Assembly: GCA_012799975.1 (NCBI GenBank)
Contig: JAAZKF010000125.1
Location: 1 to 34,109 of the forward strand
DNA from: Burkholderiales bacterium
Lineage (GTDB): Bacteria > Vulcanimicrobiota > Xenobia > Xenobiales > Xenobiaceae
Direction of reading: 5' to 3'
DNA length: 34,109 bases
Positions 1-34,109 of this stretch are shown here, in pieces (positions within the stretch are counted from its first letter, which is position 1; the number at the start of each line of letters is the position of its first letter). The translations under genes were made by a program, and so were the position numbers. The notes under the pieces are model-generated. The model ran no database searches, was not told the DNA's origin, and saw only the letters and a program-made list of their open reading frames with translations.

Positions 1-362
1 ACCGACATGCCGTCCACCAGCATCGCCGAGGTGCCCGTCCCAACCGAGACCAGCAGGAAGGGTGCTTCGAGATCGGCCGCGCTGTGACGCAACAGAGCCC
101 TGGCTCCAGATCCCCAGGCCGCGAATTCGTTGACCTTCAGGACCGATGACGACCGGGCGAAGCGATTTACCAGTTCCGCTCCCCCCCCGCCCGTCAAACC
201 GAGGGTTCCCCTCTGGGCGCCGTCCAGGACCCGCAAGACCGATTCCAGATCCTCAACCGGCAGAAGCCGGAACTCCGGGGGGCCGGGTTCGAGTCGGAGG
301 GCTACCTTGGCCAGGGTGGCCCCCATATCCACTCCACAGGCCGGATGAAAATTTTGGGACAT
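1..362 (-). CDS. coaW: Type II pantothenate kinase, N-terminal part (truncated by window edge)
   Basis: Catalyses ATP-dependent phosphorylation of pantothenate, the first step of coenzyme A synthesis in the cytoplasm. Translating the minus strand from the ATG at 362-360 gives about 120 residues running off the window. The N-terminus carries the phosphate-binding pattern GVDMGATLAKVAL of the ASKHA fold. Later come a GLTGGGG loop, an acidic VNEF segment and FLLVSVGTGTS, the signature of the eukaryote/Staphylococcus-type (type II, CoaW/Fumble) enzymes, which differ from E. coli CoaA. The C-terminal half is not visible. The upstream ribosome site is weak. It lies 124 bp downstream of a small unknown gene on the same strand, with a strong hairpin between them, so it may be transcribed separately. 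The family call is firm; completeness is unknown. Confidence 0.85.
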   Translation of the reverse strand, partial: MSQNFHPACGVDMGATLAKVALRLEPGPPEFRLLPVEDLESVLRVLDGAQRGTLGLTGGGGAELVNRFARSSSVLKVNEFAAWGSGARALLRHSAADLEAPFLLVSVGTGTSAMLVDGMS

Positions 363-406
363 GCCTGGAAGGCTCCAATCCAAAACGGGTTGCCGCGGCG
401 TACGAA

Positions 407-448
407 GGCAGACCCCGAGCGAGCCGGAGAGCTCGTGCGGGGTCTGCC
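407..448. terminator. Long GC-rich hairpin between the small unknown gene and coaW
   Basis: An 11-bp outer stem (407-417 with 438-448, GGCAGACCCCG and its complement) is followed by a 2/2 internal loop. An inner 5-bp stem (420-424 with 431-435) closes a 6-nt loop. It sits just after the stop of the minus-strand gene ending at 487. No T-run follows, so it could be an intrinsic terminator without a U-tract, an mRNA 3'-end stabiliser or a processing site. Confidence 0.5.
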
Positions 449-486
449 AGCCCAAGAACAGGCCGGGGCAACCCGGAGTTCAGAAT

Positions 487-834
487 CTACTGTCCGGCCT
501 GCTTCTGGCCCTCGCGTTCGGCCTGCAGTTCGGCCAGGGTGGCTTCCAGGCCCTTCTGGGCGTCCGCCATCTTGGATTCGCCGCCCTCGGAGGGTCCCTG
601 AACCTTCTGCGCCGACTGAGGCGTCTGGGCCGAGAGGCCCTGGGCCTCTTCAGAGATGGCGAACTTGTCGGTCTGGTCTATTCCCTTGACCGCTTCCTCC
701 TTCGGCTGCGCGGAAGCAGCTGCGGGAGCCTGGATTTTCGAGGCTTCGGCCGCGTACTGCGCCCCGGCGACCTCGGTTCCACGAATCGCGGGCTTGTTGG
801 CACCGATTTCATTGATCGGATCATCGTAAGCCAT
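487..834 (-). CDS. Small low-complexity hypothetical protein
   Basis: Unrecognised 115-residue protein, rich in Ala, Gln, Glu and Lys. It has no signal peptide, membrane segment or cysteine. The start is the ATG at 834 because AGGAGG lies 10 bases upstream; the longer frame lacks such a site. The N-terminus (MAYDDPINEIG) is followed by an Ala/Pro/Gln-rich stretch. Around residues 58-70 is the phrase DKFAISEEAQGLS, which resembles SEEA motifs in small FlgM-like or flagellum-associated proteins; this is only a visual likeness. The C-terminal third is predicted helical and highly charged. It follows hemG by 57 bp on the same strand and may be co-transcribed with it, although an AT-rich ATATAT stretch just upstream could be its own -10. 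No function is assigned. Confidence 0.7.
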   Translation of the reverse strand: MAYDDPINEIGANKPAIRGTEVAGAQYAAEASKIQAPAAASAQPKEEAVKGIDQTDKFAISEEAQGLSAQTPQSAQKVQGPSEGGESKMADAQKGLEATLAELQAEREGQKQAGQ

Positions 835-891
835 GTGTTCTCGACCTCCTAGCACCATATATCATCCCTTCACGACGGGGAGGGTCCGTGA

Positions 892-2352
892 CTAGGGGCA
901 AACTCCGGACTTTCCGGTTTTTCCCTGGTTCCGGGCCAGGGAATCCAGATATTCCGCCGCGCGAACACCAGCCTGGCGGGCCTGGGCAACACAGTCGGGA
1001 ATGCCTATTCCGCGAAAACCGTTCCCCGCCAGGAAGAGGCCCGGGTGCCTCGAGGCGCGGTCCTGAATCTCGGCTATCAGGTCCAGATGCCCCAACTCGT
1101 ATTGAGGCATGACCCGTTCGTGCCGGAGAGACCAGACCTTCAGGGGGGTGCCCCGAATCCCCATCAGGTCCCGCAAATCTCCCAGGATATCCTCCAGAAG
1201 CTCCTCGGGCGGTCGATCGACCTCGCCCTCCCGACCCGCGCCCCCCGAGAAGGCCCTCAGGATTACCTGACCTTCAGGAGCTCGCCCGGCGTATTTGACC
1301 GAGGCGTAGGTGCATGCCAGGAGGACCCGATTCTCGATCCGGGGCACCACGAAGCCGAAGGAGTTGAGCCGACCGGGTATCTGCCGACGCTGAAAGACCA
1401 GATTCACCACTGCGGAGGAACTGTAGCGGATGCTGGCCAGACGTTTGGCGAGGATGGGATCGAAAGCGCTAAGCCTGGCGGCAGCCCAACCCGGCATGGC
1501 CAGAGCCACCGCATCGAAGCGTTCTGTGAAGCCCGGAGAGCAAAGCCACCAGCCTCCGCCTCCGGGTTCCGGCTCGATGCGCTCCAGCGCCAGGCCCGTG
1601 CGCAGGGTCCCCGGGGGCAGGGCCTCGACCAGGCGCTCGACCAGGGTCTGAAGTCCTCCCTCAAGCGAGACGAAGAGCCCGTAGCGGGGACCCGCCCGGG
1701 TGGCCGCCCGATTCCCGCCCTGACGAGAACCCCGCATGCCGGCCAGCAGGCCCCGGATCACGCTGCCATGGCTATATTCCATATCCAGGAAGCGAGGCAT
1801 GGTGGCCTGCAGGCTCAAGCGCTCCGGGTCGCCCCCGTAGATCCCCCCGACCAGGGGCTGAGCCATCCGCTCCAAGGCCTCGCGACCCAAGCGGCGCCCC
1901 ACGAAACCGGCCAGGGTCTCGTCTCCCGATTCCCGGCGTCGGGGCAGGAACAGGTCCAGGCCGATGCGCAACTTGCCCAGGGGGCTGAGAACCGGCGTCA
2001 GGAGGAATGGGATCAGACGCGTGGGGGCCAGCAGGCGAAAGCCTTCGGGGATCGGCACCAGCCTACCGTCCCGGACCACCATGGCCCGGCGATCATCCTC
2101 GTTGGTGGGCTGGATCAATAGTTCCAGTCCCAGGTCCCGGCATAACTGCAGGCCCGCCGGCTTGTCGGTGAGCATCGAGTCCGGTCCGCCCTCCAGGACC
2201 AGCTCGTCCTCACGCCGGCTCTGGATGGCTCCCCCCGGGCGCGAACTCCCCTCGAAGAGGTGAACCTTCAGAGCAGGATTTTCACGCAGCGCCGCCCAGG
2301 CCAGGGCCAGACCGCTGATTCCCGCCCCCACGACGGCCAGGCTGCGGCTCAT
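892..2352 (-). CDS. hemG: Oxygen-dependent type protoporphyrinogen oxidase
   Basis: FAD enzyme of the HemY/PPOX family (486 aa, usual size 450-500) that oxidises protoporphyrinogen IX (or coproporphyrinogen III in the monoderm pathway) late in haem synthesis. The N-terminus has the dinucleotide-binding pattern VVGAGISGLALAW at residues 7-19, followed by the glycine-rich EGSSRPGGAIQS and the PPOX-typical EGGPDSM. The C-terminus has the second flavin contact LFLAGNGFRGIGIPDC. The start ATG at 2352 overlaps the hemE stop as ATGA, so the two genes are translationally coupled. The HemY family includes both protoporphyrinogen and coproporphyrinogen oxidases; sequence alone does not decide. No ferrochelatase lies next to it, unlike the classic hemEHG order. 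Confidence 0.93.
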   Translation of the reverse strand: MSRSLAVVGAGISGLALAWAALRENPALKVHLFEGSSRPGGAIQSRREDELVLEGGPDSMLTDKPAGLQLCRDLGLELLIQPTNEDDRRAMVVRDGRLVPIPEGFRLLAPTRLIPFLLTPVLSPLGKLRIGLDLFLPRRRESGDETLAGFVGRRLGREALERMAQPLVGGIYGGDPERLSLQATMPRFLDMEYSHGSVIRGLLAGMRGSRQGGNRAATRAGPRYGLFVSLEGGLQTLVERLVEALPPGTLRTGLALERIEPEPGGGGWWLCSPGFTERFDAVALAMPGWAAARLSAFDPILAKRLASIRYSSSAVVNLVFQRRQIPGRLNSFGFVVPRIENRVLLACTYASVKYAGRAPEGQVILRAFSGGAGREGEVDRPPEELLEDILGDLRDLMGIRGTPLKVWSLRHERVMPQYELGHLDLIAEIQDRASRHPGLFLAGNGFRGIGIPDCVAQARQAGVRAAEYLDSLARNQGKTGKSGVCP

Positions 2353-3413
2353 CCGGCGGTCATCTCGTGAACAATCTCGATCAGGAAGCGCACGTTCTCG
2401 GCCGGAGTCCCCGGCAGGACCCCGTGCCCCAGGTTGAAGATATGCCCCAGATTTCCGGCGTTGGCCTCCAGGATGCGGGCCACCCGCTGGCGGATATAAT
2501 CCCGGTCCGCCAGGAGGACCGAGGGGTCCAGGTTGCCTTGGACGGGTCGGGACCCCAGGCGCTGGCGGGCCTCGGCCAGGGAGGTCAGGAAGTCGACCCC
2601 GACCACGTCGGCACCGGCCTCGTCGAAGGCTTCCAGAAGCCCGCAGGTTCCCCGTCCGAAGTGGATTCGAGGGACCTCGGAAATTGCCTGAAGCACCCTC
2701 TGGCTGTGGGGCAGGACGAATTCCCGGTAGTCCTCCACACCCAGCACCCCCGCCCACGAGTCGAAGAGCTGCACCGCCTGCACGCCGGCCTGGACCTGAC
2801 CGCGCAGATAACCCGCCGTCCCGCGCGCGATGAGTCCCATCAGCTCATGCCAGGCCTGGGGATGCCGGAACATGAAGGCCTTGGTGCGCTCGAAATTGCG
2901 CGAGGTCCCCCCCTCGATCAGGTAGGAGGCGACGGTGAACGGTGCACCTGCAAAGCCGATCAGTGGGATATTCGCAGGGAGCTCGTGCCGAGCCAGGTGG
3001 ATGGCTTCGTAGACGAACCCGAGTTCGTCGGGATCGATCTCGCGCAGGGTGCAAAGTCCCATGACATCCCGAACCGGACTGGCGATTGCGGGTCCCTCGC
3101 CCTGATTGAAGGTCAACTCCAGGCCCATGGTCTCGACGATCAACAGGATGTCCGAGAAGAGGATGGCGGCGTCCGGACGAATGTCCTGCACCGCCCGGAC
3201 GGTAACCTCGGCGGCCAGTTGGGGATTCTTGCACAGGTCCAGGAAGTAGTGCTGGGACCGGAGGCCACGATACCACTCCTGGTAGCGGCCGGCCTGGCGC
3301 ATCAACCACACCGGGGTATAAGGCACCTTCTGGCCGCGGCACGCCTTCAGGAAGGGGCTCTGAGCCAGAAGGTCCTGGTCCGGTGGGGAGGGCCTGGATT
3401 CGATTCCGGTCAA
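2349..3413 (-). CDS. hemE: Uroporphyrinogen decarboxylase
   Basis: Decarboxylates the four acetate side chains of uroporphyrinogen III to give coproporphyrinogen III; cytoplasmic, haem pathway. It is 354 aa, the normal family length. The signature PVWLMRQAGRYQEWYR (about residues 34-49) contains the substrate-binding Arg residues. FSDILLIVETMG carries the conserved catalytic Asp region, and GFAGAPFTVASYLIEGG is the second family signature. The only sensible start is TTG at 3413, 4 bases after the clpP stop. There is no strong Shine-Dalgarno, so it is probably coupled to clpP translation. The stop overlaps the hemG start. The order clpP-hemE-hemG makes one transcription unit likely. Confidence 0.96.
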   Translation of the reverse strand: MTGIESRPSPPDQDLLAQSPFLKACRGQKVPYTPVWLMRQAGRYQEWYRGLRSQHYFLDLCKNPQLAAEVTVRAVQDIRPDAAILFSDILLIVETMGLELTFNQGEGPAIASPVRDVMGLCTLREIDPDELGFVYEAIHLARHELPANIPLIGFAGAPFTVASYLIEGGTSRNFERTKAFMFRHPQAWHELMGLIARGTAGYLRGQVQAGVQAVQLFDSWAGVLGVEDYREFVLPHSQRVLQAISEVPRIHFGRGTCGLLEAFDEAGADVVGVDFLTSLAEARQRLGSRPVQGNLDPSVLLADRDYIRQRVARILEANAGNLGHIFNLGHGVLPGTPAENVRFLIEIVHEMTAG

Positions 3414-3417
3414 GGGT

Positions 3418-4020
3418 TCAGCGCTTTTCTCGCGATATGATCTCGTCGATCAGGCCATAGTCCTTGGCTTCTTGAGCGGACATGTAGTAGTCGCGTTCAG
3501 TGTCGCGCGCGACCTTCTCGAGGTCCTGCCCGGTGTGCTCGGCCAGGATCTTGTTCAGGGTCTCGCGGGTCTTGATGATCTGCCGGGCGTGGATATCGAT
3601 ATCGGTGGCCTGCCCGCCGATCTGACTGATCCAGGGCTGGTGGATCATGATGCGGGAATAAGGCAGGGCGAAGCGCTTGCCCTTGGCTCCGCCACCCAGG
3701 AGCACGGCGGCGGCACTGGCGGCCATGCCCATGCAGATGCAGGAGACGTCGGGCTTCACCAACTGCATACAGTCATAGATACCCAGACCCGCCGTGACCG
3801 AGCCTCCAGGGCTGTTGATGTAGATGTCGATATCCTTGTCCGGATCCTCCTGCTCGAGGTAGAGCAGTTGGGCGATGACCAGATTGGCCAGCGCATCGTC
3901 GATGGCCTCCCCCACGAAGATGATGCGATTCTTCAGAAGCCTCGAATAGATATCGTAGGCACGTTCGCCGCGGGCGGTCTGCTCGACCACCATGGGGATC
4001 AACTGGTTCTGGGGGATCAT
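3418..4020 (-). CDS. clpP: ATP-dependent Clp protease proteolytic subunit
   Basis: Serine peptidase that forms the double-heptamer chamber of the Clp protease and works with ClpX/ClpA/ClpC ATPases. With the ATG at 4020 (GGAGAG five bases upstream) the protein is 200 aa, matching the family. The catalytic triad is visible: Ser102 in [10 protein letters not shown], His127 in RIMIHQPW and Asp177 in TERDYYMSA. The substrate-binding glycine-rich strand [16 protein letters not shown] is also present. A longer in-frame extension to 4104 has no ribosome site and is not used. No clpX or tig gene is adjacent. Instead it leads hemE-hemG, separated by 4 bases. It is divergent from the M23-like gene across a 150-bp promoter region. 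Confidence 0.96.
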
Positions 4021-4150
4021 GGTCTCTCCAATGCTCGAGGCCGGGAATTCCCTCCCGGATTCTGCCAGGGAACTGGCGGCGAGCCTCTTCGCGTTCCAGT
4101 CCACCTCCCCTGCACCTGCCCTGGAGGGCCTCCCCCACAGCCCCGGGGGA

Positions 4151-4159
4151 TGCTAGACT
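4151..4159 (+). promoter_or_regulatory. Extended -10 element upstream of the M23-like gene
   Basis: TGC-TAGACT lies 11 bases before the ATG at 4171. It matches the TGC-TANNNT form seen before the tRNA and several other genes here. No -35 box is evident 17 bases upstream. If used, the transcript would start only a few bases before the start codon, so it would be leaderless or nearly so. Confidence 0.4.
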
Positions 4160-4170
4160 GGGAAGGCATC

Positions 4171-5403
4171 ATGCGCAGAAGCCTTGCATCTCGATTCATC
4201 ATCCTGGCCTGGATGGTATGGATGGCCAGCCCGCTCCTGGCTGCACCGCCCGGAACCACCCAGGTTCCGGCCGTTATCGATGCCCTGCGGACGAGGTTCG
4301 GGGTCACCGACCTGTCGACCTCGGAGGGCAAGGTTGCAGACATAACGGGTCTGGTGGCTTTACAGCGCACGCTCTGCCCCGAAGCAGTCCTGACCAGCGG
4401 CTTCTACGACTGGCGCACCGTCTCGCGCTATCGCCGGAATCCCGGCCTGCACCTGGGCTATGACATCGCCATGCCGGCCGGCACGCCCGTGCGCGCCGGC
4501 TGGCCTGGAACCGTGGTCTCGGTAGCCCCCTGGACGGAGGGCGAATGGGGGCTTACGGTACGCTCCGCCTCGGGTACCGAGGTGACCTACGGGCATATCC
4601 GCCCATCCCTCTCCGCGGGCGATCCGGTCCAGGTCGGCACCATCGTAGGGACCATCTCGATCGACCATGTGGACGTCAAGATGCGCGACTCGGCCGGAAA
4701 CTACGTGGACTTCGGTGGCCAGGCATCCGCTTCGGCAACCACCCCCTTTGCTGCCTTCGCAGCCGACTCGCGCGAGGCCCAGATGGTGACCTGGCTGGTC
4801 GCTCGCAACAGCCTCGAGACCTCCGAGAGCGAGCTGGAAGGTCGCAGACGTGAGAAGGCCTCTGCCGCGCTGGAGCGCCGTCGCCTGGAGTCGCGACGGG
4901 TCGAACTCGAGCAGGCGGTCCCGCTGATGGCCCGCTATGTCGAGGAGGGCCTGGTGTCTCGAGCAGAGGCCGAGAAGACGCGTTCAGACCTGGCCACCAC
5001 CCTCCAGGCCCTGGCCCGGCTCAAGAAGCGTCAGAAGGAAGCCCCCGAGCGGATCGCCGAGTTGGAGAACCAGGTGCGGGCCGCCCGCAGCCGGCTGGCG
5101 GTCGTGGAAAGACGGGCCCGACAGCGCGGGATCACCTGGGCCGAGGTCACCGGCTTCGTGAACGGCGTGGTGGCCCGCGATGCCCGGCTCCGCGACCAGG
5201 TCCTCGACTACAAGCGCGACAAACAGGAGACGCGTACCCGACGGGTCGGTGAGCTTCGCCAGGAGGTCCGCGCGGGTCGCCAGAACCTGGCGGAGTTGGA
5301 GAATCTCTACGAGATGGGCGGTCTGCCGCGACGCGAGATCGAAGCTGCCCGAGAACGCCAGCAGATCCTGGAGGCCGAGCTCAAGTCGCTGGAGGGTTCC
5401 TGA
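4171..5403 (+). CDS. Secreted M23 (LytM)-like protein with C-terminal coiled coil
   Basis: Likely exported envelope protein of 410 aa. Residues 1-25 form a signal peptide (charged MRRSLASR, hydrophobic core, cleavage after LLAA). Residues about 75-185 match a peptidoglycan endopeptidase M23/LytM fold: HLGYD (His94, Asp98), YGHI (His142) and HVDVKM (His166). Normally the last motif is HxH, but the second His, a zinc ligand, is Asp168 here. The enzyme may therefore bind metal differently or be inactive and act as an activator, as EnvC/NlpD do. Residues about 200-410 are a long charged coiled coil with two hairpin-turn phrases, YVEEGLVSRAEAEK (256-269) and LYEMGGLPRREIEA (379-392), resembling membrane-fusion-protein hairpins. 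The start ATG has GGAAGG upstream. It converges on degV with a gap of nine bases. Confidence 0.8.
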   Translation: MRRSLASRFIILAWMVWMASPLLAAPPGTTQVPAVIDALRTRFGVTDLSTSEGKVADITGLVALQRTLCPEAVLTSGFYDWRTVSRYRRNPGLHLGYDIAMPAGTPVRAGWPGTVVSVAPWTEGEWGLTVRSASGTEVTYGHIRPSLSAGDPVQVGTIVGTISIDHVDVKMRDSAGNYVDFGGQASASATTPFAAFAADSREAQMVTWLVARNSLETSESELEGRRREKASAALERRRLESRRVELEQAVPLMARYVEEGLVSRAEAEKTRSDLATTLQALARLKKRQKEAPERIAELENQVRAARSRLAVVERRARQRGITWAEVTGFVNGVVARDARLRDQVLDYKRDKQETRTRRVGELRQEVRAGRQNLAELENLYEMGGLPRREIEAARERQQILEAELKSLEGS

Positions 5404-5412
5404 ACCCCGTCC

Positions 5413-6252
5413 TCAGGAGTGATAGGCCAGTCCCGCCGCTCCCGGGCCTACGTGGGTCCCGATCACGGCTCCGATCACGGTGCGCAGGATCTCGAAGTCG
5501 CCGGGGATCCTCTCGCGGACCTTCTGCTCCAGCCTCTCGGCAGCCTGGGGGGCCGCGCCGTGGATCACGAAAAGCCGGCGCAGGGGCTTGAGGCGATGGT
5601 CCTTGGCGGCCAGATCCACGATGCGGTTCAGCGCCTGCTCGAATCCGAAGGTCTTGGCCAGCGGCACCACCGACTGGTCCGCGAACGAGAGGATGGGCCT
5701 GATCTTGAGAAGACCGCCCAACAGCGCCTGGGCCCGACCGATCCGCCCCCCCTTGGCCAGGTGGTCCAGGGTCTCGAGGGTGAAGTACAGCTTCAGGTCC
5801 TGGCGGACCTGCCGGACGTGGGTTTCGATCCCGTCCAAGTCCTGGCCCTCCTCGGCCGCCTCCCAGGCCGCCATGGCCAGCAGTCCCAGGGCAGCGGTCA
5901 CCGATTCAGAGTCCCAGACCCGCACGCGCGCACCCTCCTCCCCCATCAGGCGCACGGCCTGGGAGGCCGAAGAGCAGGTCCCCGAGAGCGACGAGGCCAG
6001 GTGCATCGAGAAGATCGGTCCCGGAATCCGGCGATAGATCTGCAGGAAGTCTTCGGGTGTGGGCTGCGAGGTGCCGGGGTGATGCGGTGATGAGGTCAGC
6101 TTCCGGAAGAAGTCGGCGTTGCTCAGGGTGACGCCATCCCGGAAGGACTCAGTCCCGAAAAGAACATATAGCGGGACGACCTGCAGCCCCAGCCGCGCGA
6201 CCAGTTCTGAGGGGAGGTCGCAGGTAGAATCGGTCAGGATGGTGGCTTTCAA
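5413..6252 (-). CDS. fakB: DegV family fatty-acid-binding protein (FakB)
   Basis: Binds a fatty acid and presents its carboxylate to FakA, which phosphorylates it to acyl-phosphate. It is 279 aa, the normal DegV size. Family marks are the N-terminal ILTDSTCDLPSEL, the GTSQPTPEDF loop, MHLASSLSGTCSSA (the Ser that contacts the fatty-acid carboxylate) and the C-terminal GTHVGPGAAGLAY. The start is TTG at 6252, supported by GGAG six bases upstream. That GGAG lies across the stop of fakA, which ends at 6256, so the pair is coupled. Location directly after fakA makes the FakB assignment strong. Which fatty acid it prefers cannot be read from the sequence. Confidence 0.92.
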   Translation of the reverse strand: MKATILTDSTCDLPSELVARLGLQVVPLYVLFGTESFRDGVTLSNADFFRKLTSSPHHPGTSQPTPEDFLQIYRRIPGPIFSMHLASSLSGTCSSASQAVRLMGEEGARVRVWDSESVTAALGLLAMAAWEAAEEGQDLDGIETHVRQVRQDLKLYFTLETLDHLAKGGRIGRAQALLGGLLKIRPILSFADQSVVPLAKTFGFEQALNRIVDLAAKDHRLKPLRRLFVIHGAAPQAAERLEQKVRERIPGDFEILRTVIGAVIGTHVGPGAAGLAYHS

Positions 6253-6255
6253 AGG

Positions 6256-7929
6256 CTACTCCAAGGTGATCAGGGCAGGGTGGTGGGGCTGGCCTCCCCA
6301 GAGGAACTCGACGCGGGCTGCCGGGTGCAGACGGCCGATCTCCAGCAGCAGGACTTCGACCTCGTCGGGATCGCAATCCTCTCCGGCCACCAGGACCAGC
6401 CGGGAGAATTCTTGTCGGGGGGGCGCCTGGAACAGGCTTAAAACAGCCTGCGAGAAGGTCGCTTCCACCCCGGCCAGACGGCCTCCCCACAAGGCCATAT
6501 AGTCCCCGTTGCGAACCTGGAAGCCCTGGATCGCAGCGTCTTTGACGGCCTGGGTGACTTCGCCACAGGAGAGGCCGCCCAGGCGCTCTTCCAGGGTTTC
6601 AGGAGCGTCCTGTTGGCTGAGCAGGGCCACGGCTTGCGAAGGACAACTCGTGTCCAGGACGCGCACCGGCACTTCGGCCAGGCGCGCCGCCTGGAGTGCG
6701 GCAGCGGTGCAGTTGGAGTTGTTGGGCAGTACCAGGACCTCCTCCCCGCTATCCGCCACCTTCTGGATGGCGTCGAGGATCTCGCGGGTGCTGGGGTTGA
6801 GGGTCTGCCCGCCAGGGACCACCTCCATCCCCCAGGCCTGGAAGTAGGCCTCCAGACCTTCGCCAGAAGCGATGGATACCATGGGGGGCAGGCCCCGGGC
6901 GGCCACCAGGTAATCCTCAGGAGGTTCGATCAACTGCAGCTCGCCCTGGAATTCGGCGCTGGTAGATTCGTAGAGGGCCGGCGAAATGCCCCGGTCGAGA
7001 TCCTCCAGACGACGCTGGTTCTGCTCGTGCATGTCCTCCACCTTGCGACGGAAGCTGCGCGAACCGGGTGTGACCAGGGCCTCGATACGCTCGGGATGGT
7101 CGGTGTGGATATGCACTTTCAGCAAATCGCAGGTGCGTGCCAGGACCAACGAGTCTCCCAATTCCTCCAGAACGGGCCGCAGGGTCTCAGGTTCCAGGTC
7201 GGTCCCCTCGACCAGGAACTCGGTGCAGTAGCGAAATTTTATCTCCGATTCCAGGACCTGACGAGCCGGCAGGATTGCTGGAAGCAGTTCCTCTGGAGAA
7301 GCCAGTTGCTGGCCATGGGTCACCTTGAGCATGCCCTCCAACATGTAGACCAGTCCCAGGCCGCCGGCGTCGACCACTCCGGCCTCCTTCAGGACGGCCA
7401 GCTCGTCCCGGCTGGAGAGCAGGACCTCCCGGGCGTGGGTAGCCAGGGCAGCGAAGAATTCAGAGAGTTCGCGGGTTCCCCGAGCTACCTGGCGGGCCCG
7501 CCCGGCCACCTCCCGGATGACGGTCAGAATCGTCCCTTCGCGGGGTTGAAGCACGGCACTATAGGCGGCCGAGGAAGAAGCCTCCAGGGCCTGGGCCAGG
7601 CAGTCTGTATCCGCGCGCTCGCAGGTGGAAAGACCATGGGCAAAACCGTGCAGGATCTGCGAGAGGATGACCCCCGAGTTTCCTCGAGCCCCCATCAAAG
7701 CACCCCGGGCTGCCGCCCGGGCCACTTCGCCGACCTTTTCGGGGGCTCGCCGGGCCAGCAACGGCGAGAGCGCGCCGCGCATGGTCAAGGAGAGATTGGT
7801 TCCGGTATCCCCATCAGGAACCGGGAAGACGTTCAGTTGGTTCAGGATGCCGCGGTGCAGGGAGAGCCAGCGTCCCCCGGCCACCAGCAGGCGCTTGAGC
7901 AACTTTCCGTCACAATGCGTGATTCCCAA
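6256..7929 (-). CDS. fakA: Fatty acid kinase catalytic subunit FakA (DAK2/YloV family)
   Basis: ATP-dependent kinase that phosphorylates FakB-bound fatty acids, feeding host-derived or recycled acyl chains to the PlsX/PlsY phospholipid route. It is 557 aa, matching the usual 545-560. The N-terminal DAK2 kinase domain shows NVFPVPDGDTGTNL (residues 33-46; metal-binding Asp39 and Asp41) and GARGNSGVILSQ. It is followed by the middle domain (VHIHTDHPE) and the C-terminal DegV-like domain with LPNNSNCTAAA. The start is TTG at 7929 with GGGAG seven bases upstream. The Asp23-like yloU gene that commonly precedes it in Bacillota is absent here. A roughly 200-base leader with two hairpins precedes it. 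Confidence 0.94.
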   Translation of the reverse strand: MGITHCDGKLLKRLLVAGGRWLSLHRGILNQLNVFPVPDGDTGTNLSLTMRGALSPLLARRAPEKVGEVARAAARGALMGARGNSGVILSQILHGFAHGLSTCERADTDCLAQALEASSSAAYSAVLQPREGTILTVIREVAGRARQVARGTRELSEFFAALATHAREVLLSSRDELAVLKEAGVVDAGGLGLVYMLEGMLKVTHGQQLASPEELLPAILPARQVLESEIKFRYCTEFLVEGTDLEPETLRPVLEELGDSLVLARTCDLLKVHIHTDHPERIEALVTPGSRSFRRKVEDMHEQNQRRLEDLDRGISPALYESTSAEFQGELQLIEPPEDYLVAARGLPPMVSIASGEGLEAYFQAWGMEVVPGGQTLNPSTREILDAIQKVADSGEEVLVLPNNSNCTAAALQAARLAEVPVRVLDTSCPSQAVALLSQQDAPETLEERLGGLSCGEVTQAVKDAAIQGFQVRNGDYMALWGGRLAGVEATFSQAVLSLFQAPPRQEFSRLVLVAGEDCDPDEVEVLLLEIGRLHPAARVEFLWGGQPHHPALITLE

Positions 7930-7985
7930 GAAGAAGCTCCCGGCCTGGGCTGCCAGCTCCGATCCTCTTGCTGGCGGAAAGGGTG

Positions 7986-8009
7986 GGGGCCGGCGTCATG
8001 GCCGGCCCC
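7986..8009 (-). promoter_or_regulatory. Hairpin in the fakA leader
   Basis: Perfect 9-bp stem GGGGCCGGC/GCCGGCCCC with a 6-nt loop. It lies 57 bases upstream of the fakA TTG and downstream of the predicted transcription start. On the transcript it is followed by a pyrimidine-rich CACCCTTTCC. It could be an attenuator or a stabilising 5' hairpin. Confidence 0.4.
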
Positions 8010-8143
8010 GGACGTCCCTCCCTGACCTTCCCAAATTGCATGATGCAGTATTGATGAGCGTTGCGCCCCCCGCAGGGGGCAATTGCTCTCGGGCCTTCCG
8101 AGCCCGAACCAATCGAGTCGGATCAGGGTTGAGGACCAAGAAG

Positions 8144-8172
8144 ATGGTAGCACCCTCCTCTTCGCCGTGCAA
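8144..8172 (-). promoter_or_regulatory. Promoter for fakA-fakB
   Basis: The -35 box TTGCAC (8172-8167) and -10 box TACCAT (8149-8144) are separated by exactly 17 bases, and the -10 is preceded by TGC. This has the same build as the tRNA promoter at 33083. The transcript would start near 8137, giving about 208 bases of leader before the fakA start. Confidence 0.55.
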
Positions 8173-8338
8173 GACGAAGAAGCGTTCGCTGCTTCCCGAC
8201 TCGAATGCCCCGTCGGAAGGTTTCCCGCCTCGACCGAAATATTGTATATCGAGATGGAAGCCGCCCCATCTCCGAAACAGGCGGCCCTAAGCAGCCGTCG
8301 GATGGCCGGTCTGCTCGGCACCGACCGCCGGAGGAGGT

Positions 8339-8791
8339 ATGCAGAGAAGCGAGGTGGCCCAGGCCCTGGCCGAGGCCTTCTGGAACGGGTGGATCCCCAC
8401 GGAACTGACCCAGGACTACCTGGAAGCCCTGGAGATGAGCGCCATGGGCCCTCCCGCCTATGAGGAGCTGAAGGGCCTGGTCGCCGAATGGGAGTTGCAG
8501 GCCATCTCGATGACGGCCCTGACAGCCCAAGTGTCCAGCCTGGGCGAAAGCTTCCAGGCTGCGGCCGCGCGGGCCAACCAGGTGGCCGAACCCGACGAAC
8601 TGACCACCCGCTATCTGCTCTACGCACTGCGCGAGGCCTTGCGGGCCATCTCGCTGGCGTGCGACGCCATCATCAAGTCCGTCCAGGCCATGCACGGTGG
8701 GGCCCTGCAAGACGCTTTGGAAAGCGCCCGGATGGCGACCGGAGTCCTGCAGGATATCTACGCGGGAACCCACTTCGAGGAGGATGACTGA
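8339..8791 (+). CDS. Hypothetical helical protein
   Basis: Unrecognised 150-residue acidic protein, predicted almost entirely helical. It has no signal peptide, no membrane segment and a single cysteine in the C-terminal half (SLACDAI). The start ATG at 8339 is preceded by GGAGGAGGT with little spacing. The middle holds an Ala/Gln-rich helix (AQVSSLGESFQAAAARANQV). The C-terminal half (RYLLYALREALRAISLACDAI) reads like an amphipathic bundle that could oligomerise. It stands alone on the plus strand, divergent from fakA and converging on ptb with about 20 bp between stops. That gap contains the 7-bp tandem repeat CAGGATT twice. No function is proposed. Confidence 0.75.
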   Translation: MQRSEVAQALAEAFWNGWIPTELTQDYLEALEMSAMGPPAYEELKGLVAEWELQAISMTALTAQVSSLGESFQAAAARANQVAEPDELTTRYLLYALREALRAISLACDAIIKSVQAMHGGALQDALESARMATGVLQDIYAGTHFEEDD

Positions 8792-8811
8792 GCCAGGATT
8801 CAGGATTCAGG

Positions 8812-9735
8812 TCAGGCCTTGACCAGCCGGCAGCCCAGGGCGATCGAGTAGAGCTTGGACTCTTCTGAATCGGCCCGGCTGGTCAGCACGCAAGGTGAAG
8901 TGGTGCCGATCACCGTTCCGGCCAGGCGGGCGCCTGCCAGGTAGGTGGCTGACTTGTAGAAGGCGTTGGCCGCCTCGATGTTGGGGAAGACCAGCACGTC
9001 GGCCGCTCCTCCAACCGGAGATACCAGCCCCTTGATCGCGCAGGCTTCCGGGGAGATCGCCACATCCAAGGCCAGTGGGCCGTCCACGACAGCTCCAGCG
9101 AGCTGGCCCCGATCCCCCATCTTGGCCAGGATGGCTGCATCAGTGGTGGCGCTCATCCGCTCGCTTACCTTCTCGGTGGCCGCCAGGATGGCCACCCGGG
9201 GCTTGTCAATCCCGAAACTCCTGGCTGCGGCGATGGCGCAGTTGGTGATCTTGATCTTGGTCGACAGGTCCGGTGCCGGGATGATGGCCACGTCGCTGAC
9301 GAAGAGGAGCTTGCCGTGCATCCTCTGAAATTCGGGCATATCCAGCACAGTGATGTGGGTCAGGACCGACCCCTTGGGCAACAGGCCCTTCTCCTTGTCC
9401 AGGATCAGCCGCATGTACTTGTCCGTGCTGATCAGACCCTTCATCAGGACGTCGGCCTGCCCCGAGACCACCAGGTCCCGAGCCCGCATGCCGGCCTTGG
9501 AATCATCGGGCTCGTCCAGGATGGTGAAGGACTCGTGAGCAATAGCGAAGTCGGCGCACAGGGACTCGATGCGCTGGCGGTCGCCTACCAGGAGGAACCG
9601 GGCGATCCCTTCCCGGACCGCCTGTGCGGCCGCCTGGATCGAGTGAGGGTCGTGTCCGGCGGCAATGGCGACCTTGCGCGGAGGTTCCCCCTTTAGGCTC
9701 TCCAAAAGTTGGTCCAAGGTTCGGATGGGTTCCAT
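8812..9735 (-). CDS. ptb: Phosphate butyryltransferase (phosphotransbutyrylase)
   Basis: Reversibly exchanges CoA of a short acyl-CoA for phosphate, giving acyl-phosphate for a kinase. It is 307 aa, the normal Ptb length. Family marks along the chain are VAIAAGHDPHSI, DVLMKGLISTDKYMR, the SDVAIIPAPDL region, AILAATEKVSERM, VVDGPLALDVAIS, DVLVFPNIEAANAFYK and the C-terminal PCVLTSRADSEESKL. The start ATG at 9735 has AGGAG eight bases upstream. It lies 33 bases downstream of the fused Pta-Buk gene, so the cell has two transacylases in one transcript. Substrate chain length (acetyl, propionyl, butyryl or branched) cannot be decided. Confidence 0.92.
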   Translation of the reverse strand: MEPIRTLDQLLESLKGEPPRKVAIAAGHDPHSIQAAAQAVREGIARFLLVGDRQRIESLCADFAIAHESFTILDEPDDSKAGMRARDLVVSGQADVLMKGLISTDKYMRLILDKEKGLLPKGSVLTHITVLDMPEFQRMHGKLLFVSDVAIIPAPDLSTKIKITNCAIAAARSFGIDKPRVAILAATEKVSERMSATTDAAILAKMGDRGQLAGAVVDGPLALDVAISPEACAIKGLVSPVGGAADVLVFPNIEAANAFYKSATYLAGARLAGTVIGTTSPCVLTSRADSEESKLYSIALGCRLVKA

Positions 9736-9768
9736 GTCTTACTCCTTCTTGGATTGAGGTCCAGGTTC

Positions 9769-11976
9769 TCAGGTAGGGGAATAGGTGCGTGCCTGTTCAC
9801 GACCGGACAGAACCCGCAGGGCCCCCTTGACCAGGGCTGCCATTTCGTTCTCGCCGGGATAGACGGTCACTCCGCATCCGAAAGCAGCCAGATAGCGGCG
9901 CATTTTCTCCACCAGCAGACGGGAGCGGGCCATCCCCCCGGTAAGCAGGACCTGGTCGACCGGCTCGCCGTCAAAAGCAGGCAAAAGCGAGGTGATCTCC
10001 TTGGCGATCCGGTAGACCATGGCCTCGAAAGCCGCCCCGGCTTCCCGGTCGCCCGCCTCGACACGGCTTTCCACCTCGCGCATGTCGGCCGTGCCCAGGA
10101 GGTCTATCATACCTCCCCTACCCTTATTCAGGAGCTTGAACTCCTGGTGGGTGTAGCGGCCACTGAAGCACATGGCCAGCAACTGCCCCACAGGAAGCGA
10201 GCCCGAGCGCTGGGGCGAGAAGGGGCCCTCGCCGTCCAGGGCGTTGTTCACATCGAGGTAGCAGCCCTTCTTGTGAGCCCCCACCGAGATGCCGCCCCCC
10301 ATGTGACAGACCACCAGGTTCAGGCGCTCATAGAAGGTCTCGTTTTCCTCGGCGTAACGCCGGGCCGTGGCGAACTGGTTCAAAGCGTGGCTGATGGCTC
10401 GCCGGCGCAGGGCCTTGACCCCGGTGATGCGGGCCCTGTCAGGCAGCTCATCGACCACCACCGGGTCCACGATGAAGGCCGGTTTGTCGGTCCCGGTCAC
10501 CAGCTCGGAGGCGATCATCGCCCCCAGGTTGGAGGCGTGCTCGCCCCAACGAGCCTCGCGCAGTTCTTCCAGCATCCGGGCACCCACCAGATAGGTCCCG
10601 TGGGGAATGGGTGCCAGCATTCCGCCCCGAGCTGCCACGGCGTCCAGATCCCCCAGGTCCAGTCCCTGCTCGGAGAGAGTCGCCAGGATGGAGTCCCGGC
10701 GGAAGCGGAACTGCTCGCTCAGGGGGAGCCCCTCGAAGGGCAACAATTCCTCGGCGGAATGCTGGAGCTCGCGTGTGAAGAGTTCCTCTTCGCCGTGATA
10801 GACGCTGATCTTGGTCGACGTGGACCCCGGATTGACGGCCAGGACTCGAGGCCGGGGGAAGAAGGTGTCGCGTGGCGTGCGCTTCCATTCGGCACAGCGG
10901 TGCATCCGCAGAACCGCTGCCTTGACCGAGAGGCGGACATCCTCCGGGCTACAGTCGCGCGCCAGGCTCACCCCCCGGAACCCCAGCCCGAACATGACGC
11001 TGAAGTGCCGCGCATCGGGATGGCTGATGGCGTAGAGATGGTAGAGCATGTTCCCCATCTCCAGGTTGGGGCACACGATTACCGTGGGAGCCCCTTCCCA
11101 GGGTGCGCCTCCCGATTCGTAGAAGGTCGCCGAGCGCTGCGACAGGGCCACACTGGCCTTTACCTCGCCGCGCAGTCGGATCGACTTGAAGCGCGGCTCC
11201 ACCTGGATGCGCTTTTCCAGGATCGGTTCTAACATGGCGGAGGCCTGGCGGACCAGCTCGGGTGAGGGGCCCTCATCCAACCCCTTGTGGGAGTAGGAAA
11301 CCAGCACCCCCCGGACCACCGGCAGGACCTCCTCCGGGATCAGGTCTCTGGCCACCGCGCAAGTACCCACCGCGATCTGGGCCAGGATCTCCGGGGTTAC
11401 GGTGGCATTCACCCCGACATCCCCGAAGACCACGATGTTGTGGGGAAAGATGTCCTGGGGGTGGGAATCCGGGAGGACGAAAACCCCGGCCTCGGTGCAG
11501 AAGCCGCTGCGGTTCAGAAGCCGGGTCATGGGGCGATAATAGGCCCTGGGCTCATGCACCGCTCCGCCTACGACCATATCGGCGTGACCCAGGCGGGCTG
11601 CCATGATCCCGAAGAGGCCGGGATGACGGACGGCAGCACGGGCCTCCTCAGGGGAGACCTCACGCCCTTCGTGCCGAGTGGCTGCCTGGAAGTCCGCTGC
11701 GAACTCCTCCAGCAGGTCCGGGTTTTCCTCGGGTTCGATGAAGGCGCTTTCAGAGAGGGCGAACTCGATGCGGTTGAGGTCCAGATGGTCGAGGTCTTCC
11801 CGACAGATATGTCGGACGGCCTGCTCGGGGGCCAGGAATACGGGCCGCACGAAGCGGACCAGATGGAAGGCCGCTTCCAGGATACGGGGGTCCAGCGATT
11901 CGGTGAAGAGGACGGTGGGGCGGTTTCGGGGGGTCTGCAGAATCTGCTGATCCAGGCTGCCTTCGATATCGTACAT
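9769..11976 (-). CDS. Fused phosphotransacylase-butyrate kinase
   Basis: One 735-residue frame with two complete catalytic domains. Residues about 20-360 are a PTA/PTB domain of the kind found at the C-terminus of MaeB: HADMVVGGAVHEPRAYYRP, NIVVFGDVGVNATVTPE, LVSYSHKG and VIVCPNLEMGNMLYHLY. Residues about 377-728 are a butyrate kinase: VLAVNPGSTSTKISVY (phosphate loop), VVCHMGGGISVGAHKKG, NNALDGEGPFSPQRSG and VLLTGGMARS. Together they would convert acyl-CoA plus Pi plus ADP to free acid, CoA and ATP, or run in reverse to activate acids. The linker (HRCAEWKRTPRDTFFPRP) is short, with no stop or frameshift, so the fusion appears real. The start ATG at 11976 has a weak AAGG. A separate ptb follows 33 bases later. 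Confidence 0.9.
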   Translation of the reverse strand: MYDIEGSLDQQILQTPRNRPTVLFTESLDPRILEAAFHLVRFVRPVFLAPEQAVRHICREDLDHLDLNRIEFALSESAFIEPEENPDLLEEFAADFQAATRHEGREVSPEEARAAVRHPGLFGIMAARLGHADMVVGGAVHEPRAYYRPMTRLLNRSGFCTEAGVFVLPDSHPQDIFPHNIVVFGDVGVNATVTPEILAQIAVGTCAVARDLIPEEVLPVVRGVLVSYSHKGLDEGPSPELVRQASAMLEPILEKRIQVEPRFKSIRLRGEVKASVALSQRSATFYESGGAPWEGAPTVIVCPNLEMGNMLYHLYAISHPDARHFSVMFGLGFRGVSLARDCSPEDVRLSVKAAVLRMHRCAEWKRTPRDTFFPRPRVLAVNPGSTSTKISVYHGEEELFTRELQHSAEELLPFEGLPLSEQFRFRRDSILATLSEQGLDLGDLDAVAARGGMLAPIPHGTYLVGARMLEELREARWGEHASNLGAMIASELVTGTDKPAFIVDPVVVDELPDRARITGVKALRRRAISHALNQFATARRYAEENETFYERLNLVVCHMGGGISVGAHKKGCYLDVNNALDGEGPFSPQRSGSLPVGQLLAMCFSGRYTHQEFKLLNKGRGGMIDLLGTADMREVESRVEAGDREAGAAFEAMVYRIAKEITSLLPAFDGEPVDQVLLTGGMARSRLLVEKMRRYLAAFGCGVTVYPGENEMAALVKGALRVLSGREQARTYSPT

Positions 11977-12051
11977 GGGGACCTTCGCTCTCGAGTGGTG
12001 AAGGTCAGGCGTTTGCCCTGCGCACCCGGGTTCCTTCCTGGTCTACATGTA

Positions 12052-12426
12052 TCAGTGTTTGGAGACCAGGTCTTCCAGGGGAGACCTTTCCCCAGGAGGT
12101 TGAGCGAGAAGGTCTCGGCGGATGTAGCCCAGGTTCTGGAAGATCCGCATGCCGAAGGTCACGATGGCGGCCTGATAGATCTCCACGCCCAGGCGGTCCC
12201 CGATCCAGGTCAGCAGGGCAGCCAGCAGCAGATTGGAGAAGAAGCCGCTGGCGAAAACCGAGAAGTTGAACTTGTTTTCAAGTCCTGCGCGGGTTCCCCC
12301 CAACACCGAATCCAGACCCGCCAGGAAGGAGACGGACACGTACTTGGCGGTGAGGGTGGGTAATTGATAGGGAACCAGGATGCCGATGAGGACCCCGAGC
12401 AGCATTCCCAGCAAGATGACGAGCAC
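12052..12426 (-). CDS. sbp: Small basic protein family (DUF1290, Sbp-like) membrane protein
   Basis: 124-residue membrane protein of the DUF1290 family, named after Bacillus subtilis Sbp; its function is unknown. It has an N-terminal hydrophobic helix (VILLGMLLGVLIGIL), then the family phrase VSFLAGLDSVLGGTRAGLE. Two further hydrophobic helices follow (FASGFFSNLLLAALLTWIG and YQAAIVTFGMRIFQNL), then IRRDLL. The GTG at 12426 is chosen over TTG at 12438 because GGAGG lies five bases before it and overlaps the TTG codon; the resulting N-terminus also matches Sbp. It lies between DUF881 and the Pta-Buk fusion. Sbp and DUF881 genes are neighbours in Bacillota near division genes, but none of those is in view. 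Confidence 0.88.
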   Translation of the reverse strand: MLVILLGMLLGVLIGILVPYQLPTLTAKYVSVSFLAGLDSVLGGTRAGLENKFNFSVFASGFFSNLLLAALLTWIGDRLGVEIYQAAIVTFGMRIFQNLGYIRRDLLAQPPGERSPLEDLVSKH

Positions 12427-12558
12427 GAATTCCTCCAACCGGTCCGGCCGGGCGCAGAGAGGATACGGGGTCTACGCCGACCTGTCCTGCCCCGGATCCA
12501 TCCTCCAGCGGGGCCGTCCTGGAGCATCCGCCCCCCTGCCAGCAGCCCCGGCGGGGAG

Positions 12559-13374
12559 TCAGGGAGAGCTGGCCTGCTTGGTGCCCTCGAAGGAATGCCC
12601 GTAGCGGAAGACCAGGCTACCGTCAAAGGGTTCGATGGTCAGTTCCTGGCTGCGGTTCATCTTGACCTCACCTCCCTGCTTGATCAACTGGGCCATGCTG
12701 TCCAGAAAACCTCCGGGCATACGCAGGGCGGCCTCCAGGTCGGAGGAGGGGCCGATGGCCTTGACGGTATAGGGTGCGGCCATCCGAATCCCGTTGACCA
12801 GGACGGTGGGCCCCACGCAGCGGATGGAGGTACGCGTGACGACCCGCTGGTTGTTGACCGACACCGCCTCGGCTCCGGCGGCCCACAACTCGTTGACCAG
12901 GGCCTGGAGATCGACGTCGTGGACGATGAAGAAGTAGGGGTCCTCTTCAGGCCGGGGGGTGCGCCCCGAGTCCGAGAGCTGGACGGTGATGCCGGGCCCG
13001 CGCATGCCGGTCAGTCCGGCCTCGACCCGCGAACGTTCCAACTGTTCCTGCATCTGGCCGCTGAGGGATTCCCGCTTGCTGGCAAGCTCCTCGACCTTGG
13101 CCATGCGGTTCCGGGTCTCGGTCAATTCGACCGATAGCTTGTTGCGTTCGGCCTCCAGGGTTCGGACCAATTCCAGCAATTGACGGGTATTGTCGGCCTG
13201 CACAGGGGGCCGCGCGCTCTGGGCCTGGAACTGGATACCGCCCATGATGCCCAGGATCACGCAGGCGAAGGCCACCGGAAGCTGCCAGGTATGCCCCGGG
13301 GAAAACCGTGAACGACGGGGAGGGGAAGGCGTCGGGGTGCCCCCCCCGACAGGGTCGATCGCAGGGGTCTTCAT
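12559..13374 (-). CDS. DUF881 family membrane-anchored coiled-coil protein (YlxW/YlxX-like)
   Basis: 271 aa with a short Pro-rich cytoplasmic start, one membrane helix (LPVAFACVILGIMGGIQF, about residues 32-49) and a coiled coil (about 62-115, LLELVRTLEAERNKLSVEL). The DUF881 domain follows: MRGPGITVQLSDSG, VHDVDLQALVNELWAAGAEAV, VVTRTSIRCVGPTVLVNG and AIGPSSDLEAAL. The domain probably lies outside the membrane; its role is unknown, although relatives cluster with division and sporulation genes. The start ATG at 13374 lacks a Shine-Dalgarno and lies only nine bases from a TGC-TAAGAT element, so the transcript may be leaderless. It heads the run to Sbp, Pta-Buk and Ptb, and is divergent from the sigma factor gene. 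Confidence 0.88.
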   Translation of the reverse strand: MKTPAIDPVGGGTPTPSPPRRSRFSPGHTWQLPVAFACVILGIMGGIQFQAQSARPPVQADNTRQLLELVRTLEAERNKLSVELTETRNRMAKVEELASKRESLSGQMQEQLERSRVEAGLTGMRGPGITVQLSDSGRTPRPEEDPYFFIVHDVDLQALVNELWAAGAEAVSVNNQRVVTRTSIRCVGPTVLVNGIRMAAPYTVKAIGPSSDLEAALRMPGGFLDSMAQLIKQGGEVKMNRSQELTIEPFDGSLVFRYGHSFEGTKQASSP

Positions 13375-13383
13375 GGCCGGTCG

Positions 13384-13415
13384 ATCTTAGCACACATGGG
13401 GGTTTTTCGGGGCAA
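13384..13415 (-). promoter_or_regulatory. Promoter of the DUF881-Sbp-Pta/Buk-Ptb run
   Basis: Extended -10 TGC-TAAGAT (13392-13384) lies nine bases upstream of the ATG at 13374. A possible -35, TTGCCC, lies at 13415-13410 with a rather long 20-base spacer. If this is the true promoter, the mRNA begins almost at the start codon. Confidence 0.45.
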
Positions 13416-13515
13416 TGCCCCAGGTCGATTAAGGGTCTGCGACCAGCGAAATCCTCCCACGGTAGGATGCTTGTGGCCTTGTCGGAGGATAACCTGGGGA
13501 TGGAAGGTTCAACCG

Positions 13516-14553
13516 ATGCAGACAGCTCAAGCCCTCATCCCCGACTTCGAAAACCGGGTTCCCCCGGCAGCTCCTTCCCGGCTGTCCCCCTCCACGCGGA
13601 CGTCGGGAAGGCGTAGATCCTCCGGAGACCCGATTCGTCGTCCCGTAGAACCGCTGGACTTCAACAGCCTGGGGGTCTACCTGCGCGAGATCCAGACCAT
13701 TCCATTGCTCTGCGCCCAACAGGAATCCGAACTGGCCGAAAGGATCCGCTCGGGGGATCGCTCGGCCCGAGCCGAGATGATCCAGGCCAACCTGCGCCTG
13801 GTGATCAGCCTGGCCAAGAAGTATGTCGGCCTGGGCCTGACCTTTCAGGACCTGATCCAGGAGGGCAACCTGGGCCTGATGGAAGCGGTGAACAAGTTCG
13901 ACCCTCAGCGGGGATGTCGCTTCGCCACCTACGCCACCTGGTGGATCCGCCAGGCCATGCTGCGGGCCATCGCCAACCACGGCCGAACCATCCGTCTGCC
14001 CGTCCACATCGGTGAAATCGTCCAGAAATACCTGCGTTTCAGCTCGCGGCACAGCGCCCGCACGGGCCGTCCCCCCACGCTGGATGAGGCGGCACGCCAC
14101 CTGCTTCCCGTCGATGGCAAGAAGGTGGCGCGCAAGGTATCCCGCTCGCTGGGCATCCCGCTCAGCACGCAGGACCCCCGCGTTCGTGCCAGGATCCAGG
14201 AGGAAGAGCGTCAGGCCGTCCTCCGCCTGCGGGAGATCCTGGAAGCCTCGCGGGATCCCCTCTCGTTGGACGCTCCCCTGGGAGAGGAGGAAACCCGCCT
14301 GGGCGACCTGGTGGCAGCAGAGCTCCCGGCCTGGGTCCCGATGCTGGACTGTGAGATGGAGTGGCTCCTGGCCCGCCTGCCCGAACGCGAGCGGCGCATC
14401 CTGATACTGAGGTTCGGCCTGACCGATGGAATCTCGCGAACCCTCCAGGAGGTATCCAACGAGTTCGGCATCTCCAAAGAGCGAATCCGCCAGAAGGAAG
14501 AGGATGCCCTGAGGCGGTTGCGACAGGTCCTGAACCGGGAAGACTGGCTGTAG
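13516..14553 (+). CDS. RNA polymerase sigma factor, sigma-70 family (group 2 type)
   Basis: 345-residue sigma factor lacking region 1.1. Residues 1-45 are low complexity, then region 1.2 (DFNSLGVYLREIQTIPLL). Region 2 (about 85-160) is complete: NLRLVISLAKKYVGLGL, the core-binding DLIQEGNLGLMEAV and the promoter-melting/-10 helix FATYATWWIRQAMLRAI. Regions 3 and 4 follow, with -35 recognition LQEVSNEFGISKERIRQKEE. Region 2.3-2.4 is nearly canonical, so a sigma-70 type -10 is expected. The start ATG at 13516 has GGAAGG upstream. It may be the housekeeping-like alternative factor (RpoS/SigB-group 2 type) rather than RpoD. It converges on a NarL-type regulator with 27 bp between stops. Confidence 0.92.
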   Translation: MQTAQALIPDFENRVPPAAPSRLSPSTRTSGRRRSSGDPIRRPVEPLDFNSLGVYLREIQTIPLLCAQQESELAERIRSGDRSARAEMIQANLRLVISLAKKYVGLGLTFQDLIQEGNLGLMEAVNKFDPQRGCRFATYATWWIRQAMLRAIANHGRTIRLPVHIGEIVQKYLRFSSRHSARTGRPPTLDEAARHLLPVDGKKVARKVSRSLGIPLSTQDPRVRARIQEEERQAVLRLREILEASRDPLSLDAPLGEEETRLGDLVAAELPAWVPMLDCEMEWLLARLPERERRILILRFGLTDGISRTLQEVSNEFGISKERIRQKEEDALRRLRQVLNREDWL

Positions 14554-14555
14554 CA

Positions 14556-14582
14556 GACCCGAAGGCCGAAGTTACCCGGGTC
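14556..14582. terminator. Possible two-way terminator between convergent sigma and regulator genes
   Basis: GACCCG (14556-14561) and CGGGTC (14577-14582) form a 6-bp stem with a 15-nt loop, exactly between and overlapping the two convergent stops. The stem is short and has no T-run, so this is a weak call. Confidence 0.3.
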
Positions 14583-15252
14583 AGACCAATCCGGCCTTGA
14601 CCGCAAAAAGGACCATCTCGACGCGGTCGCGGAGCCCCAGCTTCCCCATGATGTTGGCCACATGGGTCTTGACGGTGGTCTCGCCGATAAACAGGCCCTC
14701 GGCCAGTTCCTTGTTGTTCAGGCCCCGTCCCACCTGGGTCAGCACCTCGACCTCCCGCTCGGTGAGCTCTACCAGGCGTGAACGTTCGGGCGAGGGCGGT
14801 GGTCCCGAGCCGCCCGCCGTCTCCGGGTTCAGCCCCGCCAGCATGCGCAGGATCTTGTGGGCGACCCGGGGCTCGATCAGGGACTCTCCGGACCAGGCCA
14901 CGCGGATGGCCCGGCTCACATCGGCCAGGGGCGCCTCCTTGAGCAGATAGCCGGTGGCCCCGGCCTGGACCAGTTCGTAAATCCAGTGGTCTTCGTCATA
15001 GGCGGTCAGGACCACGATCTTGGTCCGCGGACAGGTCCGCACTAGGTGCCGGGTGACCTCGACCCCGTTCATCCCCGGCATCTCGATGTCCAGGAGGCAC
15101 ACGTCGGGCAAGAGGCGCTGGCATGCCTCCACCGCCGAGGGGCCATCAGCCGCCTCGCCTACCACCTTCAGGCCCTCCTCCTCCTCCAGGGCGTTGAGGA
15201 TCATCTCGCGGAAAAGGGCGTGGTCATCGACCACCAGGACGCGTATCGGCAC
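14581..15252 (-). CDS. NarL/FixJ-type response regulator
   Basis: 223 aa. Residues 2-122 form a receiver domain with the acidic pair Asp9-Asp10, phospho-acceptor Asp55 (CLLDIEMPG), the conserved Thr in VVLTAYD and Lys in LLKEAPL. A disordered Gly/Pro/Ser linker follows, then a LuxR-type HTH (about 155-218, LTEREVEVLTQVGRGLNNKELAEGL split by a turn, then ETTVKTHVANIMGKLGL). It probably binds DNA as a phosphorylated dimer. The GTG at 15252 is chosen because GGGAGG precedes it by four bases; the upstream TTG at 15264 overlaps that site. It follows the histidine kinase by 20 bases and is surely its partner. Confidence 0.92.
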   Translation of the reverse strand: MPIRVLVVDDHALFREMILNALEEEEGLKVVGEAADGPSAVEACQRLLPDVCLLDIEMPGMNGVEVTRHLVRTCPRTKIVVLTAYDEDHWIYELVQAGATGYLLKEAPLADVSRAIRVAWSGESLIEPRVAHKILRMLAGLNPETAGGSGPPPSPERSRLVELTEREVEVLTQVGRGLNNKELAEGLFIGETTVKTHVANIMGKLGLRDRVEMVLFAVKAGLV

Positions 15253-15272
15253 GGCACCTCCCAAGTCCGATT

Positions 15273-16907
15273 TCAGTCCTGGCCCTTGGCCGGGACTTCC
15301 CGGTCTCTTCCCGACTCAGGCGGGACCGGCAGGTCGAAGTAGAAACAAGTCCCTGCGCCGGGTTGGGAACGAACCGAGATGGTCCCCCCGTGAGCCTCCA
15401 GGATGCAGCGGACGATGTACAGCCCCAGACCCAGACCGGGCGAAGGCCCCTGGGGAGTGGGGAAGTGGCGGAACTTCTCGAAAATGTGTGACAGGTTCTC
15501 TTCGGCGATTCCGGGCCCCTGATCGCAGACCTCGATCTGCACCCGACCCTTCTTTTCGGAGGCCCGCAGCACTACGGAGTGGCCCTGCTCCGAGTAGCTC
15601 AGGGCGTTGGCCAGAAGATTGGTCAGGGCCCGGCCGATCCGGGTCCGATCTGCCACCACGCGCCCGTCGACCAGATCCGTCTCGACGCAAATCCGCGAAG
15701 CCTCGATGGAAGGCCCCACGTTGGAAACCACCTCGTCCAGCAGCGCCTCCAGGTCGAAAGCCTCGGGCACCATCTCTACCTGGCCGGCACCGAAACGCAC
15801 GGCATCCAGGAGGTTCCGGACCAGTTCCAGCAGACTGGAGTTGGCGCTCTGGATTCCTCGCAGGGAGCGGGTTTGCCGCTCATTCAGGGGAGCACGACCC
15901 AGGAGTTCCGCGTAGCCCTGGATGGCCGCCAGGGGAATGCGCAGGTCGTGGGTCAACATCGAGAAGAACTCGCGCAATTCCCGGGTCTTCTCTTCCACCT
16001 TCTGCTCCAGGTCCTCGTTGAGGCGCTGGAATTGCTGGTTGGCCTCTTCCAGGTGGTGGGTCTTCTCCTGCAAGGCCTCCTGATACTGCTGGAGATCCCG
16101 AGCCATCCGGTTGAAGGAGTTGGTCAGCACGACCACCTCGTTGACCGACGGGATCTCCAGGTCGACGTGGGTGGTGTAGTCCCCCTTGCCCAGGCGTTCC
16201 TGGGCTTCCAAAAGGATCGTCATGGGACGGTTTACCGCGTGCTCGCCCCACAGATTGATGGCTATGAACCCGGTAATCACGAACAGAAAGGCCAGCACCG
16301 TGTTGAAGACCACGATAAGCCCGAGGCGACAAACCATGGGGGTGGTCTCGATCGAGATGTGGGCAACCATGCGGACGGGCCAATTCCCACCTGGAGCCTG
16401 GTCCTGAAGCGGAAGCGGCGCGAAGTACTCCAGGCTGACCAGGCCCCGATAGAAGGGACTGAAACCGGGGAAGGGGCAGCCGGATGCCGGACCTCCGGGC
16501 TCGAAGGCCCATAGTTTCCAGAGCGGGGTCTGTTCGGAAGCCGCCCGACTCGCCATCTCGGCCAGAATAGGCTCGGCCTGGATGGTCTGGCAGAAGCGAT
16601 AGACCGGGACGCCATCCGGAGTGAAAAGATGGAAGCCGTGGAAGCGGGGGACCCCGACCAGGTAGCGTTCCAGGCGACCGAACCGCTCGTCCGAAACCAG
16701 GGTTTGCGGCGAAAACTCCTGGTCGAGCGCAAGCTCGTGCAGGAGGTTGACCACCTGCACCGCGCTCCCCAGCGCTTCCTGTTCAGCCTGCTTCTCGATG
16801 GTCTGGGTCAGCAGGGCCACGTTGAAGTAGGTGATGAGCAACACGGTCGAGCCGAAGAGGGCAAATAGGAAGAAGGCCATCTGGGAGCGGAGACGCAGCC
16901 CCAACAC
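15273..16907 (-). CDS. Membrane sensor histidine kinase
   Basis: 544-residue two-component sensor. TM1 lies at about 10-32 (FFLFALFGSTVLLITYFNV), then an extracytoplasmic sensor of about 160 residues, TM2 at about 194-218 (LIVVFNTVLAFLFVITGF) and a HAMP domain at about 219-272. A coiled coil follows, then HisKA with His320 (FFSMLTHDLRIPLAAIQGY). The HATPase domain has the N box NLLANALSYSEQG, the G1 box DQGPGIAEE and the G2 box GLGLGLYIV. The sensor has no family I recognise; it contains two Cys and several aromatic patches. The start is GTG at 16907 (AGGGGA upstream); TTG at 16904 is possible. A HisKA-type kinase feeding a NarL-type regulator is a less usual pairing. Confidence 0.92.
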   Translation of the reverse strand: MLGLRLRSQMAFFLFALFGSTVLLITYFNVALLTQTIEKQAEQEALGSAVQVVNLLHELALDQEFSPQTLVSDERFGRLERYLVGVPRFHGFHLFTPDGVPVYRFCQTIQAEPILAEMASRAASEQTPLWKLWAFEPGGPASGCPFPGFSPFYRGLVSLEYFAPLPLQDQAPGGNWPVRMVAHISIETTPMVCRLGLIVVFNTVLAFLFVITGFIAINLWGEHAVNRPMTILLEAQERLGKGDYTTHVDLEIPSVNEVVVLTNSFNRMARDLQQYQEALQEKTHHLEEANQQFQRLNEDLEQKVEEKTRELREFFSMLTHDLRIPLAAIQGYAELLGRAPLNERQTRSLRGIQSANSSLLELVRNLLDAVRFGAGQVEMVPEAFDLEALLDEVVSNVGPSIEASRICVETDLVDGRVVADRTRIGRALTNLLANALSYSEQGHSVVLRASEKKGRVQIEVCDQGPGIAEENLSHIFEKFRHFPTPQGPSPGLGLGLYIVRCILEAHGGTISVRSQPGAGTCFYFDLPVPPESGRDREVPAKGQD

Positions 16908-16918
16908 CCATCTTCCCC

Positions 16919-17473
16919 TCAAGGCTCGTCCGAGGCCTCCTGGAAGGTCAGGACCTCGAAACGCTCCAGCTCGGGATTGTCGGCAGGGTCGATCCCGGCC
17001 TTGCGGCAAGCGATGGCGACCTGGACCTCCGCCGTCTCGATGCCCTCCAGGGCCGGCAGAAGCACTCCTCGGCGCCCGGACTTGTGCACGATCACCCCGT
17101 AGCGCTGCGGGTCCAGGTCGGCCAGACCGCCTACCGGCTCGGCCGGTTGCAGGATATAGACCTGGTAATGCAGGTCTTCCAACTCACCCGGGTGCACCGG
17201 AGGAAACCTGGGGTCTCGCGAGCAGGCCGAGATCGCGTTCTGGACGACTTCCCGGAATTGGTCGGGGCAGGTCGGGCCCAAGGTTCCGATGCATCCCCGC
17301 AACTCGCCGCTCTTCTTCAGGGTTACGAAGGCTCCGGCCGGTTTCTGGAATTCCTCGGGAATGGGACCGGGTACTGCCAGGATCCGGCCATGCCGGACGA
17401 ATTCCTCGACCGCGCGGCGCGCCAGTTCCAGCAGGGGGTGTGGCCCGTGGGAGGGGACAGGGTTCTCAGACAT
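16919..17473 (-). CDS. AMMECR1 domain protein (AmmeMemoRadiSam system protein A)
   Basis: 184-residue AMMECR1 family protein. Motifs are LLELARRAVEEFVR, GAFVTLKKSGELRGCIGTL (the conserved LRGCIG core), AISACSRDPRFPPVHPGEL, LEDLHYQVYILQPAEPV, YGVIVHKSGRRGVLLP and a C-terminal VAIACRKAGID. Biochemical function is unknown. In many prokaryotes it occurs fused to or beside a MEMO/class III dioxygenase-like protein and a radical SAM enzyme, which suggests a modification system. The start ATG at 17473 has GGAG eight bases upstream and overlaps the end of the MEMO gene by 8 bp. The radical SAM partner is not in this window. Confidence 0.92.
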   Translation of the reverse strand: MSENPVPSHGPHPLLELARRAVEEFVRHGRILAVPGPIPEEFQKPAGAFVTLKKSGELRGCIGTLGPTCPDQFREVVQNAISACSRDPRFPPVHPGELEDLHYQVYILQPAEPVGGLADLDPQRYGVIVHKSGRRGVLLPALEGIETAEVQVAIACRKAGIDPADNPELERFEVLTFQEASDEP

Positions 17474-18341
17474 GGTCCGTGCTCCGGGGATCGTCGTCCG
17501 GGGTGGGGTTAGCGACCGGTTCTTCGGGCATACTGAAATGGGCTGTGGCGTAGCCCACGCCGAAGGGGCCCTCATAGGAGTGGATCTTCGCCTGGGCCCC
17601 GGGTTCGAGCGACCCCAGGAGGGTGAGGATGGGCCGGACGCCGCACTGACCGGCCCTTTCCACCATCTCTTCAGGCAAATCCAGGATTCCCGCGTGGTCT
17701 GCCTTCTCCAAGAGCTCCAGGAGCCGGCGGTCGAAGACCGGACCCATCTCGTCGAAGCCATAGGGGCCGCTATCCAGCAGCCGATGAGAAAGGTCCCCCG
17801 AGGCCAGTACGGCCACCCGGTAGGGGCACTCGCGCAGGACTTCGCGCAGGGCCTCACCCAGCCGGACGTGTTCCTCTTCAGGCAACCAGGATATGCTCAT
17901 GACCACTGCCGGCACGTGGACTCCCGCGCGTTCCAGATAATACAGGGGGACCATCAGGCCGTGGTCCAAATCCAAGGAGACCTTCCGAGATGCGGCCAGC
18001 GACTCGTCCAAGGCCAGGACCCGAACCCCCCGCTCCTCTGCTGCCCGGATCAGGGCCTGGGAGAGGTCACGGTCCAACTCCAGCTCGAAGGTCACCTCCG
18101 GATGTCCGAAACGACCGAGGTTTCCCGTCATCCGGTCCAGCACGAAGACCGGCACGGCCTGAGGGTGTACCGGAGCGTGGGGCGTGATCAGGACCAGCCT
18201 CTCGGGACGGCTCTCGGCCACGGCCCGACAGACCGCTTCCAGGCCCTCACGGGTCTGGCGAACCTGCTCGAGGGACTCACCTCCCACCTCGGGGATCAGC
18301 AGCGGCGGATGTGGGCTCAAGGCCCAGATGACGGTGCTCAC
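17466..18341 (-). CDS. MEMO/class III extradiol dioxygenase-like protein (AmmeMemoRadiSam system protein B)
   Basis: 291 aa. Resembles the LigB superfamily of class III extradiol dioxygenases and MEMO1: SPHPPLLIPEVGG near the N-terminus, VLITPHAPV, LDHGLMVPLYYLERAGV (metal/substrate His), VLASGDLSHRLL and GVGYATAHFS near the end. Substrate is unknown; it may bind metal (Fe/Cu) as MEMO1 does. It starts at GTG 18341, which overlaps the truB stop as GTGA, with AAGGAG seven bases upstream. It overlaps AMMECR1 by 8 bp downstream. The last 20 residues are Pro/Asp-rich and disordered. Confidence 0.88.
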   Translation of the reverse strand: MSTVIWALSPHPPLLIPEVGGESLEQVRQTREGLEAVCRAVAESRPERLVLITPHAPVHPQAVPVFVLDRMTGNLGRFGHPEVTFELELDRDLSQALIRAAEERGVRVLALDESLAASRKVSLDLDHGLMVPLYYLERAGVHVPAVVMSISWLPEEEHVRLGEALREVLRECPYRVAVLASGDLSHRLLDSGPYGFDEMGPVFDRRLLELLEKADHAGILDLPEEMVERAGQCGVRPILTLLGSLEPGAQAKIHSYEGPFGVGYATAHFSMPEEPVANPTPDDDPRSTDHV

Positions 18342-19261
18342 GAGGCAGCTCCTTCCGGGACTGGTCTCAAGACCCGCACGTGCAGGGAGGTCGACTCCAG
18401 GACCCGGCCCAGCCCGAGGGTCTGCCCATTCCTTTCGACAAGCCGCACCAGGGTTCCCGGTTCCGGAAGATCGGTCTCTCCAAAGAGGGAAGCCGGAAGT
18501 TCCAGGCCCCGCCTCAGTGGGAGCGGATCGACCCGTAGGGCGGGTATGCCACAGGAAACCAAGACTTCGCCGATGGGGATCAGGTGCTCTGTGACCCCAT
18601 CGGAGCGGAGTTCCTCGAGGGTCACGGCGCGCTCGAGAAAGAAGGGGCCGCTGCGGGTTCGCAGGAGGAAGGACAGCATTGCGCCGCAGCCCAATTCGTG
18701 CCCCAGGTCGCGGGCCAGGGCGCGCACGTAGGTGCCCGGCCCGCAGTCGACCTCCAGAAGGGCTACTGCGCCCTGCAGGTGCAACAAGCGCACGGAGTGA
18801 TACTCGGCCGCGCGGGGAGGCAACTCGAAATCCTCTCGCTGACGCACCCGCTCATAGGCGCGCCGCCCGGACTGCCGGATGGCCGAGACCCGGGGCGGGA
18901 CCTGCATCACCAGGCCCTGCCAGGTGGAACACGCTGCCTCCAGGACAGTCGGATCGATAGGCCCGGGGTCGCATCTGGCCAGGACCTCGCCAGCCGCATC
19001 CAGGGTCTCGGTCTCGATCCCGAAAGTGACCTCGGCCCGATAAACCTTGCGGGCCGGAGGCAGGAACTCCAGGAACCTCGTGGCGCCCCCCAGAGCCAAC
19101 GGAAGAACCCCGGCCGCCCCGGGGTCCAGGGTGCCCAGATGGCCGACCTTGCCTCCTCCGAAGAGGCGGCGGACGAAGGCCACCACATCGTGGGAAGTCA
19201 TCCCAGGAGGTTTAAGAAGGTTCAGGAACCCCGCCCTACCCGCCGACAGGAGCACGCCCAT
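18338..19261 (-). CDS. truB: tRNA pseudouridine-55 synthase
   Basis: Converts U55 in the T-loop of tRNAs to pseudouridine; cytoplasmic. It is 307 aa, the normal length. Motifs: GFLNLLKPPGMTSHDVV, the catalytic-Asp motif GHLGTLDPGAAGVLPLALG (the Asp in LGTLDP), KVYRAEVTFGIETETLDAAG, VPPRVSAIRQSGRRAYE and CGPGTYVRALARDLGHEL. A C-terminal PUA-like tail is present. ATG at 19261 overlaps the preceding gene by 26 bp; the Shine-Dalgarno is weak. GTG at 19255 is a possible alternative. In many bacteria truB sits with rbfA and ribF, but here it is linked to MEMO/AMMECR1 by an overlapping GTGA. Confidence 0.95.
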   Translation of the reverse strand: MGVLLSAGRAGFLNLLKPPGMTSHDVVAFVRRLFGGGKVGHLGTLDPGAAGVLPLALGGATRFLEFLPPARKVYRAEVTFGIETETLDAAGEVLARCDPGPIDPTVLEAACSTWQGLVMQVPPRVSAIRQSGRRAYERVRQREDFELPPRAAEYHSVRLLHLQGAVALLEVDCGPGTYVRALARDLGHELGCGAMLSFLLRTRSGPFFLERAVTLEELRSDGVTEHLIPIGEVLVSCGIPALRVDPLPLRRGLELPASLFGETDLPEPGTLVRLVERNGQTLGLGRVLESTSLHVRVLRPVPEGAAS

Positions 19262-19799
19262 CAGCCGGCTTCTCGACCTGCCCGGGGGCGGTCAGGAAAA
19301 GGCTGGTCACCTTGTCCGACTCGTCGCAGCTCACGTACACACCGCGACGCCAGTAGGCCAACACCTTGCTCTGGGTCCGATCCGGATCGCCCCAGGCCTT
19401 GAGCACGTCCTGCTTGGTATCACCCACATGAAAGGGGACGCCTGAAACCTCGACCCCGCGGCTCTCGACCAGGATGCCCTGGACATGGTTCTTCTGGTTG
19501 ATGTCCAGCGAGAAACCCTGCGCGAAGTAGGAGAACATGACGTAGTCATCGGCCTCTTTCTTGCTGCGCATGGCGCGAACCTGGTCCGGCGGTCCCACGA
19601 TACCGAAGACCATCGGCAGGACTTCACCCGGGCGGATCACATCGCTGCCGATCTTCAGGCCGGAGGCAGGGTATTCGGCCGTCTGGTTAGGAGGGGGCTT
19701 GGTGGCGGGCTGCCCAGGCGCAGTCCACGCGGGCATGCCCAGCAAGAGGGCCAGTGCGAGAGCCGTGAGGAGAAGCGGAGAAAGAGGAGAGCGATGCAA
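19236..19799 (-). CDS. Exported protein with two SmpA/BamE-like repeats
   Basis: 187-residue secreted protein of unknown role. The TTG at 19799 is chosen because GGAGG lies seven bases upstream and it puts a clean signal peptide at the N-terminus (MHRSPLSP, then LLLTALALALLLG, cleavage near PAWTA). The mature part holds two related units: LPMVFGIVGPPDQVRAMRS...FSLDI (about residues 60-105) and VLKAWGDPDRTQSKVLAYWRRGVYVSC (about 132-158). Both have the G-P/D-P-D-x turn and a following beta-strand pair, as in SmpA/OmlA-type folds. No lipobox cysteine was found. It follows aroQ by 78 bp and overlaps truB. The repeat reading is inference. Confidence 0.65.
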   Translation of the reverse strand: MHRSPLSPLLLTALALALLLGMPAWTAPGQPATKPPPNQTAEYPASGLKIGSDVIRPGEVLPMVFGIVGPPDQVRAMRSKKEADDYVMFSYFAQGFSLDINQKNHVQGILVESRGVEVSGVPFHVGDTKQDVLKAWGDPDRTQSKVLAYWRRGVYVSCDESDKVTSLFLTAPGQVEKPADGRAPVGG

Positions 19800-19877
19800 A
19801 GCGGAACCTCCAGGAGGACTTGAGACGATTTCGTTCCAGCAGCCCACTTCGCCCCCCCCTGCCCAGGGCCTGTCGAA

Positions 19878-20381
19878 CTATGGGGATGGACTGGAAATCG
19901 ATGATGGTTTGGACCCGAAAGGAAGGCCCGGGTTTCTCCCCCCCACCAGGACCAGGCCGGCTTCCAAGGCCAGCCGATAGCCCAAGGGCCCCAGGCCGAC
20001 CAGGACACCCCGACATACGGAGCTGATCCACGACTGGCGCCGCCACTCTTCCCGGGCATGGATATTCGAGAGATGGACCTCCAGGGCGGGAAGCGAGATG
20101 GCGGCCAGGGCGTCTCGGAGGGCCAGCGAGGTGTGGGTCAGGGCTCCGGGATTGACCACCAGGAAATCGAAGCGACCAGCGGCTCCATGAACCAGGTCCA
20201 GGAGCTCCCCTTCCGAGTTGGTCTGAATCAAGGTGGTCTCCAGGCCGAGTTCCCGGCTCCATTCCCCGACCAGGGTGGCCAGATCCCGATCGCTCAGGGC
20301 GCCATAGATTTCGGGCTCACGGCTCCCCAGGAGGTTGAGGTTCGGCCCCTGGAGGATCAGGGCGTGCACGGTTTCAGCCAA
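19878..20381 (-). CDS. aroQ: 3-dehydroquinate dehydratase, type II
   Basis: Dehydrates 3-dehydroquinate to 3-dehydroshikimate, the third step of the shikimate pathway; a dodecameric cytoplasmic enzyme. It is 167 aa, slightly longer than usual. Motifs: LILQGPNLNLLGSREPEIYG (catalytic Tyr), QTNSEGELLD, VVNPGALTHTSLALRD and VEVHLSNIHAREEWRRQS (catalytic His/Arg lid). The C-terminus has an unusual Ser/Pro-rich tail (GLPFGSKPSSISSPSP). It starts at TTG 20381 with GGGAG eight bases upstream, overlapping the aroB stop by 8 bp. Coupling to aroB, the preceding pathway step, supports the call. Confidence 0.94.
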   Translation of the reverse strand: MAETVHALILQGPNLNLLGSREPEIYGALSDRDLATLVGEWSRELGLETTLIQTNSEGELLDLVHGAAGRFDFLVVNPGALTHTSLALRDALAAISLPALEVHLSNIHAREEWRRQSWISSVCRGVLVGLGPLGYRLALEAGLVLVGGRNPGLPFGSKPSSISSPSP

Positions 20382-21474
20382 GTTCCGGACTCCCTTCGGC
20401 GACCTGGAGTTCTGCGAAGACCTGGCAGACTTCGGCCTCGTCCACCTCGAAAACCTCCGCCCGACCCAATCGGGTGGGCAGCACGAAGAGCAGCCTCCCC
20501 TGCCTTTTCTTCTTGTCCCGCTTCAGGCCGGCAGCCACTACCTCCCATCTAAAAGAAGTGGGAATGGTCCGGGGCAGGTCCCAGGCAGCCAGCAGGGATT
20601 CCACCCGGCCCAGCAGGCCCCAGGCCTCGGTAAGGACTCCCCGGCGACCCGCCAGTCGCAGTGCCGCCAGAAGACCCAGGCCGACCGCCTCCCCGTGGGT
20701 GAAACGCGCATAGTCTCCGGCCCTCTCCAAGGCGTGACCCAGGGTGTGCCCGAAGTTCAACAGGACGCGCTCACCGGATTCCCAGGGGTCGCGCAGGACG
20801 ATCTCGCGCTTGATCCGGGCAGATTCCGAGACCAGTTCCTGGATCTCGGAGTCCTGCCGAGCAGACGGGTCGGGGGGATGCGAAAAGTCTTCGAGCTTTT
20901 CCAGAAGCCCGGGCGAGGCCAGGAGGGCCGCCTTGACAGCCTCCACCATGCCGCAGGCCCATTGTTTGCGGGGCAGGGTGCGCAGGGTCCGGGGGTCGGC
21001 CCAGATGGCCCGGGCCGGGTACCAGGCACCGACCAGGTTCTTGCCTTCGGGAAGGTCCACCCCGGTCTTGCCTCCATGCGAGGAGTCGACCATGGCGACC
21101 AGGGTGGTCGGTATCTGGAAGAAGGGCAATCCTCGAAGCCAGGTGGCGGCCACGAAACCGGCCAGGTCACCCACGACCCCACCGCCGAAGGCCAGAAGCG
21201 GAGTCCGACGCTCGACATCCAGACCCAGCAAGCTTCCGTACAACTCCCGGACCTGGTCCAGGGTCTTGTGCTCCTCGCCCGCCGGCACCACGATCCAGTC
21301 CTGGCACAGGGAGTTCAGCCCGGCTTGAAGCACAGGCCTCCAGGCCGTGGCCACGTTGTGGTCGGTCACGACGACACAGCGGTCGAAACCCGACTGAACC
21401 AGCAGGTCCCCGATGCGGTCCAAAAGACCAGCCTTCAGGACAAAGTTCGAATCTTCAGGCTGGTCCCGTCTCAC
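20374..21474 (-). CDS. aroB: 3-dehydroquinate synthase
   Basis: NAD- and metal-dependent enzyme that makes 3-dehydroquinate from DAHP, the second step of the shikimate pathway. It is 366 aa, normal length. Motifs: VVVTDHNV, PAGEEHKTLDQV, the nucleotide loop FGGGVVGDLAGFVAATWLRG, the metal/substrate motif VDSSHGGKTGVDLPEGKN, KREIVLRDPWESGERVLLNF and FGHTLGHALE with the zinc His. In most relatives the SSVGGKT position has Val where this protein has His, a mild variation. It starts at GTG 21474, overlapping the stop of the upstream regulator as GTGA. The aroB-aroQ overlap puts them in one operon. Confidence 0.96.
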   Translation of the reverse strand: MRRDQPEDSNFVLKAGLLDRIGDLLVQSGFDRCVVVTDHNVATAWRPVLQAGLNSLCQDWIVVPAGEEHKTLDQVRELYGSLLGLDVERRTPLLAFGGGVVGDLAGFVAATWLRGLPFFQIPTTLVAMVDSSHGGKTGVDLPEGKNLVGAWYPARAIWADPRTLRTLPRKQWACGMVEAVKAALLASPGLLEKLEDFSHPPDPSARQDSEIQELVSESARIKREIVLRDPWESGERVLLNFGHTLGHALERAGDYARFTHGEAVGLGLLAALRLAGRRGVLTEAWGLLGRVESLLAAWDLPRTIPTSFRWEVVAAGLKRDKKKRQGRLLFVLPTRLGRAEVFEVDEAEVCQVFAELQVAEGSPELG

Positions 21475-22514
21475 AGGCGCTGCAGGACATCCTCCATGTC
21501 GACGTCCGAGTCGACGAGGCTCTTCTCCAGAAGCAGGCGGGTACCCCCGGGGCAGGTCTGCAAGGTCACCCGATCCAGAAGCTCCATCAGGATGGTGAAC
21601 CCGAACCCCATCGACACCTTCGTCGAATACCCCTTCATCAAGGTGGCTCGAGGCAGGGTAGAAGCGTCGATTCCCGGGCCCTCATCCTGGAAGAGGATCA
21701 GCAGACGATCCTTCTCGGTGCCCACCTGCATGATGCCGTTGGAGGCATGCTTGATGGTGTTGGTGGCCGCTTCCGAGACGCACAGGACGACGTCGTGCAA
21801 GGTGTCTTCGGAGAGACCGAAAACCTGCCCTGCCTGCTCGGCCACCTTGCGAGCCGTGCTGACAGAGCGGGCATTGAGCAGCTCGACGGTCTGGGCCGGC
21901 TGGAAGCGCTGCTCCAGGATCTGGTCCATCTCGTCCTTCTCGGTCAAGAGCAGGCGTCCGTTGGTGACTGCGAAGATCACCTCCTTGTAGAAGGCGCGCC
22001 GGTTGACCTCTTCCTCACGTCGGAAACGCTCCATCTCCAGCTCGTTCTCCAGTCGGGCCCTCTCCAGGTCCTCGCGGCGCTTCTCTTCGATAAGTTCCTT
22101 CATGCGCAGTAGAGAACGCACACGAGCCAACAACTCCACCCGGCTGATCGGCTTGGAGAGCAGGTCGTCGGCACCGACATCCAGGCTCTTGATCTTGTCC
22201 TCTGTATCGGCCACGGCCGTCAGCAGGACCACCGGAGTGAAGATCGTGGCCGGATCGGCCTTGATCTCTTTGCAGACGTCGTAACCCGTCATCCGAGGCA
22301 TCATGATGTCCAGCAGGACGATATCGGGATGGGTCTGGTGGGCCTTCTCCAAAGCCTCCGCCCCCGTGGCCGCCGTGACCACGCGATAGCCGGCCCGCTT
22401 GAGGATGCGATCCAAAAGATCGAGATTATAGGGCTCGTCGTCGGCAACCAGGACCAGGGCGGAGCCCCCATCCCGACTCTCGAACATAAGCTCTTCGGAT
22501 CGCAGCATGGACAT
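21471..22514 (-). CDS. Response regulator with RsbW/SpoIIAB-type ATPase output
   Basis: About 347 aa. Residues 19-135 form a receiver domain: acidic pair in VLVADDEPYN, phospho-acceptor Asp69 (VLLDIMMPRMTGYDV), Thr in VVLLTAV and Lys in LLSKPIS. Residues about 140-185 are a charged coiled coil. The C-terminal third is a HATPase_c_2 (serine kinase/anti-sigma) domain: N box SEAATNTIKHASNG, LFQDEGPGID and a G box MGFGFTILMELLDRV. Such domains bind ATP and phosphorylate anti-anti-sigma factors or hold sigma factors; here it would be gated by phosphorylation. The start is unsure: ATG 22514 or 22508 (22487 is possible). No Shine-Dalgarno is clear. It heads the aroB operon, with a GTGA overlap. Confidence 0.9.
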   Translation of the reverse strand: MSMLRSEELMFESRDGGSALVLVADDEPYNLDLLDRILKRAGYRVVTAATGAEALEKAHQTHPDIVLLDIMMPRMTGYDVCKEIKADPATIFTPVVLLTAVADTEDKIKSLDVGADDLLSKPISRVELLARVRSLLRMKELIEEKRREDLERARLENELEMERFRREEEVNRRAFYKEVIFAVTNGRLLLTEKDEMDQILEQRFQPAQTVELLNARSVSTARKVAEQAGQVFGLSEDTLHDVVLCVSEAATNTIKHASNGIMQVGTEKDRLLILFQDEGPGIDASTLPRATLMKGYSTKVSMGFGFTILMELLDRVTLQTCPGGTRLLLEKSLVDSDVDMEDVLQRL

Positions 22515-22536
22515 AGACACAGGAAAACTCGGCTTG

Positions 22537-22545
22537 ATTCTAGCA
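22537..22545 (-). promoter_or_regulatory. Extended -10 for the REC-ATPase/aroB operon
   Basis: TGC-TAGAAT on the minus strand, 22 bases upstream of the ATG at 22514. It is identical to the -10 of the tRNA-Asn promoter. No good -35 is seen. It would start the long nine-gene run. Confidence 0.5.
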
Positions 22546-22552
22546 CGCCACG

Positions 22553-22581
22553 TTGCCACTTCTTTTACACGTATGTAACAG
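22553..22581 (+). promoter_or_regulatory. Possible aroK promoter
   Basis: TTGCCA (22553-22558) lies 17 bases before TAACAG (22576-22581). This divergent promoter would nearly touch the REC-ATPase promoter, so the two may share control. The -10 is poor. Confidence 0.3.
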
Positions 22582-22651
22582 GCGGGATGGATGATTCTCT
22601 CCGCAGATATGGCGGAAGGAGTGGGCCTCCGAACCCCAAACAAAAAAGCCC

Positions 22652-23209
22652 ATGGGAAGACGCAACATCTACCTGGCGGGATTCATGGGGACCGGCAAGA
22701 GCACGGTAGGCCGGGAACTAGCCCGGGTCATGGGGCGCAAGTTCGTGGACCTGGACCTGGAGCTGGAATTTCGCCTGGGCATGCCGATCCCCCGGATCTT
22801 CGAAGAACACGGGGAGGCCTGGTTTCGCGAGCAGGAACGGCAACTGGCCATGGAGATAGTCCAGACGGCCAACCGGGTGGTGGCTACCGGCGGCGGAACC
22901 ATCATGGACCCGGAAGTCTTCACGGCCTTCCAGACCACAGGCCTTCTGGTCTGCCTGTACACCCGCCGGGAAGACCTGATCCAGCGCTTGGAGCGCAGCG
23001 ACCGGAGGCCCCTTCTGCGAGGGGGCGACATCCCCGCCAAAGTGGACCGCATCCTGGCCGAGCGCACGGCCGTCTTCGAGCGCATCAAGATTCGCATCGA
23101 AACCACCGAGTTGACACCCATGGAGACTGCCCGGAAGATCGCCGACCTGCTCAACACCCGTCAGCGCATCCTGGATCGACTCCAGGAGCAGTACATCGAT
23201 CTGAGCTGA
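22652..23209 (+). CDS. aroK: Shikimate kinase
   Basis: Phosphorylates shikimate at the 3-OH using ATP. It is 185 aa, normal length. Walker A is GFMGTGKST (residues 10-18). DLDLELE provides the shikimate-contact Asp, WFREQE the Arg/Glu pair, ATGGGTIM the substrate glycines and RRPLLRGG the lid Arg region. The C-terminal 15 residues extend past the core. No Shine-Dalgarno is visible before the ATG. It lies between divergent REC-ATPase and convergent aroE, and the last 59 bp overlap the aroE 3' end on the other strand. It is a lone plus-strand gene in the shikimate block. Confidence 0.93.
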   Translation: MGRRNIYLAGFMGTGKSTVGRELARVMGRKFVDLDLELEFRLGMPIPRIFEEHGEAWFREQERQLAMEIVQTANRVVATGGGTIMDPEVFTAFQTTGLLVCLYTRREDLIQRLERSDRRPLLRGGDIPAKVDRILAERTAVFERIKIRIETTELTPMETARKIADLLNTRQRILDRLQEQYIDLS

Positions 23210-24035
23210 GAGCTTCTTCGGCCACGCGGCGCAGCCAGACCGGACATGGGTTTTCCCCCGTGAAGACCTCGATGGCCGCGACGGCCTGATGGACCAGCAT
23301 GCCCACCCCCCCCAGGGTCGGCACTCCCCGCTGTGAAGCTTCCCTCAAGAATCTGGTCTGCCGGGGCCGATATACCAGATCGCAGGCCACCACGCCGGGA
23401 GGCACCTCCTCGGGCCATTCCATACAGGTGGCCTCGTCCCCGGGGACCATCCCCACCGAGGTAGCCTGGACCACCACCATGTCGGTTTCGAGCTCCACCG
23501 ACCCCAACCGGCAAGGCACATCGGTCCGGGCCAGACTGGCCACCAGGCGGCGTGCCCGCTCGGGGTCGCGATTCACCACCTGGATCCGGGCGACGCGCCG
23601 AGACGCCAGGGCCCAGGCGACGGCACGGGCCGCTCCCCCCGCTCCCAGCAGCAGGACCGGCCGCCCTTCCAGGGATTGGCCCACCTCCTCGTCCCAGGAA
23701 CGCAGCCAACCCCAGGCATCGGTATTGAAGCCCACCCGATCCCCGCCTTCGAAACGAACGGTGTTGATGGCCCCCAATTCGGCCGCCGGAGGCTCGATGC
23801 GGGTCATCAGACCCAGAGCCACCTCCTTGAGGGGAAGGGTCAGGTTGCAGCCCACCGCTCCCAGGATGGACAAGCCCTCCAAAGCGGCCCGCAGGTCTCG
23901 GGATTCCACCCGCGCGGGCAGGTAGACCAGATCCAGGCCCAGCGCGCGGTAGGCGGCATTGTGCAGGAGTGGGGACAGGGTGTGCCCCAAGGGCGAACCC
24001 AGGATCCAGGCGGTGCGGGTTTCGGGGCTGATCAA
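23151..24035 (-). CDS. aroE: Shikimate dehydrogenase
   Basis: NADPH-dependent reduction of 3-dehydroshikimate to shikimate. It is 294 aa from TTG 24035 and somewhat longer than E. coli AroE (272). Motifs: LGSPLGHTLSPLLHNAAY (shikimate site), CNLTLPLKE with the catalytic Lys, GAINTV, GFNTDAWGWL, the Rossmann loop LLGAGGAARAVAWAL, VVNRDPERA and QATSVGM. Near the end come CDLVYRPRQTRFL and LGGVGMLVHQAVAAIE. TTG overlaps the aroA stop as TTGA, so coupling is expected. The C-terminal tail (SSDRCTAPGVDPGCADGC) lies in the 59-bp stretch that overlaps aroK antisense, which may explain its poor conservation. Confidence 0.94.
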   Translation of the reverse strand: MISPETRTAWILGSPLGHTLSPLLHNAAYRALGLDLVYLPARVESRDLRAALEGLSILGAVGCNLTLPLKEVALGLMTRIEPPAAELGAINTVRFEGGDRVGFNTDAWGWLRSWDEEVGQSLEGRPVLLLGAGGAARAVAWALASRRVARIQVVNRDPERARRLVASLARTDVPCRLGSVELETDMVVVQATSVGMVPGDEATCMEWPEEVPPGVVACDLVYRPRQTRFLREASQRGVPTLGGVGMLVHQAVAAIEVFTGENPCPVWLRRVAEEALSSDRCTAPGVDPGCADGC

Positions 24036-25315
24036 CGGCGCCCCGGAAGAAGGTCCCAGAATTCCGGAAAGGAGACGTGGCTGTAGCCTGCCCCCAAGAG
24101 GCGGGTGGGTCCCGCCGCGCTCAAGGCCGCGACGGCCAGGCTCATCTCCAGGCGATGGTCCCCGTGGCAGCGGACGGCCGCCCCGCGGAGGCGAACCGGC
24201 CCCTCGACCTCGAAACCTTCCGCCTGCTCTCGGATGCAGGCCCCCATCCGGCGCAGCTCGACCACCAGATGGTGGATCCGGTCGCACTCCTTGTGACGCA
24301 GTTCGCCTGCGCCCCGGATTTGCGTCCGACCCCAGGCGCGGGTTGCCACCACGGCCAGGAGGGGAAGCTCGTCCAAAGCGGCGGGCACTTCGTCGGCCTG
24401 GACTTCCACTCCCCGCAGCTCCGAACCGCAGGCCTCGATCCAACCCACCGGCTCGCCCAACTCCTCATGGGTCACCGCCCAGCGGACCTGGGCACCCATC
24501 CGCCGTAAAAGCTCGCAGAAGCCCAGGCGTCCAGGATTCAAGGAGACCCCTTCGATCCGGACCCGCGCGCCGGGGTTCATGACCGCTGCGGCCACCAGGA
24601 AGGCTGCCGCAGACGGGTCTCCGGGCACGGCGAAGGAGAACCCCCCGAGGTTGGCAGGAGCGGTCAGACGGACGTCCAGACCGGTCTGCTCCAGGGGGAC
24701 CCCCAGAGCCTGCAGCATCCGCTCGGTGTGGTCCCGGCTGGGCAAGGGCTCGCGCAAGGCGACCGGAACCCCGGCCTGGAGGCCGGCCAGCAGCAGGCAA
24801 GACTTGACCTGGGCACTGGGCACCGGAAGCTCCCACTCCAGGGCGTGCAAAGAGCCCTGTTGGAGGACCAGCGGAGCCAGCCTTCCCTCTCCCCTTCCCC
24901 AGACCCTGGCCCCCATGGCGGAGAGAGGCTGGACGACGCGAGCCATCGGGCGACGGCGCAAGGAGGAATCCCCGGTCAGGACCGACAGACCGCGCCCCGC
25001 CGCCAGGACCCCCGCCAGCAGGCGTAGGGTGGTTCCAGAGCCGCCGCAGTCCAGGACCTGCTCCGGCTCGGACGGGCAGAGCCGGCCCCACCCGGAGACC
25101 ACCCAGCCGGAGCCCTCCCGGCGCACCCGCGCGCCTAGGGCCCGCAGGCAGCGCAAGGTGGTGCGGACATCCCGGGATTCGGAGAGGCCCGTCAGGACGC
25201 TCTCGCCCTCGGCCATAGCGCCCAGGAACAGGGCCCGATGGCTCAGCGACTTGTCGCCGGGCATCCGGGCCCGGAGTTCCCAAGGGGAGGTCTCGGGCTG
25301 GACCAGGATCCGCAA
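24032..25315 (-). CDS. aroA: EPSP synthase (3-phosphoshikimate 1-carboxyvinyltransferase)
   Basis: Joins shikimate-3-phosphate and PEP to give EPSP. It is 427 aa, normal length. Motifs: MPGDKSLSHRALFLGAMAEG (substrate Lys/Ser/Arg), LDCGGSGTTLRLLAG, GDSSLRRRPMARVVQPLSAMG, VKSCLLLAG, GDPSAAAFLVAAAV, ALDELPLLAVVA and CHGDHRLEMSLAVAAL. It starts at TTG 25315, three bases after the dapA stop, with GGAG about 11 bases upstream. It ends overlapping the aroE start. This is the fifth shikimate enzyme in the window. Whether the first (DAHP synthase) and last (AroC) steps are nearby is not known. Confidence 0.96.
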   Translation of the reverse strand: MRILVQPETSPWELRARMPGDKSLSHRALFLGAMAEGESVLTGLSESRDVRTTLRCLRALGARVRREGSGWVVSGWGRLCPSEPEQVLDCGGSGTTLRLLAGVLAAGRGLSVLTGDSSLRRRPMARVVQPLSAMGARVWGRGEGRLAPLVLQQGSLHALEWELPVPSAQVKSCLLLAGLQAGVPVALREPLPSRDHTERMLQALGVPLEQTGLDVRLTAPANLGGFSFAVPGDPSAAAFLVAAAVMNPGARVRIEGVSLNPGRLGFCELLRRMGAQVRWAVTHEELGEPVGWIEACGSELRGVEVQADEVPAALDELPLLAVVATRAWGRTQIRGAGELRHKECDRIHHLVVELRRMGACIREQAEGFEVEGPVRLRGAAVRCHGDHRLEMSLAVAALSAAGPTRLLGAGYSHVSFPEFWDLLPGRR

Positions 25316-25318
25316 GGT

Positions 25319-26245
25319 CTACAGGACTCCGACCCGCTCCATGACCTGCCGCAACTGCTCCTCCTGCTGGGGGGTGGCCTCCAGCAGGGGCAGGCGGAGG
25401 CCTCCGACGGGGAAACCCTGCAGTTTCAGGGCGGCCTTGACCAGGATGGGGTTGGTGGTGGTGAAGAGGCCAGTGAACAGGGGAAGCAACCTCAAATGGA
25501 GGGCCCTGGCCTCCTCCACGCGCCCCTCGACAAAGGCCTGCATCATCTGCTGCAGGGCGGGGCCCGCGACATGGGAGGCTACGCTTACCACTCCCACCCC
25601 ACCGACGGCCATCATCGGCAAGGTCGCGGAGTCGTCCCCGCTGTAGATCTCCATGGCCCGGCCCGGGCGGGTCCAGGGCGGCAGGCCTTCCGAGGAGAGC
25701 TCCTGCAGGCTGGCCGAGAGGGTGCTGACCGGGTCCAGGGTGGGCAGGGACTGCTTGACGCCCACCACGTTGGGGATCTCGGCCAGCCGGGCCAGGACCG
25801 CCGGGGAGATCTCGATCCCAGTCCGGCCGGGGATATTGTAGAGGATGATGGGCAGGTCCACGGCTTCGGCCACGGCCTTGAAGTGGGCGTACAGGGCCTC
25901 CTGGGGCGGTTTGTTGTAGTAGGGAGCCACCACCAGCAGGGCGTCCACACCGCAGTCCCGGGCTCGTCTGGAGAACTCGATGGTCGAGCGGGTGCAGTTC
26001 GAGCCGGTTCCGGCCACGACCGGGGTCTCCGGAACGGCCTGACGGACGGTCTGGAAGAGGCGGAGCTTCTCCTCCTGCGCAAGCGTCGGGGACTCGCCGG
26101 TGGTCCCGCAGACGACGACGCTGTCCGTCCCCTGGGAGACCAGGCGGCGGGCCAGTTCCCCGGCCCTCTCGAAATCCACGGATCCGTCGGGACGCATCGG
26201 GGTCACCATGGCGGTTATCAGACGGCCGAAACCGGACTTTTTCAT
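25319..26245 (-). CDS. dapA: 4-hydroxy-tetrahydrodipicolinate synthase
   Basis: Condenses pyruvate with aspartate semialdehyde, the first committed step of lysine/diaminopimelate synthesis. It is 308 aa, normal. Motifs: AMVTPMRPDGSVD, VCGTTGESPTL (substrate Thr residues), VVAGTGSN, VVAPYYNKPPQEALYAHF, YNIPGRTG with Tyr136 and the Schiff-base Lys164 in VVGVKQSLP. GVK is retained where relatives usually read GIKEA, so it should be active, though KDG-aldolase-like members of the family exist. ATG 26245 has AGGAGG. It sits before aroA by 3 bp, so lysine and aromatic synthesis are linked. Confidence 0.93.
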   Translation of the reverse strand: MKKSGFGRLITAMVTPMRPDGSVDFERAGELARRLVSQGTDSVVVCGTTGESPTLAQEEKLRLFQTVRQAVPETPVVAGTGSNCTRSTIEFSRRARDCGVDALLVVAPYYNKPPQEALYAHFKAVAEAVDLPIILYNIPGRTGIEISPAVLARLAEIPNVVGVKQSLPTLDPVSTLSASLQELSSEGLPPWTRPGRAMEIYSGDDSATLPMMAVGGVGVVSVASHVAGPALQQMMQAFVEGRVEEARALHLRLLPLFTGLFTTTNPILVKAALKLQGFPVGGLRLPLLEATPQQEEQLRQVMERVGVL

Positions 26246-26291
26246 CGCTTCCTCCTGTCGTTACCCGGAGCTCGGGGCGTCCGGGTGCAGT

Positions 26292-26591
26292 TCAATCCTC
26301 GCTTCGCGCTCCCCGGGCCATGGCAGCCAGAAAGCCGATCGGAAAGCCGATCATGCTCAAACCCAAGAGGAGGGCGATGAACACGAAGGTCCTCGATTCG
26401 GTGGGGATGGAGGTTTGTATGTGGGCCAGGCCGACGGCAGCCAGGGCACACAGGACCGTCCCCAGCACCCCCCCGCGCAGGCCTCGGAGCCAGAGCCCGA
26501 GATGGGGCGAAGTGATCCGCTCCCCGAAATGGCCCATCAAAAGCCACAAGCCCAGAAGAAAAACAGGGACCAGGAAATGAAGCGCAACCAT
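26292..26591 (-). CDS. Small three-helix membrane protein
   Basis: Unrecognised 99-residue protein with three hydrophobic helices: LHFLVPVFLLGLWLLMGHFG (about 4-23), GVLGTVLCALAAVGLAHI (about 40-57) and FVFIALLLGLSMIGFPIGFL (about 68-90). The loops have Arg/Glu/His. The C-terminus MARGARSED is charged and cytoplasmic if the positive-inside rule holds. The start at ATG 26591 is the best available but the Shine-Dalgarno (GGAGAGG) is distant, so an earlier start is possible. It lies 46 bp before dapA and 95 bp after the helicase stop. Function unknown. Confidence 0.6.
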   Translation of the reverse strand: MVALHFLVPVFLLGLWLLMGHFGERITSPHLGLWLRGLRGGVLGTVLCALAAVGLAHIQTSIPTESRTFVFIALLLGLSMIGFPIGFLAAMARGARSED

Positions 26592-26686
26592 GCCCGTGAC
26601 CGCCTCTCCGAGAGCCGGGAGCCGACCTTTCCGACCCGCGTCCCTCCCGTTTCGCGCTCCATCCGGCGAGTCCTCGATCGCCTGCC

Positions 26687-29107
26687 TCAGGCTTCCCCCG
26701 GCGGAGGTTTCAGGATGGCCCGGACCAGGCTGCCGGCCACCTCCCGAGCCCGATTCCCGACCTCCTGGGGAGGGCCGACACATGAGGGGCACCCGGCTTC
26801 GCAGGCGCAGGCATCGATCCGCTCCCCGACCCGACTCAAGAGCTCGGGGAAAGAGTCGAAGAGTTGTGTTGAAAAGCCGATCCCCCCGGGGAAGTTATCA
26901 TACAGATAGATCGTCGGTTCGAAGCGGGCCCGGTCCTGGAGAAGTTGCCTGCCTGCGGGCTCCGGAAGTGAAGCCGGACTGCGCATCCAGACGTCGGCCG
27001 GGACGTCCAGGGAGACTTCAGTAACAAACTCATAGCGCCCCCGGCGGCCATCGGGCTGGGCGAACCACTCTCCGGAGCGGTCGCCGACGCAGCGGTTGAG
27101 GTCCCGGACATCGCACATCAGGAAGACCGGGGCCAGGTGATGCATACAATGGGCCAGGCCGACGACTCCATCCAGAAGGTCCGAGCGCGTGAGGCCCAAG
27201 CCGGACAGGAACTCGTCGGGCAGGGTGAACCAGAAGGAAGTGGTGTGCATCTCCTGGTCGGGCAGGTGGACCTCGCCGAACCCGACGTTTTCCCGGGTAT
27301 CGAACTTGACCTTCTTGAAGCCCGACACCCTCCAGGCCACATGGACCTCACCGTGCTCCTGGTAGACCTCACCGCAGGGCAGGCGCTCAAAGCCCTCCAG
27401 GACGCGGACCGAATTCGCCGTGATCGCATCGGTGTAATAGTCCACTGCCACCGGCCGGACATAGGCCCGGCGCTGGGCGTAGTCCAGCTTCTTGACGTTG
27501 TAGGTCCGGGCATGGGCCATGTAGATGGCGTCCTCATAGACCGTGGTCGGTGCTGCGTGCCAATCGACCTCCGCGATCACCCGATTGGCTGCATCCATGT
27601 CCATGATCACGAAGTTTTCCGGGGAAGAACTGCGCAGGGAGATCGTGTCGGCCGGGTAGACGTCCTGCGCCCAGTGGAATTCGTCCCCGGAACGATGAAG
27701 CACGCCCTTTTCAGCCAGGTACTCCACGATCTCACCCACCGGAGCCCCACCGAAATACTCCCCTTCCTGAAGCGGCAACTCGAAGGCCGCACATTTGAGG
27801 TGACTTACCAGGATGGCCAGGTTATCCGGATTGATCCGGGCGTGTTCCGGACTGGAACCGAAGAAGTAGTCGGGATTATCGACGATGAACTGGTCCAGGG
27901 GCTCATTCCGGGCCACCAGGATGGCAACCGACTCGCCCTGGCGGCGTCCGGCCCGCCCGACCTGCTGCCAGGTGCTGGCCACCGTCCCGGGATAACCCGC
28001 CATGATCACCGCTTCCAAGGCTCCGATGTCGATCCCCAACTCCAGCGCATTGGTGCTGATGACCCCCCGCACGGTTCCCTCGCGAAGCCCTTTTTCGATC
28101 TCGCGGCGGGCGCCGGGGAGGTACCCTCCCCGATAACCCCGAATCCGCCCCTCTTCCGAGGGATGGCGCTCGAAGCGATCCTTGAGGGCTCGGGTGAGCA
28201 CTTCGACATTGAGGCGGGAAGAGGCGAAGACCAGCGTCTGCACCCCGGCCTTCAGGAAACGGGCCGCCAGGTTCCGACTGGCGGTCAGGCAAGAGCGGCG
28301 AATCCCCAGTTCCTTGTTCAGTATCGGGGGGTTGTAGAAGAGGATGGTGCGTGGGCCGGAAGGCGCTCCGCTGCGGTCCACCAGGCTCACCTCCTCGCCG
28401 ACCAGGCGGCTGGCCAACTCCTGGGGATTGGCGATGGTGGCCGAGGAGGCGATGAAGACCGGCTGGGAGCCGTGAAACCCACAGATCCGGCGCAGTCGAC
28501 GCAGCACGTTGGCCAGGTGGCTTCCGAAGACCCCGCGACAGGTGTGCAGCTCGTCCAGGACCACGTAGCGCAGGTTGGCGAAAAATCGGGCCCAGCGCGT
28601 ATGGTGGGGCAGGATGCCGGTATGCAACATGTCGGGATTCGTGATCACCACGTGGGCCCTTGAGCGCACGGCCTTGCGAGCGTCTGCCGGAGTGTCCCCG
28701 TCGTAGGTGAAGGTCCCCACCGCAGTGCCCAGATCGTCGATGCTCTGTTGAAGTTCCGCCAATTGGTCCTGGGCCAGGGCCTTGGTCGGGAAGAGGTAGA
28801 GGGCCGTGGCTCCCGGATCCTCCAGGATCGCTTGCAGGACGGGGACGTTATAGCACAGGGTCTTGCCAGAAGCGGTCGGAGTGACCACCACGACGTGTCG
28901 CCCGTCCAGGGCATGTCGGATCGTCTCGGCTTGATGGGTGTAGGGGTGCGGGCGGCCACGCCGGATAAGACTGTCGCGCAATCGCGAGTCCAACTCTTCG
29001 GGCCAGTCTGCGTAGACCGCCTCGCGAGGAGGAACCCGCTCGACCCGGGTCAGGATGGTGGAGGAGGACTTCTCGATAATCCCTTCGAGGACGCGGGCGA
29101 CGCTCAT
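26687..29107 (-). CDS. mrfA: DEAD/DEAH helicase of the YprA/MrfA family with DUF1998 domain
   Basis: 806 aa superfamily 2 helicase like Bacillus subtilis MrfA (mitomycin repair factor A) and Hrq1. Walker A is TPTASGKT (about 77-84), with DELH Walker B, SSATIANP (motif III), STNALELGIDIG (V) and QQVGRAGRRQG (VI). The C-terminal DUF1998 part ends with four cysteines, CACEAGCPSC (about 767-776), a metal-binding set essential in MrfA. It likely unwinds DNA at crosslinks or bulky lesions. The start ATG at 29107 lacks a good ribosome site; the frame is open upstream to 29185, but that would overlap a hairpin. The exonuclease partner MrfB is not in view. Confidence 0.9.
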   Translation of the reverse strand: MSVARVLEGIIEKSSSTILTRVERVPPREAVYADWPEELDSRLRDSLIRRGRPHPYTHQAETIRHALDGRHVVVVTPTASGKTLCYNVPVLQAILEDPGATALYLFPTKALAQDQLAELQQSIDDLGTAVGTFTYDGDTPADARKAVRSRAHVVITNPDMLHTGILPHHTRWARFFANLRYVVLDELHTCRGVFGSHLANVLRRLRRICGFHGSQPVFIASSATIANPQELASRLVGEEVSLVDRSGAPSGPRTILFYNPPILNKELGIRRSCLTASRNLAARFLKAGVQTLVFASSRLNVEVLTRALKDRFERHPSEEGRIRGYRGGYLPGARREIEKGLREGTVRGVISTNALELGIDIGALEAVIMAGYPGTVASTWQQVGRAGRRQGESVAILVARNEPLDQFIVDNPDYFFGSSPEHARINPDNLAILVSHLKCAAFELPLQEGEYFGGAPVGEIVEYLAEKGVLHRSGDEFHWAQDVYPADTISLRSSSPENFVIMDMDAANRVIAEVDWHAAPTTVYEDAIYMAHARTYNVKKLDYAQRRAYVRPVAVDYYTDAITANSVRVLEGFERLPCGEVYQEHGEVHVAWRVSGFKKVKFDTRENVGFGEVHLPDQEMHTTSFWFTLPDEFLSGLGLTRSDLLDGVVGLAHCMHHLAPVFLMCDVRDLNRCVGDRSGEWFAQPDGRRGRYEFVTEVSLDVPADVWMRSPASLPEPAGRQLLQDRARFEPTIYLYDNFPGGIGFSTQLFDSFPELLSRVGERIDACACEAGCPSCVGPPQEVGNRAREVAGSLVRAILKPPPGEA

Positions 29108-29185
29108 GGCGCGAGATGTTTCGGCACGAGGCCGTAGAGCCCTCCGATTCGGCTGCAGACACAAGCATCCCCACCCTTCCAGCAT

Positions 29186-29225
29186 GGATGAAGGCGGGCG
29201 CTGAAGGGAGCGCCCGCCTTCATCC
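29186..29225. terminator. Perfect 17-bp hairpin, bidirectional terminator candidate
   Basis: Arms 29186-29202 and 29209-29225 (GGATGAAGGCGGGCGCT and its complement) with a 6-nt loop. It lies just after the CBM48 stop and before the helicase start on the same strand. There is no T-run, but the stem is unusually long and perfect. Confidence 0.65.
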
Positions 29226-29244
29226 GAGACCTGGGGCAGGCCTC

Positions 29245-29544
29245 TCAGACGTGGACCAGGGAGTCCTCGGTGCCGAACTCATTGGCGGCATAGGAATCCG
29301 CCACCCAGTCGTTCTCCCAACGGATGTCGTCCAGCAGGTACTTGTAACGGTACTGCCGGCCCGAGTCCAAGGTGATCGTGACGCTGAAGGATCCGTCCTT
29401 CAACTTCTTCATCGGGCACATGGACTCGTTCCAATCGTTGAAGTCGCCCACCAGGGCGGCACTGCCCGCTTCGGCCTCCGCCGGAAGCTTGAAGGTCACA
29501 CGGCATTTCTCGCGGGTCTTGGTATAATTTTTCACCAAAGGCAT
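29245..29544 (-). CDS. Stand-alone CBM48 (isoamylase early-set) carbohydrate-binding protein
   Basis: 99-residue protein that is essentially one glycogen-binding domain. It begins with MPLVKNYTKTREKCRVTF, has the typical loop LVGDFNDWNE (residues 31-40) and continues with KDGSFSVTITLDSGRQYRYKY (the aromatic strand) and WVADSYAANEFG. No catalytic domain follows. Such proteins bind alpha-glucans (glycogen/starch) and may tether or regulate enzymes; the partner is unknown. The start at ATG 29544 has AGGAGG nine bases upstream. It is monocistronic: own promoter at 29719, a leader of about 168 bases and a strong hairpin at its end. Confidence 0.9.
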   Translation of the reverse strand: MPLVKNYTKTREKCRVTFKLPAEAEAGSAALVGDFNDWNESMCPMKKLKDGSFSVTITLDSGRQYRYKYLLDDIRWENDWVADSYAANEFGTEDSLVHV

Positions 29545-29866
29545 CTCGATAAACCTCCTGATTCCCGACGCGCAGCCTCGAGCCCAGGCGACCGAGCCCC
29601 CTATGGACCCTCGATCCGGACTGCCGGCGCGACGGCTCATTGTCGGGACCTGCAGAGAAGGAACCCCCGACTGTGAAGCGACCCGAAGTTCCCGGATCGC
29701 CTCCCCTGGAACCACCCGATTGTAGTCGGTCTGGAGGAAGGAGTCAATCCCATGGACAACAGGTGATACTGCAACCTTTTATCAGAGGTCTGGAATCACC
29801 TTGAAAAAATGATCCCTCATGGAGATCCGCGCGCCTGATCGTTGGGGAAACCCAATCGATTCAGGT
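29545..29866. other. Leader of the CBM48 gene and intergenic region to the RMD1 gene
   Basis: This gap of 322 bp holds the CBM48 promoter (29719-29747) and its leader of about 168 bases. The leader stays in frame with the CBM48 gene but lacks an upstream ribosome site. An inverted repeat AGGTGAT/ATCACCT (29761-29767 with 29795-29801) flanks a 27-base loop, and the gap ends with the tail of the RMD1-like transcript. I see no other gene. Confidence 0.55.
29719..29747 (-). promoter_or_regulatory. Strong sigma-70 type promoter of the CBM48 gene
   Basis: TTGACT (29747-29742) lies 17 bases before TACAAT (29724-29719) on the minus strand; near-consensus spacing and boxes. Transcription would start near 29712. 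Confidence 0.75.
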
Positions 29867-30688
29867 TCAAGCTCCCAACAGGGCCAGGATGATCTCCAGG
29901 GCAATCAGGGCGATGATGGTCAATTCCAGGAACTCGGAGCGGCGGGTATTGGTCAGGTTGACGATCACCTCGACACTCTCGTGAATCAGGCGCAGTTTGT
30001 ATTCCAGGCTCCGGAAGCGGGCGGAGAATTCGAAGTTGCTCTTCAAATCGTGGAAGAGCTTGTCGACGTCACGGTCCTCCCAGGCCACCTCGGGAGCATC
30101 CATGATGGAGAGGCGGCTTACAATCTCGCGTCGCGCCGAGAGGGCGGCCCCGATGAAACGGATCATCTGCTTGAGGGTAAGCGGGATCCGTCCGCCCGAG
30201 GCCATGCCATCGGTTACCGAGGAAGCCTTCTGCAGCATCCTCTCGGCCATCTTCTCGAAGTGTTCCAAGGTAGTGGACTGAGCCAGCACCGAGGCCACCA
30301 CCTGGATCTTCAGCGGGTCTTCCTCCCCCAGCACGACCTGTTCGAAGCAGACCTGGTCCCGGGCCCCGGGTTTGATCTCGATCAGGTAGTCGTCCACCAC
30401 CTTCTCTGAAGCAGGCATCTCGACATAAGGGGTCAGTTCAGCCAGCAGGACCTCTGCCTGGGCGGGTTCTATTCCGAGGAAAACGACCGCTCCGAAGGGG
30501 AAGAGATGTACCTGCCCCTCGCCCAGGCGAAGAACCAGCTCGGACTTGGTGGCTTGGATGAGGCGATCGACGAAGACCCGAGCGCAGGCCTCCAGGTCGA
30601 TTTCCTTGCCAAGGTGGGTGGAATCCAGATTCAGTATCCGGGGTGAGGCTTCAGCGGGGTTCTGGGGTGCGCTCGTGAGCGATGACAA
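29867..30688 (-). CDS. RMD1/YagE family (DUF155) membrane-anchored protein
   Basis: 273 aa. Members have an unknown fold and a C-terminal anchor. Visible: VHLFPFGAVVFLGIEP (about 60-75), FEQVVLGEEDPLKIQVVASVLAQSTTLEHFE (split at positions 115-145), MDAPEVAWEDRDVDKLFHDL, FEFSARFRSLEYKLRLIHE and a terminal helix LTIIALIALEIILALLGA. Yeast relatives act in mitochondria and sporulation; bacterial function is unknown. The start is TTG at 30688, supported by AAAGGAGG six bases upstream. It follows PilT by 12 bp. A RMD1-PilT-TPR grouping was not known to me. Confidence 0.88.
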   Translation of the reverse strand: MSSLTSAPQNPAEASPRILNLDSTHLGKEIDLEACARVFVDRLIQATKSELVLRLGEGQVHLFPFGAVVFLGIEPAQAEVLLAELTPYVEMPASEKVVDDYLIEIKPGARDQVCFEQVVLGEEDPLKIQVVASVLAQSTTLEHFEKMAERMLQKASSVTDGMASGGRIPLTLKQMIRFIGAALSARREIVSRLSIMDAPEVAWEDRDVDKLFHDLKSNFEFSARFRSLEYKLRLIHESVEVIVNLTNTRRSEFLELTIIALIALEIILALLGA

Positions 30689-30700
30689 GTCGGGCCTCCT

Positions 30701-31804
30701 TTACGATCCGGGCAATGAAGTCAAGGGTCCAGGAGTCTCGGATTCGCGGGTGACCCGCAGGCTGCGGAAGGATTCGGGGTCCAGCGCGTTGCTGACGGCG
30801 ACGTCATAGCTGATCAAGCCCCGTTCATAATGCAGGCGGATGCAGTGATCCATGGGGATCATCCCCTGCTCCTTCCCCGTGACCAGGACGTTGTGGATCT
30901 GCTCCATCTTGCCTTCCCGGATCAGATGCCGAACCGCAGGGGTGGCGATCATTATCTCAAAGGCCAGGATCCGTCCATCTCCAGCCACCCGAGGCAAGAG
31001 TTTCTGGCAGATCACGCCCTGGAGCGAGTTGGCCAACTGCAGGCGGACCTGATTCTGCTGATGCCCGGGGAAGACATCGATGATGCGGTCCATGGTCTGC
31101 GAGGCGCTCTGGGTGTGCAAGGTGCTGATCACCAGATGACCGGTCTCTGCCGCCGTCAGGGCGGTCCCGATGGTCTCCAGGTCACGCATCTCGCCGACAC
31201 AGATCACGTTGGGGTCCTGGCGCAGGGCGCTGATCAGCGCGCGGTTGAACGAGTGGGTGTCCGATTCTACCTCCCGCTGGAGGATGACGCTGCGCCGGTG
31301 TCGGTGCACGAACTCGATGGGGTCTTCGATGGTGATGATCCGCGCCCGCCGCTCGGAGTTGATCAGGTCGATCATGGCGTTCATGGTCGTGGTCTTGCCC
31401 TGGCCGGTAGCTCCGGCGATGAGGAGCAGCCCGGCCTGGCGACGAGCCAGATCATGCACGACCAGAGGCAGATTCAGGTCGTGGACGCTGCGAACCTTGA
31501 GGGGAACCACCCGGAAGGCTGCCGCCAGGTTGGCCCGCTCGAAGAACAAGGCGACCCGGAAGCGGCCCAGCGAGGGTTCGGTATAGGATAATTCCAACTC
31601 CAGCTCCGACTCCAGACGCTTGACCTGGGCAGGGCTGAGGATCTCCTGGACCATCTCGCGAATCTGGTCTCCCTGCAGGGGTTCATCCTCCAGGAAGTGG
31701 ATGGCACCGTGGATCCGCAGACAAGGGGGCGTTCCCGCCACCAGGTGCAGATCGGAAGCCTCGCGTTCCAGGGCCAGAATCATCAATTCCCGGATAGTGC
31801 GCAA
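30701..31804 (-). CDS. pilT: Type IV pilus retraction/twitching ATPase PilT
   Basis: 367 aa secretion-type ATPase. N-domain: ASDLHLVAGTPPCLRIHGA. Walker A is GATGQGKTTT (131-140; the usual Ser is Gln and the Lys is kept). The Asp box holds ITIEDPIEFVHRHRRS, Walker B is DPNVICVGEMRDLET, and AAETGHLVISTLHT contains the His box. AFEIMIATPAVRHLIREGKM near the end matches the PilT-type C-domain. It would power pilus retraction or a related machine. The start TTG 31804 follows AGGAGG by seven bases. It lies 23 bp after the TPR gene. No pilB, pilC or pilin genes are in view. Confidence 0.94.
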   Translation of the reverse strand: MRTIRELMILALEREASDLHLVAGTPPCLRIHGAIHFLEDEPLQGDQIREMVQEILSPAQVKRLESELELELSYTEPSLGRFRVALFFERANLAAAFRVVPLKVRSVHDLNLPLVVHDLARRQAGLLLIAGATGQGKTTTMNAMIDLINSERRARIITIEDPIEFVHRHRRSVILQREVESDTHSFNRALISALRQDPNVICVGEMRDLETIGTALTAAETGHLVISTLHTQSASQTMDRIIDVFPGHQQNQVRLQLANSLQGVICQKLLPRVAGDGRILAFEIMIATPAVRHLIREGKMEQIHNVLVTGKEQGMIPMDHCIRLHYERGLISYDVAVSNALDPESFRSLRVTRESETPGPLTSLPGS

Positions 31805-31826
31805 GAAGTTTCCTCCTCCCAGAAAA

Positions 31827-32615
31827 TCAGCCGAACTGCCGGCCCAGGAGGCGCGCCAGCCAACCGGTCCAGCTGCTGTCCTGCAACCTGTTATGTTCGC
31901 GACGAGCTTCCTTCAGGGCAGGGTCCAAGGCCAAGGCCCGCTCCAAGGCGAAACGAGCCCGGTCCTCCTGCTGCAGGGCCTGGGCCACCCGGGCCGAGAG
32001 ATACCACAACCAGGCGCGGTCCGGACGACGCTCCAGGGCCGCCTGGAATTCCAGCCAGGCCTGCTCGAAGGCCCCCACCCCCAGGAAGACCAGACCGATT
32101 CTCTGGCGGTAATCCGGGTCTTCCCCACTCAGGCTGCGAACCATGTCCAGACAATCCGAGGCCGCATCCAATCGCCCCGAACGCAAAAGGCACTCGGCGC
32201 GCTCCAACCACAGGGCGGGCGGAATCAGCCCCCGAGACAGTTTCAAGGCCTGATCCGAGAAGCGCAAGGCCTCCTCGTCCTGCCCCTGATAGGCAGCCAC
32301 CAATCCGGCCACGCTCAGGACGCGGGGTGCGGAGGGGAAGAATTCCAAGGCCTTATTGGCCCAGACCCGGGCCCGGGGTAGCTCGTCCATGGCCAGGTGG
32401 CAACGGACCTGACCCGCCCAGGCATCGAAGAGGTCCCGCTGCTCCGCGACGGCTCGCGAGAACTCCAGCAAGGCCGGCTCGTAGCGTCCCTCCAGGTAGA
32501 GGGACTCGGCGCGAGCGAGGAACGTCCCGGCATGGGGTTCCGGGGCTCCTTCTTCGCTGTGGGGCCGCGAGGGCACTCCGGAATCTCCAAACTCCAACCA
32601 GGAAAAGCGGTCCAT
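31827..32615 (-). CDS. Tetratricopeptide-repeat protein
   Basis: 262 aa. About four TPR-like units: FLARAESLYLEGRYEPALLE (30-50), VWANKALEFFPSAPRVLSVA, ERAECLLRSGRLDAASDCLD and AWLWYLSARVAQALQQEDRARF with LERALALDP. It has no signal peptide or membrane segment and would act as a cytoplasmic protein-protein scaffold. The C-terminus (DSSWTGWLARLLGRQFG) is amphipathic. The start ATG at 32615 has AAGGA eight bases upstream. It leads the TPR-PilT-RMD1 operon; that context suggests an interaction with PilT. Its partner is not identified. Confidence 0.8.
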   Translation of the reverse strand: MDRFSWLEFGDSGVPSRPHSEEGAPEPHAGTFLARAESLYLEGRYEPALLEFSRAVAEQRDLFDAWAGQVRCHLAMDELPRARVWANKALEFFPSAPRVLSVAGLVAAYQGQDEEALRFSDQALKLSRGLIPPALWLERAECLLRSGRLDAASDCLDMVRSLSGEDPDYRQRIGLVFLGVGAFEQAWLEFQAALERRPDRAWLWYLSARVAQALQQEDRARFALERALALDPALKEARREHNRLQDSSWTGWLARLLGRQFG

Positions 32616-32818
32616 CAGACGTCCTTCTCAACCGCCCCTGCAGCGACGCTGCGAGCGGATCTGGCAGGTTCGTCCTGCTCCCGGGGATGGCCTCCCCCTT
32701 CCTCAAAGCGTTGCCTGGTTCCAGAAGACCATGGCCTGAGCGCAGGGCGATTTCCAGGCAGGACTCCCGGGGTCCACCTCGTAAAAAAGGGCTTCACCAT
32801 TGGACCGGAGGCTTTGTC

Positions 32819-33010
32819 ATGGCTGATTTTGGAAACCTTCCCCTGAACCGAGGCGACCTGGTGGAGGCTTTTGACGAGCAGAACCGGTCCTTGGGCAAGT
32901 TCCGCATCTCGCGAGTGGTCAATCCCCGCGTGGTCAAGGTCGTCGACGAGGATGGCATCGTGAAGTCCTTCCATCCCGACCGCCTGAAGATGGTTGACCG
33001 AGGCCGCTGA
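32819..33010 (+). CDS. Small conserved-looking protein, unknown
   Basis: 63-residue protein with CGGAGG seven bases upstream of the ATG. It is mainly beta-like and charged: LVEAFDEQNRSLGKFRISRV and RVVKVVDEDGIVKSFHPDRL. The pattern of alternating strands ending DRLKMV resembles small KOW/SH3-like proteins, but I do not recognise it. It stands alone between the TPR operon (divergent, 203 bp) and the tRNA (131 bp). Confidence 0.7.
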   Translation: MADFGNLPLNRGDLVEAFDEQNRSLGKFRISRVVNPRVVKVVDEDGIVKSFHPDRLKMVDRGR

Positions 33011-33082
33011 ACCGGGACACGAAGCCGGTTTCCCCAGCGTCGCAGGCCTCCCGGACATCTCTGTTTTCCCTTGCCCGCCCTC

Positions 33083-33111
33083 TTGCCAATCTCTGGAGCC
33101 GGTGCTAGAAT
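33083..33111 (+). promoter_or_regulatory. tRNA-Asn promoter
   Basis: TTGCCA (33083-33088) and TAGAAT (33106-33111) with a 17-base spacer ending in TGC. The match to sigma-70 consensus is very good. Transcription would start near 33118, 24 bases before the tRNA. Confidence 0.8.
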
Positions 33112-33141
33112 GGCACCCGTCGGTAGCAGTCCGACGCAAAT

Positions 33142-33216
33142 TCCGACGTAGCTCAGTGGTAGAGCAACCGGCTGTTAACCGGTTGGTCGCTGGTTCGAGT
33201 CCAGCCGTCGGAGCCA
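33142..33216 (+). tRNA. tRNA-Asn (anticodon GTT)
   Basis: Complete cloverleaf: acceptor stem TCCGACG pairs with CGTCGGA, the D-arm has GCTCAGTGGTAGAGC, the anticodon stem-loop CCGGCTGTTAACCGG holds GTT, and the T-arm is CTGGTTCGAGTCCAG. The discriminator is G and CCA is encoded. It is 75 nt long. It sits 5' to a region with a DUF2924 cassette, a common setting for integrated elements. Confidence 0.95.
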
Positions 33217-33225
33217 AAATTCAAT

Positions 33226-33285
33226 CCGCTGATTTCAGCGGTTCTCGTTTAACGCAAGACCCCGTGGGGTGATCCCCTCGGGGTC
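33226..33285 (+). terminator. Two hairpins ending the tRNA transcript
   Basis: First hairpin CCGCTG-ATTT-CAGCGG (33226-33241), followed by TTCTCGTTT. Second nested hairpin GACCCCG/CGGGGTC with inner GGGG/CCCC (33258-33285), followed by TCGTCGTTT. Both resemble intrinsic terminators. Confidence 0.7.
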
Positions 33286-33725
33286 TCGTCGTTTCCGGCG
33301 TGCCCACGCCGACTTACGCCCGCCCGCACATTTACCCTGATTCTCCGTTTCGAAGCCCTCAGTCCGGGGGCCGGGTGCAACCCTGGGGGCTGCGGGCGCT
33401 CATCGAAAATGTCTTTTCCGAATTCTCCCGTTCTCCGTTTTTCGAATCGCCTTGTTTAACGGCCCGGCTGCATCCGGACACCCGTTTCGACATTTCGAAC
33501 TCCCCTCCGGTAGGTATCTGCCGAAAGCCGGACCAGTGGGTCCGGCGCAAGCGGATTACCAGACAGCGGAAACAGCCGTGAGATCGGAGACCGTTGTGGG
33601 TGCCGGCGACATCGCCCTCGGGCGGTGTCGAACGGGCTCCAACGGCCTTCTCGATGACCGGCCTATCCAGTCCCGCGGCATCCATCACGGAACCCTTCCT
33701 CGGCCTCCCGCAAAAGGAGGACCGG
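33286..33725. other. Non-coding stretch after the tRNA with repeated CGTTTCGA-type motifs
   Basis: About 440 bp without a convincing gene (frames present have poor starts and no recognisable domain). Base composition is visibly richer in T than the neighbours. The motif TTCTCCGTTT-CGAA occurs at 33341-33354 and, with two extra T, at 33431-33446; a related CCGTTTCGACATTTCGAA is at about 33482-33499. These may be binding sites, remnants of a mobile element or attachment sites. Confidence 0.4.
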
Positions 33726-33923
33726 ATGCCGGCCAACGAACACGTCCCAATCTCTCTCGACGAGGTGATATCGGAGATCGCCGCGATCCTGGCCCGGGGT
33801 TACATGCGCCATCGAAACGGACGCCGAATCGCCCCTGATTCCGGCAGTGGGGCAGAGCATGTAGCGCAAGTTGAAGAATCTGATGCGTTTACGGAGAAAC
33901 GCCTTGATATTCCGGGCCACTGA
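33726..33923 (+). CDS. Small protein of DUF2924/recombinase cassettes
   Basis: 65 aa. The ATG at 33726 follows AAAGGAGG by five bases. It contains ISLDEVISEIAAILARGYMR, a pattern I associate with short genes upstream of DUF2924 and serine recombinase genes in many genomes. The C-terminus is low complexity and acidic. No enzymatic motif. Association with the next gene (90 bp further) supports a cassette. The family memory is not verified here. Confidence 0.7.
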   Translation: MPANEHVPISLDEVISEIAAILARGYMRHRNGRRIAPDSGSGAEHVAQVEESDAFTEKRLDIPGH

Positions 33924-34013
33924 AGCCTTCATTCATTCACGAGTTAACGCCCTGAGATTGCGGCGCGGACGGGCCGCCCGCAGGGCGAAGCCCATGAACC
34001 AAGGAGGTTTCGG

Positions 34014-34109
34014 ATGGAAGCAACAACGTATCAAGAGGTCCAGGGGCTCTCCCGGATGACCGTCGGAGAACTCCGGGACAAGTACCTCGAGGTCTTCGGA
34101 GAAGAGACC
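34014..34109 (+). CDS. DUF2924 family protein, first 32 residues (truncated by window edge)
   Basis: The frame from ATG 34014 (AGGAGG six bases upstream) runs off the window. It reads MEATTYQEVQGL, then SRMTVGELRDKYLEVFGEE, the characteristic DUF2924 N-terminus. These proteins usually precede a serine recombinase/resolvase in mobile or phage-like cassettes. The rest is not visible. Confidence 0.75.
   Translation, partial: MEATTYQEVQGLSRMTVGELRDKYLEVFGEET

Follow-up and report, generated by a model that had tools for sequence, protein, structure and literature searches.

Why does a butyrate kinase carry, at its N-terminus, a domain derived from phosphotransacetylase (PTA), with a free phosphotransbutyrylase (Ptb) gene lying directly downstream? 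The question is raised by a gene in the window, by which we mean the whole stretch of DNA that was analysed (34,109 nucleotides). The features that bear on it are the following.

9769..11976, minus strand: fusion gene, PTA-derived domain plus butyrate kinase, 735 aa, kept at full length in 74 other species
10906..11928, minus strand: PTA_PTB-family domain, residues 17–357, with a degenerate catalytic Ser/Arg pair (Pfam, phmmer, Foldseek)
10954..10962, minus strand: codons of A339-R340-D341, aligned to S309-R310-G311 of MtPta, the catalytic Ser being replaced
10849..10905, minus strand: linker, residues 358–376, with a conserved R-T-P-[RK]-D-T-F-F stretch
9772..10848, minus strand: butyrate kinase domain, residues 377–735, with intact ASKHA motifs (TIGR02707, phmmer to 1x9j, family conservation)
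9736..9768, minus strand: gap of 33 bp between the two genes, in which an AAGGAG ribosome-binding site precedes the start of the Ptb
8812..9735, minus strand: free Ptb (phosphotransbutyrylase family), 307 aa, with the catalytic Ser-Arg kept (TSRADSEES)

The fusion is a single reading frame of 735 codons that runs on the minus strand from an ATG at 11976 to a stop at 9769 without internal stops. Pfam PTA_PTB (PF01515) matches residues 17–314 with 90.6 bits (cut-off 24); this match leaves about the last 40 positions of the model uncovered, and it is there that the catalytic residues lie. In phmmer the solved Ptas align to residues 12–350. The butyrate kinase model TIGR02707 matches residues 377–730 with 445.1 bits (cut-off 289.1) and covers positions 1–350 of its 351. 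AlphaFold2 folded the whole chain with a pTM of 0.84 and a mean pLDDT of 84.5 from a 36-sequence alignment, and in a Foldseek search with this model the kinase half matched butyrate kinases (9a71, 1x9j) and the PTA half matched Pta and the PTA domain of MaeB. The first-pass annotation had placed a PTA domain and a full butyrate kinase in one frame, with a stand-alone Ptb 33 bp further on; the coordinates prove correct, the gene lying on the minus strand, and the domain assignment and the neighbouring Ptb hold. It had also named a frameshift or an assembly error at the linker as what would overturn this description. The same junction, with the same spacing, is present in independent assemblies of 74 other species, among them the isolate Geothrix fermentans DSM 14018, and neither chance nor an assembly error or frameshift can therefore explain the fusion.

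How widespread the arrangement is was estimated by scanning GTDB species genomes for the PTA half, which gave at least 79 loci, a lower bound since the scan relied on two peptide patterns only. Both halves lie in one frame in 74 of them; of the remaining loci, four (L017, L077, L090 and L091) run off their contigs and in one, L059, the frame is split. The loci belong to Acidobacteriota (Geothrix, Holophagaceae, Thermoanaerobaculaceae), Krumholzibacteriota, Gemmatimonadales (Gemmatimonadota), Myxococcota, Oligoflexales, Spirochaetales/Treponema (Spirochaetota), Elusimicrobia (Elusimicrobiota) and UBP9, the group of the window's close relatives, so that the fusion is present in at least seven phyla. 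Residue counts given below refer to 75 fusions, namely that of the window and its 74 homologues. In two loci of Krumholzibacteriota (L059:6001-8226 and L082:6001-8223) the frame is broken near the start of the kinase half, part of the kinase staying in frame in L082; these breaks are probably sequence errors of metagenome-assembled genomes or real splits.

Closer to the window, the fusion occurs in two genomes of the same genus (90–92% identity) and is interrupted by a contig end in a third. One further genome of the same family carries it at 56% identity and keeps the order of the Ptb and a DUF881-like gene. Within the phylum the fusion is found only in this family, and the other genera have stand-alone kinases. 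The family also holds a full-length homologue of 734 aa (L007:1489-3693, genome G007; 34–35% identity) whose frame is open and whose two halves both look dead: NPGST has become ETDAA, HMGGG has become HIDGQ, LTGGM has become LLGRA and nothing is left of the PTA motif, which would make it a double pseudoenzyme. Among 297 sampled genomes of Acidobacteriota, 75 contain a butyrate kinase, and 29 of these 75 have the fused form as scored by open-frame length alone (740–806 aa). A second way in which the first-pass annotation could have failed was that the fusion be common and already characterised; rare it is not, and the open literature searched gave no description of it.

Trees were built for both halves. 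Compared with 13 stand-alone kinases, the kinase halves of the fusions group in a single clade (support 100/99). The PTA halves do likewise (100/100); their clade has a long stem and stands apart from Pta, MaeB and Ptb. As each half forms a single clade, the data fit a single fusion event followed by spread between phyla. The long stems of the fused PTA domains and of the Ptbs may attract each other, for which reason we do not interpret the deeper branching of the PTA tree.

The kinase half closely resembles Buk2 of Thermotoga maritima (1saz/1x9j; E = 6.5e-96 against 1x9j), which, like other stand-alone butyrate kinases, lacks a PTA half. In the window it reads NPGSTSTK, RGG, HALNQ, HMGGG, SPQRSGS, LTGGMARS and PGENEM, and the ASKHA phosphate and adenosine motifs, together with the catalytic Arg, His and Glu positions, are conserved in the 75 fusions and shared with Buk2. 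We infer that this half is an active butyrate kinase.

The PTA half is CATALYTICALLY degenerate. It shares with the solved Ptas (1qzt, 8fir, 6iow) the fold, a full-length alignment and the positions Arg133, Asn279 and Asp316, but where these have the motif LSRGCSxED the window has LARDCSPED. The position of MtPta S309 is occupied by Pro in 40 fusions, by Ala in 35 (Ala339 in the window) and by Ser in none. At R310 we find Met in 60, Ile in five, Arg in four, Leu in three, Lys in two and Ser in one, so that 71 of 75 lack the catalytic Arg, which is kept only in the window's genus, as R340, and in L076. The equivalent of Asp316 (D346) is kept in all 75. The Ser-Arg pair is intact in the free enzymes (16 of 16 Ptas and 11 of 11 Ptbs), including the Pta (L105) and the Ptb of the window's own genome, and is lost in the MaeB PTA domains compared. 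The fusion scores 76.9 bits against the NCBIfam pta equivalog TIGR00651, below its cut-off of 311. Given the loss of the catalytic residues, the PTA half is probably a sensor or a scaffold. At this catalytic Arg position within the fusion clade, Met is the residue in most of the family, whereas the window's genus carries Arg and its nearest relative (L062, genome G005) carries Ser.

Loss of the catalytic pair could mean that the PTA half is falling apart, but this is ruled out by the dN/dS ratios of eight species pairs, which are 0.06–0.19 for the PTA half and 0.04–0.18 for the kinase half; both halves are under purifying selection. Within the old active-site cleft, R148 (MtPta R133), N309 (MtPta N279), D341 and D346 are invariant in 75 of 75 fusions, and K273 and Y286 are present in 74; K273, Y286 and D341 are new with respect to Pta. 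Several positions at which Pta binds CoA are altered (K257 to Y, K283 to H, R287 to T or I), and the Arg that contacts the 3′-phosphate in MaeB (R535, equal to MtPta R87) has no conserved counterpart in the fusions. Judged from these alignments, the cleft is re-made and conserved, without decay. With R535 and several CoA-binding Lys and Arg residues changed, the ligand may be something other than CoA or bind at another place; it could be a differently bound CoA ester, an acyl-phosphate or another compound altogether.

A Ptb gene is the immediate downstream neighbour, in the same orientation, of 31 fusions including that of the window (gaps of −4 to 227 bp). In 21 loci of Holophagaceae and related Acidobacteria it lies close by and is encoded on the other strand, and among the loci whose sequence continues for more than 700 bp downstream, 19 show no Ptb near the fusion. 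When 13 fusion genomes were searched whole, a separate Ptb-like gene was found in 12 and a separate Pta in all 13; the exception, G064 of Elusimicrobiota, yielded no recognisable Ptb. Both Ptbs of the Treponema genome G068 adjoin stand-alone kinases, so its Ptb count is weak evidence. Gene neighbourhood offered no other clue to function, as the remaining neighbours vary between phyla and none recurs among the loci annotated. Pathway content pointed to no particular acyl substrate: the window genome has one thiolase, which lies outside any butyrate operon, and lacks a true indolepyruvate oxidoreductase alpha. Near the Elusimicrobia fusion, a 963-aa frame (L070:1398-4286) joins ETF alpha to an HpaB/4-hydroxyphenylacetate hydroxylase-type domain. 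In the window itself, a frame of 150 aa with coding-like codon use (8339-8791, plus strand) lies between the Ptb and a YloV/FakA gene; it has no Pfam or PHROG match, and L016 has an open reading frame at the same place. Further away, at 892-2757 on the minus strand, a protoporphyrinogen oxidase homologue has about 135 residues ahead of its oxidase domain.

The closest parallel to the fusion is MaeB, a malic enzyme with a PTA domain that lacks PTA activity and serves as a sensor of acetyl-CoA (PMC7902834, PMC12704298). MaeB (E. coli b2463, B. bacteriovorus Bd1833) is likewise a catalytic enzyme joined to a PTA-family domain without the Ser-Arg pair, and its total length of about 750 aa is close to the 735 aa of the fusion. 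By matching chain 9kru, whose numbering plus 4 gives R535, K538, E544, Y576, R581 and N718 of PMC7902834, we find that BbMaeB N718 corresponds to MtPta N279 and fusion N309, and R581 to MtPta R133 and fusion R148; both of these acetyl-CoA-sensing positions are invariant in the fusion. The N718D substitution in BbMaeB abolished inhibition by both acetyl-CoA and CoA (PMC7902834). The acetyl-CoA binding sites differ between the E. coli and Bdellovibrio enzymes (PMC12704298), and a changed CoA site is therefore not unusual for the PTA fold. The two systems are not the same, however: the PTA domain is N-terminal in the fusion and C-terminal in MaeB, the partner is an ASKHA butyrate kinase instead of a malic enzyme, and the fused PTA domains form their own long-stemmed clade, so that the tree does not support their membership of the MaeB PTA clade. 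The window genome also encodes a separate MaeB (L113). The label "MaeB-like" in the first-pass annotation was apt, in that the domain is a non-catalytic sensor in MaeB, an aspect it had left unused.

We favor the view, which we hold to be fairly probable, that the fusion is a hybrid butyrate kinase built like MaeB, with a catalytic kinase and a non-catalytic, metabolite-binding domain of PTA origin, and with Ptb performing the transacylation. Starting from the observed fusion and its spread, the lost catalytic pair, the kept kinase motifs, the purifying selection and the adjacent Ptb, it predicts that the kinase is active, that the PTA half is not a working transacylase, that this half binds a ligand and that it exerts allosteric control. 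The separate neighbouring Ptb would convert acyl-CoA to acyl-phosphate, and the C-terminal half of the fusion would interconvert acyl-phosphate plus ADP with acid plus ATP. The N-terminal half, as a phosphotransacetylase descendant that lost its Ser/Arg pair, would have been kept as a non-catalytic domain, which most likely binds, in the old active-site cleft, a metabolite of the pool of acyl-CoA, CoA and acyl-phosphate. By analogy with the PTA domain of MaeB, the ligand state would then be passed to the kinase and adjust it. Against this reading speak the kept Asp316 and, in the window's genus, Arg340, the altered CoA-binding positions, the 19 loci that show no Ptb near the fusion, and the genomes G064 and G068.

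In the main rival reading, the dead PTA half would be a scaffold that oligomerises or docks the free Ptb, acyl-phosphate passing between two proteins without metabolite sensing. Dead enzyme homologues often partner the live enzyme, and Ptb is the sole recurrent neighbour; furthermore, the PTA domains of MaeB build its hexamer (PMC7902834) and Ptas form dimers (PMC10194888). We nevertheless think this unlikely, as the strong conservation of the cleft (R148, K273, Y286, N309, D341, D346) would be needless for a pure scaffold, the fused PTA domain falls outside the Ptb branch, and Ptb lies away from the fusion in many genomes and is absent in one.

The first-pass annotation had proposed a bifunctional transacylase-kinase, taking acyl-CoA to acid and ATP by channelling within one polypeptide, the free Ptb being a second transacylase for the same kinase, perhaps of other specificity. 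The full-length PTA fold agrees with this, and as Asp316 has an equivalent in every fusion and Arg340 is present in the window's genus, the PTA half may conceivably retain weak or altered catalysis. In the Treponema pallidum Pta TP0094, however, S314A left 0.30% of activity, R315A 0.07% and D321A 14.3% (PMC10194888, Table 3), so that the mutants equivalent to the losses seen here, those of Ser and Arg, are nearly dead. A Ptb with an intact motif adjoins the fusion, and the free Pta and Ptb of the same genomes keep the Ser-Arg pair that the fused half lacks. On this evidence we consider both the bifunctional enzyme and the idea of two transacylases for one kinase improbable. We give hardly any credence to a third alternative, in which the new invariant K273, Y286, D341 and K/H324 act as a different enzyme on another CoA- or phosphate-bearing substrate, for which a re-made invariant cleft under purifying selection and the long stem of the clade could speak, but for whose new activity on the PTA fold we know of no precedent, MaeB being the simpler one, for a sensor.

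Returning to the hybrid kinase, its locus also invites comparison with the clostridial ptb-buk operon, where the genes for Ptb and the kinase are similarly adjacent and co-directional. The order at the fusion locus is kinase first and Ptb second, unlike in clostridia, where ptb precedes buk, and the clostridial kinase lacks the extra PTA-derived half. Full-text searches of the open literature (subscription journals being outside their scope) found no description of a PTA-butyrate kinase fusion, in line with the first-pass annotation, which knew of none, and NCBIfam has models for the parts and none for the whole. We therefore regard the family provisionally as undescribed. As the profile libraries name the parts only, such genes will be called plain butyrate kinases or bifunctional enzymes. 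In another genome of the window's phylum (L009:580-2577, genome G033), a 665-aa protein has an ABC_sub_bind (PF04392) ligand-binding domain C-terminal to its butyrate kinase, which suggests that butyrate kinases acquired sensor-like domains more than once.

Ptb and Buk form a main ATP-yielding end step of fermentation, and to our knowledge no built-in allosteric domain has been described for a butyrate kinase. The fusion combines, in a new way, a known kinase with a known fold that here probably serves as a sensor. On balance we lean towards the broader proposal that it stands for a whole family of hybrid kinases, widespread and undescribed, whose catalytically dead phosphotransacetylase would sense the acyl-CoA/acyl-phosphate pool and gate substrate-level phosphorylation, the PTA fold having been recruited as a sensor at least twice independently, by malic enzyme and by butyrate kinase. 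If this is true, cells can gate the Ptb-Buk step by reading the pool of substrates on which the preceding step draws, and the PTA fold would be a recurrent sensor module.
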